Of a stretch of 64,000 nt of DNA, positions 1 to 64,000 are shown piece by piece. Under the pieces are notes generated by a model, which ran no database searches, had not been told where the DNA came from, and saw nothing but the letters and a program-made list of their open reading frames with translations. The stretch is from Gammaproteobacteria bacterium (GTDB taxonomy: Bacteria; Pseudomonadota; Gammaproteobacteria; Acidiferrobacterales; Sulfurifustaceae). The first letter of the stretch is position 1. Each line of letters begins with the position of its first letter. The position numbers and the translations under genes were made by a program. The stretch covers positions 62,001-126,000 of the forward strand of contig JACQFZ010000071.1 of assembly GCA_016199745.1 (NCBI GenBank). The letters are read 5' to 3'.

Positions 1-1368
1 CGCTTCGGTCAGCTCGGTCGCCGTTTGCCGCGCGTGCTCGGATGACACCGCCACCTGTTGCGACGCGTTTTTGATACGCGTTACTAGGTTGCGCATTTCG
101 CGCACGGCGTAATTGATAGAGTCGGCGATCGCACCGGTGATTTGTTCGGTCACCTCCGGCTGAATCGTCAAGTCACCGTCGGCCAAGTCGCCCATTTCGT
201 CGAGCAGCTTGAGAATGGCGTCCTGCGTCTGGCGGTTCTGCTCCATCGATTGTTTGGCACGTTCGCGGGCGTCGACAACCAACTTGAACGCCAACATGAT
301 CATGAACGCCAAGGAGAAGACGGCGGCGACGATCGTCGCAATCTGCAGACCGATACGGGCTTGCGCCAAAGCGGTATAGGCATCGACCAACGAGCGCGAA
401 CGCGCCAGCATCGGATCGGATAATTGGAACACCTGTTGGCTCGCGCGTTGCGACACGAACAACTCGGCGGCGCTGCCCAAAATGCCTTCGATGTGGGTAT
501 TAATTTCACCGAACACGGTCGACGCTTCGTCTAACTTCGGCTCCAACGCCTTCGGAATCGACGTGCGCAACTTGGTCTCGGTTTCTTTAAAGAGTTTGGC
601 GTCGCGACCGAACTGGGCCGCGGCGACACCGGATTCGACACCGCCTTGCGCGTACAAGTTAACGTCCTTGGCGATACGTTGCGACAACATGCCTTGGCGG
701 CCGGCGAGGTACAGGTTGTCCTGCTTCATGCCGGATTCGGCGCCGAGCTCGACGATTTCGTCGGAGATCGATAGCAGCAGCGGCGCCATTTGGTTAATCG
801 CGACCACGTGATCGTGCATCGCGAACAACGCTTTTTCTTGCGACAGAATTTGGTCGACTTCGACGCGCAGGCCTTCGGTCGGGCTCGGCGTCCACATGGT
901 GATAACTTCTTTGAGCTCGGCGTCTTGGATAGCCTGCGGGCTCGACGTGATGTTTCTGGCCGGGTCGCCGGTACTCAAGGTGTTAATGATTTGATCGAAC
1001 AAGTCGCGCGACTCTTTCAGCGTCTTGAACGCGATCGGCTGACCGAGCACCGCTTCGCGCGCGTCCTTGGCGAGGCGTTGCGACAACATCAGCAGCTGCG
1101 ACGATTGCTCGATGTATTTGGCTTCGAGCTCGGCTTGGCGACCGTTGGAGATCAACAACCAAACCAGGGCGAAGATCGAGAACGAGAAACCACCCAAGAT
1201 GAATGGGAAGCCGGTGAATATGCTTTTGATTCGACCCAGCAGCGACGGACCGCTCTCTGCCGCCGCTTCGAATTCGGTGCTTGCCGGATCGGCAATGCGC
1301 GCATCGGCGAGGTCAATGATGTCCTCGGACGGTTGGTCGATTAAATTTTCTTTGGTTACTTTTGCCAT
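1..1368 (-). CDS. pilJ: PilJ, methyl-accepting chemotaxis protein of the twitching (Pil-Chp) system; C-terminus cut by window edge
   Basis: Transmembrane receptor that controls type IV pilus function through a CheA-like kinase. The 456 visible residues begin MAKVTKENLIDQ; an AGAGG sits 9 bases upstream of this ATG, so I prefer it to an in-frame ATG six bases earlier. Seen: a cytoplasmic N-terminal stretch, a first membrane segment near residues 55-75, two periplasmic PilJ-type repeats that each carry an LSQR-A-KD motif (MLSQRLAKD and MLSQRIAKD), a second membrane segment near 300-325, then a HAMP-like linker and the start of the signalling coiled coil. The conserved signalling tip lies beyond the window. 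It follows pilI, consistent with a pilGHIJ operon. Confidence 0.95.
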   Translation of the reverse strand, partial: MAKVTKENLIDQPSEDIIDLADARIADPASTEFEAAAESGPSLLGRIKSIFTGFPFILGGFSFSIFALVWLLISNGRQAELEAKYIEQSSQLLMLSQRLAKDAREAVLGQPIAFKTLKESRDLFDQIINTLSTGDPARNITSSPQAIQDAELKEVITMWTPSPTEGLRVEVDQILSQEKALFAMHDHVVAINQMAPLLLSISDEIVELGAESGMKQDNLYLAGRQGMLSQRIAKDVNLYAQGGVESGVAAAQFGRDAKLFKETETKLRTSIPKALEPKLDEASTVFGEINTHIEGILGSAAELFVSQRASQQVFQLSDPMLARSRSLVDAYTALAQARIGLQIATIVAAVFSLAFMIMLAFKLVVDARERAKQSMEQNRQTQDAILKLLDEMGDLADGDLTIQPEVTEQITGAIADSINYAVREMRNLVTRIKNASQQVAVSSEHARQTATELTEA

Positions 1369-1396
1369 TGTCATCTACCTCTACTCGTTATCTCTC

Positions 1397-1939
1397 CTAC
1401 GCCGCCACATGCTTGAATGTGACGCTCTCCGCTAGCGACCTCATGTCGAACACGCTCCATAGTTGGTCGTCCCTAATGAACGCCCCGTTCAAATGCGCCA
1501 TCACCGGATCTTCCATGTCAGGGAGTTTTTGCCGCTCGACGTCCTGGTCGAAGTGACGCAACCCCAATACCTCATGGACCAACAGACCGGCGTGAAGCTC
1601 GGGTATGTTCATCACCAACAAGCGGGCCTCATCATCTAAATGCACCGGCGGCTTGCCGAAGTATTCCGGCAAGTCGACGATCGTGATGAGATTCCCGCGG
1701 ATGTTCGCCACCCCCTTAATCCACGGCTTGGTGCTCGGCACCCAGGTAAATTCTGGGAACGGCAGCACTTCCAACACCTCGTCGAGCTGCGTAACTAACC
1801 GCAAATCGGCAATACGAAACGCAACGCCAGACCATAAGGTCGCCGCCTGCACTTCTTGCGGCAATCCCGGAGCGTTTTGGATGCTCTCCTGTTGGATCTT
1901 GCGCAGTAGCGCAATGGGGTCTTGGCGGGTACGAGCCAT
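1397..1939 (-). CDS. pilI: PilI, CheW-like adaptor protein
   Basis: CheW-domain scaffold expected to couple the receptor PilJ to the ChpA-type histidine kinase. About 180 residues starting [12 protein letters not shown]. The CheW fold is recognisable from AFRIADLRLVTQLDEVLEV, a WIKGVANIRGN turn and IVDLPEYFG, followed by a second half ending in FDMRSLAES. An open frame extends 28 codons further upstream but lies inside pilH; the chosen ATG overlaps the pilH stop as TAATG, which suggests translational coupling. Position between pilH and pilJ matches the Pseudomonas order. Function is assigned from family and synteny. Confidence 0.93.
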   Translation of the reverse strand: MARTRQDPIALLRKIQQESIQNAPGLPQEVQAATLWSGVAFRIADLRLVTQLDEVLEVLPFPEFTWVPSTKPWIKGVANIRGNLITIVDLPEYFGKPPVHLDDEARLLVMNIPELHAGLLVHEVLGLRHFDQDVERQKLPDMEDPVMAHLNGAFIRDDQLWSVFDMRSLAESVTFKHVAA

Positions 1940-2301
1940 TAAAGGGCCTTTAATTTCTCGATCAACACTTTTTCGTTGATCGGTTTGACCAGATAGTCCT
2001 TGGCGCCCTGACGTAGGCCCCAAGCTTTATCGGTTTCCTGTCCCTTGGTGGAACAGATGATGATCGGGATGTTCGAGGTGTCCGGGTCGCGCGTGATCGA
2101 GCGCGTGGCTTCGAAACCGCTCATGCCGGGCATAACGATGTCCATTAGAATCAGGTCGGGCTTTTCTTTCTTCGCCTTGACGATACCTTCTTCCCCGCTG
2201 GATGCCGTCGACACGGCATAGCCGTTCTTTTTGAGTAGTTCAGTTAATAGATGCGTGTCGGTCGCAGAATCGTCGACAACGAGTACGTTTTTAATGGCCA
2301 T
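1939..2301 (-). CDS. pilH: PilH, single-domain response regulator
   Basis: CheY-like receiver, 120 residues, with no output domain. Visible motifs are the acidic pair D10-D11, the phosphoacceptor D54 in [10 protein letters not shown], a Thr/Ser switch region (IIICSTKG) and the conserved lysine in YLVKPI. In twitching systems PilH is linked to control of pilus retraction and tempers output through PilG; that role comes from Pseudomonas work. GGAG lies just upstream of the ATG. The gene is separated from pilG by 99 bases that contain a perfect palindrome. Confidence 0.93.
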
Positions 2302-2375
2302 TTTCCAGCTCCACTTATTGCTGCGTTAACAGAGCGCCGCGCTCATCCGCGGTTCGCTTCGGCGCGCCTCGCGCC

Positions 2376-2395
2376 TGTGCACCTGCAGGTGCACA
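2376..2395. repeat. perfect 20-bp palindrome between pilH and pilG
   Basis: TGTGCACCTGCAGGTGCACA reads identically on both strands. It lies in the 99-bp pilG-pilH gap. An 11-bp sequence TGCACATACTT occurs at 2390-2400 and again at 2405-2415, spanning the pilG stop. It could form an mRNA hairpin or bind a dimeric protein. No T-tract follows on the minus strand, so a rho-independent terminator is unlikely. Confidence 0.7.
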
Positions 2396-2400
2396 TACTT

Positions 2401-2766
2401 CTAATGCACATACTTATTGATAACGTCGATTAATTCTTCCTGAGTGAACGGCTTATTGACGTGCTCTTGCGAGCCGGCAATGCGTCCACGCGCCCGATCG
2501 AACAAGCCATCCTTGCTGGAAAGCATGATGACCGGCGTGTCCTTGAACCGCTTATTGTTCTTGATCAATTGGCATGTCTGATAACCGTCCAACCGCGGCA
2601 TCATAATGTCGACAAAAATGATGTCGGGCTGGTTGTCGGTAATCATCGACATGGCCTCAAATCCATCGGCCGCGGTAAATACCTCGAACCCGGCCTTCTT
2701 CAGCAACGCCTCCGCTGTTCGGCGAATTGTATTGCTGTCATCGATAATCATTACCTTGATACCCAC
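2401..2766 (-). CDS. pilG: PilG, single-domain response regulator
   Basis: CheY-like receiver of 121 residues, likely the first gene of the pilGHIJ operon. D9-D10, phosphoacceptor D53 (IIFVDIMMPRLDG), the switch region VIMLSSKDG and a conserved lysine in HVNKPF are visible. The start is GTG, with AAGGG about nine bases upstream. In Pseudomonas PilG promotes pilus extension and cAMP signalling; I assign the role by analogy. The last codons (KYVH) are part of an 11-bp sequence repeated just past the stop codon. Confidence 0.93.
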   Translation of the reverse strand: MGIKVMIIDDSNTIRRTAEALLKKAGFEVFTAADGFEAMSMITDNQPDIIFVDIMMPRLDGYQTCQLIKNNKRFKDTPVIMLSSKDGLFDRARGRIAGSQEHVNKPFTQEELIDVINKYVH

Positions 2767-3120
2767 GCGAGCGCACCCTTAACGAAAAATTTCCGCGGTC
2801 TCAGGCAGTCCCGACACGCAGGCCATGGGTAGGATACTGCCTGTGAAAGTAAATTCTGCAAAATTCTTCTAGACGAATGATCTTTCTAGTACAAATGCCG
2901 TGTTAAAGCTATCCCTAATTGCCCATCCCTCTACGGCACCCACAAAAACTATAGACCATGCATCGTCTTGTGCTTCGCGCAACTTCCTCCGAGACTGGAT
3001 TAACTCTCTCCCGTTTCCGGTAGCGCATTTAACTGCACGAAGTATGCCACCGTTTGGTCTGCTGGTTTCGTCTCAGGCATGCAGATATCCTCTGCGCCTC
3101 TCACAGCGCGGGAAGTAATA
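2767..3120. other. intergenic region between divergent pilG and gshA
   Basis: These 354 bases separate the minus-strand pil operon from the plus-strand glutathione genes and should carry promoters for both. The stretch around 2845-2905 is AT-rich with repeated TTCTAG-like words. I see no convincing gene here; the overlapping frames lack ribosome-binding sites and protein-like composition. A GGGAAG at 3110-3115 lies five bases before the preferred gshA ATG. Confidence 0.5.
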
Positions 3121-4401
3121 ATGGTTAAGGAATCTCATCCAGCAGTCGCGCGACTAACTAATACCGCGATTCATAGCGCCATGATCAATATCGATACCCT
3201 GCTACACGCCCAGCAAACCGTCATTGAACAGTGGTTCCACCGGCAATGGCAACGCTTACCGGCCCCTTTTTATGCGTCGGTCGACCTACGGTACGCCGAC
3301 TTCAAGCTCGCGCCGATCGACACTAACCTATTTCCGGCCGGGTTCAATAATCTGCCGCTGTCGGTCTATCCGCGGGCAGCCGACGCCGTACGGGCGGAAG
3401 TGGAGAGACTCTGCCCGTCGGCACGCGGCACGGTATTAGTCCCGGAAAATCATACGCGCAATCTGTTTTACTTCGAAAATCTGGCCGCTTTGAGCGCGAT
3501 CTTCACCGCCGCCGGCCTTAAGGTGCGGATGGGCTCTATGCTGCCGGAAATCACGGCGCCAATGCCGATGGCCCTGCCGTCCGGACGCGCGTTGGTATTG
3601 GAACCGCTAAAACGCACCGACAATAAGGTCCGGGTCGACGATTTTGAACCCTGCTTCGTGCTGCTCAACAACGATCTTTCGGGTGGCCGACCGGCGATTC
3701 TGGAAAACATCGACCAACCGATCGTTCCGCCGTTGGCGCTCGGTTGGAGCAGCCGGCGTAAATCCGATCATTTCGCCCATTATCGTGATATCGCTGCCGA
3801 ATTCGGCAACTTGGTGGGTATCGACCCTTGGCTAATCGACCCGATCTTCCGCAATTGCGGCCAAATCGACTTTCAAAACCGCGAAGGTGAGGACTGCCTC
3901 AGCTACAACGTCGAGGCGGTACTACAGGAAGTCGGCGAGAAATACCGGCAATACGGCATCGACCGGCAACCGTTCGTGATCGTCAAAGCCGATGCCGGCA
4001 CCTACGGCATGGCGATCATGACTATCACTCACCCCGATCAAGTCCGCGAGCTCAATCGTAAGCAACGAACGAAAATGGCCCATTCCAAAGAAGGACGGGC
4101 CGTTACGCAGGTGCTGGTACAGGAGGGCGTCTATACCTCCGAGACCAAAGGCACGCCGCCCGCCACCTCCGAACCGGTGATTTATATGATCGGCCCACGG
4201 GTGATCGGCGGCTTTTACCGGCTGCATGGCGAACGCGGCCCGACTGAAAATCTCAACGCCCCCGGCATGCGCTTCGAGCCGATGCCGGCCGAGCCGTCGG
4301 CCGGCGAGGCCGGTTTGTTCTATGCCTACGGCGTAACCGCGCGTCTGGCACTGCTCGCCGCCGCCCGCGAAATGCAAGCCGCCGACCGTGATGCCGCTTA
4401 A
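3121..4401 (+). CDS. gshA: glutamate-cysteine ligase, ATP-grasp-like GshA of the Acidithiobacillus type
   Basis: Joins glutamate and cysteine in the first, ATP-dependent step of glutathione synthesis. The 426-residue protein does not resemble the enterobacterial GshA fold; it matches the rare family first shown in Acidithiobacillus (Thiobacillus) ferrooxidans. Characteristic stretches seen are VPENHTRNLFYFENL, LLNNDLSGG, IVKADAGTYGMAI, QEGVYTSE and GPRVIGGFYR. I chose the ATG with GGGAAG upstream; a longer frame from 3079 and an internal ATG at 3181 are alternatives. Its end overlaps gshB by 14 bases, so the two are almost certainly one operon. Confidence 0.88.
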   Translation: MVKESHPAVARLTNTAIHSAMINIDTLLHAQQTVIEQWFHRQWQRLPAPFYASVDLRYADFKLAPIDTNLFPAGFNNLPLSVYPRAADAVRAEVERLCPSARGTVLVPENHTRNLFYFENLAALSAIFTAAGLKVRMGSMLPEITAPMPMALPSGRALVLEPLKRTDNKVRVDDFEPCFVLLNNDLSGGRPAILENIDQPIVPPLALGWSSRRKSDHFAHYRDIAAEFGNLVGIDPWLIDPIFRNCGQIDFQNREGEDCLSYNVEAVLQEVGEKYRQYGIDRQPFVIVKADAGTYGMAIMTITHPDQVRELNRKQRTKMAHSKEGRAVTQVLVQEGVYTSETKGTPPATSEPVIYMIGPRVIGGFYRLHGERGPTENLNAPGMRFEPMPAEPSAGEAGLFYAYGVTARLALLAAAREMQAADRDAA

Positions 4402-5380
4402 GCTCGGCGTGGTGATGGACCCGATCGGATCCATCAATTACGCCAAAGACTCCACCCTCGCCATGCTGCTCGAAGCGCAGACGCGCGGCTGGGAGCTGCA
4501 TTACATCGAGCAGACCGATCTGTTTCTGCGCGGCGCCGAACCTTGCGCACGTACACGGCCGTTGACGGTACAAGCGAACGAAAAACGTTGGTACGCGCTC
4601 GGCGACGAAAAAATCCGGCCGCTGGCCGAGCTCGACGTTATTCTCATGCGCAAGGACCCGCCGTTCGACATGGAGTATGTCTACAGCACGTACCTGCTGG
4701 AGCTGGCCGAGGCGCGCGGCGTGCTCGTGGTCAATCGCCCACGAAGCTTGCGCGACGCCAACGAAAAACTGTTCGCCCTCTGGTTTCCGCAGTGCCTGCC
4801 GCCGACGTTAGTCGCGCGCGAGCCGAAACGTCTGCGCGAATTTTTGGCCGAACACAGCGACATCGTCGTCAAACCGCTCGACGGCATGGGCGGCACCTCG
4901 GTCTTTCGGTTACGTGTCGGCGACCCGAATATTTCGGTAGTACTGGAAACGATGACCGAACGCGGCCACCGGCTCGCCATGGCACAACGTTTCTTGCCGG
5001 AGATTGCCGCCGGCGATAAACGCATTCTGCTGGTCGACGGTGAACCGATTCCTTACGCGCTAGCGCGCGTTCCGGCAGCGGGCGAATTGCGCGGCAATCT
5101 TGCCGCCGGCGCTACCGGCGAAGGCCGGCCGCTGACTGAACGTGACCGCTGGCTGTGTCAGCAAGTCGGCCCGACACTGCGCGAACGCGGGCTATTGTTC
5201 GTCGGTCTCGATGTCATCGGCGACTACCTAACCGAGATCAATGTCACCAGCCCGACTTGTATTCGCGAGCTCGACAAACTTTACGGGCTTAATATCAGCG
5301 GTCGATTACTCGACGCGATAGAAACAAAAACGCATCAGCGCACCAACTCTCCCTCTCCCACCGGGAGAGGGATGGGGTGA
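4388..5380 (+). CDS. gshB: glutathione synthetase
   Basis: ATP-grasp enzyme adding glycine to gamma-glutamylcysteine. Family hallmarks are the N-terminal VVMDPIGSINYAKDST, the MRKDPPFDMEYVYSTY segment, VVKPLDGMGGTSVFR for ATP binding and the C-terminal DVIGDYLTEINVTSPT metal-binding region. About 330 residues against the usual 315. The surplus is the tail NSPSPTGRGMG, which is encoded by a dispersed inverted repeat that runs into the gene, so the native C-terminus probably ended shortly after LLDAIE. It overlaps gshA and may be translationally coupled to it. In Pseudomonas gshB also sits between pilG and tonB3. Confidence 0.96.
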   Translation: MMPLKLGVVMDPIGSINYAKDSTLAMLLEAQTRGWELHYIEQTDLFLRGAEPCARTRPLTVQANEKRWYALGDEKIRPLAELDVILMRKDPPFDMEYVYSTYLLELAEARGVLVVNRPRSLRDANEKLFALWFPQCLPPTLVAREPKRLREFLAEHSDIVVKPLDGMGGTSVFRLRVGDPNISVVLETMTERGHRLAMAQRFLPEIAAGDKRILLVDGEPIPYALARVPAAGELRGNLAAGATGEGRPLTERDRWLCQQVGPTLRERGLLFVGLDVIGDYLTEINVTSPTCIRELDKLYGLNISGRLLDAIETKTHQRTNSPSPTGRGMG

Positions 5381-5454
5381 GGGATGTTCGTATCAGTCAT
5401 CTGCCAAACTTCGCATCCCTCACCCTATTTCCCTCTCGCGGTGGGAGAGGGAAA
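5347..5454. repeat. dispersed inverted repeat (CTCTCCC family), copy 1
   Basis: Two GC-rich half-units face each other: CTCTCCCACCGGGAGAGGG with GGGGTGAGGG, then CCCTCACCC with CCCTCTCGCGGTGGGAGAGGG. The pair can fold into a large cruciform or mRNA hairpin. The left unit lies inside the 3' end of gshB. Related copies occur near 6473, 49624 and 59702. Confidence 0.8.
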
Positions 5455-5514
5455 TAATCGACTATTGTCTTCCCTAAGAACCCCGAAGCCGCCCAGACGG
5501 CACCCAATTCTGTA

Positions 5515-6399
5515 ATGGAACTCGTTCACGTTCGTTCCCGCCTGTCCGACAACGACCGCCTGGGCGTCACCGCCTTCGGTTCGCTGCTGCTGCACATGCT
5601 GGTGATCATGGGTGTCACCTTCACCGTGCCCAAACTGCGCGAGATGAACGCGATGCCGAACATCGACATCACGCTGGTTCAGGCCAGCAGCGATCGCGCA
5701 CCGGACAAAGCCGATTTCCTGGCGCAAGCGAATCAAGATGGCGGCGGCGAGAGCAACACGCGCGACTTCGCCCGCAATCCATTGCCGCTGTTCGAAGTCA
5801 GCGAGCAACGTGCCGCGCCGGCCGCACGCCCGTCGCCGCAAACGGCGGTACCAACCAAACGCGATACGCGCGAGCTGATGACCCAGGCAACTTCAGACAA
5901 GCGCATTGCCACGCCGCAACCGGAACCGCAACGCAAAGAGGCGCATACCGATCCGGCGAAGCTCGGTGTGCCGTCGAAGAACCTGCAAGAGGAGCGCGCA
6001 CAACTCAACGCTGCCGTTGCGCTCAGCATGAACACGTTGTCGAACTGGCCGAAGCGTAAATTTTTGACCGCGCGCACGCAGGAATACAAATACGCGGTAT
6101 ACCTCGAAGGCTGGCGCGCAAAAACCGAACGCATCGGCAATTTGCATTACCCCGAAGAAGCTAAGCGACGCGGTATTCGCGGTGAAGTCTTGCTGAATGT
6201 CACGATCCGTCACGACGGCTCGTTCATCGACGCCGTGGTCGCGCGCTCGTCGGGACATGAAATTCTCGACAATGCCGCGCTCAACTGCGCGCGCTTAGCC
6301 GCCCCTTATGCACCCTTCACTCCCGAGCTGCGCGCGGAAGCGGACGAGATCACGATCTCGCGCTCGTGGCGTTATGGCGAAACGCTGACGACGCAGTAG
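5515..6399 (+). CDS. TonB family protein (TonB3-like)
   Basis: Inner-membrane-anchored energy transducer reaching the outer membrane. Of 294 residues, a single membrane anchor spans about 17-40 (LGVTAFGSLLLHMLVIMGVTF). A Pro/Gln/Arg-rich periplasmic spacer occupies about 60-165, and a TonB C-terminal domain occupies 200-290 with YPEEAKRRGIRGEVLLNVTI and a final SRSWRYGE. The position after gshB matches Pseudomonas tonB3, which is needed for twitching and pilus assembly there, so a pilus-related role is more likely than iron uptake. No exbB or exbD is nearby. No clear Shine-Dalgarno precedes this ATG, so the exact start is uncertain. Confidence 0.88.
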   Translation: MELVHVRSRLSDNDRLGVTAFGSLLLHMLVIMGVTFTVPKLREMNAMPNIDITLVQASSDRAPDKADFLAQANQDGGGESNTRDFARNPLPLFEVSEQRAAPAARPSPQTAVPTKRDTRELMTQATSDKRIATPQPEPQRKEAHTDPAKLGVPSKNLQEERAQLNAAVALSMNTLSNWPKRKFLTARTQEYKYAVYLEGWRAKTERIGNLHYPEEAKRRGIRGEVLLNVTIRHDGSFIDAVVARSSGHEILDNAALNCARLAAPYAPFTPELRAEADEITISRSWRYGETLTTQ

Positions 6400-6409
6400 T
6401 GTCCTGAGT

Positions 6410-6622
6410 CGAATGGCACTCACTTAACTCGACTACGTTACTAAACTGACCTGCCCCAAACTTATTAGCAGGTTCCTTCCCCTTCAGGGGGAAGGACAGG
6501 ATGGGGGTGGGTTGTAGTCGCTACTGCAAAAAACCCGCCCCACCCCGGCCCTCTCCCGCAAGGGGAGAGGGAGTGGCGGCGGATATGTTTCGGCTTTTGC
6601 TTAAGTTAAGTGCCATTCATCA
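6410..6622. repeat. dispersed repeat copy 2 enclosed by an imperfect inverted repeat
   Basis: The core at 6473-6575 repeats the CTCTCCC-type hairpin units seen after gshB. It is framed by GAATGGCACTCACTTAACT at about 6411-6429 and the near-complement AAGTTAAGTGCCATTC at 6603-6618. The frame resembles the ends of a small non-autonomous element, though I could not identify a target-site duplication. It lies between convergent tonB and the PKD lipoprotein gene and may end both transcripts. Confidence 0.55.
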
Positions 6623-6636
6623 CTGACGCGTAAATA

Positions 6637-8907
6637 TCATTCGCCGCCGGTGAGTGTCTTGATGATGATCCCAAGATCACCCACCGCCCACGCCGTGTCC
6701 TTATCCAGTGCGACGACGTCGATTAAATTGCGCCCCAACCCGGAACTTTGCGGCACCCATGTGGCACCTTCATCCGTGGTCTTGAAGATCTCGCCGGTTA
6801 ATCCGTCAACCACCCACGCCGTTTTTTTATCCACGGCAGCGATGGCGGCAAACCAGCCGGTGCCGGCATTCTGTCGCACCCAGTTATTACCGCCGTCCGT
6901 AGTTTTGAAGATTTTGCCATTGCTTCCCACCACCCACGCGGTGTTCGCGTCGAGTGCGACAACTCCATCAAAAAACTCCGAGGTGTCGGTTTGTGGAAGG
7001 ATTTTCCGCGGACGTTGCTCTACCCAGCTTTGACCGCCATTCGTTGTCTTAAGAATCGAACCCTCGTGCCCAACTACCCATGCCGTGTTGGCATCCACCA
7101 TCGCGATGGTGCCCATCCATTCGATCGGCGTGTTGGGAACCTGCACTTGCCCGGTAGATTGGGCTTGCCAGGTATATTCGCCGGCGGCGTTTTTGAAGAC
7201 CTTCAGGATCGCGCTTTCGCTCCCGACCACCCACGCGGTATCCGCGTCCAGTAAGACGATTGCCGACAACCAATTCTCGATCGATGGCGTACCACTCGCC
7301 CAAGGCAGGCTCTGCCACGTGGCGCCGCCGTTCGTGGTCTTAAGGATCGTGCCCCTACCGCCGACGGCCCACGCTACGTTCGCGTTCAACGCGGTGACCG
7401 CATACAAAGGAAAAGGTGTACCGGAGTTTTGCGCACCCCACGTCGCACCACCGTTAGTAGTCTTCAAGATCGTACCGCGCAGCCCGACTGCCCACGCGGT
7501 GTTCGCGTCCAAGGCGAACATGCCGGCAAGACGATTGGTCGACCCGGCGCTTTCCAACATCCAGGTGTTACCGCCGTCCGTGGTTTTTAGGACGGTTCCG
7601 TAAATTTTTGCTTCGTCATAGACACCGGCGAAACCCACTACCCACGCCGTTTTATCGTCGACGACGACAATCGACGACAAGTTGCTGGCAGTGCCGGAAG
7701 TCCGCGGCTGCCAGTTGGCGCCACCGTTCGAAGTCTTGAGAATCGTGCCGTCATCACCAATGGCCCAAGCGGTAGTCGCATCCGCCGCGGCAATGGATTG
7801 CAAATGAGTGCTGGTGCCCGAGGTCTGCACATCCCACTTATCGCCGCCGTTGATCGTCTTGAGGACCGTGCCGTTATTACCGACCGCCCAAGCGGTATCC
7901 GCATTCACCGCCGCCAGCGACATTAAAGGGCTGGTCGTGCCCGACGTCTGCGTCGTCCACTTGTCACCGCCGTTAGTGGTTCTGAGGATCGTGCCGTCGT
8001 TGCCCACCACCCACAGCGTGTCGCCATTCACCCCAGCAATGTCTATTAAGTTCTTACTGACACCGGACGTCTGCAGCTTCCAGTCGGCACCGCCATTCGT
8101 CGTCTTAAGGATCGTGCCACCATCGCCCACGGCCCACGCGGTAGTCGCGTTCACGGCGGTGACGGAGGTTAAGTTGCTACCGGTGCCGGCGATCTGCGAC
8201 TTCCACTCGGCACCACCATTGCTGGTTATGAGAATGGTGCCGCCGTCGCCAACTATCCACGCCGTATTCGCATCCACCACTGCAACGGACAACAGATTAC
8301 GATTCGTTCCGGAGCTCTGTGCCTTCCAGGTGCCGCCAGCATCGGCGGTTTTCACGACCGCGCCGTGGCTGCCAACCATCCAAGCCGTCACCCGATTTAC
8401 CACGGCGATATCTTTAAGGTCCGCCGCCGTTGGCGATGGATTTTGCGCACACCATCCTTGACCGAGCTTGCCGCTGCCACAGGTACGGTTGGCGATCGGC
8501 GTGATGTCGAGCCGATTAACTTTGACGTGACGAGTAACGCTCGTGCTCTGTCCGGTGGCATCGGTACACGTCACGCTGACGGGATAGTCATCGCTTCCTT
8601 CGCTGTAAGCATGCGCAAACTGATTCGGCGGAACCTGATCAGGCGCCGTCGTAAAGTCATCGCTCGTCCGGCGGCGAGTGCCGTCGCCAAAATCCCAATC
8701 GTAAGTGAGCGTGCCGGAACCTAGGCAGTTGGTTTCGAAAGTAACGACGCCATTCTTCCACGGCTCAGATGGCGTAACGCTGATCGGTGCCATCGTTGGC
8801 GATGGATTGGTCCGAGAGCTGCTATCGCTGTTGCCACCACCACCACAAGCGGCAAAAACGAGCAGCGCAAAAACAGGCGCAAGAAAGCGGAGAAATTTCT
8901 TATTCAT
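6637..8907 (-). CDS. exported lipoprotein with PKD domain and 14 Ycf48/BNR-like repeats
   Basis: 756 residues. A signal peptide ends in FAAC with Cys21, followed by a GGGG and Ser-rich tether, so a lipoprotein is likely. Residues about 40-130 form a PKD-like domain (YDWDFGDG). From about 165 to the end, 14 tandem units of about 42 residues carry the pattern TAW-VG--GTILKTTNGG--W--Q-SG, as in Ycf48-type and BNR beta-propellers. Repeats 7 and 10 carry short insertions. Such folds bind proteins or glycans, and no catalytic residues are evident. It is divergently arranged with a CBM6-containing secreted protein. The specific function is unknown to me. Confidence 0.85.
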   Translation of the reverse strand: MNKKFLRFLAPVFALLVFAACGGGGNSDSSSRTNPSPTMAPISVTPSEPWKNGVVTFETNCLGSGTLTYDWDFGDGTRRRTSDDFTTAPDQVPPNQFAHAYSEGSDDYPVSVTCTDATGQSTSVTRHVKVNRLDITPIANRTCGSGKLGQGWCAQNPSPTAADLKDIAVVNRVTAWMVGSHGAVVKTADAGGTWKAQSSGTNRNLLSVAVVDANTAWIVGDGGTILITSNGGAEWKSQIAGTGSNLTSVTAVNATTAWAVGDGGTILKTTNGGADWKLQTSGVSKNLIDIAGVNGDTLWVVGNDGTILRTTNGGDKWTTQTSGTTSPLMSLAAVNADTAWAVGNNGTVLKTINGGDKWDVQTSGTSTHLQSIAAADATTAWAIGDDGTILKTSNGGANWQPRTSGTASNLSSIVVVDDKTAWVVGFAGVYDEAKIYGTVLKTTDGGNTWMLESAGSTNRLAGMFALDANTAWAVGLRGTILKTTNGGATWGAQNSGTPFPLYAVTALNANVAWAVGGRGTILKTTNGGATWQSLPWASGTPSIENWLSAIVLLDADTAWVVGSESAILKVFKNAAGEYTWQAQSTGQVQVPNTPIEWMGTIAMVDANTAWVVGHEGSILKTTNGGQSWVEQRPRKILPQTDTSEFFDGVVALDANTAWVVGSNGKIFKTTDGGNNWVRQNAGTGWFAAIAAVDKKTAWVVDGLTGEIFKTTDEGATWVPQSSGLGRNLIDVVALDKDTAWAVGDLGIIIKTLTGGE

Positions 8908-9102
8908 TATGACTCCACGCGGACAAAGGCTCCCCCTTCGGAAATTACCATGTGTCGTTAAGTGATGCTACGGACACGACCGGCAACGAACAGACGCGAT
9001 CAGCTACGAGCAGACATGAATACAACTTTGATTGAACCACCTTCGCTAGGATGGCCCGCGTTGGACACTACCCGTAACAACAAACAAGTAGGGAGGCTAC
9101 TC
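8908..9102. promoter_or_regulatory. shared upstream region of the two divergent secreted-protein genes
   Basis: This 195-bp gap must drive both the minus-strand lipoprotein gene and the plus-strand CBM6 protein. GGGAGG at 9091-9096 lies six bases before the ATG at 9103 and decides that start over longer in-frame possibilities. I could not pick reliable -35/-10 pairs. Confidence 0.45.
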
Positions 9103-12100
9103 ATGTCATCGCTAGTGGAAAGTTGGTTTCGTCATTCCGTTTTTTCAATTCTCTTGATTATTCCCTCTGTGATCCCGCCGGCCAATGCGGCGGACATTAA
9201 CAACTACTCATCCCAGTACGAATGCCGCGCTGGCGGACCGAACTGTAATGTGGATGTCGCCGCACTCTCGGCGCGGCCGTGTGATCAAACCATCACACCC
9301 GACATGTCCTGGGACAAAATCGATTGGTCGCGCAACACAATCTGCATCGCTCCCGGCGATCACACGGGGAAGCAAACGCTGCTGATACCACCCACGGCCA
9401 ATGGCACTGCCAGCAACTACAAAGTGCTGCGTTATACCGGCAATAACGAAGTGCCGTGGCGCCAAGGCACGAATCAGACGAAGCTTTTTCAGCTGGCCAT
9501 CCAAGGCAACTATTGGCTGGTTGATCGCCTGACGTTCCCAGGACTGAGCGGACAACATTTCATGCAACGGATCCAATTCCGCGCAACAAAAACGAAAAAC
9601 TTACATGATGTCATCATCAATCGGGTGCTGATCGAGGGCGGCGGCAAGGGCGCGATCTATGGCGGTATCGGCCAAACCGACAGCGCCGACTCCACATCTG
9701 ATTATCAAAGCCTGACAATTCAAAACAGCGTGCTGCGCAATTCCGGACCGTTTGGAGCCAATGCGGAAGCAATAGGTATCGATATGGCCGTCGGCCTCGA
9801 CAACCGCGACAGCGGATACCATATCGTTAATAACGAAATTTACGATTGGGTGTCGCATCCGATTCAAATCGGCCACAACCTTGGAACGCAAATTCCCGGC
9901 ATTGTCGTCGAGAACAATGACCTATATGTAACGCCGGCGCTCTACGCAACCGTTCCTGGCGGTCAGCAGGCAATCGCCGAATCGCCACTGTCGGTGAAAG
10001 TCAAAGGAACACAGCAATTCCCCGTGCGGATTTTGCACAATCGTATGTGGGGTGCCCGCGTTACCGATCTGACCCAATGCTGCAACGGTGAGTCCGGCAA
10101 CAACATAACGATGTACGGCAACAACGACTATGTGCTGATACAAAACAATGTTCTTGCCGATAGCCAGCTTGGCCTCAGCAACTCTGCCAGTCGCAACTCC
10201 TATATCGGCAATATTTTTTACGATTTACAGCGGCACTTTCTCGGCTATCCCGACCGGCCGGACCGTCCCTACAACAGCATTGTCTTCAACACTTGGGATG
10301 ATGGGAGTTACCGCCACGCCTACGAGCTGTATCTAAATACCATCATCGGCGCCCAACAGGAATCATTTTCGGCACTGGACGAGGCCGACGTGGACGTGCG
10401 CTGCAATGCCACTATTTCTTCAGGTCCGAAGCATTCCGGTATCTCGCCGACCAACACGATTGCCGACCGTAACGTCTTCTACGGTTCGACCAGTTTTGGT
10501 ACCACTAGCATCGACAATCCGATCTCCTTGCGCACCAATTCGTTCTATAACACCGGAACGATTCTGCGGACGGCGGACATGGCGAGCTGCAAGAACGCCA
10601 GCGACTCCGCTTGTTTCCTATATAAAGTCATTCAGCCTGGCACATCGACAGGAGCGACGAGCTACTGCACGACATTGGGTTGCACGACCACCGACAACAC
10701 GCTGAAAGTGCAAGCCATCCGCGGTCCCTATGTCGTCTACCGCCAATTGCAGACCAATCCGAAGCCGTACGTTATTCCCTACGCTAGCGTGCATACCTCC
10801 GCCGAGGAAGCGGCGTCGTGCCCGTCGACCATGGCGACCCGAACCGGCATCGGCATCAACGACGATAATGGTTGGAATGGAATTCTCGCTGTCGACTTAA
10901 ATGGACGTTCGCGCACGGGTACCGCCGGCGCACTGCAGGCAGCGAGCACGCCGCCGCCACCGCCACCGACGGAAACCCCGTATCCCGGCCCGAATCCCGC
11001 GTCCATTCCCGCCGCGAACCTGAACGTGGCGACGATCGAAGCCGAAAATTTCGATGAAGGCGGCGAAGGCGTTGCCTATCACGATGTTGACACCACGAGC
11101 TGCGGTTCGCCCTCTGGTTATCGTCCAACAACGGTCGGCCTCGAGGCGGCAGGGAACGCGAGCAATGGCTATTTGATCGGTTGCGCGCGCAAGGATGAAT
11201 ACCTGAAGTACATGGTCGACGTGACTCGCGCCGGCAACTACGTCTTGGAAGTGCCAGTGGCCTCCAAAGGCCTGGGCGGCAGCTTCCATATCGAGTTCAA
11301 CGGCGTCAACAAAACGGGGGCTATCTCTATACCGGACACCGGCGACTGGAACATATGGCGGACGTTGAAACTGCCGGCGGTCGCCTTGAGCACCGGCAAG
11401 CAGATCATGCGCATTGTCATGGAAACCAATGGCGGTACCACGGGAGCAGTCGGAAATTTGGACTACGTTCGCTTGACGGCGCAGGCAGTACCGGTATCGC
11501 CTTACCCGGGACCGAATCCGGCGGCGATTCCTGGAACGGTTGAAGCTGAGTACTTCGACAATGGTAGCGAGGGCGTTTCTTACCATGAAGTCGATACATG
11601 GGACCCGGACAACTACTTCCGCGTTTCGCCGGTCGATATTGAAGCGAACTCAACCGCAAGCAAAGGCAATGCGCTTGTCATTACCCGTGGTGGTGAATGG
11701 TTAAATTACGCGGTCAATGTTGCCGCCGCCGGCAACTACATCCTCGAGGTCGGTGTGGCGGCTGCCAGCGATAACGGAAGTTTTCATATCGAATTCGCTG
11801 GCGCCAACAAAACCGGCAGCATCGTCGTTCCCAATACCGGCAATTGGTACAACTGGCGCAACGTCGCCCGTATCGTGAATCTCGCGGCGGGACCGCAAAC
11901 GTTGCGGCTGGTGATGGAGGCAAACGGCTCGAGTGGTGCAGTAGCGAATTTCGACTACATTCGCCTACGTCGCGCCGAACCGTATCCGACCGCAACGCCG
12001 GCGGCGCTTCCGGGTCTGGTCGAAGCCGAGGATTTTGACAACGGCGGCCCGGAAGTGAGCTATCACGAAACGGACACCTGGAATGTGGCGAATAACTATC

Positions 12101-12459
12101 GGACCGTATCAGAGGTCGATATCGAACCGACGGCTGGCGCCAATAACAGCTATGCCGTTGTCATCACTCACGCCGGCGAATGGCTGAACTACACGGTCAA
12201 TGTGACCGCGGCCGGTACTTACAACCTCGACATCCGCGTTGCCTCCAAAGGGAGTAGCGGTAAGTTCCACGTCGAAGTCGACGGCCTCGACAAAACCGGA
12301 TCGATCACGATTCCTAATACCGGTGATTGGGCGAATTGGCAGACGTTGACGGTGCCGGTGAGTCTCGCTGCGGGTCCACAAATTATGCGCATCGTCATGG
12401 ATGCGGACGACCCGCTAACCAAAGCCGTTGGAAACTTCGACTTTATCCGCGTGCGTTAA
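9103..12459 (+). CDS. large secreted protein: parallel beta-helix region plus three CBM6-like domains
   Basis: 1118 residues from the ATG preceded by GGGAGG; the frame opens 141 bases earlier without a ribosome-binding site. Residues 1-29 form a signal peptide ending PANAA. Residues about 80-600 show beta-helix-like repeats rich in Asn (LTIQNSVLRNSG, YHIVNNEIYDW, VVENNDLYV), as in pectate-lyase-like or right-handed beta-helix enzymes. A Pro-rich linker is at about 614-630. Three related domains follow (about 642-792, 811-955, 970-1118), each with EAE-FD-GGEGVSYHE, GEWLNY-V-V, FHIEF-G and a final F-Y-R strand typical of CBM6/CBM35. A polysaccharide-binding or polysaccharide-cleaving extracellular role is inferred; I could not identify catalytic residues. 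Confidence 0.85.
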   Translation: MSSLVESWFRHSVFSILLIIPSVIPPANAADINNYSSQYECRAGGPNCNVDVAALSARPCDQTITPDMSWDKIDWSRNTICIAPGDHTGKQTLLIPPTANGTASNYKVLRYTGNNEVPWRQGTNQTKLFQLAIQGNYWLVDRLTFPGLSGQHFMQRIQFRATKTKNLHDVIINRVLIEGGGKGAIYGGIGQTDSADSTSDYQSLTIQNSVLRNSGPFGANAEAIGIDMAVGLDNRDSGYHIVNNEIYDWVSHPIQIGHNLGTQIPGIVVENNDLYVTPALYATVPGGQQAIAESPLSVKVKGTQQFPVRILHNRMWGARVTDLTQCCNGESGNNITMYGNNDYVLIQNNVLADSQLGLSNSASRNSYIGNIFYDLQRHFLGYPDRPDRPYNSIVFNTWDDGSYRHAYELYLNTIIGAQQESFSALDEADVDVRCNATISSGPKHSGISPTNTIADRNVFYGSTSFGTTSIDNPISLRTNSFYNTGTILRTADMASCKNASDSACFLYKVIQPGTSTGATSYCTTLGCTTTDNTLKVQAIRGPYVVYRQLQTNPKPYVIPYASVHTSAEEAASCPSTMATRTGIGINDDNGWNGILAVDLNGRSRTGTAGALQAASTPPPPPPTETPYPGPNPASIPAANLNVATIEAENFDEGGEGVAYHDVDTTSCGSPSGYRPTTVGLEAAGNASNGYLIGCARKDEYLKYMVDVTRAGNYVLEVPVASKGLGGSFHIEFNGVNKTGAISIPDTGDWNIWRTLKLPAVALSTGKQIMRIVMETNGGTTGAVGNLDYVRLTAQAVPVSPYPGPNPAAIPGTVEAEYFDNGSEGVSYHEVDTWDPDNYFRVSPVDIEANSTASKGNALVITRGGEWLNYAVNVAAAGNYILEVGVAAASDNGSFHIEFAGANKTGSIVVPNTGNWYNWRNVARIVNLAAGPQTLRLVMEANGSSGAVANFDYIRLRRAEPYPTATPAALPGLVEAEDFDNGGPEVSYHETDTWNVANNYRTVSEVDIEPTAGANNSYAVVITHAGEWLNYTVNVTAAGTYNLDIRVASKGSSGKFHVEVDGLDKTGSITIPNTGDWANWQTLTVPVSLAAGPQIMRIVMDADDPLTKAVGNFDFIRVR

Positions 12460-12469
12460 TGTGAGTACG

Positions 12470-12503
12470 GACAGCAACCAGCACGAGTGTGCTGGTTGCT
12501 GTC
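12470..12503 (+). terminator. strong hairpin after the CBM6 protein gene
   Basis: GACAGCAACCAGCAC and GTGCTGGTTGCTGTC form a perfect 15-bp stem with a 4-base loop, 11 bases after the stop codon. A C-rich tract rather than T residues follows, so it may act as an mRNA stabiliser or a weak terminator. Confidence 0.7.
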
Positions 12504-12664
12504 TCCCCGCCGACGCTCTAGGTTTCTCGCTGTTGAGTTAGAACACACCAATACCTCACACAGCGGATGGAAATACACCTCTCTTTTTCATGAGTGAACG
12601 TCGCATCACTATGTAGATCCTTTGCGTCCTTGCGCACACTTCGGCCGTGCCAGATACTACGGCC

Positions 12665-13228
12665 ATGAACGGCACCGTCTCTCTTTCCAATCACTTCCTC
12701 ATCGCCATGCCGACGCTCGCGGACGCGAATTTTTCGCGCACCGTCACTTTCCTGTGCGAGCACTCGAGCGAAGGCGCCATGGGGATCGTCATCAACCGAC
12801 CGACCGATCTGAAGCTGCGCGATATTTTGGAGCAGCTCGAGATTACCGCCGTCGATGAGGCCGTCGCCTCACAGCCGGTGTATCTCGGTGGACCGGTGCA
12901 GAACAATCGCGGCTTCGTCATCCACGAGCCGATCGGCAACTGGGAGTCGACACTACCGGTCACTGAGACCATCGGTATCTCCACGTCGCGCGATATCCTG
13001 GCGGCGATCGCTTCTCAGAAAGGGCCCAACCGTTATTTGATCGCACTCGGTTATGCCGGCTGGGGTGCTGGACAACTGGAGCGCGAGCTGGTCGAGAACT
13101 CCTGGCTGTCGGGACCGGCGAGTCGCGAAATTCTCTTCGAGCTACCGCTCGAACGGCGCTGGAACGCGGCCGCTGAGCTGCTCGGCGTCAACCTGACGAT
13201 GCTGTCATCGCAGGCCGGTCACGCTTGA
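12665..13228 (+). CDS. yqgE: YqgE/AlgH family protein (UPF0301)
   Basis: 187 residues starting MNGTVSLSNHFLIAMP; a second in-frame ATG 18 bases earlier is possible. Recognised by the family start (NHFLIAMPTLADANFSRTVTFLCEH), the GAMGIVINRP stretch, VYLGGPVQ-NRGFV and GYAGWGAGQLERE. The biochemical function of the family is unresolved. It overlaps ruvX by four bases and heads the yqgE-ruvX-pyrRBC' run found in Pseudomonas, so it is probably cotranscribed with it. Confidence 0.92.
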   Translation: MNGTVSLSNHFLIAMPTLADANFSRTVTFLCEHSSEGAMGIVINRPTDLKLRDILEQLEITAVDEAVASQPVYLGGPVQNNRGFVIHEPIGNWESTLPVTETIGISTSRDILAAIASQKGPNRYLIALGYAGWGAGQLERELVENSWLSGPASREILFELPLERRWNAAAELLGVNLTMLSSQAGHA

Positions 13229-13647
13229 CGGTCGGAACATTTCTCGGCTTCGACTACGGTAAAAGGCATACGGGCGTTGCGGTCGGCAGCCACCATACCC
13301 ACTTAGCGCAGCCGCTCACCATTCTTGTCGCCCATGGCGACAACCCTGACTGGGACGGTATTACCCGCCTAATTAAAGAGTGGGAACCCGAGGCGCTGGT
13401 CGTCGGACTGCCGCTTAATATGGACGGCAGTGACAACCCGATAACACGTGCTGCCCGAGCCTTTGGTGAAGCGCTGCGGGCCCGGTACAATCTGCCCATA
13501 CATATGGTCGATGAACGCCTCTCCACGTGCGCTGCCACGGACGCCCTGCTCGACGCCGGCGTGCCGTTGAAACGTCATAAAACGCAAATCGACAAACTCG
13601 CCGCACAAACGATACTTCAAGCATTTCTGAACGAAAGCCCACGATGA
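13225..13647 (+). CDS. ruvX: RuvX/YqgF, putative pre-16S rRNA nuclease
   Basis: RNase H-fold protein of 140 residues, implicated in 16S rRNA 5'-end maturation. Seen: FLGFDYGKRHTGVAVG with the first catalytic Asp, VVGLPLNMDGS, and VDERLST near the C-terminus. It starts with TTG overlapping the yqgE stop and ends four bases into pyrR, so translation of the whole run is likely coupled. The usual length is about 138-145 residues. Confidence 0.93.
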   Translation: MTVGTFLGFDYGKRHTGVAVGSHHTHLAQPLTILVAHGDNPDWDGITRLIKEWEPEALVVGLPLNMDGSDNPITRAARAFGEALRARYNLPIHMVDERLSTCAATDALLDAGVPLKRHKTQIDKLAAQTILQAFLNESPR

Positions 13648-14144
13648 GCCAATCCTTCGACATCAACGCCGCCATCGACCGCATGGCGCAGCAACTGCGA
13701 GAGTTGAATAAAAAGCAGGCGGTAATGGTGGGGATTCACACCGGCGGCGCCTGGATCGCCGAGCGGTTGCACAAACAACTGGCGCTGACCGATCCTCTCG
13801 GCACGCTCGACATCTCGTTTTATCGCGACGACTTCACTCGCATCGGCATGAACCCGCAGGTTAAAGCGTCGAATCTGCCGGTGAACCTCGAAGATCGGCA
13901 CGTCATCTTGGTCGACGATGTCCTGCATACCGGTCGCACCATTCGCGCCGCCCTCAATGAAATCTTCGACTACGGCCGGCCGGCCTCGGTCACGCTCGCG
14001 GTGTTGATCGTGCGCGAAGGCCGCGAGTTGCCGATCGAAGCGCAAGTCGCCGGGGAACACATGCAACTCAACAAACGACTACAAGCGAAGCTGATCGGCG
14101 GCCCCGATCACTTGGAGCTGAAAATTCAGGAGAGCCACGCTTGA
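13644..14144 (+). CDS. pyrR: PyrR, pyrimidine operon regulator / uracil phosphoribosyltransferase-like
   Basis: 166 residues of the PRTase type I fold. The PRPP-binding loop [10 protein letters not shown] lies at residues 90-99, and the [13 protein letters not shown] and [11 protein letters not shown] segments fit PyrR. In Gram-positive bacteria PyrR attenuates pyr transcription by binding RNA; in Pseudomonas relatives it sits upstream of pyrB as here. I find no obvious PyrR-binding attenuator, because the gene lies inside an overlapping run with no leader before pyrB. A role as a UPRTase or regulator is inferred. Confidence 0.92.
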
Positions 14145-15133
14145 CGGAGAACCTCCAGTTCGACAGCCAAGGACGACTGCGTCATTTCCTCACTATTGAA
14201 GGCCTCCGCCGCCAGACCCTCCTCGAAATTCTCGATACCGCCAAATCGTTTATCTCGGTCGGTCAGCGCGAAATCAAAAAAGTCCCGCTGGCGCGCGGCA
14301 AGACCGTCGTCAATCTGTTCTTCGAAGCGAGCACGCGCACGCGCACCACGTTCGAGATCGCGGCCAAACGGTTGTCGGCCGACGTCATCAATCTGAATAT
14401 CGCCACGTCGAGCGCGAATAAGGGCGAGACGCTACTCGACACTGTGCGCAATCTCGAAGCGATGCATACCGATTTGTTCGTCGTGCGCCACAATCGCAGC
14501 GGCGCCGCCCATTTGATCGCGGCGCACGTACCGGCGCACGTCCATATCATCAACGCCGGCGACGGTGCGCACGCGCATCCGACGCAAGCGATGCTCGACG
14601 CCTTCACCATCCGCGAGCACAAAGGTTCGTTCGACAAGCTCAAGGTGGCGATTGTCGGCGACATTCAGCATTCACGCGTCGCCCGCTCGCAGATTCACGC
14701 GCTCAACACGCTCGGCGTCGCCGAAGTTCGCGTGATCGCACCGAAGACATTGTTGCCGACCGCGGTCGAGCGGCTAGGCGTTGTGCCTTACACGGACATG
14801 AAAGCGGGGCTTGACGGCGTCGACGTCGTCATCATGCTGCGGCTGCAACTGGAGCGCATGCGTGGCGCGTTTCTGCCGAGCGAGCAGGAATACTTCAATC
14901 TCTACGGCCTAACGCCGGAAAAACTGGGCTATGCCAAAAAGGATGCGATCGTGATGCACCCGGGGCCGATGAATCGTGGACTCGAGATCGATTCGATCGT
15001 CGCTGACGGACCGCAATCAGTGATCCTGCCGCAAGTCACCAATGGCATCGCCGTACGCATGGCGATCATGGCGTTGATCCTCGGCGGCTCGCCGAACGAG
15101 AGCCGCAGCCGCGCGCCGAGGGCGTCCGAATGA
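14141..15133 (+). CDS. pyrB: aspartate carbamoyltransferase catalytic subunit
   Basis: Condenses carbamoyl phosphate with aspartate in pyrimidine synthesis. 330 residues with the carbamoyl-phosphate motif [41 protein letters not shown] and [12 protein letters not shown]. The TTG start overlaps the pyrR stop, and its end overlaps pyrC' by four bases. The pairing with an inactive dihydroorotase-like partner fits the Pseudomonas type of ATCase, a dodecamer of PyrB and PyrC'. The N-terminal extension before FLTIEGL is typical of that class. Confidence 0.95.
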
Positions 15134-16443
15134 GCCTGCTAATCAAAGGCGGTCACTTAGTCGACCCCGCCAACCGTATCAACGGCGCACGCGACCTCTA
15201 TATCGATACCGACGGCTTCATCGTCGGTGTCGGCCGCGCGCCCACAGGGTTCAAGCCGAAACGTACACTCGACGCCAGTGGCAAAGTCGTCTGCCCGGGG
15301 CTGATCGATCTGCGCGCACGATTACGCGAACCCGGACTCGAATACAAAGCCACGCTCGAAAGCGAGCTCAAAGCCGCGGTCGCCGCTGGCATCACCACGT
15401 TGTGTTGTCCGCCGGACACCGATCCGGTGATCGATACGCCAGCGATGACGCAGATGATTCAGTCGCGTGCCTGGCGCTTCGGTATGTCGTTCGTCCATCC
15501 GCTCGGTGCGCTGACCAAAGATCTAAAAGGCGAGCTGCTGGCCGACATGGAAGCGCTCGATGAAGCCGGCTGCGTCGCTTTCACCAATGCGTTGGCACCG
15601 ATCACCGACACGCTGGTGATGCGCCGAGCGATGGAATATGCGGCCAGCTTCGATCTGCTGGTCCTGCTGCATTCGGAAGATCCGTGGCTACGCGGCGTCG
15701 GCTGCGTGCATGAAGGCGAGGTCGGCATGCGCTTGGGCTTGCCCGGCATTCCCGAAGCCGCCGAAACCGTCGCTGTCGCCCGCGATTTAGCACTGATCGA
15801 TCAAACCCGCGTACGCGCCCACTTCTGCGGCCTGTCGAGCGCGCGCGCTGTCCAAATGGTCGCCGAAGCGCAACGCCGCGGATTGCCCGTGAGCGCCGAC
15901 GTCACCGCGCATCAATTGCACCTGACTGAGCACGACATCGGCTACTTCAACACCCAATGCCATGTACAACCGCCGCTGCGCAGCAAGCGCGACCGCGAAG
16001 CGTTGAGACGCGCACTGAAGAACGGCGTCATCGGCGCGATCTGCTCCGATCACCAACCGCACCAACCGGACGCCAAGCTCGCGCCATTCAGCGACTCCGA
16101 ACCTGGCATCTCTGCACTCGAAACGCTATTGCCGCTAACGCTGCGCCTGGTCCACGAAAAAGTGCTGACGTTGCCTGAAGCGATTGCCCTGGTCACAAGC
16201 CGGCCCGCGGACATTCTTGGGCTAGAGTCCGGTCGTCTCAATGTAGGCGCAACCGCCGATATTTGTATCTTCGATCTCAAGCAACGCTGGACGCTGACGG
16301 AAGATCAAATCGTGTCGCGTGGTCACAACACGCCGTTCCTGGGACAAGAATTCGAGGGCCGCGTCGGTTACACCCTCGTCGGTGGACACATCGTCTATGA
16401 AGCAGCAGCCCGCCCCAAGCTGCGCCGGGCACATAATCAATGA
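15130..16443 (+). CDS. pyrC': PyrC', dihydroorotase-like subunit probably without catalytic activity
   Basis: 437-residue amidohydrolase-fold protein. In active dihydroorotases the first strand carries a metal-binding His-x-His (D-HVH-REPG). Here that site reads [12 protein letters not shown], so both histidines are replaced by arginine. A later DHQPH is retained. This matches the Pseudomonas PyrC' proteins, which lack activity but are needed for assembly of the PyrB complex. A functional dihydroorotase must then be encoded elsewhere. The overlap with pyrB supports equal expression. Annotation as an active pyrC would be misleading. Confidence 0.9.
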
Positions 16444-16541
16444 GTTAAGTTGTAGAACCACCGCTCGACGTATTTCGCCACCTGGCAGATGCCGCCACGA
16501 TAGCTATATTGCAAATACGTTCTACGCAAACGGAGGTGTGT

Positions 16542-16649
16542 ATGGTAAGGGTACTCGTGCGGGAGAAACGGAAATTCAACTACTGGGTGCTGGGCCTACT
16601 CGCCTTAACCATTGCCACCATGACGCTCCGGCAATTGGGTCTCGGATAA
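16542..16649 (+). CDS. possible 35-residue membrane microprotein downstream of pyrC'
   Basis: A short frame starting MVRVLVREKRKFNYW with a perfect GGAGGT at 16532-16537 just before the ATG. A basic N-terminus is followed by one hydrophobic segment (VLGLLALTIATM) and the tail TLRQLGLG, giving a single-pass topology with the N-terminus inside. It lies 98 bases after pyrC' and ends 28 bases before a good terminator hairpin, so it would be the last gene of the pyr transcript. I know no family for it. The ribosome-binding site and composition support it, but conservation is untested. Confidence 0.55.
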   Translation: MVRVLVREKRKFNYWVLGLLALTIATMTLRQLGLG

Positions 16650-16677
16650 CACGGTCGAACTAACTTCTTCGAGTACT

Positions 16678-16702
16678 GATGACCCGCCTTCAGCGGGTCA
16701 TC
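16678..16702 (+). terminator. hairpin ending the pyr transcript
   Basis: GATGACCCGC and GCGGGTCATC pair perfectly over 10 bp with a 5-base loop. A T-poor tail (TGGTCGTTCATT) follows. It lies between the possible 35-residue gene and the convergent secreted-protein gene and could serve both. Confidence 0.65.
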
Positions 16703-16722
16703 TGGTCGTTCATTCATCTGGT

Positions 16723-17784
16723 TCAATTCGGCAGACGCTTTTCGACGTATTTAACATCGAAGGCAATTACACGAGCTGCCAATGAATCAATAGCGTGCAC
16801 ATTTTTAGCGTTGCCTTGGGGATTACTTTCATCATCCCATCCCTCCTTTTCTATATCGGGATAATTTTTTTGCATGAGAACGAATGCCTCATGTAGATGA
16901 TCGCGCGCCAACTTTATACTCTTATGTCGAATAGCTTCAGCGGCCGCTTGGAGTAAACGATCGAGTTGCGAAGCCAATGTTGATTCAATTACTTTCATAT
17001 CGACCATGTCTTTAGTGACATGTATCCGCAATGCGTCGAGCACAACAGCACCATCGAAGGAACTAGGAATAGTTATCCGAGGAACAGCAGCAATACATGG
17101 CACAAAGTTGCTCGACTCTAACTGAGCAATTTGTTGTCCGAGCGGACTTTCAAATTCCGGCGCGCTACCCAACCATGCGGCTGTCGTTCGACGGCCGCGT
17201 ATTTCCATTACAGCTACGCCTGGCAAGTCGTCGCTCTCTAATACAAAACCACTTTGCTTTTTCCCCGGTGCAATACCCAATTGACTAGCACTCATCATTT
17301 CATTCGCATTCTTTCCTGCATAAGACCAATCCAACTTGAGGGAAGAAGATTTTGTGTCTGGAAAAGTGGTGCCATGCCACCCCGTAGGGTCTATGGGACT
17401 ACCAGAATTTAAATTACTTATCGCTGTGGTCAGAGCGGCAATTGACTGCTTTGCAGTTTTGCCATTTTCAAGTTGGTATTGATAGCGGATCGCTTCCGTA
17501 TTTTCGACAAAGTCATACTTGGGCTTCAGCACTGGCTTAACTTTTGTTGCGGGTTCGAAAATAACTTCGTAATACGAATTGTTATCGCCTTTGTAAGTGA
17601 CAATGTAGTTGCCGCTATTAGCGTCAAAGACAATGCCCTCTTTCCAATCCCGATACACTTCTTTAAAGCGACCAGTTTGAGGATCCATCTCGGCACCGAT
17701 AAATCCCCTTCCATACTCAGCTTGTGCTGAAAAAGTGGCTCCGCAATTGGCGACGAGAAGTAAAAACCAAATTTTCATTTTCAT
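16723..17784 (-). CDS. unknown secreted protein, AT-richer than its neighbours
   Basis: 353 residues. A signal peptide (MKMKIWFLLLVANCGATFSAQA) precedes EYGRGFIGAEMDPQTGRFKEVY. A charged central part follows, and the C-terminal third is Ala/Lys-rich and probably helical (LDRLLQAAAEAIRHKSIKLARDHLHEAF). No family is recognised. Base composition is visibly lower in GC than the adjoining pyr and pil genes, with codons such as AAT, TTA and ATA. It interrupts the pyrC'-pilU neighbourhood, so recent acquisition is plausible. No enzyme motif is seen. Confidence 0.75.
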   Translation of the reverse strand: MKMKIWFLLLVANCGATFSAQAEYGRGFIGAEMDPQTGRFKEVYRDWKEGIVFDANSGNYIVTYKGDNNSYYEVIFEPATKVKPVLKPKYDFVENTEAIRYQYQLENGKTAKQSIAALTTAISNLNSGSPIDPTGWHGTTFPDTKSSSLKLDWSYAGKNANEMMSASQLGIAPGKKQSGFVLESDDLPGVAVMEIRGRRTTAAWLGSAPEFESPLGQQIAQLESSNFVPCIAAVPRITIPSSFDGAVVLDALRIHVTKDMVDMKVIESTLASQLDRLLQAAAEAIRHKSIKLARDHLHEAFVLMQKNYPDIEKEGWDDESNPQGNAKNVHAIDSLAARVIAFDVKYVEKRLPN

Positions 17785-17903
17785 AGCGAGTCTACCGGCG
17801 TATGACTCGGCGTCAATTGACGTTTTTTGTCAGATTAGAGAGCCATGAAGCCTTACAGCAACTTAGCAATAATTGTAAGTACGCATGTCTCGATCTTTTA
17901 ACG

Positions 17904-17924
17904 ACTTACAAATTATTTGTAAGT
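17904..17924 (-). terminator. perfect hairpin overlapping the pilU stop codon
   Basis: Read on the minus strand, ACTTACAAA and TTTGTAAGT form a 9-bp stem, and the pilU stop codon TAA is the three-base loop. Another TTGTAAGT lies about 30 bases beyond. No T-run follows, so termination is uncertain; it may protect the mRNA 3' end. Confidence 0.5.
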
Positions 17925-19028
17925 AATATTCCGCAAGGTATCGCCCAACTCGCGGCCCTTCGAATCCTTGCCTTCGAGCTTGATACGCAGGCGAACGTCG
18001 TTCACCGAGTCAGCGTTACGCAACGCGTCGTCATAGGTGATGAGATCGGCGTCGTACAGGCTGAACAGCGATTGGTCGAACGTCTGCATGCCGGCCTCGG
18101 CTGACTTGGCCATCAAATCTTTCAAACCGGGGATATTGCCTTCCATGATCATGTCGGAAATGAGCGGCGTGTTGATCATAACCTCGACCGCCGGCACGCG
18201 GCCCTTGCCAGTCTTCATGGGGATCAGGCGCTGCGAGACGATCCCCTTCAGGTTAAGCGCCAGGTCCATGAGCAATTGGTTCTTCTTCTCTTCTGGAAAG
18301 AAGTTGATGACGCGATCGAGCGCCTGGTTGGCGTTGTTGGCATGGAGTGTCGACAGACACAAGTGGCCGGTCTCGGCGAACTGAACGGCGAGATCCATGG
18401 TTTCGCGCGAGCGGATTTCGCCGATCAAGATCACGTCTGGTGCCTGGCGCATGGCGTTCTTCAGCGCCACGTCGTACGAGTCGGTATCAACGCCGACCTC
18501 GCGCTGCGTAACGATGCAATTCTTGTGTTGGTGCACGTACTCGATCGGATCTTCGATCGTGAGGATGTGGCCGTAGCTGTACTCGTTGCGATAACCGATT
18601 AGCGCCGCCAACGACGTCGATTTGCCTGAGCCGGTACCACCGACGAACAACACCAGGCCGCGCTTGGTCAACGCCACCTCGGTCAAAATCTTCGGCAAGT
18701 TGAGATCGTCGAACCGCGGGATATCGGTGTTGATCGTACGCAGCACCATACCGACACGCTGCTGCTGCAGAAATACGTTCACGCGAAAGCGGCCGATCTC
18801 TTGCGGTGCGATCGCGAAATTACATTCGTTGTGCGCTTCGAACTGACGGCGCTGCTCTTCGTTCATGATGCCGTAAACGAACGCGCGCGATTGTTCCGGC
18901 GTCAGCGACTGCTTGGTCACCGGCACGAGCTTGCCGTCGACCTTGATGGACGGCGGCACACCGGCGGTAATGAATAAGTCGGATGCCTTCTTGTGCTTCA
19001 TCAACTTCAGCAGGTCAGTGAAGTTCAT
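17913..19028 (-). CDS. pilU: PilU, PilT-dependent retraction ATPase
   Basis: Hexameric secretion-type ATPase that assists PilT in type IV pilus retraction. 371 residues with Walker A GGTGSGKST at 130-138, the Asp-box region TIEDPIEYVHQH, Walker B PDVILIGEIRS and the His-box GHLCLSTLHANN. The C-terminal tail is longer than in PilT, as expected for PilU. It follows pilT by two bases, an operon in the Pseudomonas order. Where PilT has AIRNLIRE, this protein reads LISDMIMEG, which separates the two paralogues. Confidence 0.95.
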   Translation of the reverse strand: MNFTDLLKLMKHKKASDLFITAGVPPSIKVDGKLVPVTKQSLTPEQSRAFVYGIMNEEQRRQFEAHNECNFAIAPQEIGRFRVNVFLQQQRVGMVLRTINTDIPRFDDLNLPKILTEVALTKRGLVLFVGGTGSGKSTSLAALIGYRNEYSYGHILTIEDPIEYVHQHKNCIVTQREVGVDTDSYDVALKNAMRQAPDVILIGEIRSRETMDLAVQFAETGHLCLSTLHANNANQALDRVINFFPEEKKNQLLMDLALNLKGIVSQRLIPMKTGKGRVPAVEVMINTPLISDMIMEGNIPGLKDLMAKSAEAGMQTFDQSLFSLYDADLITYDDALRNADSVNDVRLRIKLEGKDSKGRELGDTLRNITYK

Positions 19029-19030
19029 CG

Positions 19031-20107
19031 TTATTTCGCCCCCGCTTTAGGCGCCCCGCCGCTTGGCACCGGCTGAAACATTTCCTTGTTGACCGCAGAA
19101 GAGCGCGCCTCGTCGATATGGATCTGCCGCGCCTTCACTAAATCCATTAAACATTGATCGAGCGTCTGCATGCCCATGTTCTGACCGGTCTGAATGGCGG
19201 AATACATCTGCGCCACCTTGCCTTCGCGAATTAAGTTTCGAATCGCCGGCGTGCCGATCATGATCTCGTGCACCGCGCAGCGTCCGCCGCCGACCTTCTT
19301 CAACAACGACTGCGAGATCACCGCGCGCAGCGATTCCGACAACATCGCCCGCACCATGTCTTTCTCCGCTGCCGGGAACACATCGATGATACGGTCGATG
19401 GTCTTGGCGGCCGACGACGTATGCAGGGTGCCAAACACCAAGTGACCGGTCTCGGCGCCAGTCAGCGCCAGGCGAATGGTCTCAAGATCGCGCATTTCGC
19501 CGACCAGGATGATGTCTGGGTCTTCACGCAAGGACGCGCGCAGCGCATTGTTGAAGCTCAAGGTGTCGCGCCCGACTTCACGCTGGTTCACCAAACAGTT
19601 CTTGCTGGTGTGCACGAACTCGATCGGATCTTCGATCGTCAGAATATGTTCATGACGGCTTTCATTAACGTAATTGATCATCGCCGCCAACGTGGTCGAT
19701 TTACCGGAGCCAGTGGGCCCGGTCACCAACACCAGACCCCGCGGCTGGTCGGAAATTTTCTTGAAGATCTCCGGTGCGTTCAGCTGTTCGAGCGTCAACA
19801 CCTTCGATGGAATAGTTCGGAATACAGCCGCTGGCCCGCGTTCCTGGTTATAAGCATTAACGCGAAAGCGCGATATGTTCGGCAGGTCGAAAGAAAAGTC
19901 GCACTCGAGGAACTCCTCGTAATCTTTTTGCTGTTTATCCGACATAATGTCGTAGACCATGTTGTGGACGGTGCGATCGTCCAACGGGTCGACATTGATG
20001 CGTTTAATGTCGCCATCGACGCGAATCATCGGCGGCAAACCCGCGGATAAGTGCAGGTCGGAGGCGTTCTGTTTGTAAGCAAACGCCAGTAGTTCGGCGA
20101 TATCCAT
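19031..20107 (-). CDS. pilT: PilT, type IV pilus retraction ATPase
   Basis: Motor that depolymerises pilin and drives twitching. 358 residues with Walker A GPTGSGKST at 130-138, the Asp-box ILTIEDPIEFVH, Walker B DPDIILVGEMRD at about 196-207, the His-box GHLVFGTLHTSSA and the diagnostic AIRNLIRE near the C-terminus. It is upstream of pilU in the same operon. In Pseudomonas a yggS gene lies between pilT and proC; here the gap to proC is only 136 bases and yggS is absent. Confidence 0.97.
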   Translation of the reverse strand: MDIAELLAFAYKQNASDLHLSAGLPPMIRVDGDIKRINVDPLDDRTVHNMVYDIMSDKQQKDYEEFLECDFSFDLPNISRFRVNAYNQERGPAAVFRTIPSKVLTLEQLNAPEIFKKISDQPRGLVLVTGPTGSGKSTTLAAMINYVNESRHEHILTIEDPIEFVHTSKNCLVNQREVGRDTLSFNNALRASLREDPDIILVGEMRDLETIRLALTGAETGHLVFGTLHTSSAAKTIDRIIDVFPAAEKDMVRAMLSESLRAVISQSLLKKVGGGRCAVHEIMIGTPAIRNLIREGKVAQMYSAIQTGQNMGMQTLDQCLMDLVKARQIHIDEARSSAVNKEMFQPVPSGGAPKAGAK

Positions 20108-20243
20108 GGGGCTCCCGGCGTTTTCGTTCTAGGAAAGCGTGCAATTAGAAGGAGTTTCGCTTCTTGTCTAATTTTTAGTCTAAGCCGTGCAGCGATGCAA
20201 CGCGCGTTGCGCCGTGCGCACTTAGGGTTTTAAACTGCCCGCC

Positions 20244-21164
20244 ATGGCCGCAAAGAAAAAAACCAAGCGCCGGCAGCCCACCGCGCGATCAAAACAATCG
20301 ACCGCCCGCAACGTCGCCCGCCGCCCCGTTCGCCAACAACGGCCGCTGGTCGGCTTCCTCGGTGCCGGCAACATGGCGCGCAGCTTGGCCGGCGGCTTGA
20401 TTGCTAACGGTTGGCCTAGCCAACGCGTCATTCTTTCCGACCCCAATGCCGAGCAACGCGCCACGGTCGCGACACTGTTTCGCGTTAAAACCTACGCTAC
20501 GAATGCCGACATCGCCGGCCGTGCGCAAATCTTGGTGATCGCCGTCAAACCGCAAGTATTACAAGCTGTAGCCCGCGAGATCGCCGATGTTGCACAAAAA
20601 CAGCGGCCGCTAGTGATCTCGATTGCCGCCGGTGTGCGTGCCGATGACATTCAACGCTGGCTCGGCGGCGGACTGCCGATCGTGCGTGCCATGCCGAATA
20701 CGCCGGCACTGGTCGGCTCCGGTGCTACCGGGCTCTATGCCAACGACCGGGTCGATGCGTCGATGCGGGCCCAAGCCGAGTCGATTTTGCGCGCTGTCGG
20801 CGTTACCTCCTGGCTCAACGACGAGGAATCGTTGGATGTCGTCACTGCCCTATCTGGCAGTGGCCCGGCGTATTTCTTCTTAGTGATGGAAGCTTTGGAA
20901 CGTGCCGCCATCGACGAAGGTCTCGACCCGGCAACGGCGCGGCTATTAACCTTAGAAACCGCATTCGGCGCCGCCAAGATCGCACTCGAAGACGCCGAGC
21001 CGCCAGCGACGCTGCGCGCACGCGTCACCTCTCCCGGCGGTACCACCGAACGGGCCCTGACCGTATTGCGCGAAGGTGGCTTGGAACGGCTGTTCCAAGA
21101 AGCGATCCGCGCCGCCGCCCACCGCGCCCGCGAACTCGCCGACCTGTTTGGCAAGGAGCTGTAA
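20244..21164 (+). CDS. proC: pyrroline-5-carboxylate reductase with a basic N-terminal extension
   Basis: Last step of proline synthesis (NADPH-dependent). 306 residues against about 270 usually. The Rossmann start PLVGFLGAGNMA is at 34-45, preceded by a 33-residue Lys/Arg-rich leader beginning MAAKKKTKRRQPTARSK. No suitable in-frame start lies nearer the fold, so the leader appears genuine. AMPNTPALVGSGATGLYA, ALSGSGPAYFF and the C-terminal TSPGGTTERALTVL are typical. It overlaps yggT (TAATG). The leader resembles the lysine-rich micro-ORF at 60981 and may bind nucleic acid or be cleaved; this is speculation. Confidence 0.93.
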   Translation: MAAKKKTKRRQPTARSKQSTARNVARRPVRQQRPLVGFLGAGNMARSLAGGLIANGWPSQRVILSDPNAEQRATVATLFRVKTYATNADIAGRAQILVIAVKPQVLQAVAREIADVAQKQRPLVISIAAGVRADDIQRWLGGGLPIVRAMPNTPALVGSGATGLYANDRVDASMRAQAESILRAVGVTSWLNDEESLDVVTALSGSGPAYFFLVMEALERAAIDEGLDPATARLLTLETAFGAAKIALEDAEPPATLRARVTSPGGTTERALTVLREGGLERLFQEAIRAAAHRARELADLFGKEL

Positions 21165-21760
21165 TGCCCTATTTCAGCCAAGCGGCGCTGTTTCTGATTC
21201 AAGTCGTCTTTGGGTTCTATACCCTGCTGGTGCTGCTGCGCTTCTTGTTTCAGCTGGCGCGCGCCAGCTTTTATAACCCGATCTCGCAGTTCATCGTCGC
21301 CCTGACCAACCCACTACTGAAGCCACTGCGCCGCCTGATCCCTGGAATGCTTGGCATCGACTGGGCAGCAGTGGTCCTGCTGGTTGCGCTGATGGTGTTG
21401 GAAATTTATCTAACGAGTTGGTTGTACGGCTTCACACCGGCGATCACCGCCGTCATCGTCCTAACGGTGGCACGGCTGATTCGGCTGACGGTGTATGTCT
21501 ATCTAGTGGCCATCTTCGCGCGCGCCGTTATGTCGTGGATCAATCCATACGGCGAACGCCATCCGCTCGGTGACCTGTTAGCCGGGCTCACGGAGCCGCT
21601 GCTGTTCCCGGCGCGGCGAATGATCCCGTCGCCGCAAGGCATCGACTTATCGCCCCTGGTCGTCAGCGTCCTACTGATTCTGACCTTAATGTTGATCGTG
21701 CAACCGATCATGGATCTGAGCTTTACACTCGATCCGCGCCTAGCCAGCGTCATCCATTAA
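21164..21760 (+). CDS. yggT: YggT family membrane protein
   Basis: 198 residues with two related YGGT halves, each carrying hydrophobic segments and the pattern NP-LKPLRRLIPG in the first half and EPLLFPARRMIPS in the second. About four membrane passes are expected. The family is linked to envelope integrity and osmotic tolerance in other bacteria, but its mechanism is unknown. Translation is probably coupled to proC through the shared TAATG. The pairing with proC is widely conserved. Confidence 0.93.
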   Translation: MPYFSQAALFLIQVVFGFYTLLVLLRFLFQLARASFYNPISQFIVALTNPLLKPLRRLIPGMLGIDWAAVVLLVALMVLEIYLTSWLYGFTPAITAVIVLTVARLIRLTVYVYLVAIFARAVMSWINPYGERHPLGDLLAGLTEPLLFPARRMIPSPQGIDLSPLVVSVLLILTLMLIVQPIMDLSFTLDPRLASVIH

Positions 21761-21828
21761 CCCCGCCGATTATTTCCCACACAAAGCTCTAGCTTTTTCT
21801 GAAGTTCCATAGGTAAACTGCCGTCCCG

Positions 21829-23814
21829 ATGGCCTTACCAATCATCGGCATTCCTCAACCGCTAGTCCGTCCCCCGACGGCGACGATTAATGCCTTTGGC
21901 CGACGACTCAGTGACTATAAGAATTGGCGCGACGAGCTAGCGGTAATCATTAGCGATTACCAGAGCTGGGTCGAAACCCAAGGTCTGGGCCACGGCGAAG
22001 ACGACCTCCGCGTCTACGAATTAATCGACGCCCTCAAGTACGACAAGCTCACGGTGGCCTTGGTCGCCGAGTTCTCCCGCGGCAAGACCGAGCTCATCAA
22101 CGCCATCTTCTTCGCCGACTATAAGCAACGCCTGCTACCGTCCGACGCCGGCCGCACGACTATGTGCCCAACCGAGCTGCTGTACGAAGAGCGGGAACCA
22201 CCGTGCGTGAAGCTATTGCCGATCGAAACCCGTAAGTCATCGCTCACTATCGCTGAATACAAGCATATGGCGGCATCGTGGTCGATGATGTCGCTCGATT
22301 TGCAACATCCAAAGGCAATGGCCGAGGCGCTGCAGCAGATCGTACAAACCAAAATGGTGAGCGTGCGCGAAGCCGAGGAACTCGGTCTTTATAATCGCTT
22401 GGCACCCGGGGTCATGCCGCCGAGCGATGGCAAGATACAGATCCCGCTGTGGCGCCACGCCATTATCAATTTCCCGCACCCGCTGTTGAAACAGGGCCTG
22501 GTCGTGCTCGATACGCCGGGCCTCAACTCGCTCGGCACCGAACCCGAACTCACTATGAGCATGCTGCCGTCGGCACACGCGGTGCTGTTCGTGCTGGCGG
22601 CCGATACCGGCGTCACCAAATCGGATCTCGATGTCTGGGTCAATCACGTGTGCATCGCCCGGCGCGGGCCGAGCGATGCACAGCTGGTCGTGTTGAATAA
22701 AGTCGATGCGCTGTGGGATGAGCTGCGCACCGCCGACACCATTGCCACGACTCTTACACGCCAAATCGACGAGACCTCGAAGACTCTCGGCGTCAATCCG
22801 CGATCGATTTTCCCGGTGTCAGCGCAGAAAGGTCTAGTCGGCAAAATCAAGGCCGATCGTGCGTTGATCGAGCGCAGCGGCCTCATCGCGCTCGAGACCA
22901 AACTGTCGACCGACATCATCGCCGCCAAGCAGGCGCTAATGCGCGACAAAATCGCCCGCGAAATCGGCAGCATTGTCGACCACACCCGCGCCATGATCGA
23001 GGCACGCTTGGCCTCGGTGAAAACGCAACTGGCCGAGTTGCAGAGCGTTTCGGGTAAAAGCCAGGCGGCGATCCAGCAAATGATCAGCCATATGCGCGGC
23101 GAAAAGCAGGCATACGATCAGACGCTGAATAATTTTCAGCACACCCGCGCGGCGCTGTCGGAAGCCAGCAAAATACTGCTCGACTATTTGAGCGTCGAAA
23201 GCTTCGATGCGCTGCTTATCCGCACCCGCAACGCCATGCAGGAATCGTGGACGACACCGGGACTACAAGTGGGTATGAAATTGTTGTTCGACGGCGCCAT
23301 CGAAACCATGGAAAAAGCCGACCGGCAGGCACAGCAAATCCTGACACAAGTGCAGTCGATTCATCATAAATTCCTCGGTGACCGCGGTCTGGCCCGCCTC
23401 CAGCCGACAGCGCTTTCGCTAGCAATTTGCAAGGCGCGCATGCAGCGCTTGCGCGAAGAGGCGGAAGCATTCCGCAAGAGTCCGGTCACGCTCATGACCG
23501 AGCAGCACTTCGTTATCAAAAAATTCTTCATCACTTTAGGCAGCCGCGCGCGCGTCATCTGCGCCGACTGCAACACCGCCGCGCGCCACTGGAGCAAGGC
23601 GATCATGGCGCCGATCCTGGCGCAGGTACGCGAGCAGAAGATGATGATGGACCACCGGCTGGAAAACCTAAAACGCATTCACCAGAACTTGGGCAACTTG
23701 AGCGGCCGTATCGCCGATCTCGAAGCGAACAAGCAGAACCTCGAAAACCAGTTACTCATCATCGACAACATGCTGCGCAAGATCGGGCCGCCGAACACTT
23801 CGCTCCACTCCTAA
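21829..23814 (+). CDS. dynamin-like GTPase
   Basis: 661 residues. The GTPase part shows G1 AEFSRGKT at 80-87 (the usual first Gly is Ala), a G2 Thr in GRTTMCPTEL near 111, G3 DTPGL at 228-232 and G4 NKVD at 290-293. The second half is long and helical with heptad-like segments (about 395-440 and 625-655), as in bacterial dynamin-like proteins that tubulate or tether membranes. No membrane segment is evident. Only one dynamin gene is present, whereas several bacterial systems use pairs. It stands alone between yggT and a convergent hydrolase. Its cellular role cannot be told from the sequence. Confidence 0.85.
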   Translation: MALPIIGIPQPLVRPPTATINAFGRRLSDYKNWRDELAVIISDYQSWVETQGLGHGEDDLRVYELIDALKYDKLTVALVAEFSRGKTELINAIFFADYKQRLLPSDAGRTTMCPTELLYEEREPPCVKLLPIETRKSSLTIAEYKHMAASWSMMSLDLQHPKAMAEALQQIVQTKMVSVREAEELGLYNRLAPGVMPPSDGKIQIPLWRHAIINFPHPLLKQGLVVLDTPGLNSLGTEPELTMSMLPSAHAVLFVLAADTGVTKSDLDVWVNHVCIARRGPSDAQLVVLNKVDALWDELRTADTIATTLTRQIDETSKTLGVNPRSIFPVSAQKGLVGKIKADRALIERSGLIALETKLSTDIIAAKQALMRDKIAREIGSIVDHTRAMIEARLASVKTQLAELQSVSGKSQAAIQQMISHMRGEKQAYDQTLNNFQHTRAALSEASKILLDYLSVESFDALLIRTRNAMQESWTTPGLQVGMKLLFDGAIETMEKADRQAQQILTQVQSIHHKFLGDRGLARLQPTALSLAICKARMQRLREEAEAFRKSPVTLMTEQHFVIKKFFITLGSRARVICADCNTAARHWSKAIMAPILAQVREQKMMMDHRLENLKRIHQNLGNLSGRIADLEANKQNLENQLLIIDNMLRKIGPPNTSLHS

Positions 23815-23825
23815 CGCCGTCCGCA

Positions 23826-25169
23826 CTACATCGGGTTGTCCGGCGCCAACGCATAATAGCCGTGCACTTCGCCTTTGGTGTGCGGACTTTGCATACGACA
23901 GATCGAGAAAACGACCGACGAGGATTGCGGCGCCTTTATCGCCGCGTCCTTGCCGTCGATATCGACGCCGGCAAGATCCAAACGACTGCCGATTGCGGTG
24001 ATCGCGGTATCGCCTTCGATGCGGCCGCCGGTCATGACCACCACCGCGCTGTGTACCAGTAAACCGACATCGCCGCCGCCGATATAGCTCTGTTCGATGG
24101 TGACGCGCGAGTGCACCGCCTTGAGCTGGTGCACGCGGGCATTGCGGATGATGACTTGCTGGCAACCATTGAGATTAAGCGACTCGTAGTCACCTTCGTA
24201 CACCACATCGCGCCGACGCGTACAGCTGACGTTGCCGTATTTTTTTAGCGGCGCCGACGCGCTCAGCGGCACCGGCGTATCGTCGAGGAACGATGCCAGC
24301 GTCGAGCGGAACCGCTCCGGCGCTTCGCGCATCGGCACATGCGCGGCGGTATCGAACACCACTAGGCGCGCATGCGGCATCACATGCTCCAGCAATTTGC
24401 CGGTACGTACCGGCGTGACCAAATCGTCCTTACCCCAGATGACCAGCGTATCGGTCGACAGCTTGCGTAATTGCTTACTAAAATCTTCGATCGCGACCGC
24501 GAGGCCGGCGATGGCGCTGGGATCGCCGCTGAACATCGTCTCGCGCAATTTCGGGCTCGCCAGCACGACCTCCGGGTCGAACGAGCTTTGCTCCAAGCTG
24601 CCGAGAATTTTGCGAATAACCTTAGCAAAACCCGACGCCGGATCGACCTCGTCCGTCGTTCCTTCGAGACCGATTTGCGCCAAATGATGGGTGGCATAGG
24701 CATAACGATGCAAAATGCCGGGCGCATCGATGACGACGAGCTTGGCGACGTCATCCGGATAGGTCGCGGCATAACGCAACGACACCACCGCCCCCATGGA
24801 GTGACCGACCAGCACAAACGGCCGATGCGCGAAACGCTCGGCGACGCGCTTTAAGAAAATGACATAGTTAGTCGGCGAGTAAGCGACATTCGCCTTGCTC
24901 GAACGACCGAAGCCCGGTAGATCGACGGCGACCACATGATACGAACGCGCCAGCCAAGTAATGGTTTCGGCATAATCTTCCGCCCCCGGACCGATGCCGT
25001 GCACCAGCACTATCGTGAGTGCATGTTCCTTTCCGGCCTCATAGACATAACCGAAACCTTCCAATGCCGGCTCATCGACGCGATACGCCTGCGTCCCCGC
25101 CGGGCCGCCGATGGGCGCGGCTGAAACCGTAGCAACCCAAGCCAACAGAACGAGAACCGCCACCGCCAT
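23826..25169 (-). CDS. exported alpha/beta hydrolase with C-terminal beta-solenoid-like domain
   Basis: About 447 residues from the ATG that starts MAVAVLVLLAWVATVSAA, a good signal peptide; the frame continues 25 codons upstream. The hydrolase core has the oxyanion turn VLVHGIGPG, the nucleophile elbow GHSMG, an acid in IWGKDDLVTP and the His in TAAHVPM. The last 130 residues (from about SCTRRRDVVYEGDY) carry short repeating strands (VIIRNARVHQLKAVHSRVTI, VVVMTGGRIEGDTAITAIG), suggesting a small beta-solenoid. That fusion is unusual for the family. The substrate is unknown. It converges on the dynamin gene with an 11-base gap. Confidence 0.82.
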   Translation of the reverse strand: MAVAVLVLLAWVATVSAAPIGGPAGTQAYRVDEPALEGFGYVYEAGKEHALTIVLVHGIGPGAEDYAETITWLARSYHVVAVDLPGFGRSSKANVAYSPTNYVIFLKRVAERFAHRPFVLVGHSMGAVVSLRYAATYPDDVAKLVVIDAPGILHRYAYATHHLAQIGLEGTTDEVDPASGFAKVIRKILGSLEQSSFDPEVVLASPKLRETMFSGDPSAIAGLAVAIEDFSKQLRKLSTDTLVIWGKDDLVTPVRTGKLLEHVMPHARLVVFDTAAHVPMREAPERFRSTLASFLDDTPVPLSASAPLKKYGNVSCTRRRDVVYEGDYESLNLNGCQQVIIRNARVHQLKAVHSRVTIEQSYIGGGDVGLLVHSAVVVMTGGRIEGDTAITAIGSRLDLAGVDIDGKDAAIKAPQSSSVVFSICRMQSPHTKGEVHGYYALAPDNPM

Positions 25170-25363
25170 AGATTTTCGCTGCAACGCAAACTCCGCAATC
25201 TTAAGTGGTCGACGACTTAATCTACCACGAAGCGAAAGTGGCAAGACCGAAGCGGTATTGCACTAGGCGGCGCAATCGACACGTTCCTCATTCGCGACCT
25301 CTGAAAACGACATGATCACGCTATACTTCGCCGGCCGCACTTTCGTAAAAGGAACTTCCGCTG

Positions 25364-26926
25364 ATGACTACTAAGATGCCGGCCTGGCGTGCTGTCTGGC
25401 TGGCACTGAAGAGCTGGCGCACCGCCGCCGTCAGCCTGCTGTCGTTTTCCTCCGGACTACCGCTTGGGCTCGTTTGGATCGCAATCCCGACTTGGCTCGC
25501 TGACCAGGGCGTCGATATCAAGATCATCGGCCTGTTCACGCTGGCGCAAGCGCCATGGAGCTTCAAGTTCTTGTGGTCGCCGCTAATGGATCGTTACGCA
25601 CTGCCGATCCCGCGTGTGGGTCGCAAGGTCGGCTGGGCACTGATCGCACAAATTTTATTGCTCGCACTTACGTTCGCCCTCGGCAATGTCGCTACCCATC
25701 CCGATGCCATCTGGATCATCGGCACGCTGACAATCAGCATCGCGCTGGCATCGGCAACACAAGACATCGCCGTCGACGCCTACACCGTCGAGGTACTGGA
25801 ACCGCACGAACAAAGCGTCGCCGTCGGCTTGCGGACGGCGCTCTATCGCACGGCGATGTACGTCGCCGGCGGTGTCGCCATTACGCTTGCCGGCATGTGG
25901 TCGTGGCCCATGGTATTTACGCTGCTGGCCCTGCTGTACGTGCCGATGCTGCTGGTGACCCTACTCGCACCGCGTCCCGCCGTCGATCAGCTACCGCCGC
26001 CAACCTCGTTACGTGCCGCCGTGTGGGAACCCTTCGTCGGTTTCCTCGCCAAAGCGCGCGCGCTCGAACTGCTCGCGTTCGTAGTCCTGTACAAGCTCGC
26101 CGATAATCTCGCCGGCGCACTGCTACGGCCGTTCTTAGTGCAGGTGGGTTTCGATCACGTCGACGTCGGCATCGCCACCGCCTCCATCGGTCTGGTCGCA
26201 ACGCTGTTCGGTACTTTTCTCGGCGGCATGCTGACGACGGCGATGGGTCTCGGTCACGCCCTATGGGCGTTCGGCGTGCTGCAGTTATTGTCGAACCTGG
26301 GCTACGTGTTGATCGCGATGGTCGGTGTCGACCGACCGCTCATGTATGCCGCCATGGGTTTCGAGAGTCTCACCAGCGGCATGGGCACCGGCGCTTTCGG
26401 CGTGCTGCTGCTACGCATGACCATGAAGCAATTCTCGGCAACGCAGTACGCGCTGTTCTCGAGCCTGTTCGCACTACCGCGCATTTTTGCCGGGCCGGTC
26501 ACCGGCGTGATGGTCGATGCCATGGGCTGGTTCGATTTCTTTTTGTTCACGATCGCTGTCGGCGTACCCGGCTTGATCATGCTGCATCGGTTTTCGCCGT
26601 TTGGCGTGCGCGAACCGAGACTCGAGGGATTGGCCGATATCGTGCCACGGCAGTACACCCGCGCCGACCTGCTAAAACGGGGACTCGTCAGCGGCATCAT
26701 CGGCTTCGCGGTCGCGATCGTCTCGGTGGCGGCACTACAAGCGGTGAAGCAACGTCAACTCGTCGGTGGTTTCAATCTGCTGCCGCCGCTGCAAGCCATG
26801 ACCACACCGAGCACCGTCACCGACTGGTTGACGCTGTTCGGAGCACTGCTCTTTAGCCTCACCATCGCCCTAGCCGCGGCGGCCACCGCCGCGGCACGCT
26901 CACAACGACCCGCGAAAAACGTTTAA
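25364..26926 (+). CDS. AmpG-like muropeptide permease (PAT family, MFS)
   Basis: 520 residues with about 12-14 hydrophobic segments. The N-terminal SFSSGLPLGLVW-AIPTWLADQGVD, the PWSFKFLWSPLMDRY segment and ATQDIAVDAYTVE are typical of AmpG, which brings anhydromuropeptides into the cytoplasm for recycling. An AAAGGA lies upstream of the ATG. The murU/amgK recycling genes elsewhere in the window fit with muropeptide salvage. Other PAT-family permeases share these motifs, so substrate specificity is not proven. Confidence 0.88.
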   Translation: MTTKMPAWRAVWLALKSWRTAAVSLLSFSSGLPLGLVWIAIPTWLADQGVDIKIIGLFTLAQAPWSFKFLWSPLMDRYALPIPRVGRKVGWALIAQILLLALTFALGNVATHPDAIWIIGTLTISIALASATQDIAVDAYTVEVLEPHEQSVAVGLRTALYRTAMYVAGGVAITLAGMWSWPMVFTLLALLYVPMLLVTLLAPRPAVDQLPPPTSLRAAVWEPFVGFLAKARALELLAFVVLYKLADNLAGALLRPFLVQVGFDHVDVGIATASIGLVATLFGTFLGGMLTTAMGLGHALWAFGVLQLLSNLGYVLIAMVGVDRPLMYAAMGFESLTSGMGTGAFGVLLLRMTMKQFSATQYALFSSLFALPRIFAGPVTGVMVDAMGWFDFFLFTIAVGVPGLIMLHRFSPFGVREPRLEGLADIVPRQYTRADLLKRGLVSGIIGFAVAIVSVAALQAVKQRQLVGGFNLLPPLQAMTTPSTVTDWLTLFGALLFSLTIALAAAATAAARSQRPAKNV

Positions 26927-27729
26927 GTTTTAGTCGCCAACATTTCCAACAACGCCATCTCGTCGTCGCTAAACCCCGCCTGCCGCCGCGCCGCCTCGGC
27001 GAACGGCGGCCGCAGTCGCGGCGCGTTGTACTCCACCAGCAAACGTCGAAACGTTTCGAGCGGGTCGAGCGCGCGCTGCTCGCATAAATAGTGGTACCAG
27101 CGATTGCCGATACGCACGTGACCGATCTCGTCGCGCTGGATGATTTCCAAAATCTCGACCGCGCGCCGATCACCGCACGATTTGAACTTGTTGATCAGTG
27201 TCGGCGATACATCTAACCCGCGTGCTTCGAGGACACGCGGCACCAGCGCCATACGTACCAGTGGATCGTGCGCCGTCTGCAACGCCATTTGCCACAAACC
27301 ATTGTGCGCACTGAAGTCGCCGTAGTCGAAACCGAGCGAACGTAGATGATCGCGCAACAACGTGAAGTGATACGCCTCCTCCGCCGCCACTTGTAGCCAA
27401 TCGCCATAATAAGCGCGTGGCAGGCCACGGAAGCGATAGATCGCATCGAGCGCGAGATTGATGGCGTTGAATTCGATATGGGCGATCGAATGAATCAGCG
27501 CTGCCCGACCTTCGAGGGTCGACACCTGTCGACGCTCGACGTCGCGCGGCGATACTAGCAACGGCCGTTCCGGCCGACCGGGTTGATCGACGACATCGAT
27601 CGCACTGTCACCGTCTTGATCGAGCTCGCCGGCATCCCACGCGCGCTTCAACGCCTGCATCGCGGCGCACTTGCTGGCACCATCCGCCTGCAGCAAGGCT
27701 TCACGAACCGGAAGAAAATTCATCGTCAT
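26923..27729 (-). CDS. DUF455 ferritin-like protein
   Basis: 268 residues. The helical core contains Glu/His pairs typical of a di-metal ferritin-like site: IAHIEFNAINLALD, AAEEAYHFTLLRDHL and QRDEIGHVRIGNRWY. The N-terminus shows PGRPERPLLVSPRDVERR. The family is widespread and of unknown function. The 3' end overlaps the convergent permease by four bases, and it starts two bases before the ABC permease stop, so it could be the last gene of the ABC operon. Confidence 0.87.
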   Translation of the reverse strand: MTMNFLPVREALLQADGASKCAAMQALKRAWDAGELDQDGDSAIDVVDQPGRPERPLLVSPRDVERRQVSTLEGRAALIHSIAHIEFNAINLALDAIYRFRGLPRAYYGDWLQVAAEEAYHFTLLRDHLRSLGFDYGDFSAHNGLWQMALQTAHDPLVRMALVPRVLEARGLDVSPTLINKFKSCGDRRAVEILEIIQRDEIGHVRIGNRWYHYLCEQRALDPLETFRRLLVEYNAPRLRPPFAEAARRQAGFSDDEMALLEMLATKT

Positions 27730-27730
27730 A

Positions 27731-30220
27731 TCAGAGCTCGCGCAACACCGTTAGTGGACTACGCTCGACGACGCGACGCGTGCCGACATAACCGGCGACG
27801 CCGATGAGCGCGCCGCCAAGCAACGGCGCCGCGATCCACACCGGCCACTTCACGCTGTACTCGAGTCCGAACGCGCGTGCATATAAAAAGTAAGCGCTGA
27901 TCTCGGTACCGATTGCCGCCAGCAAGCCGGCGAGCACGCCGAGCGCGGTGAACTCAGCAATGTGGCCGAGACGCAATTGCCGGCGGCTGGCGCCAAGCGT
28001 GCGCAGCAACGCACCTTCGTACAAACGCTCGTCGAGGCTGGTGGCGAGCGTCGCGTATAGCACGGCAAAGCCGGCAGCGAGCACGAACAGCAACACCAGC
28101 TCAATCGCCAGCGATGCTTGCCGAACGATACTGCGCACCTGATTCAGAAACTGATCGAGCTCCAATACCGTCACCGCCGGGAACGATCGCACGAGCGCGG
28201 CCAAGGCCGGCTTCTGCTTTTCCGGCAAATAGAAACTCGTCATATAAGTCGCCGGAAAATCATTGAGCACACCGGGAGCGAAAATCATAAAGAAATTGGG
28301 ATGGAACGAATCCCATTCGACCGTGCGCAAGCTGGTCACGCGGGCAGCGAGCGCGGAGCCGCCGATGACAAAGCTGAGCGTATCGCCGAGCTTAATACCG
28401 AGCCGCTCCGCCAACTTCGCTTCGACCGACACGCCGGCAACGTTGCCGTGCCACCACGCGCCGCTGATGAGGCGATTATCCGGCGGCACCGTCGCCGCCC
28501 ACGTTAAATTAAGATCGCGTTGCAACGCGTTATCGGTGCTCTCGTCTTTGCTAACCGCCTGCTGCACGATATTACCGTTGATCGAGGTCAGGCGACCACG
28601 CACTACCGGATACAACGCCTGCGTGCGAATCTGGTGTGTCGCCAAAAACTTTTCCACGCCGGTCACGTCGTCGGGCAAGATGTTGAACGCGAAGTGGTTC
28701 GGCGTTTGCGCCGGTAATTGCGCTTGCCAGGTCGACAACAAATCGGTGCGCACTAACGCGATCAGCGCCATCGCCATCAGCGTCAAACCGAACGCCAAAA
28801 TCTGGCCGACGCTGGCGCGCGTACGCCGCCAAAGATTGTTGAGGCCGAAACGCCAGGCGACACCGACATGTCGATGCCAGCGCCGACCAAAGCGCAGTAA
28901 TGCCCACGCCAGCGCACCGAGCACGATTACCGCCGCCGAGGCGCCGCCGAGCACACCCAGCGTCAACGTCCAATCGCCGGTGTAACGCCACATCAAGCCA
29001 ACGATAGCGACCGCGGCGGAACCGTACACTGCCCAAGCACTCGCCGGCAGCGGTATCAACTCACGCCGCAACACCCGCAGCGGCGGTACACGCTTCAACC
29101 GCAGCACCGGTGCGACCGCAAAGCCGGCAAGCGTAATGAGGCCCGTCGATAAACCGAGCAACAGCGGCGCCAAACCGGCACCAGGCAACTTCACCGGGAA
29201 CAAATCTTTGACAACGAAATAAATCGCTTCTTGCGCGACGAAGCCGAACGCACAACCGACCAAGCTCGCACCGACGCCGAGCACCAGCAACTGCGGCAAA
29301 TAAATCTGGGCGATGTCGCGCTGGCTACTGCCGAGACAACGCAACATCGCGCTCATGTCGTAGTGCCGTGCGCTGTAACGCCGCGCTGCCATGGCGATAG
29401 CGACACCGGCGAGCAACACCGCTAGCAAACTGGTGAGGCCGATGTAACGCTCGACGCGCTCGATGGCGCGGCCGATGGCGGCGCCGCTATCGAGCGGGTC
29501 ACGCACGCGCTGGCTCGGATCGAGTTGCGGCGTCAGCCATCGGCGATACGTATCGACGGCGATTTCGCCACCGGCCAATCCGATCGCGTAGGTCACGCGA
29601 CTGCCCGGCTGAATGACACCGGTGCGCGGCACGTCAGCGATGTTGATCAGCGCCCGCGGTGCGAACGCCAGAAAGTTACCGCCGCGTCCCGGCTCATCGG
29701 TGAGCAGGCGCGTGACGGTGAAGGTCGCCGAACCAATGTCGACACGATCGCCGACTGCCATTGCCAGCGCAGGCAGGAGTCGTGCTTCGACCCATACCGT
29801 ACCTACCGCCGGCGTATCGGCAGCAGCCGTATCCGATGCATACAACGCTGACGCAGTGCGCACTACACCCCGAACTGGATAACCGGCGCCGGCGGCGCGC
29901 ACGCCGGTCAGCTGCAAGCGTTCACCGCGCACGACAACACTGGAGAAGTCGACCGTTTCGGTTACAGCTAACCCGTTCGTTCGGGCTCGCTCGATCCATG
30001 TGCGCGCGATTGGCTCCGGTCCCTGCACCACAAGATCGGCACCGAGCAACTCGGCCGAGCGCCGCGTCATACCACGCTCGACGCGATCGTTGAAGAAACC
30101 GACAGCAGTGACGGCGCCGACGGCGATCGCCAGTGCAATCGCGAACAACCGCAGCTCACCGGCACGCCAGTCGCGCGCTAACAACCGCAGTGACAGCTTG
30201 AGATTACGCGCGAAACGCAT
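27731..30220 (-). CDS. ybbP: ABC transporter permease, YbbP/FtsX family
   Basis: 829 residues from an ATG one base past the ybbA stop; a frame of ten more codons lies within ybbA. Two FtsX-like permease modules with about ten membrane segments are seen, including LRLFAIALAIAVGAVTAVGFF at the N-terminus, a periplasmic MacB-like domain, and a last module ending VGYVGTRRVVERSPLTVLREL. It works with the YbbA ATPase in an exporter or lipid-related complex of unproven substrate. The tesA-ybbA-ybbP neighbourhood is the same as in E. coli. Confidence 0.92.
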   Translation of the reverse strand: MRFARNLKLSLRLLARDWRAGELRLFAIALAIAVGAVTAVGFFNDRVERGMTRRSAELLGADLVVQGPEPIARTWIERARTNGLAVTETVDFSSVVVRGERLQLTGVRAAGAGYPVRGVVRTASALYASDTAAADTPAVGTVWVEARLLPALAMAVGDRVDIGSATFTVTRLLTDEPGRGGNFLAFAPRALINIADVPRTGVIQPGSRVTYAIGLAGGEIAVDTYRRWLTPQLDPSQRVRDPLDSGAAIGRAIERVERYIGLTSLLAVLLAGVAIAMAARRYSARHYDMSAMLRCLGSSQRDIAQIYLPQLLVLGVGASLVGCAFGFVAQEAIYFVVKDLFPVKLPGAGLAPLLLGLSTGLITLAGFAVAPVLRLKRVPPLRVLRRELIPLPASAWAVYGSAAVAIVGLMWRYTGDWTLTLGVLGGASAAVIVLGALAWALLRFGRRWHRHVGVAWRFGLNNLWRRTRASVGQILAFGLTLMAMALIALVRTDLLSTWQAQLPAQTPNHFAFNILPDDVTGVEKFLATHQIRTQALYPVVRGRLTSINGNIVQQAVSKDESTDNALQRDLNLTWAATVPPDNRLISGAWWHGNVAGVSVEAKLAERLGIKLGDTLSFVIGGSALAARVTSLRTVEWDSFHPNFFMIFAPGVLNDFPATYMTSFYLPEKQKPALAALVRSFPAVTVLELDQFLNQVRSIVRQASLAIELVLLFVLAAGFAVLYATLATSLDERLYEGALLRTLGASRRQLRLGHIAEFTALGVLAGLLAAIGTEISAYFLYARAFGLEYSVKWPVWIAAPLLGGALIGVAGYVGTRRVVERSPLTVLREL

Positions 30221-30221
30221 G

Positions 30222-30908
30222 TCAGCCCGGCTCGACGATACGACCGGCATCGAGTTGAATGCGCCGATCGCAACGCGAAGCGATACCGTCGTCGTGCGTC
30301 ACCAATACCAGCGTGGTATTGCGCTCGTGGTTCAATGCAAACAACAACTCGATCACACGCGCACCGGTCACGCTGTCGAGGTTGCCGGTCGGCTCATCGG
30401 CGAACAACACCGTCGGCCGCGACGCGAAAGCGCGAGCGATGGCGACGCGCTGCTGCTCACCGCCGGATAACGCCCGTGGATAGTGCGTGAGCCGCGCCGC
30501 CAAACCGACGCGCGTTAACAGCTCGCGCGCTTGCGGCTCGGCATCGGCGTGCCCGGCCAGCTCGAGCGGTAACATTACGTTTTCGAGCGCGGTCAGCTCC
30601 GGTAATAATTGAAAACTTTGAAACACGAAACCGACGGCACCGGCGCGCACCTTGGCGCGCCCGTCTTCGTCGAGCTGGGTCAACGACGCACCGGCCAACA
30701 TCACCTCACCTTCCGTGGGCGTATCGAGACCGGCGAGCAATCCGAGCAGCGTCGATTTGCCCGAGCCGGAGACACCGACGACGGCGACGCTTTCGCCGGC
30801 CTTGATATCGAGATTCACGCCCGACAAGATGTCGAGCGGTCCTTCGGCGGTGACAACGCGTTTACTGAGGCGGGTGGTGGCGATGATGGTTTCGGTGGCA
30901 GATGGCAT
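30222..30908 (-). CDS. ybbA: ABC transporter ATP-binding protein YbbA
   Basis: 228 residues from the MPSATETII start, which aligns with E. coli YbbA; the frame continues 18 codons into tesA on the other strand. Walker [12 protein letters not shown]-loop [11 protein letters not shown], signature [15 protein letters not shown], Walker [13 protein letters not shown] and the switch His in VTHD are all present. It energises the YbbP permease. The start codon shares a CATG with the divergent tesA start, so the ybbA promoter must lie within tesA. Confidence 0.94.
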
Positions 30909-31515
30909 GCGTAGATTCTTAGTCGTCATAGTGCTGCTCGGGTTCAGCGCGCTGCCGGCCACGGCGTTTGCGCGAACGATTCTCGTGCTCGGCGATAGCC
31001 TGAGCGCCGCTTACCAGATGGATGTACGCGCCGGCTGGGTCGCGCTACTTGAACAACGGCTCGCGCAACAGAAGCTCGATTACCAAATCGTCAATGCCAG
31101 CATCAGTGGCGATACCACCGCCAACGGCCTGGCGCGCTTGCCGCCATTGTTGAAGAAACATCATCCGGCGATCGTCGTCATCGAGCTCGGCGGCAACGAC
31201 GGCCTGCGCGGACTGCCGCTGGAGCAAATGAAACATAACATCCGCACCTTGGCCGCAAAAGCGAAGTCGGCCGGCGCCAAGGTTTTGCTGCTCGGCATTC
31301 GCCTGCCGCCCAACTATGGCAGTCGCTATACCGAAAGGTTTCAGCAGGTTTATAAAGAAGTGGCGGCCGAGCAGCGCGTGGCGCTGTTGCCGTTTATTCT
31401 CGATGGGGTTGGCGGCGATCGGGCGTTGATGCAGCAGGATGGAATTCATCCGAGCGCGGAAGCACAGCCGCGGGTGTTGGAGAATGTTTGGGGGGAGTTG
31501 AGGAAGTTGCTGTAG
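30907..31515 (+). CDS. tesA: TesA, periplasmic SGNH esterase / thioesterase I / lysophospholipase L1
   Basis: 202 residues. A signal peptide ([22 protein letters not shown]) precedes the SGNH blocks: block I ILVLGDSLSAAY with the nucleophile Ser, block II ISGDTTANG, block III ELGGNDGLRG and block V DGIHPSAEAQ with the catalytic Asp/His. The start was chosen to give this signal peptide; a frame open from 30652 is antisense ybbA. Divergent from ybbA as in E. coli. Confidence 0.95.
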   Translation: MRRFLVVIVLLGFSALPATAFARTILVLGDSLSAAYQMDVRAGWVALLEQRLAQQKLDYQIVNASISGDTTANGLARLPPLLKKHHPAIVVIELGGNDGLRGLPLEQMKHNIRTLAAKAKSAGAKVLLLGIRLPPNYGSRYTERFQQVYKEVAAEQRVALLPFILDGVGGDRALMQQDGIHPSAEAQPRVLENVWGELRKLL

Positions 31516-31520
31516 GGGAG

Positions 31521-31543
31521 GAATCGCCCCAACGGGGCGATTC
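31521..31543. terminator. bidirectional hairpin between tesA and xthA
   Basis: GAATCGCCCC and GGGGCGATTC form a perfect 10-bp stem with loop AAC between two convergent genes. It has no strong T-run on either side but is placed to end both transcripts. Confidence 0.65.
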
Positions 31544-31548
31544 AACTC

Positions 31549-32322
31549 CTACACCTCGTAATCGTAATCCACAATCAACGGTGCATGATCCGAAAAGCGC
31601 CGACGCTTGTAGATCGACTCATCGGTCGCCTTCGCCGCAATCCCCGGCGTCGCGATCTGATAGTCGATGCGCCAACCGACGTTCTTCGCCCACGCCTGAC
31701 CGCGATTCGACCACCAGGTGTACTGCTCGGGTTTGTCATTCAAGCGGCGAAACACATCGACATAGCTCAACTCATCGAACACTTTCGTCAACCACGCCCG
31801 CTCCTCCGGCAGGAACCCGGAGTTCTTCTGATTCGAGCGCCAATTCTTCAAGTCGATCTCTTTGTGGGCAATGTTCCAATCGCCGCAAATGATGTACTCA
31901 CGACCGCTGCCCGCGAGCTTTTTCATGAACGGATAAAACTCGTCCATGAAATGAAACTTCATCGCCTGCCGCGCCGGGCCGCTGGAGCCGGACGGCAGAT
32001 ACAGCGAGATCACGCTCAACTTGCCGAAGTCGACCTGTAAGTAACGGCCCTCGACGTCGAAGTCCGGCACGCCGATGCCGAGCTTCACGTTGTCCGGCTG
32101 CTTCTTGGTATAGATCGCGACGCCGGCATAACCCTTCTTCTCGGCGCAGTGAAAATAGCCGTAGTAATTCTTCGGCCCGAGCATCTGCTTGGTGCAATCC
32201 GCCTCCTGCGCGCGCACTTCCTGCAAGCAGACGACGTCCGCCTCTTGGCGACGCATCCAATCGAAAAAGCCTTTGCTGGCAGCGGAGCGGATGCCATTTA
32301 AATTGACGGTAATGACGCGCAT
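31549..32322 (-). CDS. xthA: exodeoxyribonuclease III
   Basis: AP endonuclease and 3'-5' exonuclease for base-excision repair. 257 residues with the EEP-family signatures [23 protein letters not shown] with the catalytic Glu, [25 protein letters not shown] and the C-terminal [10 protein letters not shown] and [11 protein letters not shown]. The divergent pyrE starts 47 bases away, as in several gammaproteobacteria. Confidence 0.95.
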
Positions 32323-32369
32323 GGGAGTCCTCGATGTGCCGGCGCATGATAGCCGGTAGAATGCGGCGC

Positions 32370-33029
32370 ATGAAATCCTATCAACGCGAATTTCTCGATA
32401 TCGCCCTCGCCTGCCAGGCGCTGCGCTTCGGTACGTTTACCCTGAAGTCCGGTCGCATCAGCCCGTACTTCTTTAACAGCGGGTTGTTCAACACCGGTGC
32501 GCGGCTGGCGGCACTCAGCCGGTTTTACGCCGCCGCGATCACCGACAGCGGCATCGCTATCGACCTGCTGTACGGGCCGGCCTACAAAGGTATCCCATTG
32601 GTAGCGGCGACCGCGACCGCGCTGGCGCAAGAATTTCAACGCGACCTGCCGTACGCGTTCAATCGCAAAGAGGCCAAGGATCACGGCGAGGGCGGCAACA
32701 TCGTCGGCAGCGCACTCGGCGGACGCGTGTTGATCGTCGACGATGTCATCTCGGCCGGTACATCGGTGCGCGAATCGATCGACATCATCAAACGCGCCGG
32801 TGCGACGCCGGTCGCGGTGGCGATTGCACTCGATCGACAGGAACGCGGTCAAGGGACGCTATCGGCGGTACAGGAAGTGGAACAGAACTTCGGCCTGCGG
32901 GTCATCCACATTGCCGATCTGACGACGCTGTTGGCGTATCTAAAAGGAAAATCGGGCGTCGACGACCACCTGGCGGCGGTGACAGCCTATCAACAGCAAT
33001 ACGGAACTACGACGACCGCCGCTCGTTGA
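32370..33029 (+). CDS. pyrE: orotate phosphoribosyltransferase
   Basis: Converts orotate to OMP using PRPP. 219 residues starting [13 protein letters not shown]; upstream in-frame ATGs are less likely. Seen: [40 protein letters not shown] and the PRPP loop [17 protein letters not shown]. The 3' end overlaps the convergent bactofilin gene by 23 bases. Confidence 0.95.
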
Positions 33030-33405
33030 AACGCACGAGCTGCGGCAACGGCCGCATATGAATTTCACCGTCGTACACTGCGCCTTCGGCCATGGCGATC
33101 ACCGGTGCCATGATATTGCCGCGAATTCGTGCGCTCGCTTTGAGCTCCAATTTCTCGCTGGCATTGACGTCGCCGATTACCTCGCCGGCGATAACGACGT
33201 GCTTGGCGTTGATGCTGCCATGCCAATGACTACTCGCACTTAACACCAAATGGCCGTCGGTCTCGCATATGCCATTTACCTGACCATGCACCAAGTAGTT
33301 GTCACCACCGGAAAAATTGCCGCGGTAAACGGCGCCCTCGCCGATCACGGTCGCGAATTCAATGTGATCGAGCGTGCGCCGTTGTCGACGACGGAAAAAT
33401 TGCAT
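33007..33405 (-). CDS. bactofilin-type polymer-forming cytoskeletal protein
   Basis: 132 residues dominated by short hydrophobic turns repeating every six or so residues ([52 protein letters not shown]), the right-handed beta-helix of bactofilins (DUF583). The basic N-terminus [11 protein letters not shown] may contact the membrane. Bactofilins scaffold cell-wall and polar machinery. The immediate neighbours give no partner, although pilus and dynamin genes are in the wider region. Confidence 0.87.
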
Positions 33406-33465
33406 CGTGCCTCCTAAACTAGTGCGCGTACCTTAAGCCCCAGGTTCGGATTCGCGCAACCCGCA

Positions 33466-34221
33466 TCAGATCCACAGCAGCTTCAGACCAACGAGCACCG
33501 TCAGACACTCGTAGGCACGCTTGATCCACTGGTTACCTTTGACGATCGCCCAATGCGCGCCGAGATAACCGCCAAGTAACGAGCCGGCGAGCAGTGCCGG
33601 CAGCCAGCTCCACTTGATCTCACCGAGTAGCCCGAGCGTTACCGCGCCGGCGCCATTCCAGAATAGACCGACCAGCACCAATGTGTGCGCTACCGCCCGC
33701 CGGTAGTCGAGACCGAACCAGCGGATCAACCAGATGGTGCAGAACAGTCCGGTACCGGAAGTTAGCGAACCGTTCAAAATACCGATGACGAACAGCACGA
33801 AACCGCCGAACCAATAACGCCGGCCCTCGCGGTTGGCCGGTAGGTGTTCGAGGCCGAGACGTTTGTTGAAAAAGGAATAAAGACCGAGACCGATCGTGAG
33901 TACGCCAAGGGCAATGCGCGCGCCGGTCTCCGGTACATCCAGGATGAAAGCGGCGCCGATAGCGACACCGGGCAGGCCGGCGGCGAGAATGTAGAGCGTC
34001 AGCCGGCGTTCGAGCGATTTCTCGCGTAAATGCCGCAGCGTCGCGCCGACGCCGAGAGCGACGCTGGCCACTTTGTGCGTTGCCAGCGCCACCGCGAACG
34101 GCAGCCCGAGAAAAATCAGCATCGGGAACTGAATTAGGCCGGCGCCACCGCCGGAAAACGCCGAAAAGACGTTGGCCGTCAACGAAATCGTTAATAGCAG
34201 GAGTTGGTCGGCAAGCTGCAC
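33466..34221 (-). CDS. TauE/SafE family permease (sulfite/organosulfonate exporter family)
   Basis: 251 residues with about eight hydrophobic segments and the two-fold TauE/SafE (DUF81) pattern: FSGGGAGLIQFPMLIFLG near the N-terminus and NGSLTSGTGLFCTIWLIRWFG in the second half. Family members export sulfite, sulfoacetate or related anions. ATP sulfurylase lies nearby, which makes a sulfur-related substrate attractive but unproven. Confidence 0.87.
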   Translation of the reverse strand: MQLADQLLLLTISLTANVFSAFSGGGAGLIQFPMLIFLGLPFAVALATHKVASVALGVGATLRHLREKSLERRLTLYILAAGLPGVAIGAAFILDVPETGARIALGVLTIGLGLYSFFNKRLGLEHLPANREGRRYWFGGFVLFVIGILNGSLTSGTGLFCTIWLIRWFGLDYRRAVAHTLVLVGLFWNGAGAVTLGLLGEIKWSWLPALLAGSLLGGYLGAHWAIVKGNQWIKRAYECLTVLVGLKLLWI

Positions 34222-34353
34222 GCGTCACGATGAGCTAAAGTTAAGGATCGGCGCGAATTATGCACTAACCATCGCCGCCATCGGTGATGGTTTGACAGAA
34301 CGGCGCCGCTGCCTATCTTTTGACTAACAAACCTAATAGCTATCGCTACTTAC

Positions 34354-35004
34354 ATGAAACGATCCCTCGTCTATCTCGCTGCCGGCATTGCCGCGTTGTC
34401 GGCTGTCGCCGCTCTCGGCGAAAGCACCAGCAGCGGTGGCAAAATTAAAAAATGCCAGGACGAAACCGGCAAATGGTACTACGGCGATACCGCCGCTGAA
34501 TCGTGTGCTAAGTCCAAAGTCACGATCCTGAACGATAAAGGCTTGAAGACGAAAGAAATTGCCGCGCCGCCGACGCTCGATGAGTTAAAAAAAGTCGAAG
34601 AACAGCACGCCGAGCAACAACAAGCCGCCGACCAGGTAAAAAAGGACGAGTTACTGTTGGCCACCTACTCGCATGAGGAAGACATTATTTATGTCCGCGA
34701 CCGGCGAATTGAACAGCTGGAAACCGCTATCCGCACTAGCGAGGAAACGCTGAACTCGCTGCGCGCTACCATGATACGGTTAGAAACGCAGGCAGCCAAT
34801 GAGAAAAAGGCCAACTCCGTGTCGGAACACACCACGCAGACGATGAATCGGACGCGCCAGCAGATAAACAATCACGAGGTACTGATTGCGCAGCATCGTA
34901 AGGAAGAGGAAGTGGTACGCCAGCGTACCGACGCCGAGCTTAAACGCTTCCGTGAGCTCAAGACCAAACCGGTGCTGTTGCAAGAACCTGCCAAAGCGCC
35001 GTAA
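34354..35004 (+). CDS. DUF4124-domain periplasmic protein with coiled coil
   Basis: 216 residues. A signal peptide (MKRSLVYLAAGIAALSAVAALG) is followed by a DUF4124-like motif (KIKKCQDETGKWYYGDTAAESC) with two Cys that may form a disulfide. A long Gln/Glu/Lys-rich helical region from about 75 to 200 (EEQHAEQQQAADQVKKDE, NRTRQQINNHEVLIAQH) should be a coiled coil. No enzymatic motif. Its function is unknown; it probably acts as a periplasmic structural or binding protein. Confidence 0.82.
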   Translation: MKRSLVYLAAGIAALSAVAALGESTSSGGKIKKCQDETGKWYYGDTAAESCAKSKVTILNDKGLKTKEIAAPPTLDELKKVEEQHAEQQQAADQVKKDELLLATYSHEEDIIYVRDRRIEQLETAIRTSEETLNSLRATMIRLETQAANEKKANSVSEHTTQTMNRTRQQINNHEVLIAQHRKEEEVVRQRTDAELKRFRELKTKPVLLQEPAKAP

Positions 35005-35165
35005 TCCGATACCAACGCTTCCTAGCGACCGTCATATCGTTATGTCGAAAAATTATGGAAGGCACGGCTGCGCGCCGGCCTCCGTGGTTTAGTATCTCCC
35101 GCTGACAATCTCTCCTGACGGCCGATCGGCCGCAGGCACCCAAGCAAGCATAAGGTAAACACACC

Positions 35166-36377
35166 ATGGCAAAGCTGGTTAATCCCCACGGCGGCGGCGA
35201 ACTGAAACCGTTGCTGCTCGAAGGCGCCGCGCGCACGCAGGAACTGGCGCACGCCAAATCGCTAAAGCAAATCCGCATCAGCTCGCGCGAGGCCGGCGAT
35301 CTCATCATGCTCGGTATCGGCGGCTTCACCCCGCTCGACGGCTTCATGACCCGCGCCGACTGGGAAGGCGTGTGTGACGGCATGAAAACCATGAGCGGCC
35401 TGTTCTGGCCGATCCCGATCACGCTCTCGACCGATAACGCCACCGCCGACACGATCAAGACCGGCGTCGAAGTCGCGCTAGTCGACGGCGAATCGAACGA
35501 GATTCTCGCGACCATGAAGGTCACCGAGAAGTACACGATCGACAAAGCGCACGAGTGCATGATGGTCTACAAGACCACCGACGCCGAGCATCCGGGCGTG
35601 AAAATGGTGCTGGAACAAGGTGAGGTAAACCTCGCCGGTCCGGTAAAGGTGCTGTCGCAAGGCGGTTTCCCGGAAAAATACCGCGATCAATTCTTAACGC
35701 CGGCGCAAACGCGCGAGCTGTTCAAGCAAAAAGGCTGGAGCACGATCGCCGCGTTCCAGACGCGCAACCCGATGCATCGTTCGCACGAATACTTAGCGAA
35801 GATCGCCATCGAAATCACTGACGGCGTGCTGGTGCATTCGCTGCTGGGTAAGCTCAAACCCGGCGATATCCCGGCCGATGTGCGCTCCAAGTCGATCGCG
35901 GTGCTGATCGACAAATATTTTGTGAAGAACACCGTAGTGCAAGCCGGTTATCCGCTCGACATGCGCTACGCCGGTCCGCGTGAAGCATTGCTACACGCCG
36001 TATTCCGCCAAAACTACGGCTGCTCGCATTTGATCGTCGGTCGCGATCATGCCGGTGTTGGCAGCTATTACGGCCCGTTTGACGCGCAGCACATCTTCGA
36101 CGAGATCCCGAAGGACGCGCTCGAGACCAAGCCGCTCAAGATCGATTGGACCTTCTGGTGCTTCCAGTGCGGCGGTATGGCCAGCAGCCGCACCTGCCCG
36201 CATGACGAAAAGGATCGGCTGCTGTTGTCCGGCACTAAACTGCGCAAAATGTTGTCCGAAGGCACACCGGTGCCGGTCGAGTTCTCGCGCGCGGAAGTGC
36301 TCGAGGTATTGCAGGAGTACTACGCGACACTCGACGAGAAAGTCGAGATCAAACTCACCGGTCACTCGGCGCGTTAA
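35166..36377 (+). CDS. sat: ATP sulfurylase (sulfate adenylyltransferase, Sat type)
   Basis: 403 residues. The active-site motif [14 protein letters not shown] and [16 protein letters not shown] are those of the homo-oligomeric Sat, not of the CysD/CysN enzyme. [16 protein letters not shown] is a Cys/His cluster also found in sulfur-oxidiser and sulfate-reducer enzymes. It catalyses APS plus pyrophosphate to ATP plus sulfate, or the reverse. In sulfur oxidisers it makes ATP from APS made by AprAB; no apr genes are in the window, so the direction is undetermined. A terminator hairpin follows. Confidence 0.93.
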
Positions 36378-36420
36378 TAAATGTGGGGTGGGCAGAAAAA
36401 CACTGCCCACCCTACCCCAT

Positions 36421-36445
36421 AAAAAGCCGCCCGCGGGCGGCTTTT
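36421..36445. terminator. bidirectional rho-independent terminator between sat and the App1-like gene
   Basis: AAAAAGCCGCCC and GGGCGGCTTTT flank a 2-base loop, giving a GC-rich stem with T-runs in both directions. A second hairpin, GGGTGGGCAG with CTGCCCACCC, lies just before at about 36387-36413. Confidence 0.88.
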
Positions 36446-37396
36446 CTATTTGAGTAACGCCTGCGCCAGATCCTTCTGTTCGGGGAACACCACACGCTCG
36501 GGATCCGGATGTACCCGTCGAATCCATACCGCCTCGACCCGCTGCGGATGACGTTTACGAATCGCATTATAAATTTCCGGATCGCGCTCACCGTCGTCGC
36601 CGATCAGCACAAATCGCACATGCGGCAAGCGCGCAAAGATCTCCTCGATCTTCGTCGTTTTATACGCCACCTGGTCGGTCAGCGGTTCCGTGGTCGAGTC
36701 GTTCGTCACTCGCTTCGTCAGTAACACGCCACGCGGGAAGGCATTGTGCTGCAGGAACATTTGCAACGATGTTTGTAGCTGATGCGGCGAAGCGGAAAGA
36801 TAGAACACCGGTGCCGCCGCTGGCCGGCGATTGCGCGCTGCTAGCGAATCGTAGAACCGCGCAACGCCGGCCACCGGCTGTCGTTGCAGCGGATTCTTGA
36901 GCACCGTGTTCTTGAACAGCTTGGTTTTGTCGGTAACATCGGATACTTGAATCGTGTCGTCAACGTCGGAAATGATGCCGACGGTATTTTCGGCCGGCAC
37001 GATCAAGAGCGCGCCATCGGTGGTAGCGCCTTCGACGTAGCCGGCGACTACATGCCAACCCGGCATCAAAGGTTCAGTCGCGGCGATAGCAATCTTGAAG
37101 TAACCCTCGTCATCAGTGACGTCACTGAATACGCGCTCGAAAACTTGCACGTTCACTGTCACGCCCTTGCGTTCGTCGTTAAAGAACGTTCGCACGCTGC
37201 GCTTGAGGTTACTCCACCGCGAGTCGGTGATTTGCGGTTCGGCAACGTCGTGATGCTCGATAACGCGCCCTTCGACCACTGCCGCACGCGTGTCGCCGTA
37301 ACCCGCATACAATGCTATCGCATCACGCTCGGCGTGTGCCGCCAACGGCATCAGCACCAATCCAAGCAGCAAGAGGCGCTGCACAATATTCACCAT
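36446..37396 (-). CDS. App1-like phosphatidate phosphatase domain protein (DUF2183), exported
   Basis: 316 residues from an ATG with GAGG nine bases upstream. A signal peptide (VNIVQRLLLLGLVLMPLAAHA) is followed by an Ig-like N-terminal half. The HAD-like catalytic part has the Asp motif GIISDVDDTIQVSD, the TNDSTTEP and KTTKIEEIF segments, and FVLIGDDGERDPEIY. Family members dephosphorylate phosphatidic acid. A periplasmic location is predicted from the signal peptide. The function of bacterial members is poorly known. Confidence 0.87.
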   Translation of the reverse strand: MVNIVQRLLLLGLVLMPLAAHAERDAIALYAGYGDTRAAVVEGRVIEHHDVAEPQITDSRWSNLKRSVRTFFNDERKGVTVNVQVFERVFSDVTDDEGYFKIAIAATEPLMPGWHVVAGYVEGATTDGALLIVPAENTVGIISDVDDTIQVSDVTDKTKLFKNTVLKNPLQRQPVAGVARFYDSLAARNRRPAAAPVFYLSASPHQLQTSLQMFLQHNAFPRGVLLTKRVTNDSTTEPLTDQVAYKTTKIEEIFARLPHVRFVLIGDDGERDPEIYNAIRKRHPQRVEAVWIRRVHPDPERVVFPEQKDLAQALLK

Positions 37397-37596
37397 CGAT
37401 ACATTCCTCACCGGTATCCGGCACCACTATAGCGCGGGTACTACGCCAGCTGCACCGAAGTAGAATCCGAGAAATTCAACGCGATATACCGTAGGCGGTA
37501 GCGCCCGACTTGGGACATAATCCGCTACGAGCTGCGCAAACTACGCTGCGCGGTGACTTTTTTAGATAAGCGCGAGCAACGATACAACTAAGAACC

Positions 37597-39018
37597 ATGC
37601 CGACGCCGATCTATAACGAGATGCTGCTGGACGGCGACGATTCCGCTGTCCGCGCGCACTACCAAGAATTCCACGCGTGGCTCGCCCGCCAAAGCGCCGA
37701 GTCGATCGCTTTCAAACGTGCCGAAGCCGATCTCATCTTCCATCGTGTCGGCATCACCTTCGCTGTCTACGGCGACGATCAAGGCACCGAGCGGCTAATT
37801 CCGTTCGACATCATTCCGCGGGTCATTCCAGCGGCGGAGTGGAAACAGCTCGAAGCCGGCCTGCGTCAGCGCACCCAAGCACTCAATCTTTTTATCCACG
37901 ACATCTACCACGAGCAGGCGATCGTGAAGAGCGGTGTGATTCCGGCCGAACAGATTTTTTGTAATACCCAATATCGGCCGGAGATGCAGGGCATCGATGT
38001 TCCCGGCGGCATCTATGCCCACATCGCCGGTATCGATCTGGTACGTACCGGTGAAGGCGAGTTCTACGTGCTCGAAGATAATTTGCGCGTGCCGTCCGGT
38101 GTGTCGTACATGCTCGAGAACCGCAAAATGATGATGCGGCTGTTCCCCGAGTTGTTCGCGCGCAACAAGGTGGCGCCGGTGGCGCACTATCCCGACTTGC
38201 TGTTGGAAAACTTACGCGCCGTCGCCCCGCGCGACGTCGCCGAGCCGACGATCGTGGTGATGACACCGGGCATGCACAACTCGGCGTACTTCGAACATGC
38301 GTTCCTGGCGCAGCAAATGGGCATCGAATTGGTCGAGGGCCAAGACCTGTTCGTCGACAACGAAGCGGTCTACATGCGCACGACCCGCGGCGCCCGCCGG
38401 GTCGACGTGATTTATCGGCGCGTCGATGACGACTTCCTCGATCCGCTCGCGTTCCGCCCCGACTCGAGCCTCGGCGTACCGGGGTTGCTGTCGGTGTATC
38501 GCGCCGGCGGGGTCACGCTGGCGAATGCCATCGGCACCGGCGTCGCCGACGACAAATCGATTTATCCGTACGTGCCGGACATCATTAATTTCTACCTCGG
38601 TGAAAAGCCGCTGTTGAACAACGTGCCGACGTGGCAATGCCGCAAGCAAGACGATCTCGAATACGTGCTGGCGCATCTGCCGGAGCTGGTCGTCAAAGAA
38701 GTCCACGGTGCCGGCGGTTACGGCATGCTCATCGGCCCGGCGGCGACGCAACAGGAAATCGCCGACTTCCGCCTGCGCCTACGTGCGCGACCCGACGGTT
38801 ACATCGCCCAACCGACGTTGGCGCTATCGGCCTGCCCGACGTTCGTCGAGCGCGGCATCGCGCCGCGCCACATCGACCTGCGACCGTTCGTGCTGTCCGG
38901 CAAAGGCATCGGCATGGTGCCCGGCGGACTCACGCGGGTGGCGCTGCGCGAAGGCTCGCTAGTGGTGAACTCGTCACAGGGCGGCGGCACGAAAGACACA
39001 TGGGTGGTGGAACAGTGA
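37597..39018 (+). CDS. circularly permuted ATP-grasp protein (DUF404/DUF407)
   Basis: 473 residues, first gene of the Anbu-associated operon. Characteristic segments are YNEMLLDGDDSAVRAHY, the FDIIPRVIPAAEW stretch, LRQRTQALNLFIHDIYH, EDNLRVPSGVSYMLENR, VDVIYRRVDDDFLDPLAF, VVKEVHGAGGYGMLIGP for ATP binding and LRPFVLSG. ATP-grasp enzymes form amide or peptide bonds; here peptide synthesis or ligation is the working idea in the literature. The next gene starts 11 bases on. Confidence 0.93.
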   Translation: MPTPIYNEMLLDGDDSAVRAHYQEFHAWLARQSAESIAFKRAEADLIFHRVGITFAVYGDDQGTERLIPFDIIPRVIPAAEWKQLEAGLRQRTQALNLFIHDIYHEQAIVKSGVIPAEQIFCNTQYRPEMQGIDVPGGIYAHIAGIDLVRTGEGEFYVLEDNLRVPSGVSYMLENRKMMMRLFPELFARNKVAPVAHYPDLLLENLRAVAPRDVAEPTIVVMTPGMHNSAYFEHAFLAQQMGIELVEGQDLFVDNEAVYMRTTRGARRVDVIYRRVDDDFLDPLAFRPDSSLGVPGLLSVYRAGGVTLANAIGTGVADDKSIYPYVPDIINFYLGEKPLLNNVPTWQCRKQDDLEYVLAHLPELVVKEVHGAGGYGMLIGPAATQQEIADFRLRLRARPDGYIAQPTLALSACPTFVERGIAPRHIDLRPFVLSGKGIGMVPGGLTRVALREGSLVVNSSQGGGTKDTWVVEQ

Positions 39019-39028
39019 GGCGACAATC

Positions 39029-40009
39029 ATGCTAAGCCGCACCGCCGACCATTTGTTCTGGATGGCGCGTTACACCGAGCGCGCCGAGAATACCGCGCGC
39101 ATGCTCGACGTAACGATGCAGACCTCGCTATTGCCGCAGTTCGATTCCAATGCGGAGTCGTTGTGGCACGGCATGCTCGGCATTTCCGAGCTGCAACAAT
39201 CGTACGAGAAGCGCTACGGCGCGATCGCGCCGGCGCAGGTGCTCGACTTCATGGTGTGCGATCCGGCGAACCCGTCGAGCATTTACTCGTGCGTGCAAGC
39301 GGCACGCGAAAACGCCCGTGCCGTACGCGGCGTGTTGACGACCGAAGTCTGGGAAACGGTCAACACGACTTGGCTCGACCTGCCGAATCGGCTGAACCAC
39401 GAGACCCTCGAGCAAAACCCGTCGAAGTTCTTCGAGTGGATTAAGTACCGCTCACATCTGACGCGCGGCGTTCTCGTCGGCACGATGCTGCATGACGAAG
39501 GGTTCCACTTCACGCGTCTCGGTAACTTTCTCGAACGCGCCGACAACACCGCGCGACTGCTCGACGTTAAATACCATGCGCTGGCAGAACAAGGTGCCAA
39601 TGGTTGCAACGGCGTGCAAAACGGAAATGCCGATAACCACCAACTGGAGTTCTATCACTGGGCAGCGGTGTTGCGTTCGGTATCGGCGTTCGAGGTGTAT
39701 CGCAAAGTTTATAGCGACGTGATCATGCCGGCGCGCGTCGCCGAACTGTTGATGTTACGCGCCGACATGCCGCGCTCGTTGTTGCACTGCCTGAACGAAG
39801 TGCTGGCTAATCTGGAACAGGTACGCAACAACCAATCCGGCGAGACCGAACGCCGCACCTGCATCCTGCGCACCGATCTGCACTACGGCCGCATCGACGA
39901 CATTTTGCAAACCGGATTGCACGCATACCTGACGAATTTCCTCGAACGCGTCAACGATCTCGGCGTTCGCATCAGTCGTGATTTTCTCGTGCCACCCGCG
40001 ACTCCGTGA
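39029..40009 (+). CDS. alpha-E domain protein (DUF403)
   Basis: 326 residues, mostly helical, starting MLSRTADHLFWMARYTERAENTARMLDV, the highly conserved alpha-E opening. A related motif recurs later (RLGNFLERADNTARLLDVKYHA), so the protein looks internally duplicated. It always accompanies the permuted ATP-grasp protein in this cluster type, possibly as a substrate or binding partner. The end overlaps the next gene (GTGA). Confidence 0.93.
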   Translation: MLSRTADHLFWMARYTERAENTARMLDVTMQTSLLPQFDSNAESLWHGMLGISELQQSYEKRYGAIAPAQVLDFMVCDPANPSSIYSCVQAARENARAVRGVLTTEVWETVNTTWLDLPNRLNHETLEQNPSKFFEWIKYRSHLTRGVLVGTMLHDEGFHFTRLGNFLERADNTARLLDVKYHALAEQGANGCNGVQNGNADNHQLEFYHWAAVLRSVSAFEVYRKVYSDVIMPARVAELLMLRADMPRSLLHCLNEVLANLEQVRNNQSGETERRTCILRTDLHYGRIDDILQTGLHAYLTNFLERVNDLGVRISRDFLVPPATP

Positions 40010-40830
40010 GCAACGACACCATGCGCTTCACGATCCAGCACGAAACGATCTACTCGTACACATCGCCGGTGCATTACAGCATCCAGCAATTGCGCCTGAC
40101 ACCGCGCATCGACCAAAACCAGCGCGCGCTGTCGTGGCAGATCACCGCGCCGGGGCCGCTGCAACGTTCGATCGACGCCTACGGCAACATCACCCACACG
40201 ATGGTGCTGCGCGCGCCGCACAACGAGATTCGGATGCTGGTCAACGGCTCGCTCGAGATCGAACCGCTGCGCGACGGCCACGTGCCAACCACGAACGACA
40301 TGCCCGGTTCTGAACTATCGCCACTCGTGTACACCGTCGCCACTCCGCTCACGACCGCCGACGACAGCGTGCGCGCGTTCGCCGCCCGCCATTTAGCGCG
40401 CGATCGGCGTGCCACGAATTTTGTGGCGCTGGCGGAGGCAATCTGCGATGCCGTGCAATACCAAAGCGGCATCACTGAGGTGACCAGCACCGCCGCGCAA
40501 GCGCTCGCGATCGGCCAAGGCGTATGCCAAGACCATGCGCACTTGTTCCTCGCCTGCTGCCGCGCCAACAACGTGCCGGCACGCTACGTCAGCGGTTACA
40601 TCCACCCCGGCGATACGACCCACGCCGCGAGTCATGCGTGGGCCGACGTTTGGGTCGAGGACAAGGGTTGGATCAGCATCGATATCACCCATCGCCAATA
40701 CGCTGGCGAACGTCACTGCCGGCTGGCACTCGGCCGCGACTATATGTCGGCGGCACCGATACGCGGCGTGCGTACCGGCGGCGGCGACGAATCGTTGGAA
40801 GTGCGGGTGGCAGTACGTACGGATCAGTAA
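40006..40830 (+). CDS. transglutaminase-like cysteine protease family protein
   Basis: 274 residues. An N-terminal bacterial transglutaminase domain (TIQHETIYSYTSPVHYSIQQLRLTPR) precedes the catalytic core: Cys in IGQGVCQDHAHLFLACCR, His in THAASHAWADVWVEDKGW and Asp in ISIDITHR. It starts with GTG overlapping the alpha-E gene stop; an ATG at 40021 is an alternative. It could cleave or transfer the product of the ATP-grasp ligase. Third gene of the Anbu-linked operon. Confidence 0.92.
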   Translation: MSNDTMRFTIQHETIYSYTSPVHYSIQQLRLTPRIDQNQRALSWQITAPGPLQRSIDAYGNITHTMVLRAPHNEIRMLVNGSLEIEPLRDGHVPTTNDMPGSELSPLVYTVATPLTTADDSVRAFAARHLARDRRATNFVALAEAICDAVQYQSGITEVTSTAAQALAIGQGVCQDHAHLFLACCRANNVPARYVSGYIHPGDTTHAASHAWADVWVEDKGWISIDITHRQYAGERHCRLALGRDYMSAAPIRGVRTGGGDESLEVRVAVRTDQ

Positions 40831-40972
40831 CAAAGTTAGTTTTAGTTAAGGAAACGCTGAATTAATCAGAGGTTCCTTACATTTAGACGGTATCGCCGCA
40901 CATTCACCGTACCCCGGCGCCGTTCCGCATCCTGTTAAACTCGCCTCCCTCTAACGCTCGCGAATCTTCCCT

Positions 40973-41779
40973 ATGACCTACTGCGTCGCTATGCGGCTTA
41001 ACGCCGGCCTTGTATTCCTGTCCGACTCGCGCACCAACGCCGGCGTCGACCAGATCGGCACGTTTCGCAAGATGACCGTGTTCGAGCAACCGGGCGAGCG
41101 CGTCATGACGCTGATGACAGCGGGCAACCTCAGCATCAGCCAAGCAGTCCGGCAAATACTGATGGAACGCACCGGCGACGGCCCAAGCCTGTGGAACGCG
41201 CCGACGCTGGTCGACGCCGCCAAGCTCGTCGGCGATGCCGTGCGCCAAGTCTACGAGCGCGATGCCAAGCATTTGCGCGAACTCGGCATCGACTTCACGT
41301 TGACGATGATCTTCGGCGGACAAATCGGCGGCGAGCGCTGCCGGCTGTTCCAGATTTACGCCGCCGGCAACTTCATCGAAGCCACCGACGAAAATCTCTA
41401 CTTCCAGATCGGCGAATCGAAATACGGCAAACCGATCCTCGACCGCGTAGTGACACCGGCGATGACGCTGGACGAGGCCGCTAAGTGCGGGCTGATCTCG
41501 ATGGACTCGACACTGCGCAGCAATCTGTCGGTCGGCCTGCCACTCGATCTGCTGTGTTACGAAACCGGTGCCTTGCGGGTCACGCGCTTTGCGACCATCG
41601 GCGCTGACGATTCTTATTTTCAACTACTGCGCCGCACATGGGCACAACGTCTCAAACAGGCGTTCGCGGACTTGCCCGATGCAAACTCGAAGGCGAACAC
41701 GGATGCGTCAGCGAATGAACCGGTGCGCGCGCCGATACCAACCGTCCTACCGAAAAGCGCCGCTAAAATACCCGACTGA
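40973..41779 (+). CDS. Anbu, proteasome-like peptidase
   Basis: 268 residues of the Ntn-hydrolase fold, ancestral to or parallel with HslV and the 20S beta subunit. After removal of Met1 the protein begins with Thr (MTYCVAMRLNAGLVFL). Asp18 in SDSRT and Lys33 in FRKM match the catalytic Asp17 and Lys of proteasome beta subunits in mature numbering. GNLSISQAVRQ and TMIFGGQIGG also fit Anbu. It lies 142 bases behind the transglutaminase gene, so it may have its own promoter. The C-terminal tail of about 30 residues is Ala/Pro-rich. Confidence 0.93.
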   Translation: MTYCVAMRLNAGLVFLSDSRTNAGVDQIGTFRKMTVFEQPGERVMTLMTAGNLSISQAVRQILMERTGDGPSLWNAPTLVDAAKLVGDAVRQVYERDAKHLRELGIDFTLTMIFGGQIGGERCRLFQIYAAGNFIEATDENLYFQIGESKYGKPILDRVVTPAMTLDEAAKCGLISMDSTLRSNLSVGLPLDLLCYETGALRVTRFATIGADDSYFQLLRRTWAQRLKQAFADLPDANSKANTDASANEPVRAPIPTVLPKSAAKIPD

Positions 41780-42001
41780 CCAAAAAAATATGCGCAAACT
41801 CATACTCTACATCGCCTGCCGATCCGGCGGTTGCAGCTGATCGATTCGCGCCGCTTCGACTCCGGGTTGGTGCAGCTGACATACCACCGGAGTTAACGCG
41901 CTGCCGAGTGGAGCTTTTGCGCGCGCTGGCCTACACTTTCGCCGATTTAGCACTGGTTGTGAACATCAGCAAAAGCACCCCAAACCATCAAAGGAGTGAC
42001 A

Positions 42002-42703
42002 ATGCGCACGATCATGCTGTTGAACACCAAGGGCGGTTGCGGCAAAAGCACATTGGCGACCAATCTTGCCAGCTACTACGCCACCCAGAACGCGTCCGTC
42101 GTCCTCGCCGATTTCGACCCTCAAAGTTCTGCGCTCGAGTGGCTCGCCGCCCGGGCCGAAGGCCGGCCGCCGATTAAAGGTATCGCCGCCTGGAAAGAAC
42201 CGTTACGCGTAGCGCGCACGACCGATGTCGTCATCCTCGACGTGCCGGCCGGCATACACGGCGCCGAGCTGACAGCGCTGGTGCGCCGGTCGCAGACACT
42301 GCTGGTGCCGGTGCTGCCGTCGCCGACCGACATCCGCGCCGCCGCCCGCTTTGTCCATGAGCTGCTGCTGGTCGGCAGAGTCGTGCGCAAGGAAAGCCGC
42401 GTGGCGGTGATCGCCAATCGCGTGCGCGAAAATACCCAGCTGCAAAATCAAACCGAACGGGTGCTCGGTATGTTCAACTATGCGACAGTGAACACGCAGA
42501 TCTATCGCAATCTCGAACGCTTTTTGTCGCGCCTTAAGATTCCGTTCGTCGCTACCCTGCGCGACACCCCGAACTATCAGCTCGCCGACCAGCAAGGCAT
42601 CGGCGTGTTCGAACTCGGCAGCCGCGCGGCGTACGATGTCGAACAATGGCAACCGCTGCTCAAGTGGCTCGACAGCCGCAAGAGCCTGCCGGTAGCCGCA
42701 TGA
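42002..42703 (+). CDS. ParA/MinD family ATPase, orphan
   Basis: 233 residues from the ATG with AAGGAG five bases upstream. Deviant Walker A KGGCGKST at the N-terminus (MLLNTKGGCGKSTLATNLA), then ADFDPQSSALEW and VVILDVPAGIHG. The protein is of the short, soluble ParA type that moves cargo on nucleoid or membrane. No ParB or obvious cargo partner lies beside it. The neighbours are Anbu and a DUF2817 peptidase. Could position a cellular structure; unassigned. Confidence 0.87.
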   Translation: MRTIMLLNTKGGCGKSTLATNLASYYATQNASVVLADFDPQSSALEWLAARAEGRPPIKGIAAWKEPLRVARTTDVVILDVPAGIHGAELTALVRRSQTLLVPVLPSPTDIRAAARFVHELLLVGRVVRKESRVAVIANRVRENTQLQNQTERVLGMFNYATVNTQIYRNLERFLSRLKIPFVATLRDTPNYQLADQQGIGVFELGSRAAYDVEQWQPLLKWLDSRKSLPVAA

Positions 42704-42722
42704 ATATTATCGGCGGGTCAGG

Positions 42723-43826
42723 ATGTCAGCAGACACGCCGATAGCACCCGAACGTTACTTCGCGCCCGATTACTTCACGGCGCGCGATCAATTTCTCAAC
42801 ATCGCTCAGCGCTGCGGCGCCCGACTCGCTCGTTATCCGATCAGCGCACCCGGCCCCGGCGAGCACCCCCTCAGCATCGACACCGCCTACGTTGGCGCCA
42901 TGCAACCACGCCGGCTCATCCTCGTCGTCTCCGGCACGCACGGAGCGGAAGGCTTCTTCGGCAGTGCCTTGCAGCAGCGTTGGCTGGCACAGCTGGATCC
43001 GACCACCCTACCCGCCGACGCCGGTTGGCTATTCGTTCATGCGCTGAATCCGTGGGGCTTCGCCTGGCGGCGACGCACGAACGAACATAACGTCGACTTG
43101 AACCGCAACTCGCTCGAGCAATTTCCTGGGCCAGCCAATCCGGCGTATGGCCGGCTCAATAATTGGCTCAACCCAGCGTCGCCGCCGGGCATGATCGACG
43201 GCTTCTGGGCGTACGCGCTGTGGTACACGTTGACCCAGGGCATGGCGACGATGAAGCAAGCTATTGCCGGCGGCCAATACGAATTCCCACGCGGTATTTT
43301 TTATGGCGGCGCCCAAACCGAGCAATCGACAGCACATCTACGTACCATTCTGTGCGATCCGCGACTCGGATCGGTCGAGCGTTTGATCGCGTTCGATCTG
43401 CATACTGGCTTAGGACGTTCGGGGACTTACAAACTGCTGGTGGATGCCGACGAAGGCACGCCGCGCTTTCAGCTGATGCGGCGTTGGTTCGGTGCCGAAG
43501 TCAGCGGCGATCAACCGGACCGCTCGGTGTCGTATCACGTGAGCGGCGGCGTTACCGAGCACATCAGCCGTTTGTTTGCCGGTGCCGACAACTACACCAC
43601 GGTGCTCGAATTCGGCACGGTTGCGCTAGGACAAATGATCGCGACATTGTACCGTGAAAACCGCGCTTACTTTCACGCCGGCATCGATAGCGCCGCCTAC
43701 CGGCGGGCGCGGGCGGCGCTATGTGCAGTTTTTTGTCCGGCCGACGATAAATGGCGCAGCACTGTGCTCGAACGCGGCGAGCGCGTGCTGCGGCAGGCTC
43801 AGCAAGCGCTGTTCGGCGCCGGTTGA
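42723..43826 (+). CDS. DUF2817 family, M14-like zinc carboxypeptidase
   Basis: 367 residues. The metal-binding motif VVSGTHGAEGFFGSALQ resembles the HxxE of M14 peptidases and succinylglutamate desuccinylases. HNVDLNRNS and FDLHTGLGRSG supply further conserved His/Asn/Arg. No signal peptide is visible, so it is probably cytoplasmic. It lies 19 bases downstream of parA, so cotranscription is likely. The substrate is unknown. Confidence 0.87.
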   Translation: MSADTPIAPERYFAPDYFTARDQFLNIAQRCGARLARYPISAPGPGEHPLSIDTAYVGAMQPRRLILVVSGTHGAEGFFGSALQQRWLAQLDPTTLPADAGWLFVHALNPWGFAWRRRTNEHNVDLNRNSLEQFPGPANPAYGRLNNWLNPASPPGMIDGFWAYALWYTLTQGMATMKQAIAGGQYEFPRGIFYGGAQTEQSTAHLRTILCDPRLGSVERLIAFDLHTGLGRSGTYKLLVDADEGTPRFQLMRRWFGAEVSGDQPDRSVSYHVSGGVTEHISRLFAGADNYTTVLEFGTVALGQMIATLYRENRAYFHAGIDSAAYRRARAALCAVFCPADDKWRSTVLERGERVLRQAQQALFGAG

Positions 43827-43827
43827 A

Positions 43828-44748
43828 TTACTCGAACGGCGGACAGGCTCGACTGGCATCGCTTTGCGATTGATGTTGCCGCCCGCTCCACAAGCCTTCA
43901 GCGGTGTAGATCGCCAATGCCAACCAGATCAACGCGTAGCCCAGCAACTTCGGCCCGCTAAGCGGCTCGTGATACAACCAAACGCCAACCAGCAGCTGCA
44001 GCGTCGGCGCGATGTATTGCAACAGCCCGATCATCGATAGCGGCAAGCGCCGCGCACCGGCGGCGAATAACAGCAATGGAATTGCCGTGATCGGACCCAC
44101 CGTGACCAGCAACGCCTGCGTCGTGATCGAGCCCGACACCAGAGCACTGCGATCGCCTAAGTACAATAAAAAGGCGAGCGCCACCGGAAACAACAGCAGC
44201 GTTTCCAGCGACAACCCTTCGAGCGTGCCAAGCGATGCCGTCTTGCGTAATAAACCGTACAGACTGAACGATGTTGCCAACACTAGGCCGATCCACGGCA
44301 ACTGCGCCGTCTGCCACGTCAACCAAATCACGCCGAGCGCTGCCGTCGCCAGCGCTAACCACTGGCCGGCGCGTAGCCGCTCATGCAGCACGATCAGGCC
44401 GAGCATCACCGAGAACAGCGGCGTGATGAAGTAACCGAGGCTGGCGTCGACGACCCGGCCGACACCGACGGACCAGATATAAACCAGCCAGTTGACCGAC
44501 AACGCCACCGCGCTCAACGCGAATCGCGCCAGCAGCCGCGGTTGCTGCCAAACCGTGCGCAGCCAGCCAAAATGCCGCTGCCATGCCAACACGATCAACA
44601 AGAAGCCGAGCGACCACAGCACGCGGTGTACCAACACTTCGAGCGGCGCTACTTCTTGCAGCGCCTTGAAGTAGATCGGGAACACACCCCAGGCGAGATA
44701 AGCGAGCGTGGCATAAACAACGCCGGCCTTATCGATTCGGTTTGTCAT
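43828..44748 (-). CDS. rarD: RarD, EamA-family permease
   Basis: 306 residues with about ten membrane segments. KAGVVYATLAYLAWGVFPIYFKAL, VLVHRVLWSLGFLL, LSVNWLVYIWSVGVGRVVDASLGYFITPL and LLQYIAPTLQLLVGVWLY are typical of RarD. The ATG is chosen from homologues; no Shine-Dalgarno precedes it because a truncated ectC abuts the start. The frame continues 41 codons upstream through that foreign DNA. The native promoter is probably lost. The substrate is unknown. Confidence 0.92.
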   Translation of the reverse strand: MTNRIDKAGVVYATLAYLAWGVFPIYFKALQEVAPLEVLVHRVLWSLGFLLIVLAWQRHFGWLRTVWQQPRLLARFALSAVALSVNWLVYIWSVGVGRVVDASLGYFITPLFSVMLGLIVLHERLRAGQWLALATAALGVIWLTWQTAQLPWIGLVLATSFSLYGLLRKTASLGTLEGLSLETLLLFPVALAFLLYLGDRSALVSGSITTQALLVTVGPITAIPLLLFAAGARRLPLSMIGLLQYIAPTLQLLVGVWLYHEPLSGPKLLGYALIWLALAIYTAEGLWSGRQHQSQSDASRACPPFE

Positions 44749-44875
44749 ATACGAGCGTTTCGGCAACGGCGAAACCCATCCCGTCGCTTTTAACGAGGAG
44801 CCGGCGGCTCTCGCCGTTGCCCCAGGCAACGTCTCGGACCGTAGCGGCAATTTCATCAATCGATCGAACAATCAT
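44729..44875 (-). pseudogene. ectC: truncated ectC (L-ectoine synthase), N-terminal fragment
   Basis: A 48-residue frame starts MIVRSIDEIAATVRDV and continues SRRLLVKSDGMGFAVAETLVY, the recognisable N-terminus of ectoine synthase. The remaining 80 or so residues, including the metal-binding cupin part, are missing. The frame then runs into the first codons of rarD. AAGGA lies upstream of its ATG. Neither ectA nor ectB is nearby. It is a leftover of an acquired or lost ectoine cluster, cut at the rarD start. Confidence 0.72.
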
Positions 44876-45037
44876 GGGCGTCATTCCTTCAATCAGAGGG
44901 TGGCCCGCCCCCGAGGACAACCTTCGCTCGGTGGCTCGCGGTGAAGGGATTCGGTTTTGTCGTTCAGTCGATACTTCGCGGATACCGCGATACCGACACT
45001 ACGCGACTTGGCCTGTTCGGCGTGTTCGGTGGTTGTC

Positions 45038-45817
45038 CTAGCGCGCGAGCGAGCCGCCGTCGACGGACAGGATCGCGCCGGTCACATACCGATTGCCGGG
45101 CAGCGCGAAATAGAGCGCGGCCTCGGCGACGTCGTCCGGTGTGCCGAGATAGGGCGTGAGGCGGCGCTGCAGAAACTCGTCCTTCATTGCTTGCGGATCG
45201 ACATGTGTGTCGATGAGGCGGCTGACCATCGGTGTCTCGATCGTGCCGGGGCAGATGCAGTTGATGCGCACGCCGTGGCCCGAATGGTCGACCGCCATCG
45301 CCTTCGTCAGGCCGACGAGCGCCGCCTTGGCCGCGCAATAGGCCGCCCGATCCTTCAGGCCTTTCAGGCCCGCCTCGGAGGAGATGTTGATCACCGCGCC
45401 GTCGCCGCGTGTCAACAGGTGCAGCATCGCGTGGTGGCTCACGAGGTACGCGGAGCTGACGTTGATACGGAACACCTCGTCCCATTGCGCAGGCGTGATG
45501 TCGACGACGCTGCCGGGCACCGAAAGCCCCGCGTTGTTCACGACGATGCTGAGCGTGTCGAAGCGCTCACGCACCTCGTACACGAGGCTTTGCACGGCGT
45601 GGTCGGAGGTCACGTCGGCCGCGAAGAATTGCGCCATGCCGCCGGCCTTGGTGATCGAGCGCACGACTGCGTCGCCCCGCTCGCGGTTGCGGCCGACGAC
45701 GGCGACGCACGCGCCCTCTGCGGCGAAGCGGCGCGCGATCGCTTCGCCGATGCCCGAGGTCGCACCGGTCACGAGCGCGACCTGGTTCTGCAGCCGCGGT
45801 TGTGTCGTCGCGGTCAT
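45038..45817 (-). CDS. short-chain dehydrogenase/reductase
   Basis: 259 residues from MTATTQPRLQNQVALVTG. The NAD(P) motif TGATSGIGE, the NNAG motif, the catalytic Ser/Tyr/Lys set (ISSEAGLKG and YCAAK), and ICPGTIETPM are all seen. The C-terminus VTGAILSVDGGSLAR is typical. The start codon overlaps an upstream TGA as ATGA. The GC-rich codon use is unlike the surrounding core genes, and it lies in an island with a LysR gene and broken genes. Substrate undetermined; it probably works on a hydroxy acid or sugar. Confidence 0.88.
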   Translation of the reverse strand: MTATTQPRLQNQVALVTGATSGIGEAIARRFAAEGACVAVVGRNRERGDAVVRSITKAGGMAQFFAADVTSDHAVQSLVYEVRERFDTLSIVVNNAGLSVPGSVVDITPAQWDEVFRINVSSAYLVSHHAMLHLLTRGDGAVINISSEAGLKGLKDRAAYCAAKAALVGLTKAMAVDHSGHGVRINCICPGTIETPMVSRLIDTHVDPQAMKDEFLQRRLTPYLGTPDDVAEAALYFALPGNRYVTGAILSVDGGSLAR

Positions 45818-45903
45818 GACAACGCCTCGCGCAGTAACCGAACCAGATCGTTGCGCACCGGTGCGCGCGGGTTGAGGCGGTTCAGGCGTTCGATGGTCAG
45901 CAT
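45814..45903 (-). pseudogene. possible C-terminal remnant of an iron-containing alcohol dehydrogenase
   Basis: A 29-codon frame reading LTIERLNRLNPRAPVRNDLV and ending LLREALS. The NPR plus D-L--LL--A pattern resembles the extreme C-terminus of Fe-ADH or maleylacetate-reductase-like proteins. Its stop overlaps the dehydrogenase start as ATGA, a sign of a former operon whose preceding gene has been lost. The identification is tentative because only a short tail remains. Confidence 0.35.
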
Positions 45904-45917
45904 GGTGCACCGCGGCG

Positions 45918-46334
45918 TCATTTGGCGAACAGCGACTCCATGTCGCGGAAGGCCTTGAACTCGAGGGCGTTGCCGGCGTAGTCGAGGAAGAACATCGTCG
46001 CCTGCTCGCCTACCTGGCCTTTGAAGCGGATCGTCGGTTCGATCACGAATTCGACACCGGCGGCGCGGATGCGCTCGGCAAAGCCGTGGAATTCGTCCCA
46101 CTCCAGCAACACGCCGAAGTGCGGCACCGGCACGTCGTGCTTGTCGACCGGGTTGTGGTGCTTGGGCGCCACGGGCGCGAGGTGGGTCACGATCTGGTGG
46201 CCGAATAAATCGAAGTCGATCCAGGTATCGCTGGCGCGGCCCTCGTGGCAACTCAGGACCTGGCCGTAAAAGGTGCGTGCTTTGTTCAGGTCGTCGACCG
46301 GGAAGGCGAGGTGAAATGGCGTAAGTTTTCTCAT
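45918..46334 (-). CDS. VOC superfamily protein (glyoxalase/dioxygenase-like)
   Basis: 138 residues: [24 protein letters not shown] at the start, then [25 protein letters not shown] and [15 protein letters not shown] at the end, with the His and Glu typical of a VOC metal site. AGGAG lies about six bases before the ATG. It sits between the LysR gene and the dehydrogenase. The reaction is unknown; dioxygenase or isomerase chemistry is likely for the family. Confidence 0.85.
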
Positions 46335-46496
46335 ACTGATCTCCTGAATGAGGAAGGCCGAAATGGCTTTTCTACCGCACCATCGTGTCCATGATGAGGA
46401 TGCGCTTGGCCGGCTTCTTCTCGACGACGGTGACCTCGACTCCTAATTTAAAGCCAAAATGGTCCACGCTCACAAACGAGAAATGTGCGTTGTTTT

Positions 46497-46511
46497 ATGA
46501 GTTAAACTCAT
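46497..46511. promoter_or_regulatory. candidate LysR operator palindrome
   Basis: ATGAGTT-A-AACTCAT is a perfect 7-bp inverted repeat in the gap between the divergent VOC gene and the LysR gene. Its position and dyad symmetry fit an LysR-type recognition site. Confidence 0.45.
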
Positions 46512-46610
46512 GGACATGTCATCGAGCGAAACCTGAATGGGCTGCGGCATCCGCCATCTCACCTCCCTTTCCCCATCCCGCTTCGATAAAAAGCGCGGGG
46601 CGTTCAGCGC

Positions 46611-47501
46611 ATGAGCCGGCGCCTGCCTTCGCTCAACGCCGTGCGCAGCTTCGAGGCGGCGGCGCGCTCGCTGAGCTTCACCAAAGCGGCGCAGGAGCTG
46701 CACGTTACACAGGGCGCGGTCAGCCGCATGGTGCAGACGCTGGAACAGGAACTCGGCATGCCGCTCTTCAAGCGCGTCGGTCGCAGCATCGAGCTGACGC
46801 CCGCGGGCAGCGCCTACTATGCGCAGGTCGGCGAGGCGTTGGACCGCATCGCCGCGGCCACGCGCGCACTGCAACGCGCGCAAGACGGCGGCATGCTGTC
46901 GATCAGCGTGCTGCCCACCTTCGCCATGCGCTGGCTGGTGCCGCGGCTGTCCAGCTTCCAGCAGCTGTACCCGGACATCCTGGTCGACGTGACTGCGAGC
47001 GAGCACGCGGTGAACTTCGCCACCGAATCGATCGACGTCGCGATACGCTACGGCCTCGGCCAATGGCCCGACACCGAGGCGACGCGGGTGATGCACGACA
47101 CCGTCGGCGTATTCTGCGCGCCGGCATTGTTGCAGGGCGGCACGCCGCTGCGCACGCCAGCCGACCTGCCCAAGCATCGGTTGTTGCAACACACCACGCG
47201 CCCGGAGGCATGGTCGGAGTTCTTCGCCGCCTGCGGCCTGCCGTCGCCGAATATGCGCCACGCGCCCGGCTTCGAGCACTTCTTCATGATCATCGAAGCA
47301 GCCGCGACCGGCATGGGCGCGGCGATCCTGCCGTTGTTCCTGGCGCACGACGAGCTCGCGTCCGGGCGGCTGGTGCAGGCGTTCGCGCAGACGCACAAGC
47401 GCAAGCACGGCTACTACCTCGTGCACGCGCGCGCGGCGGCGAGCGTGCGCAAGATAAAAGTGTTCAAGGAATGGTTGATCGCGGAAGCGAAAAAATCATG
47501 A
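46611..47501 (+). CDS. LysR-family transcriptional regulator, GcvA-like
   Basis: 296 residues. The N-terminal helix-turn-helix (LNAVRSFEAAARSLSFTKAAQELHV) and the SRMVQTLEQELGMPLFKRVGR wing are typical of the GcvA subgroup. The effector domain follows (LSISVLPTFAMRWLVPRL, VAIRYGLGQWPD). It is divergent from the VOC and dehydrogenase genes, which are its probable targets. GC-rich third positions match those genes rather than the core. No upstream partner in the ectoine remnant can be shown. Confidence 0.9.
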   Translation: MSRRLPSLNAVRSFEAAARSLSFTKAAQELHVTQGAVSRMVQTLEQELGMPLFKRVGRSIELTPAGSAYYAQVGEALDRIAAATRALQRAQDGGMLSISVLPTFAMRWLVPRLSSFQQLYPDILVDVTASEHAVNFATESIDVAIRYGLGQWPDTEATRVMHDTVGVFCAPALLQGGTPLRTPADLPKHRLLQHTTRPEAWSEFFAACGLPSPNMRHAPGFEHFFMIIEAAATGMGAAILPLFLAHDELASGRLVQAFAQTHKRKHGYYLVHARAAASVRKIKVFKEWLIAEAKKS

Positions 47502-47518
47502 CGACCAGGCGGCAGCCG

Positions 47519-47650
47519 TTAGACTGGATTCCCGCCTACGCGGGAATGACGGCTAAGCTTGTAGAATGGGTCAAGCGCAGCGGACCCATCGAAATAATAT
47601 TTCGTCGGGTCCGCCGCGTTGCGGCTTGATCCGACCTACATAGGTTGGAT
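47519..47650. repeat. two dispersed inverted-repeat units between LysR gene and IS remnant
   Basis: ATTCCCGC-CTAC-GCGGGAAT at 47528-47547 is a hairpin of the kind scattered through many proteobacterial genomes. It is followed by GGGTCAAGC-GCAG-CGGACCC near 47558 and GGGTCCGCCGC-GTT-GCGGCTTGATCC near 47605. I find no gene in this stretch. Confidence 0.65.
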
Positions 47651-47777
47651 GAACTCCCAAACGAATTTCCGACTCAAGTGCTCAGCACCACCTTCGCGCA
47701 TCCATCCAACTTGTCGCGAAACATGCGAGATACGCCTCCGGCGCATCGTCGAGCGTCAGGCGTAACCGCTCAGCAGT

Positions 47778-48530
47778 TTAGCCATGTGATCTCCCAATAT
47801 CATACAGATCGGCGCGCAACGGCTTGCCCGCGAATAATTGCTTCCACACCCATGGCATCAATTGATGGACCCGCGACGCCGGATACTGCCCAACCCGTTG
47901 CAGCACATCGACGAGGTAGTCGTAGGAATCGATAGCATGCAGCCGACATGTGGTCAGCAAGCTTTGTACGATGCCGACCTGTTTGGCGCCGAGTTCCGTC
48001 CAACAGAAGAGCCCATTCTTTTTGCCCATCGGAATGACGCGTAGGGCACGTTCCAGGTGATTGGTGTCGATCGTCACGTCCGGATCGTCCAGATATATAG
48101 ATAGGCCGACACGGCGCTCGCGGATGTACGCGAGCGCACTGAGGAACGGGCTGCTCGGCAGGAACCCTTGCCGGTCGAACTGACGGTCGATCCATTGGAA
48201 GAGTTGTTCGACGATGGGTTTGGCCTGTTCCTGTCGTCGCGCCCGCTTGCGATCTCCCGTCAGCCCGGATCTTGGTCTCGATCGCATATAACGCGCCGAT
48301 CCAGTCTAAATACCTGGTCGGCGGGCTCGGGTTCCATAGTCTTGGTCTCGAAGATCTTCCGCCGGCTGTGCGCCCAACATTGCGCGTGTGGTCTGCTGGA
48401 AGGATTTGCGCGCATTCATGCGGCGGTGGAAGGTGTTGCCCATCCGGTGCGAAGCAAGCGGTTGACGGTGGCGTGCCTGCCCTCCGTAGCAGCACGTTGG
48501 ATGGTGCCGATTTTTCCGCCCTCCATGTAT
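47778..48530 (-). pseudogene. tnpC: IS66-family transposase remnant
   Basis: The C-terminal part is in one frame (47778-48287): EQAKPIVEQLFQWIDRQF, TNHLERALRVIPMGKKNGLF, CWTELGAKQVGIVQSLLTTC and LPWVWKQLFAGKP-type segments match IS66 transposases. Upstream, further matching pieces appear in other frames (DWIGALYAIETKIRAD, CWAHSRRKIFETK), so at least two frameshifts or deletions are present. The N-terminus and the accessory tnpA/tnpB genes are absent. It is an inactive fragment at the edge of the island. Confidence 0.78.
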
Positions 48531-48552
48531 TTAACGGAGAGCTGGGGCAAAA

Positions 48553-49563
48553 CTATGCAGTTAACTCACCGGCGCGGGCCAGCAACAACTCACGCCGTAC
48601 CGCGTCGGGCTTCAAACCCAACGCCAGCAAATGATGCAACTTGGCGTAAACGCTCTCGAACGTTAAATCGCGCGCGCCAATAACACCGGCTGTCGCATAC
48701 GCGCGACCGGTCGCGTATAACGCGAGATCGACTTCGCTCCACGGACATTGACTGATAGCCACACATATACTGCCGTCGGCAACAGCGTGAGCAATAGCGC
48801 GCAACAACGCCGGATCGCGCGTCGGACCGGTACCGGCACCATAGCTCTCTAGAATCAGCGCTCGCGGCGGGCGCGCCAGCCGTTCGATCAACGCATCGCC
48901 GGCCGCGCCCGGCATCAAACGCCAGCTCAGTACTGCGCCCGCGCGATAATCGACCAACTCGAAACGCTCTTTGTCCGGACACGGCAACAGCGATTCGGCA
49001 TTCCAAGAAATGGACTCGCCAATCTCGGCGAGCCGCGGAAAATTTGGACTGTCGAACGCGTCGAAGCGATGAGCATTTAACTTACGACTACGATTACCGC
49101 GCAACACATAGCGACCAAAGCAGACGACGACTTCGTGTACCTGCGCGCTCGCGGCGACGCGATAGGCCGCGATCAAATTCGCCGGACCGTCGCTTGTCGA
49201 TTGCGCCAATGGAATCTGCGCACCCGTGAGTACGACCGGCTTCTTCAAACCACGCAGCAGAAACGACAGCGCCGAAGCGGTGTAGGCCATCGTGTCGGTA
49301 CCGTGCAACACGATGAAGCCGTCGTAGTCGTTGTAGAGCTCGGCGATGCGGCGGGCGATGCGCGTCCAATCCGCCGGTGTGGCGTCGGCACTGTCGATGG
49401 GATTACCCAAGGCGACGATCGACAGGCCGGAAGTATCGATGGCGGCCATCTGCAGCAACTGCATGATGCCGTCGCCATCAACCTTCGACGGCACGAGCCC
49501 ACCGGCGGAGGCGGACATGCCGATGGTGCCACCCACGTACAACACGCAAATCCGCTGGCTCAT
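48553..49563 (-). CDS. ansA: L-asparaginase, type I
   Basis: 336 residues from MSQRICVLYVGGTIGMS; GAGG lies upstream of this ATG, and eleven further upstream codons are less likely. The first Thr (GGTIGMS) and second Thr motif (LHGTDTMAYTASALSF) form the active site, with K and D in TSDGPANLIAAYR. Cytoplasmic, because no signal peptide is present. It sits downstream of aspA on the same strand, so the pair would take asparagine to aspartate to fumarate. Confidence 0.93.
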   Translation of the reverse strand: MSQRICVLYVGGTIGMSASAGGLVPSKVDGDGIMQLLQMAAIDTSGLSIVALGNPIDSADATPADWTRIARRIAELYNDYDGFIVLHGTDTMAYTASALSFLLRGLKKPVVLTGAQIPLAQSTSDGPANLIAAYRVAASAQVHEVVVCFGRYVLRGNRSRKLNAHRFDAFDSPNFPRLAEIGESISWNAESLLPCPDKERFELVDYRAGAVLSWRLMPGAAGDALIERLARPPRALILESYGAGTGPTRDPALLRAIAHAVADGSICVAISQCPWSEVDLALYATGRAYATAGVIGARDLTFESVYAKLHHLLALGLKPDAVRRELLLARAGELTA

Positions 49564-49623
49564 TCGTACCTCTGCATTAGTATCCCGTCTCATCAATTTG
49601 GTAAATAACGTAACCGTAAGCTA

Positions 49624-49734
49624 CTCCCCTCTCCCCTTGCGGGAGAGAGGCCGGGGGGGAGAGGGGTAGTCATACAAAATAGTCCGTCAGTTTTCCCCTC
49701 TCCCTTGTTCCTTCTCCCGCGAGGGGAGAGGGAG
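49624..49734. repeat. dispersed inverted repeat (CTCTCCC family), copy 3
   Basis: CTCCCCTCTCCCC with GGGGAGAGGGG, then CCCCTCTCCC with CTCCCGCGAGGGGAGAGGG, the same hairpin units as after gshB. It occupies most of the 240-bp gap between aspA and ansA. Confidence 0.75.
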
Positions 49735-49803
49735 ACGCACAAATAAGCTTCTGGATGAGTTTTTTTGGTGATGTAACGGACCGGACACTAGTCATCCTAA
49801 TTA

Positions 49804-51249
49804 TTAACGTCTATTCACCGGCTTCAAATCGCGTACCGAAAACGGTGCCGTCAATGTCTCCGGCCGCATCAACTGATCGAGCTCTTCTTGGCTCAAGTAA
49901 CCCATCTCCAACACCAGTTCGGCCACCGGCCGACCCGTGCGCTGCGCTTCTTTGGCGACACGCGATGCCTTCTCGTAACCGATGTAAGGATTGAGCGCGG
50001 TGGCGAGCGCGGCCGACATGCGAACATTGTTCTCTAATTTTTCGCGATTGGCGGTGATGCCGGCGACGCAATTGTTGGCCAGCGTGAAGCACGCCTCGCG
50101 CAAGTGTTGCAGGCTCTTGAACAAGCTATGCGCAATGATCGGCTCGAACGCATTGAGCTGCAGTTGCCCGGCCTCGGCCGCCATGGTGACGGTGATGTCG
50201 TTGCCGATCACTTCGAACGCGACTTGATTGACCACTTCCGGAATGATCGGATTAACTTTGCCGGGCATGATGCTGGAGCCGGCAGCACGCGGCGGTAAAT
50301 TGATTTCGCCCAAGCCGGTCTGTGGGCCGCTCGACAGCAACCGCAAATCGTTGCAGGTCTTCGACAGTTTGACGGCGATGCGCTTGAGCACGCCGGAGAG
50401 TTGTACGAACCCGCCGACGTCTTGCGTTGCCTCGATCAAGTTAGGCGCGGAGATAAGTGGCAAACCGGTCAGTGTCGAGAGATTGCCGCAGGCGAGCGCC
50501 GCGTAGCGCGGGTCGGTATTGATACCGGTACCGATTGCCGTAGCGCCCAAATTGATTTCGTACATCAAGCGCACCGCTTCCGACAAGCGCTGCTCGTCTT
50601 CGCCGAGCATGACGGAGTACGTGCTGAACTCTTGGCCCAAAGTCATCGGCACCGCATCTTGCAACTGCGTGCGACCGAGCTTCAACACGTTGCGGAATTC
50701 CGCCGACTTTTTCTCGAAGGCGACGCGCAGCTCGGTCATCGCTTGCAACAATCGCTCGATCGCGAAACAAGTCGCAACTCGGATGGCGGTGGGATACACA
50801 TCGTTCGTGCTTTGCGATTTGTTGACGTGCTCGATCGGATGTAAATAATCGTAATCGCCTTTCTGCCGATCGAGCAGCTCGAGTGCACGATTGGCGATGA
50901 CTTCATTGGCATTCATGTTGGTCGACGTACCGGCACCCCCTTGAATGACGTCGACGACGAACTCATCGTGCCAGCGGCCGGCGACGATTTCGCGGCAGGC
51001 GCCGACGATGGCGTCGCACAACACCGGCTCAAGCACACTGAGCTCGCGATTGGCTTCGGCCGCGGCTTGCTTGACCAGCGCCAATGCGCGCAGCAAATCG
51101 GGATAACCGGCGATCTTCTGGCCGGAGATCGGAAAATTTTCGAGCGCGCGCAGCGTGTGAATGCCCCAATAAGCAGTGGCCGGCACTTCGCGTTCACCCA
51201 GCAGATCGTGTTCCAGTCGGGTCGGGTTATTCATGCGGTTGTTATCCAT
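49804..51249 (-). CDS. aspA: aspartate ammonia-lyase
   Basis: Converts aspartate to fumarate and ammonia. 481 residues; the signature GSSIMPGKVNPIIPE and GGAGTSTNMNANEV, KSQSTNDVYPTAIR and KLGRTQLQDAVPMTLGQEF are all present. It starts MDNNRMNNPTRLEHDLLG; a second ATG five codons in is possible. Likely cotranscribed with ansA downstream. Confidence 0.95.
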   Translation of the reverse strand: MDNNRMNNPTRLEHDLLGEREVPATAYWGIHTLRALENFPISGQKIAGYPDLLRALALVKQAAAEANRELSVLEPVLCDAIVGACREIVAGRWHDEFVVDVIQGGAGTSTNMNANEVIANRALELLDRQKGDYDYLHPIEHVNKSQSTNDVYPTAIRVATCFAIERLLQAMTELRVAFEKKSAEFRNVLKLGRTQLQDAVPMTLGQEFSTYSVMLGEDEQRLSEAVRLMYEINLGATAIGTGINTDPRYAALACGNLSTLTGLPLISAPNLIEATQDVGGFVQLSGVLKRIAVKLSKTCNDLRLLSSGPQTGLGEINLPPRAAGSSIMPGKVNPIIPEVVNQVAFEVIGNDITVTMAAEAGQLQLNAFEPIIAHSLFKSLQHLREACFTLANNCVAGITANREKLENNVRMSAALATALNPYIGYEKASRVAKEAQRTGRPVAELVLEMGYLSQEELDQLMRPETLTAPFSVRDLKPVNRR

Positions 51250-51266
51250 CCCAGTCAGTAATCGTG

Positions 51267-51686
51267 TTAGTCACCGCGACGCAATTGCGCCTGCACCTGT
51301 TCCAGCGGAATCACCGTACCACGACCGATGCCCTCGCAACGCCGTGCTTCCGCCTGCCAATGACGAGCGCTTTGCGTGACATCGGACCAAAAAGGATAAG
51401 TACGGCACTGCGACGGTCGTACGGCGTAAATGCGGCAACGACGCTCACCGTCGAGAAACACGCAACGGTCATGCTCCCAGCGCAGGCTCTCGGTGCCGTC
51501 CTCATAAACCGTAAGGTATCGCTGTCGAAACCAGCGCCAGGAGATACCGAGGAATCGTTGGATGCCACGCTGCTCGGCCGATGTCGTCGCGATGTAGTGT
51601 TCGCCGCGGCCGGTGCAACAACCACCACAACCGGTGCATTCGAACCGCAAACGGCTTAACGCAAGTTTTTTTAATTTCAATTTCAT
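51267..51686 (-). CDS. YkgJ-type cysteine-cluster protein
   Basis: 139 residues with CTGCGGCCTGRGEHY and CVFLDGERRCRIYAVRPSQCRTYPFW, the eight-Cys arrangement of the YkgJ (zinc- or iron-binding oxidoreductase-like) family. No signal peptide. Metal binding is inferred from the cysteines; function is unassigned. Confidence 0.87.
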   Translation of the reverse strand: MKLKLKKLALSRLRFECTGCGGCCTGRGEHYIATTSAEQRGIQRFLGISWRWFRQRYLTVYEDGTESLRWEHDRCVFLDGERRCRIYAVRPSQCRTYPFWSDVTQSARHWQAEARRCEGIGRGTVIPLEQVQAQLRRGD

Positions 51687-51806
51687 CGCACCCGATTATA
51701 GGCGAGGGTAAACACTGACTACGAATTGGCGACGGCGCCGCCTTTGCATATGATGACTGGCATCGTGCTGGGAAGGAATCCCACGCAAACAACAGGAGCA
51801 GCCGCT

Positions 51807-52349
51807 ATGAGCGAGATCCACTCTCCTTTTCTGACGGATATCAAGACACTGCGCGAACGTGCGCGCGAACATATCGAACAAGGCGCCGTGACGCCAGGCT
51901 ATCAGGCCGATCGCGACACCGTCGTCAAATTGTTGAACGAGGCGCTCGCGACCGAAATCGTCTGCGTGCTGCGCTACAAGCGCCACTACTTCATGGCCAG
52001 CGGCATCAATGCGCAAAGTGTCGCCGCCGAATTTCTCGAGCACGCTAACGAAGAACAGGCCCATGCCGATCAAATCGCCGAACGTATCGTCCAGCTCGGC
52101 GGCGAGCCCAATCTGTCGCCCGAGGGAATGTTGTCACGCAGTCATTCGGAATACATCGAAGGCGAATCGCTGATCGGCATGGTTAAAGAAGACCTGGTGG
52201 CCGAGCGTATCGCTATCGACAGCTATCGCGAAATGGTGAATTACATCGGCGAGAACGACCCGACCACGCGTCGTATGCTGGAACAGATCCTGGCGGTGGA
52301 AGAAGAGCACGCCGACGATTTGGTGAGCCTGCTCGAAGAGTTTCGCTAA
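51807..52349 (+). CDS. bacterioferritin-like diiron protein
   Basis: 180 residues from the ATG with AGGAG upstream. Two helical pairs carry Glu and His of a ferritin-type diiron centre: LNEALATEIVCVLRYKRHYF, EHANEEQAHADQIAERI, EDLVAERIAIDSYREM and VEEEHADDLVSLLEE. It is shorter than or distinct from classical Bfr, and no haem-ligating Met is obvious. It probably stores iron or detoxifies peroxide. Confidence 0.85.
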   Translation: MSEIHSPFLTDIKTLRERAREHIEQGAVTPGYQADRDTVVKLLNEALATEIVCVLRYKRHYFMASGINAQSVAAEFLEHANEEQAHADQIAERIVQLGGEPNLSPEGMLSRSHSEYIEGESLIGMVKEDLVAERIAIDSYREMVNYIGENDPTTRRMLEQILAVEEEHADDLVSLLEEFR

Positions 52350-52357
52350 GCGGCCGT

Positions 52358-52692
52358 ATGCCGGCGGCGGCACGGGCACTCTTGCTAGCGAGCCTCTGCT
52401 GAGCGGGAGTCACCGCGACACAGACCGGCGACCGGGGCGCGCAAAACGTCAATGTGCGCCGGTTGTCACGGCATCGGCGGCCGGCAAAGAAAAATCGCAG
52501 ATGTGCCAAGGTTGTCATGGCGCCGACGGTAGCGGCAGCACGGCGCAGTTCCCGCGACTCGCTGGTCAATATCCGGACTATCTGGTGCAAGCGCTAACCG
52601 ATTACAAAAGTGGTAACCGCAAAAATCCGATCGTGGCGCCGTTCGCCGCCGCGCTATCGCGGCAAGACATGGAAAATTTAGCGGCTTTGCTG
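52358..52692 (+). pseudogene. degraded cytochrome c gene (c4/c553-like)
   Basis: Three pieces of a class I cytochrome lie in three reading frames: a signal-like MPAAARALLLASLC stop, a haem motif CAGCH (at about 52455-52469), and a second CQGCHGADGSGSTAQFPRLA stretch. This is followed by DYKSGNRKNPIVAPFAAALS and ENLAALLP, as in cytochrome c4. No single frame joins them. The 3' end runs into the terminal codons of the convergent kinase gene. It looks like an inactivated, perhaps internally deleted, diheme cytochrome. Confidence 0.75.
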
Positions 52693-54138
52693 CCGTGCGC
52701 TAGTACGCTGGCGCAAACGCAGCAGCGCGTTGCGTGCATCGTTGTGGCCGGCTTCGGCGGCGCGCTGGTACCAGCCGGCCGCGGTGCGTACGTCGTTACG
52801 GCGCTCGTAAAAAGAACCGAGCGCGAATTGTGCATCCCGATGCCCCTGCTCGGCTGCGCGCTCCATCCAATCGCGCGCTTGCGTCTCGTCGCGGGTGCCA
52901 GCGGTACCGTCCCACAGCATGTGGGCTAAGCGGAATTGCGCGTTGGCGTCGCCGGCTTCGGCAGCGGCTTTGACCCGATCGAATTCCGGAAGTGGCGATC
53001 CGAACGACGGCTCGTTTAACGGGGGCATGCGTGGTGTATCGAATGACGGCGATGGCGCTTCTGCCGGCAGGGGCGGCGGCGGATTGACCGGCGCTGGTGG
53101 CGCTGGTCTGATGGCCGGCATCGATGGCGCAGTTGCGACCGGCATCGGCGGCATGACCGGTGCGTTCGATTTTTTATGCCAAATCCCGCCAATCACGATC
53201 GCCAGTAGCGTTAATGCCACCCAGCGCCAAGTGTTCGACGGTGCCGGCGTTACCGATGTCGTCGCCGTCGGGCGACGACTGCCAGCGGTAGTATGGGTGA
53301 GTGCAGCAGTGAGCACGTCGATCGAGGCGAAGCGTTGCTCGCGTTCTTTTTCCAGACAACGCAGCACTGCCGCCTCCAATGCCGGCGGAATGTCTGGGCG
53401 TACCGTGCGCAGCGGCGTCGGTCGCGATTGCACCTGCTTGATCGCTATCTCGATCGGTGTGGCGCCGGTGAATGCGCAACGCGCTGTCAAACACTCATAG
53501 AGCGTAAGGCCGAGCGCATAGATGTCAGTGCGTGCATCGACCGCCCGTCCTTGCGCCTGCTCGGGCGCCATGTAGGCCGGCGTACCAATTATGGTTTGCG
53601 TCGTCGACGTGTCAACCGAACGGGCGATGCCGAAGTCCATCAGCTTCACGACACCGGACTTGGCGATCATGACGTTTTCCGGTTTGAGATCGCGGTGGAC
53701 CACGCCCTGGGCATGCGCTTCGCGCAGACCGGCGCAAATTTGCAGCGCGATAGCGATCGCACGCGACGGCGCCAGCGGACCACTGCGATCGATCAGCGCG
53801 CGCAGCGTCTCGCCCTCGACGTACTCCATGGTGATGAACGCGAGCGCGTCGGTGCGGTTGAAATCGTAGATGCGACAAACATTCTTATGCGTGATGCGAC
53901 GTGCCAATCGCAACTCATTCTTGAAGCGCTCGCTCATGCCCGGATCGGCGGCCAGCTCCGGCTTCAATGTTTTGAGCGCAAGGATCTCGCCGGTCTCGCG
54001 GTCACGCGCGCGATAAACGCGGCCCATGCCGCCGGCGCCGATTTCACCGAGCAACTCATAGCGTCCCGCCAGCAGTGTGGGTTCGGTGCCGCTTTCTGGC
54101 GTTGATATCAGCGTCGGATTTACCGGAGGCTGGGTCAT
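52678..54138 (-). CDS. Ser/Thr protein kinase with C-terminal Sel1-like repeats
   Basis: 486 residues. A Hanks-type kinase domain runs over about 26-290: the glycine loop GEIGAGGMGRVY, Lys56, HRDLKPENV with catalytic Asp150, and DFG at 168-170. Further on, a membrane segment (WRWVALTLLAIVIGGIW) at about 305-325 is followed by a Pro-rich stretch and two or three Sel1/TPR-like repeats near the C-terminus (ANAQFRLAHMLWDGTAG, DAQFALGSFYERR). The topology puts the kinase in the cytoplasm and the repeats outside. No phosphatase or FHA partner is adjacent. Confidence 0.92.
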   Translation of the reverse strand: MTQPPVNPTLISTPESGTEPTLLAGRYELLGEIGAGGMGRVYRARDRETGEILALKTLKPELAADPGMSERFKNELRLARRITHKNVCRIYDFNRTDALAFITMEYVEGETLRALIDRSGPLAPSRAIAIALQICAGLREAHAQGVVHRDLKPENVMIAKSGVVKLMDFGIARSVDTSTTQTIIGTPAYMAPEQAQGRAVDARTDIYALGLTLYECLTARCAFTGATPIEIAIKQVQSRPTPLRTVRPDIPPALEAAVLRCLEKEREQRFASIDVLTAALTHTTAGSRRPTATTSVTPAPSNTWRWVALTLLAIVIGGIWHKKSNAPVMPPMPVATAPSMPAIRPAPPAPVNPPPPLPAEAPSPSFDTPRMPPLNEPSFGSPLPEFDRVKAAAEAGDANAQFRLAHMLWDGTAGTRDETQARDWMERAAEQGHRDAQFALGSFYERRNDVRTAAGWYQRAAEAGHNDARNALLRLRQRTSARQQSR

Positions 54139-54307
54139 ACCTCTAAGTATAAGAAACTTGTACTAGGTCGGTTGGGCGACACGCCGACGATGTCGCCTCA
54201 ACAACATGCAGTCCATCGCGAGCGGACGAGCTCCGAACACGAACCGTCTGCAGCAGCGATGGTCCGATTAATCGGTAATCCTTTATTCTAGGAAGAAACG
54301 TCACGCC

Positions 54308-55501
54308 ATGGCCATCCTCGTCTTTAACGCCGGCAGTTCGTCGCTCAAATTTCGCGCCTTCGCCGACGACGCCGAGCTGACGCTCCTGGTCGCCGGTGTC
54401 GTCGAATCGTTCGGTGCACAAGCCAAATGGACCTGGGAGATCCATGGACAAAAGCACCACGGGCACGCGCGCGCCCGACACCTCGGCGAGGCGACGCAGT
54501 GGTTACTGCATCGGTTGCGCGAGGAATCGGTTGGCGTAACGCCGATCGCAATCGGTCACCGCATTGTTCATGGCGGCGATATTTTTCGTGAACCGGTGCT
54601 CCTGACCGACGATGTCATCGTGCGCCTCGCGGCGCTCACATCGCTGGCGCCATTACACAACCCGCCGGCACTCGACGTCATCGACATCTGTCGGCGCGAG
54701 TTTGGTGAGGCGCTGCCGATGGTCGCCGTGTTCGACACGGCATTTCATACGACGCTACCAGCGGCCGCCCGTTGCTACGCGTTACCGCACGCGTGGACCG
54801 AACCGCACGCCATTAAACGCTACGGCTTTCATGGTATCGCTCACCGTTACATGTATGAGCGCTACTTGGCACTGCGTCACAACACGATCGCCGAGCCGCG
54901 CGTTATTACCTTTCAACTCGGCAATGGCTGCTCGGCGGCGGCGATATGCAACGGCCGCTCGATCGATACCAGCATGGGCTACACGCCGCTCGAAGGACTC
55001 ATCATGTCCAACCGCTGCGGCGATGTTGACCCCGGCGCGCTGCTGTCGCTCGTTGCCGCCGGTATGGACGCGGCAACGTTGAGCGACGGTCTTTATCGCT
55101 CATCCGGTTTGCAAGCGCTGTCGCGCGCCAGCGGCGACATGCGCACGTTGCTCAAGCTCGAATCCGAAGGGCACGTCGGCGCGATCCGCGCGATCGACGC
55201 GTTCTGTCATCGCGTGCGCAAGTATCTGGGGGCATATCTCGCGGTATTGGGCGGTGCGGAAGCAGTCTTATTCGGTGGCGGCATCGGCGAGCATGCACCG
55301 TCGATTCGGTCGCGCATCTGTGCCGACATGCAGTGGTGTGGATTACGTCTGGATACGAACGTGAATGCAACGGCACCCACCGAACAACCGCTAACAACGA
55401 GCGAATCGACGATTGCGGTGTATGTCATCCCAGTGAACGAGGAACTTCTAATCGCCCACGACGCGCGCACGTTACTGCAGCGCGGGTCAGGGGCGAGATG
55501 A
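54308..55501 (+). CDS. ackA: acetate kinase
   Basis: Acetyl phosphate plus ADP to acetate plus ATP. 397 residues with NAGSSSLKF, AIGHRIVHGG, PLHNPPALDVI, VAVFDTAFHTTLP, YGFHGIAHRYM, FQLGNGCSAAA and DTSMGYTPLEG. No pta is beside it. Confidence 0.94.
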   Translation: MAILVFNAGSSSLKFRAFADDAELTLLVAGVVESFGAQAKWTWEIHGQKHHGHARARHLGEATQWLLHRLREESVGVTPIAIGHRIVHGGDIFREPVLLTDDVIVRLAALTSLAPLHNPPALDVIDICRREFGEALPMVAVFDTAFHTTLPAAARCYALPHAWTEPHAIKRYGFHGIAHRYMYERYLALRHNTIAEPRVITFQLGNGCSAAAICNGRSIDTSMGYTPLEGLIMSNRCGDVDPGALLSLVAAGMDAATLSDGLYRSSGLQALSRASGDMRTLLKLESEGHVGAIRAIDAFCHRVRKYLGAYLAVLGGAEAVLFGGGIGEHAPSIRSRICADMQWCGLRLDTNVNATAPTEQPLTTSESTIAVYVIPVNEELLIAHDARTLLQRGSGAR

Positions 55502-55506
55502 TTTTA

Positions 55507-56178
55507 TTATGGCTGGGCGGCGGGCGACTTTAGGCGCCCTTGGAGGTTATGCATAAAATCCTCCAATCCCTTACTGATCACCTTTTCCCAGCTCGGAAAC
55601 GTTACATCGGTCGCATGACCGACAATTTCCACGCCGCTCTGCAGCCCACTGAGCGGTGCTCTTATGTTGACTGTCGCTTTGAATTCATAGGTCGTAAGAA
55701 AAGTATCCAAGGGGAACCACGCCCAAAATTGAACGATGTCGGCGTAAACGGGGATCGCACCGGCATTCGATTCGCCCTTCATGACTACTCGATAACCCGC
55801 CTCCCTAAACGATTTCGCGATCGCCTCCTCCACAAGGTTCTCTACCGTACGCCCCTGTGGTAGCACGACGTCGCCCATCGCCTTACCGTAGTTATTACGT
55901 TTGCGGGCGATGGCGCGCGAGGTAATGGCTTTGTTTTGAATTTTTCCGTCCTTTAATGACGGCGTGGCAGGGTCAGTCGGTTTTAGCTCAAACGTTCGAT
56001 GATCCGTAACCCGGACAATTTGCACAGCCCTTCCGGTTTGACTGTTGGTCGACGGTGAGATGCGCAAATCGAGCGTCTCTCGGCCCGATATGCACCCACT
56101 CAAAAAAACCGCCAGCACGACGATCGCGTTATGAAGAGAAAGGATCGGGCCTCGCGCCCGGCAATAAGTGATTGACAT
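55507..56178 (-). CDS. lipoprotein, YajG-like
   Basis: 223 residues. A hydrophobic N-terminus ends in the lipobox VFLSGC, so lipidation is likely. The mature part has VQIVRVTDHRTFELKPTDP, LPQGRTVENLVEEAIAKSF and AGYRVVMKGES. This resembles the YajG family of outer-membrane lipoproteins, but the similarity is judged by eye and the role is unknown. It converges on ackA with a 5-base gap. Confidence 0.7.
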   Translation of the reverse strand: MSITYCRARGPILSLHNAIVVLAVFLSGCISGRETLDLRISPSTNSQTGRAVQIVRVTDHRTFELKPTDPATPSLKDGKIQNKAITSRAIARKRNNYGKAMGDVVLPQGRTVENLVEEAIAKSFREAGYRVVMKGESNAGAIPVYADIVQFWAWFPLDTFLTTYEFKATVNIRAPLSGLQSGVEIVGHATDVTFPSWEKVISKGLEDFMHNLQGRLKSPAAQP

Positions 56179-56378
56179 GATTGTCGTTCCTGGTAGGTCG
56201 CGTTAGGACACGGGCCTTCTAGAAAGTAGTAGCACAACCATAAAACAACGCTATTCAGCGGGGCATTGCAGCAGTGCCATTAGTGCGTGAACTGCCATAG
56301 AAGCGCAAGCCTTTCGAGGCGAGGCGCTTTTTGCCACAATCCACCCCGCTCCCCATTTAAACGATAAAAGGATTGTCC

Positions 56379-57311
56379 ATGACCGCTCTCATCTGCGGAT
56401 CGTTCGCGTACGACACCATCATGGTGTTTCGCGATCGCTTCAAGAATCACATCCTGCCCGACAAGATTCATATTCTGAATGTGTCGTTCCAAGTGCCGGA
56501 CATGCGCCGCGAGTTCGGCGGCTGCGCCGGCAACATTGCTTACAACTTGAAGCTGCTCGGCAGCGAGCCATTGCCGTTGGGTACGGTCGGCATCGACTTC
56601 CGGCCGTATGCCGAGTGGATGGATCAATGGCAGATCGATCGCCGTTATTTGCGCGAGGTCGATGGCAGCTATACAGCGCAAGCCTTCATCACCACCGATT
56701 TAGATGACAACCAGATCACCGCTTTCCACCCAGGCGCGATGAATCACTCGCACACCGTGCAAGTACCACGCGACAGCGGTGCGCGTATCGGCATCGTTGC
56801 GCCGGACGGCCGCGATGGCATGGTGCAGCACGCCACGCAGTTCGCCGAAGCGAATATCCCGTTTATCTTCGATCCGGGTCAGGGCATGCCGCTGTTTAAT
56901 GGCGCTGAACTGCTGCGCTTCATCGATCAGGCGACGTGGGTGACGCTAAACGACTACGAAGCGCAACTTATGCAAGAACGCACTGGCAAAACGCTGGCCG
57001 ACCTGGCCGACCGGGTCGAGGCGATTATCGTGACGCTCGGGGCACAAGGCTCGAAGATCTATAGCAAGGGCCGCGTCATCGACATTCCAGCGGCGAAGAC
57101 GCGCGACGCGCGCGATCCGACCGGTTGCGGCGATGCTTACCGCGCCGGCCTACTGTATGGACTGACCAACGAACTCGATTGGGAAACCACCGGACGTATC
57201 AGCTCGTTACTCGGCGCGATAAAAATCGCCCATGCCGGTACCCAAAATCATCGCTTCACGCGTGATGAATTTTTTAGTCAGTTCAAAAGTAATTTCGGTT
57301 ACACCCCTTAA
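56379..57311 (+). CDS. PfkB-family carbohydrate/nucleoside kinase
   Basis: 310 residues from the ATG preceded by AAAAGGA; a TTG six bases upstream is less likely. Ribokinase fold signatures: MRREFGGCAGNIAYNLKLLG and the C-terminal ARDPTGCGDAYRAGLLYGL with the catalytic Asp. Closest in pattern to adenosine-kinase-like members, but the sugar or nucleoside is not determinable. A terminator hairpin follows. Confidence 0.88.
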   Translation: MTALICGSFAYDTIMVFRDRFKNHILPDKIHILNVSFQVPDMRREFGGCAGNIAYNLKLLGSEPLPLGTVGIDFRPYAEWMDQWQIDRRYLREVDGSYTAQAFITTDLDDNQITAFHPGAMNHSHTVQVPRDSGARIGIVAPDGRDGMVQHATQFAEANIPFIFDPGQGMPLFNGAELLRFIDQATWVTLNDYEAQLMQERTGKTLADLADRVEAIIVTLGAQGSKIYSKGRVIDIPAAKTRDARDPTGCGDAYRAGLLYGLTNELDWETTGRISSLLGAIKIAHAGTQNHRFTRDEFFSQFKSNFGYTP

Positions 57312-57348
57312 GTCTTTTCGTCCGTACTCCCGCGATATCTAGCGGTCT

Positions 57349-57373
57349 ATGCCCGGCGGCACACGCCGGGCAT
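57349..57373 (+). terminator. hairpin after the PfkB gene
   Basis: ATGCCCGGCG and CGCCGGGCAT pair over 10 bp with loop GCACA, 38 bases after the stop codon. A short T4 tract follows at about 57380. Confidence 0.75.
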
Positions 57374-57421
57374 GCCGACTTTTACCCATATATAAAGGTG
57401 CGCAACTTATGTGACGGCTTC

Positions 57422-57475
57422 TTGACGACACAACATGTAGCGACTACTCTTCCCATCGAACTCTACATGTTGTGT
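57422..57475 (+). promoter_or_regulatory. two NrdR-like boxes and a promoter upstream of nrdJa
   Basis: ACACAACATGTAGCGA at 57428-57443 and ACTCTACATGTTGTGT at 57460-57475 each resemble the palindromic NrdR box (ACACwATATwTwGTGT-like). They are 32 bp apart centre to centre, the helical spacing usual for NrdR. A -35-like TTGACG (57422-57427) and a -10-like TACTCT (57445-57450, 17-bp gap) place box 1 between the promoter elements. The repressor gene nrdR is not in the window. No B12 riboswitch box was found. Confidence 0.7.
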
Positions 57476-57557
57476 TTTCCCACTTTATCACCCATTTTTT
57501 AACGACCCGACCTAGCAGCCGCGGTCTGAACCCAGCAAGGATTATGGAGGGGAGAGA

Positions 57558-59684
57558 ATGAACGCAGTTCCCTTACAGGCTGTCCCGGCAGTATCGACCG
57601 AGATTCCCTATCAACCCGCGTCTTACGACATTTGGGACAAAAAATATCGTCTCAAAGCCAAGAACGGGGAAGTCGTCGACCAAGATATGCAAGGCACCTA
57701 CACCCGCGTCGCCCGCGCATTAGCCGAAGTTGAAATAACCGAAGACAAACGCAGTTTGTGGTATGAGCGCTTTTTGTGGGCGCTGCAGAATGGCGCGATT
57801 CCAGCCGGCCGCGTAACGTCGAATGCCGGCGCGCAAGAACATAAGCCGGCCACCAGCACGATTAACTGTACCGTCTCCGGCACAGTGCCGGACTCAATGG
57901 ACGGCATTCTCGCCGCGGTGCATGAAGCGGGCTTGACCCTCAAGGCCGGCTGCGGCATCGGCTACGAATTCTCCACCTTGCGTCCCAAGGGGGCGTTTGT
58001 CAGCGGCGCCGGCGCCTATACCTCGGGCCCACTTTCCTTCATGGATATCTTCGACGCCATGTGCTTCACCGTTTCGTCGGCCGGCGGCCGCCGCGGTGCG
58101 CAGATGGGCACGTTCGATATCTCGCATCCCGACATCACCGACTTCATCCGCGCCAAGCGCGAGAACGCGCGGCTGCGCCAGTTCAATTTGTCTTGCCTCA
58201 TCACCGATGAATTCATGCAGGCGGTGAAGAGCGATGGTCCCTGGGAGTTAGCGTTTCCGGCGAGCCAATCGGAATACGACAACAAGGACACCAAGATCGT
58301 TTGGCGCTATTGGCCGGAGAACCACAGCTACATTACCGACGACATCGGTCGCATCGCCTGCCGGGTTTACAAAACCCTGCCGGCGCAGCGCTTGTGGGAC
58401 TTGATCATGGCGTCGACCTACGACTACGCCGAACCCGGATTCATCCTGATCGACCGCATCAACGAGATGAACAACAATTGGTTCTGCGAGAACATCCGCG
58501 CCACCAATCCCTGCGGTGAGCAACCGCTGCCACCGTACGGTTCGTGCTTGCTCGGATCGGTCAACCTGACGAAATTCGTCGAGGACGCATTCACCGATCG
58601 CGCCCACTTCAACTGGCAGAAGTATCGCGAGGTCATCGGCATATTCACCCGCATGCTCGACAACGTCGTCGAGATCAATGGCTTGCCGCTTGAGCGGCAA
58701 CGTTATGAAATCGAACACAAGCGCCGCCATGGCATGGGTTTCTTGGGCCTCGGTTCGACCCTCACTCTGCTCAAGATGAAATACGGCTCGACCGAATCGC
58801 TCGCCTTCACCGAACGAGTGGCGCGCGAGATGGCGGAAGTCGGTTGGGAAGTCGGCGTCGAGTTGGCGGAAGAAAAAGGGCCCGCGCCGATTATGGTTGA
58901 TGAATTCGAAGTCACCGAAGAGATGCTGGTGCGTCGCCCGGAGATGCGCACCGACGGTTACAAAGTCGGCGACAAGGTACCGGGTCGTATCCTACTCGGA
59001 CGTTACAGCCGCTACATGCAACAGTTCGATAAGTCGTTGACCGAACGCATCGCCGAGAAGGGTGCACGCTTCACACATCACACGTCGATCGCACCGACCG
59101 GCACCATCTCGTTGTCGCTCGGCAACAACGCCAGCAACGGCATCGAGCCATCGTTCGCGCACAAGTACTCGCGCAATGTTATTCGCGAAGGCAAGAAGAG
59201 CAAAGAGAAGGTCGATGTGTACTCGTACGAGCTGTTGGCCTATCGCACCTTGATCAACCCGGATGCCGACCCAGAGACACAAGATCCGCAAAACAAGCTG
59301 CCCGACTACTTCGTCGCCGCCGACGATATCTTGCCGCGGCAACACGTCGATATTCAGGCGGCCGCGCAAAAATGGGTGGATTCTTCGATCTCGAAAACCG
59401 CCAATGTACCGACGGACTTCCCGTTCGAAGACTTCAAAGACATTTACATGTACGCCTACGACAAAGGCCTCAAGGGTTGCACCACCTTCCGCTTCAACCC
59501 GGCGGCGTTCCAAGGCGTCCTGGTCAAGGAAAAGGATCTCGAGAACACGACCTATCGCTTCACACTGGCCGACGGCAAAGTCGTCGAAGTGAAAGGCAAC
59601 GAAGAAATCGAGTACGACGGTGAAATGCACACGGCCGCTAACCTCTATGACGCCCTCAAAGAAGGGTACTACGGCAGATTCTAA
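57558..59684 (+). CDS. nrdJa: class II (adenosylcobalamin-dependent) ribonucleotide reductase, large part
   Basis: 708 residues; reduces ribonucleotides using coenzyme B12 and works with or without oxygen. The active-site triad is in ATNPCGEQPLPPYGSC (Asn-x-Cys-x-Glu), the reductive Cys pair is in INCTVSGTV and KGCTTFRF, and GYEFSTLRPKG and APTGTISLSLGNNASNGIEP are conserved. GGAGG lies upstream of the ATG. The carboxy-terminal portion is encoded separately downstream, as in Pseudomonas nrdJa/nrdJb. Confidence 0.94.
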   Translation: MNAVPLQAVPAVSTEIPYQPASYDIWDKKYRLKAKNGEVVDQDMQGTYTRVARALAEVEITEDKRSLWYERFLWALQNGAIPAGRVTSNAGAQEHKPATSTINCTVSGTVPDSMDGILAAVHEAGLTLKAGCGIGYEFSTLRPKGAFVSGAGAYTSGPLSFMDIFDAMCFTVSSAGGRRGAQMGTFDISHPDITDFIRAKRENARLRQFNLSCLITDEFMQAVKSDGPWELAFPASQSEYDNKDTKIVWRYWPENHSYITDDIGRIACRVYKTLPAQRLWDLIMASTYDYAEPGFILIDRINEMNNNWFCENIRATNPCGEQPLPPYGSCLLGSVNLTKFVEDAFTDRAHFNWQKYREVIGIFTRMLDNVVEINGLPLERQRYEIEHKRRHGMGFLGLGSTLTLLKMKYGSTESLAFTERVAREMAEVGWEVGVELAEEKGPAPIMVDEFEVTEEMLVRRPEMRTDGYKVGDKVPGRILLGRYSRYMQQFDKSLTERIAEKGARFTHHTSIAPTGTISLSLGNNASNGIEPSFAHKYSRNVIREGKKSKEKVDVYSYELLAYRTLINPDADPETQDPQNKLPDYFVAADDILPRQHVDIQAAAQKWVDSSISKTANVPTDFPFEDFKDIYMYAYDKGLKGCTTFRFNPAAFQGVLVKEKDLENTTYRFTLADGKVVEVKGNEEIEYDGEMHTAANLYDALKEGYYGRF

Positions 59685-59701
59685 CTAACGCGTCTCACAT
59701 A

Positions 59702-59742
59702 CTTCCCCTCAGGGGGAGGATAAAGGGTGGGGGTGGGTTTTC
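59702..59742. repeat. partial dispersed repeat (CTCTCCC family), copy 4
   Basis: TTCCCCTCAGGGGGAGGA with AAAGGGTGGGGGTGGG between nrdJa and nrdJb, a single unit of the family seen near 6473. It lies just after the nrdJa stop and upstream of nrdJb. Confidence 0.6.
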
Positions 59743-59786
59743 TCGAACAAAGCGAAACTCGCCCTCGCCAAATTTTGGAGGCCACT

Positions 59787-60455
59787 ATGGCTATCAAGAT
59801 CAGCGAAAAGATTACCGGTTTCGATGTCGTCAAGAACGAGGAGCCGGCGCGTCCTGAGAGCAACGTCGTGCACATGCACGAGAAGCTCGAGCGTCCCGAC
59901 CTGCTCGAGGGCTCGACCTACAAGATCAAAACGCCGCTTACCGAGCATGCGCTCTATGTGACGATTAATGACATCATCCTCAACCTGGATACGCCGAACG
60001 AACGTCGCCGGCCGTTTGAGATCTTCATTAATTCCAAGAACATGGACCACTTTCAGTGGGTGGTAGCGCTAACGCGCGTCATCTCGGCAGTGTTTCGCAA
60101 AGGCGGTGATTGCACGTTCTTGGTCGAAGAGCTGCGCTCCGTGTTCGATCCGCGCGGCGGCTACTTCAAGAAGGGGCATTACACACCGTCGTTGGTCGCC
60201 GACCTCGGCGATGTCATCGAACGACATCTGAAGAAGATCGGTTTGATACCAACGGAAGAGATGGATGCGTCGCGCAAACAATTTCTCGCCGAGAAGCGCG
60301 CCGAAGTTTCGAATCGTAACGCTGCACCAAGCGCTGATAGCAACGGTGAGTTCCCCGCTGACGCTCAGTTGTGTGCCAAGTGTTCGGCAAAGGCAGTCAT
60401 CCGCTTAGATGGATGTGTCACCTGTCTCAACTGTGGTGACTCGAAGTGCGGATGA
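59787..60455 (+). CDS. nrdJb: NrdJb, C-terminal subunit of split class II ribonucleotide reductase
   Basis: 222 residues from the ATG preceded by GGAGG; the frame opens 20 codons upstream without a good site. A TSCPD-type domain (TPLTEHALYVTINDIIL, PFEIFINSKNMDHFQWVVALTRVISAVFRKGGD) precedes a Cys-rich tail (CAKCSAKAV, CVTCLNCGDSKCG). In Pseudomonas the NrdJb polypeptide is required for reductase activity, and the tail cysteines pass electrons. It is in the same transcript as nrdJa, 102 bases apart. Confidence 0.92.
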   Translation: MAIKISEKITGFDVVKNEEPARPESNVVHMHEKLERPDLLEGSTYKIKTPLTEHALYVTINDIILNLDTPNERRRPFEIFINSKNMDHFQWVVALTRVISAVFRKGGDCTFLVEELRSVFDPRGGYFKKGHYTPSLVADLGDVIERHLKKIGLIPTEEMDASRKQFLAEKRAEVSNRNAAPSADSNGEFPADAQLCAKCSAKAVIRLDGCVTCLNCGDSKCG

Positions 60456-60460
60456 GTTGT

Positions 60461-60504
60461 TCATCGCGCGTGATCGCATGATCACAACGCGTCACGCGCG
60501 ATGA
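60461..60504 (+). terminator. hairpin ending the nrdJ transcript
   Basis: TCATCGCGCGTGA and TCACGCGCGATGA pair perfectly over 13 bp with an 18-base loop directly after the nrdJb stop. TGTGTCGTTGTGTTTT follows, giving a partial T-tract. Confidence 0.72.
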
Positions 60505-60562
60505 TGTGTCGTTGTGTTTTCCAAAAAAGGTTTGCAATTTTGTATTTCTTGTTTTAATGTTC

Positions 60563-60950
60563 TTGACACATCAAGGAGATCTGCTAAAGAAAGGATGAGC
60601 TCGAGACATGGAACGTCGACCGCTGAATGAAGTTGAGCTGTGAAGCGAACGATTGCGATAGCGCGATCGCAGAAACAGCAAAAGCGGAACAGACAACAAG
60701 ACGAGGCTAACGCAGATTGTTGGATCGATTGCGAAGTAACACAACCGCGAGTCACCGCGCTCTGTCAGAAAAAGAAAAACAAAAGACAATTGAGCGCCGG
60801 GCAACCGTCGAACAATGGAACGGATTGCAACCGAAGTGGACTTACCGCGGTCTCGCTCTCTCACTTACCGAATCCCTGGAAGAGATGGTCATGAGCCGTC
60901 TCTTGTCTTGCGCCACGAGCAGTACCGCAGGGGCGTCGCCCCTGTTTTAA
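60563..60950 (+). ncRNA. unexplained transcription unit with promoter-like sequence and early hairpin
   Basis: TTGACA at 60563 and TAAAGA at 60585 (16-bp gap), preceded by an AT-rich stretch, form a promoter-like pair. A hairpin CAGGGG-CGTCG-CCCCTG at 60928-60944 followed by TTTT ends the stretch. Reading frames in between are short, start without ribosome-binding sites and resemble no family. It may be a leader for the lysine-rich micro-ORF, with an attenuator, or a separate small RNA. Confidence 0.35.
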
Positions 60951-60980
60951 CTCCCTTAAACCTAAACCAAGGAGCCCATC

Positions 60981-61031
60981 ATGGCCGCAAAGAAAAAGGC
61001 TAAGAAAAAAGCAGCAAAGAAGAAGAAGTAA
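60981..61031 (+). CDS. possible 16-residue lysine/alanine micro-ORF
   Basis: Encodes MAAKKKAKKKAAKKKK. A perfect AAGGAG (60969-60974) lies six bases before the ATG, and the stop is TAA. The peptide resembles histone-H1-like tails and the first residues of the proC product in this window (MAAKKKTKRR). It is preceded 32 bases upstream by a hairpin with T4 and followed by a strong terminator at 61153-61200. It could be a nucleic-acid-binding peptide or the leader or sensor of a regulatory RNA. I know no described homologue. Confidence 0.5.
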   Translation: MAAKKKAKKKAAKKKK

Positions 61032-61152
61032 CGCTAGAGGCGGGAGTCTTCTAGTAACTGCTAGAGAGGGTGTGCGGGAAACCGCCGCTGTCTCGGTAAG
61101 GTCGAAAGGCTGCAGTTATTTGGATGAATCGCCCGCCTCGCAGCAGAATGAG

Positions 61153-61200
61153 CCGGTAGCATCGCCCAACCCCAAATCGGTGCGATGCTACCGGTTTTTT
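61153..61200 (+). terminator. strong rho-independent terminator after the micro-ORF
   Basis: CCGGTAGCATCG at 61153-61164 pairs perfectly with CGATGCTACCGG at 61183-61194, followed directly by six T residues. It clearly ends a plus-strand transcript that can only come from the 60.5-61.1 kb interval. The 166 bases from 61201 to murU show nothing further. Confidence 0.9.
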
Positions 61201-61366
61201 ATCACCCTTAAACCTATCAACCCGCGCCACCCAAACCAGGCGGCGGAACCCGCTTCCTTATTTTGGCTGCATTCGCGACTAACGCCTAGCAAAAGTTTTC
61301 CCTTACGCATTAATAGCTTATGCGAACCTGCCTAAGAATCGGCCGTTATCGACCCCATACCTATTA

Positions 61367-63036
<1,670 letters not shown>

Positions 63037-63110
63037 TAGAATAAGTCTCGCGCGTTATGCCTTGATGGAGCGCGCATTGTATGCAAAGTTATCGGGACAT
63101 CATAAACCTC

Positions 63111-64000
63111 ATGCTTCCCCGTTTCCGCAAACCCCGCGAAGCCGTACGGCTTCTACTCTACGCATTGTGCGTCGCGTCCGGGAGCGTATGGGCAGAAGAA
63201 TCCGTCGATACCTGTCCCATCGACCGCGTTACCACTCCGCCGGTCCCGCGGACAGCTTCATCGACACCTGGTCCAACTCATGCTCGCGCCGACAGCGTCG
63301 TTTCGCACAATGCCGATGTTACCGAGCTCAAGGGCAATGCCGAGGTCGAACGCGATGGAGAGCGGGTAGGCGCCGACTATCTGCGCTACAACCGCACAAC
63401 CAGCCAAGCAGACGCCAACGGTAACGTCACGATGACCTCGCCGGACGGCGCGCAATTCCGAACGGGCGAGGCCCATCTCAAGCTCAACGATCGCATCGGC
63501 TTCACCGATGCCGGCACTTTCCGCCTGCCGACGAACCAAGGCCGCGGCGACATGCAGCACACCGACTTCGAAGGCAAGGACATGACGCGCCTCAAAGATG
63601 TGCGCTTCACCACCTGCCCCGAGGGACGCAACGACTGGTACTTACACGCCCGCACGCTCGATCTCGATAACAAAGAAGATCTCGGCACCGCACACCAGGT
63701 CACGCTCGATATCGGCGGCGTGCCGCTGATATATCTGCCCTACCTCAGTTTCCCAATATCGAACGAGCGTAAGAGCGGCTTCCTGATGCCGGAGTTCGGT
63801 TATGGCAGCGATCTCGGAGTTATCGTTGCCGCGCCGTACTACTTCAACCTAGCGCCTAATTACGATGCGACCCTGACGCCGCGGCTGCTGACCGAACGCG
63901 GCCTGCAATGGCGTGGTCAATTTCGATATTTAGGGCCTGGCTTCGAAGGCATATTCGACGGCGAATACCTACACGACGACAAACAGACGGAAGAGGACCG
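63111..64000 (+). CDS. lptD: LptD, outer-membrane LPS assembly protein; 3' end beyond window
   Basis: The 296 visible residues begin with a signal peptide (LLLYALCVASGSVWAEE). A Cys-containing N-terminal segment (DTCPIDR) and an OstA-like domain follow (DVTELKGNAEVERDGERVGADYLRYN, VTMTSPDGAQFRTGEA), then the first strands of the barrel (YLPYLSFPISNERKSGFLMPEFGYGSD). LptD inserts lipopolysaccharide into the outer leaflet together with LptE. Its divergent orientation from amgK-murU matches Pseudomonas. Confidence 0.95.
   Translation, partial: MLPRFRKPREAVRLLLYALCVASGSVWAEESVDTCPIDRVTTPPVPRTASSTPGPTHARADSVVSHNADVTELKGNAEVERDGERVGADYLRYNRTTSQADANGNVTMTSPDGAQFRTGEAHLKLNDRIGFTDAGTFRLPTNQGRGDMQHTDFEGKDMTRLKDVRFTTCPEGRNDWYLHARTLDLDNKEDLGTAHQVTLDIGGVPLIYLPYLSFPISNERKSGFLMPEFGYGSDLGVIVAAPYYFNLAPNYDATLTPRLLTERGLQWRGQFRYLGPGFEGIFDGEYLHDDKQTEED

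Follow-up and report, generated by a model that had tools for sequence, protein, structure and literature searches.

A conserved, probable transcription unit beside the nrdJ partner gene in one gammaproteobacterial order, with terminator-like leader hairpins and a lysine-rich micro-ORF

Organization and Conservation of the Locus

The window is the whole stretch of 64,000 nucleotides that was analyzed, positions 62001–126000 of contig C71 of genome G000. Toward its end a cassette of ~670 bp (60531–61203) lies between the partner gene of nrdJ and a gene on the other strand, presumably murU (61367–62038), beyond the terminator. Pfam confirms nrdJ and its partner by their ribonucleotide reductase and TSCPD domains; the names murU and amgK are presumptive. 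The initial annotation placed in the interval a promoter, a hairpin followed by T4, a micro-ORF preceded by AAGGAG, and a 12-bp terminator with T6, and the sequence carries each of them in its place. The analysis adds a UP-like element, a conserved box, a further hairpin upstream (hairpin 1), a structured 3′ stem, and longer orthologues of the micro-ORF in sister families. All of the cassette features described below are on the plus strand.

Of the 20 genomes of the family, 17, G000 included, have the cassette next to the nrdJ partner gene. As for the remaining three, the contig of G001 begins at the terminator, and G010 and G011 (76–78% complete) have no match to the partner. Across the order the partner is present in 34 of 57 genomes, and the cassette stands beside it in all 34. 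The ORF starts 463–632 nt past the partner in the 17 family loci; a lysine-rich ORF starts 477–824 nt past it in each of the 17 further order genomes that have the partner. murU lies beyond the cassette in 32 of the 34 loci: in 16 of 17 within the family, on the other strand (it was not found in L041), and in 16 of the 17 others, the exception being L126, whose contig ends inside the ORF. An early count by similarity with a limit of E ≤ 1, which gave 39 of 41, was inflated by lysine codons and was set aside. In five f6 genomes (L127, L131, L134, L137, and L140) 705–733 nt separate the end of the lysine ORF from murU, and ~500 nt of this gap lie beyond the terminator.

The putative promoter (60563–60590) consists of TTGACA (60563–60568), a 16-nt spacer, and TAAAGA (60585–60590), with TGC before the −10 hexamer, and the pattern recurs at constant spacing. 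TTG[AG][CT]N-N13-TGC[TA] is found in 31 of the 34 syntenic loci, or 32 with L129 counted; among the 34 searched, L032 and L045 are those in which it was not found. The order-wide form is TTGAY-N14-TGC (32/34). Upstream lies the AT-rich UP-like element TTTGCAATTTTGTATTTCTTGTTTTAATG (60531–60559), recognized in alignments of 17 and 34 loci. In the family alignment the UP-like element and promoter have a mean identity of 0.67, compared with 0.17 directly upstream. A generic promoter scan of the source sequence found none, and TAAAGA is a poor fit to the −10 consensus; generic scanning also misses the terminator, with its 18-nt loop. Since such scans are blind to both features, the statistics of a single sequence are insufficient here, and comparison must decide.

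Within the leader, a 17-nt box, TTGGATCGATTGCGAAG (60720–60736), has an identity of 0.91 over the 17 family loci. Identity is 0.81 in the Shine–Dalgarno (SD) region, 0.77 in the ORF, 0.72 in the terminator, 0.59 and 0.52 in the hairpins, and 0.47 in the 3′ stem. Outside the named elements the leader, at 0.42–0.44, is little above the sequence past the terminator (0.34). A regulon defined by the box was considered and rejected: with at most one mismatch the box occurs once, at the cassette locus only, in four of six genomes searched and is absent from the other two. Single matches with two mismatches lie elsewhere in G000, G004, and G025, and a control pattern also has one match, in G025. Kept over the 34 loci, with some diverged members in each case, are a TTTGCAATTTT-like element, the promoter, the box, a AAAGACAGCC/GGCTGTCTTT-type hairpin, GCAGTACC, a G/C hairpin, CCYYTAACCACAA, and the SD. 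These alignments support the view that the cassette is a conserved transcription unit across an order; the initial impression that the succession of promoter, hairpin, peptide, and terminator looks purposeful finds support in that conservation.

The Micro-ORF and Its Longer Orthologues

The micro-ORF (60981–61031) specifies 16 residues, MAAKKKAKKKAAKKKK, of which 11 are lysine, in an almost pure lysine–alanine sequence. Its ATG, at 60981, lies 6 nt past the SD AAGGAG (60969–60974), and a lysine-rich ORF occupies the same place in all 34 loci. The alignment of relatives that the initial annotation had proposed finds the ORF, SD, and frame kept in all 17 family loci.

The 17 family loci differ by 19 single-nucleotide codon variants, and 16 of these are synonymous, compared with a mean of 6.9 and a maximum of 13 under the null (5000 randomizations). 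The corresponding counts are 12 of 12 in the four f7 loci (null 4.6) and 8 of 11 in five of the six f6 loci, L141 being left out (null 4.3, P = 0.017); the rows are related to one another, and P values serve as guides. All changes in ORF length are in frame, between the conserved SD and a mostly conserved sequence past the stop codon. The excess of synonymous changes thus makes the ORF look translated, and translation is well supported by comparison of the loci. Gene callers usually apply a minimum length of about 30 codons; a micro-ORF below this limit would be missed.

At the syntenic locus the ORF encodes 14–21 residues in the source family (f1), 18–26 in f6, and 21–30 in f7. Long forms of 79–93 residues occur in f2 and of 98 in f5, which also has one of 101, cut off by the end of its contig. 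The 79–98-residue orthologues of these two sister families, in the same place, carry KKKA repeats and have an H1-like composition. Since orthologues of 14–98 residues occupy one place, the micro-ORF may be regarded as the short end of a histone-H1-like KKKA series. The series has two traits of the H1-like class, very basic, low-complexity, K/A-rich sequence and variation in length through repeat units. A further trait of the class, DNA binding or nucleoid condensation, is predicted for the cassette protein. Of the three initial guesses, a histone-like peptide fits best, in the light of the long KKKA orthologues and the codon test, with DNA binding as its predicted part. A tree of the nrdJ partner, which does not polarize the change in length, places the short f7 forms among the long f2 forms. 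For the proteins scanned, Pfam and NCBIfam gave no hit that reached its cut-off; a family-model match is hard to get because the sequence is of low complexity. L141 (G056), labeled f6, groups with f1 in the partner tree, and its ORF of 18 residues is nearer to f1 than to other f6 members.

Leader Hairpins, 3′ Stem, and Terminator

Hairpin 1, AAGAGATGG...CCGTCTCTT (60880–60904), is terminator-like, with an 11-bp stem. In the covariation alignment 95.9% of cells pair over 20 sequences, and 4 of the 11 pairs are changed on both sides. Its U-tract is good in many relatives and poor in the source sequence (TTGTCTTG); in many f6, f7, and f2 loci the U-tract is long and the hairpin has the form of a textbook terminator. 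There follows a conserved element, GCAGTACC (60919–60926), recognized in the alignments. Between it and the ATG lie 58–73 nt, depending on the locus; a second promoter at this place is therefore disfavored. Hairpin 2, CAGGGGCG/CGCCCCTG with T4 (60928–60948), comprises the stem-loop CAGGGGCGTCGCCCCTG (60928–60944) and T4 (60945–60948); in f6 and f7 it too is followed by U-runs. The last conserved segment before the ORF (60951–60974) contains CTCCCTTAAACCTAAACC, which is CCYYTAACCACAA in many relatives, and the SD.

Of 37 loci (the 34 order loci and three second copies in f7, described below), 34 have at least one terminator-like hairpin in the last 135 nt ahead of the ATG, compared with 15% of shuffles, and 19 have two, compared with 0.4%. 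By the rule used, no hairpin is found in L040, L126, and L141 among these loci, and in L041 hairpin 2 alone passes. Taken together, hairpins 1 and 2 pair in 90.7% of cells, versus 43–63% when the pairing is slid, and their covariation score beats 500 of 500 shuffles. Five pairs are changed on both sides, a count that 55 of 500 shuffles match or exceed; for the pair-type count 187 of 500 do so. The alignment used, A6, consists of the 20 well-aligned rows of 34, and the covariation result leans toward the stem because the rows were chosen in this way. In the leader alignment L129 was trimmed by 330 nt, and A5 comprises 33 of the 34 rows, L040 being left out. Consensus folds of four family groups contain no shared alternative or antiterminator fold. 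The initial description of an attenuator-like hairpin stands as anatomy, which the leader sequences support, and the hairpins may terminate transcription; the consensus folds revealed neither an antiterminator nor a signal.

Directly past the stop codon lies a stable structured 3′ stem (61033–61144; RNAfold z = −6.0); with the terminator included (61030–61202) z is −7.4. In eight other loci the stem has z = −2.0 to −4.1. Over nine close relatives the paired share of cells is 95.6%, versus 39–50% when slid, and 6 of 33 pairs are changed on both sides, a number reached by 5 of 500 shuffles. Alignment over all 17 family loci is poor, with 5 stem pairs only, and covariation is therefore claimed for the nine closest loci. 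Sixteen sister loci have low-energy stems past the stop codon, as judged by folding without a shuffle control. Attenuation does not account for the 3′ stem.

The intrinsic terminator (61150–61200) has CCGG at its base, a perfect 12-bp stem (61153–61164/61183–61194), an 18-nt loop, and T6 (61195–61200). The core stem pairs are formed in all 17 family loci, and sister-locus terminators read CCGGTTT in 13 of 16 and are of a GGCC type in three. A model of the 3′ part, R1, matches 17 of the 20 family genomes and, weakly, three f6 genomes.

Taxonomic Range and Reuse of the Leader

A second model, R2, extends from hairpin 1 to the start codon. With a threshold of E ≤ 0.001 it matches 37 of the 57 order genomes, namely the 34 already known and, weakly (24–37 bits), G010, G053, and G054. 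Three of the four f7 genomes contain second copies elsewhere in the genome, at 78–99 bits: L182 in G034, L183 in G030, and L184 in G025. Each precedes a gene for another basic protein, of 67–75 residues and beginning MAKKR, and consists of hairpin 1, a GCAGTACC-like element, hairpin 2, CCTCTAACC, and the SD. Its recurrence ahead of a second basic-protein gene links the module with polycationic proteins and not with nrdJ. Among the 23 order genomes that lack the nrdJ partner are all 18 of f4 (e.g., G022, G027, G032, G036, and G040), none of which has a match to it. Seventeen of these 18 likewise have no R2 match; the exception is a short match of 36.9 bits in G053.

In 369 genomes of the class, R2 scores 95–130 bits in three members of the order and at most 31.4 bits elsewhere. 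At E ≤ 0.01, 141 of the 369 pass. No lysine-rich ORF follows the match in any of the best 27 of the 138 outside the order, and on this inspection the 138 are read as chance terminators. The nrdJ partner is present in 84 of 185 class genomes, 82 of them outside the order, and no cassette was found within 1.5 kb downstream of it in the best 28 of the 82. Four frames of 12–15 residues at three loci (L192, L195, and L199) passed a screen for basic residues and were judged coincidental.

Eight of 18 pattern matches in named records contain the same ORF: two Sulfuricaulis, two “Candidatus Muproteobacteria,” Acidithiobacillales SM1_46, one Acidiferrobacterales MAG, and two with broader labels. In the ten remaining matches the encoded proteins are unrelated, as they are in the five viral-contig matches. 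Sulfuricaulis belongs to Acidiferrobacterales. Within the sampled genomes the series is found in one gammaproteobacterial order only, Acidiferrobacterales to judge from the named relatives. Searches of the open-licence PMC literature listed no paper on the locus.

Discussion

The reading that best fits these observations, and that we consider just probable, is that the cassette produces a polycationic micro-protein throttled by the terminator-like hairpins of its leader. One transcription unit would yield an RNA of ~600 nt, about nine-tenths of it non-coding if the start is placed from the promoter, that encodes a 16-residue lysine/alanine polycation. A strong promoter would fire constantly, and the hairpins between promoter and start codon would stop many transcripts early, so that a leader RNA of ~300 nt remains. 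Conditional read-through, perhaps mediated by the box or by binding of the peptide to its own leader, would then allow the micro-protein to be made. The peptide may neutralize and condense DNA, RNA, or polyphosphate, as is presumed of the lysine/alanine tails of larger H1-like proteins. Toxicity of the free polycation could plausibly explain such a throttle.

It is also conceivable, though rather unlikely, that the locus has two products. The 5′ part (~60597–60910) would act on its own as a regulatory RNA, with the box for a seed, and the lysine gene would be carried along by read-through; alternatively, the entire transcript would be a dual-function RNA acting by both peptide and base-pairing. 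The initial guess of a small regulatory RNA may thus apply to the 5′ part of ~300 nt. The 91% identity of the box within the family and the confinement of its close matches to the cassette locus would suit such an RNA, as would the terminator-like hairpins that close the 5′ part and the large non-coding share of the transcript. The hairpin–SD module of f7, however, also precedes a second basic-protein gene, and by eye no box lies upstream of those copies; the module thus goes with the protein. Nor does Rfam recognize a known RNA: neither a lysine riboswitch nor any other family was matched in 59500–62000 and 12 loci, hits to whalefall-1 (59699–59734) and to mir-3914 (in L041) being far below their gathering scores. 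It is less probable still that the role of the hairpins and 3′ stem is to stabilize the mRNA of a gene expressed without regulation. Weak U-tracts in several family members, the source sequence among them, and the low-energy stems of the sister loci are what this explanation would predict, but the textbook terminator form of hairpin 1, with its long U-tract, in many f6, f7, and f2 loci and the U-runs after hairpin 2 in f6 and f7 speak against it.

A leader peptide, in which ribosomes pausing on lysine codons sense lysine or charged tRNA-Lys and so control a downstream gene, is very improbable despite the 11 lysines in 16 residues. Amino-acid leader peptides have the regulated gene downstream in the same unit, but here a terminator follows and the next recognizable gene, mechanical frames such as 61072–61335 aside, is murU on the other strand. 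Moreover, the orthologues reach 98 residues, and residue positions and length shift between relatives. The lysine-sensing leader envisaged in the initial annotation is thus not supported by the gene order, and no lysine riboswitch was matched. Hardly any weight can be given to a CsrB/RsmZ-like RNA, whose GGA motifs would titrate CsrA: seven GGA triplets occur in 272 nt of leader in the source sequence, but over 34 leaders the count is 176 versus 161 ± 9 in dinucleotide shuffles, without clear enrichment.

The throttled micro-protein may be part of a larger picture, which we put forward tentatively. The cassette could be an order-specific riboregulated device whose strong promoter and terminator-like hairpins together govern a polycation of 14–21 residues, maybe the shortest nucleoid- or polyphosphate-binding protein, which possibly binds its own RNA to set its level; the leader would be portable, serving a second basic-protein gene as well.

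Enterobacterial transcription-attenuation leaders consist of a promoter, a leader, a terminator hairpin, and then the gene. The cassette likewise has a terminator-like hairpin between promoter and gene (34/37 loci, with the promoter in 32/34) but differs in that the hairpins stand immediately ahead of a micro-protein gene. RNA control of a nucleoid protein has a reported precedent in RaiZ, a ProQ-dependent small RNA said to act on hupA (HU-α). A small RNA of this kind acts in trans and has an architecture other than that of the cassette. A ProQ-dependent small RNA is the subject of PMC5391140. In Chlamydia, the small RNA IhtA represses the histone-like HctA, a protein lethal to E. coli when expressed there, according to PMC3469542. 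The likeness lies in an RNA restraining a basic DNA-binding protein; IhtA, however, is not part of the hctA message, whose translation it represses, whereas the cassette leader would act in cis through terminator-like hairpins.

On the protein side, a close comparison is with the H1-like C-terminal KPAA-repeat tails of Pseudomonas AlgP and PhaF, which share a repetitive, lysine- and alanine-rich tail. According to PMC9239181, KPAA peptides bind DNA in vitro and AlgP associates with polyphosphate granules. AlgP has 352 residues with a predicted helical N-terminal domain of 124, whereas the cassette protein, at 14–98 residues, is all tail and has KKKA rather than KPAA. Hc2 (HctB) of Chlamydia and the Hc2-like proteins of Bordetella, Burkholderia, and others are likewise lysine-rich and H1-like and vary in length by repeat number. 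They are likened here by description only; Hc2 has 165–237 residues, and the abstract of PMC2848022 names no such leader.

If the throttled-polycation reading is correct, an entire H1-like protein can consist of as few as 14 residues and still be under selection. The locus would then offer a natural length series, from 14 to 98 residues at one place, for asking how much polycation suffices. Its conserved leader RNA, without a match in Rfam 15, would allow control of a polycation by RNA to be tested.

The neighboring nrdJ shows variation of its own. Among the 15 family loci whose sequence spans this part, five (L037, L039, L032, L035, and L043) carry in nrdJ an open, in-frame insertion of roughly 1 kb near residue 307–319, which the nrdJ of the window lacks. 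In the two that were scanned (L037:3-2873 and L039:2-2920), LAGLIDADG and intein-splicing domains were matched, one splicing match falling below cut-off, and the insertion is therefore identified as an intein.
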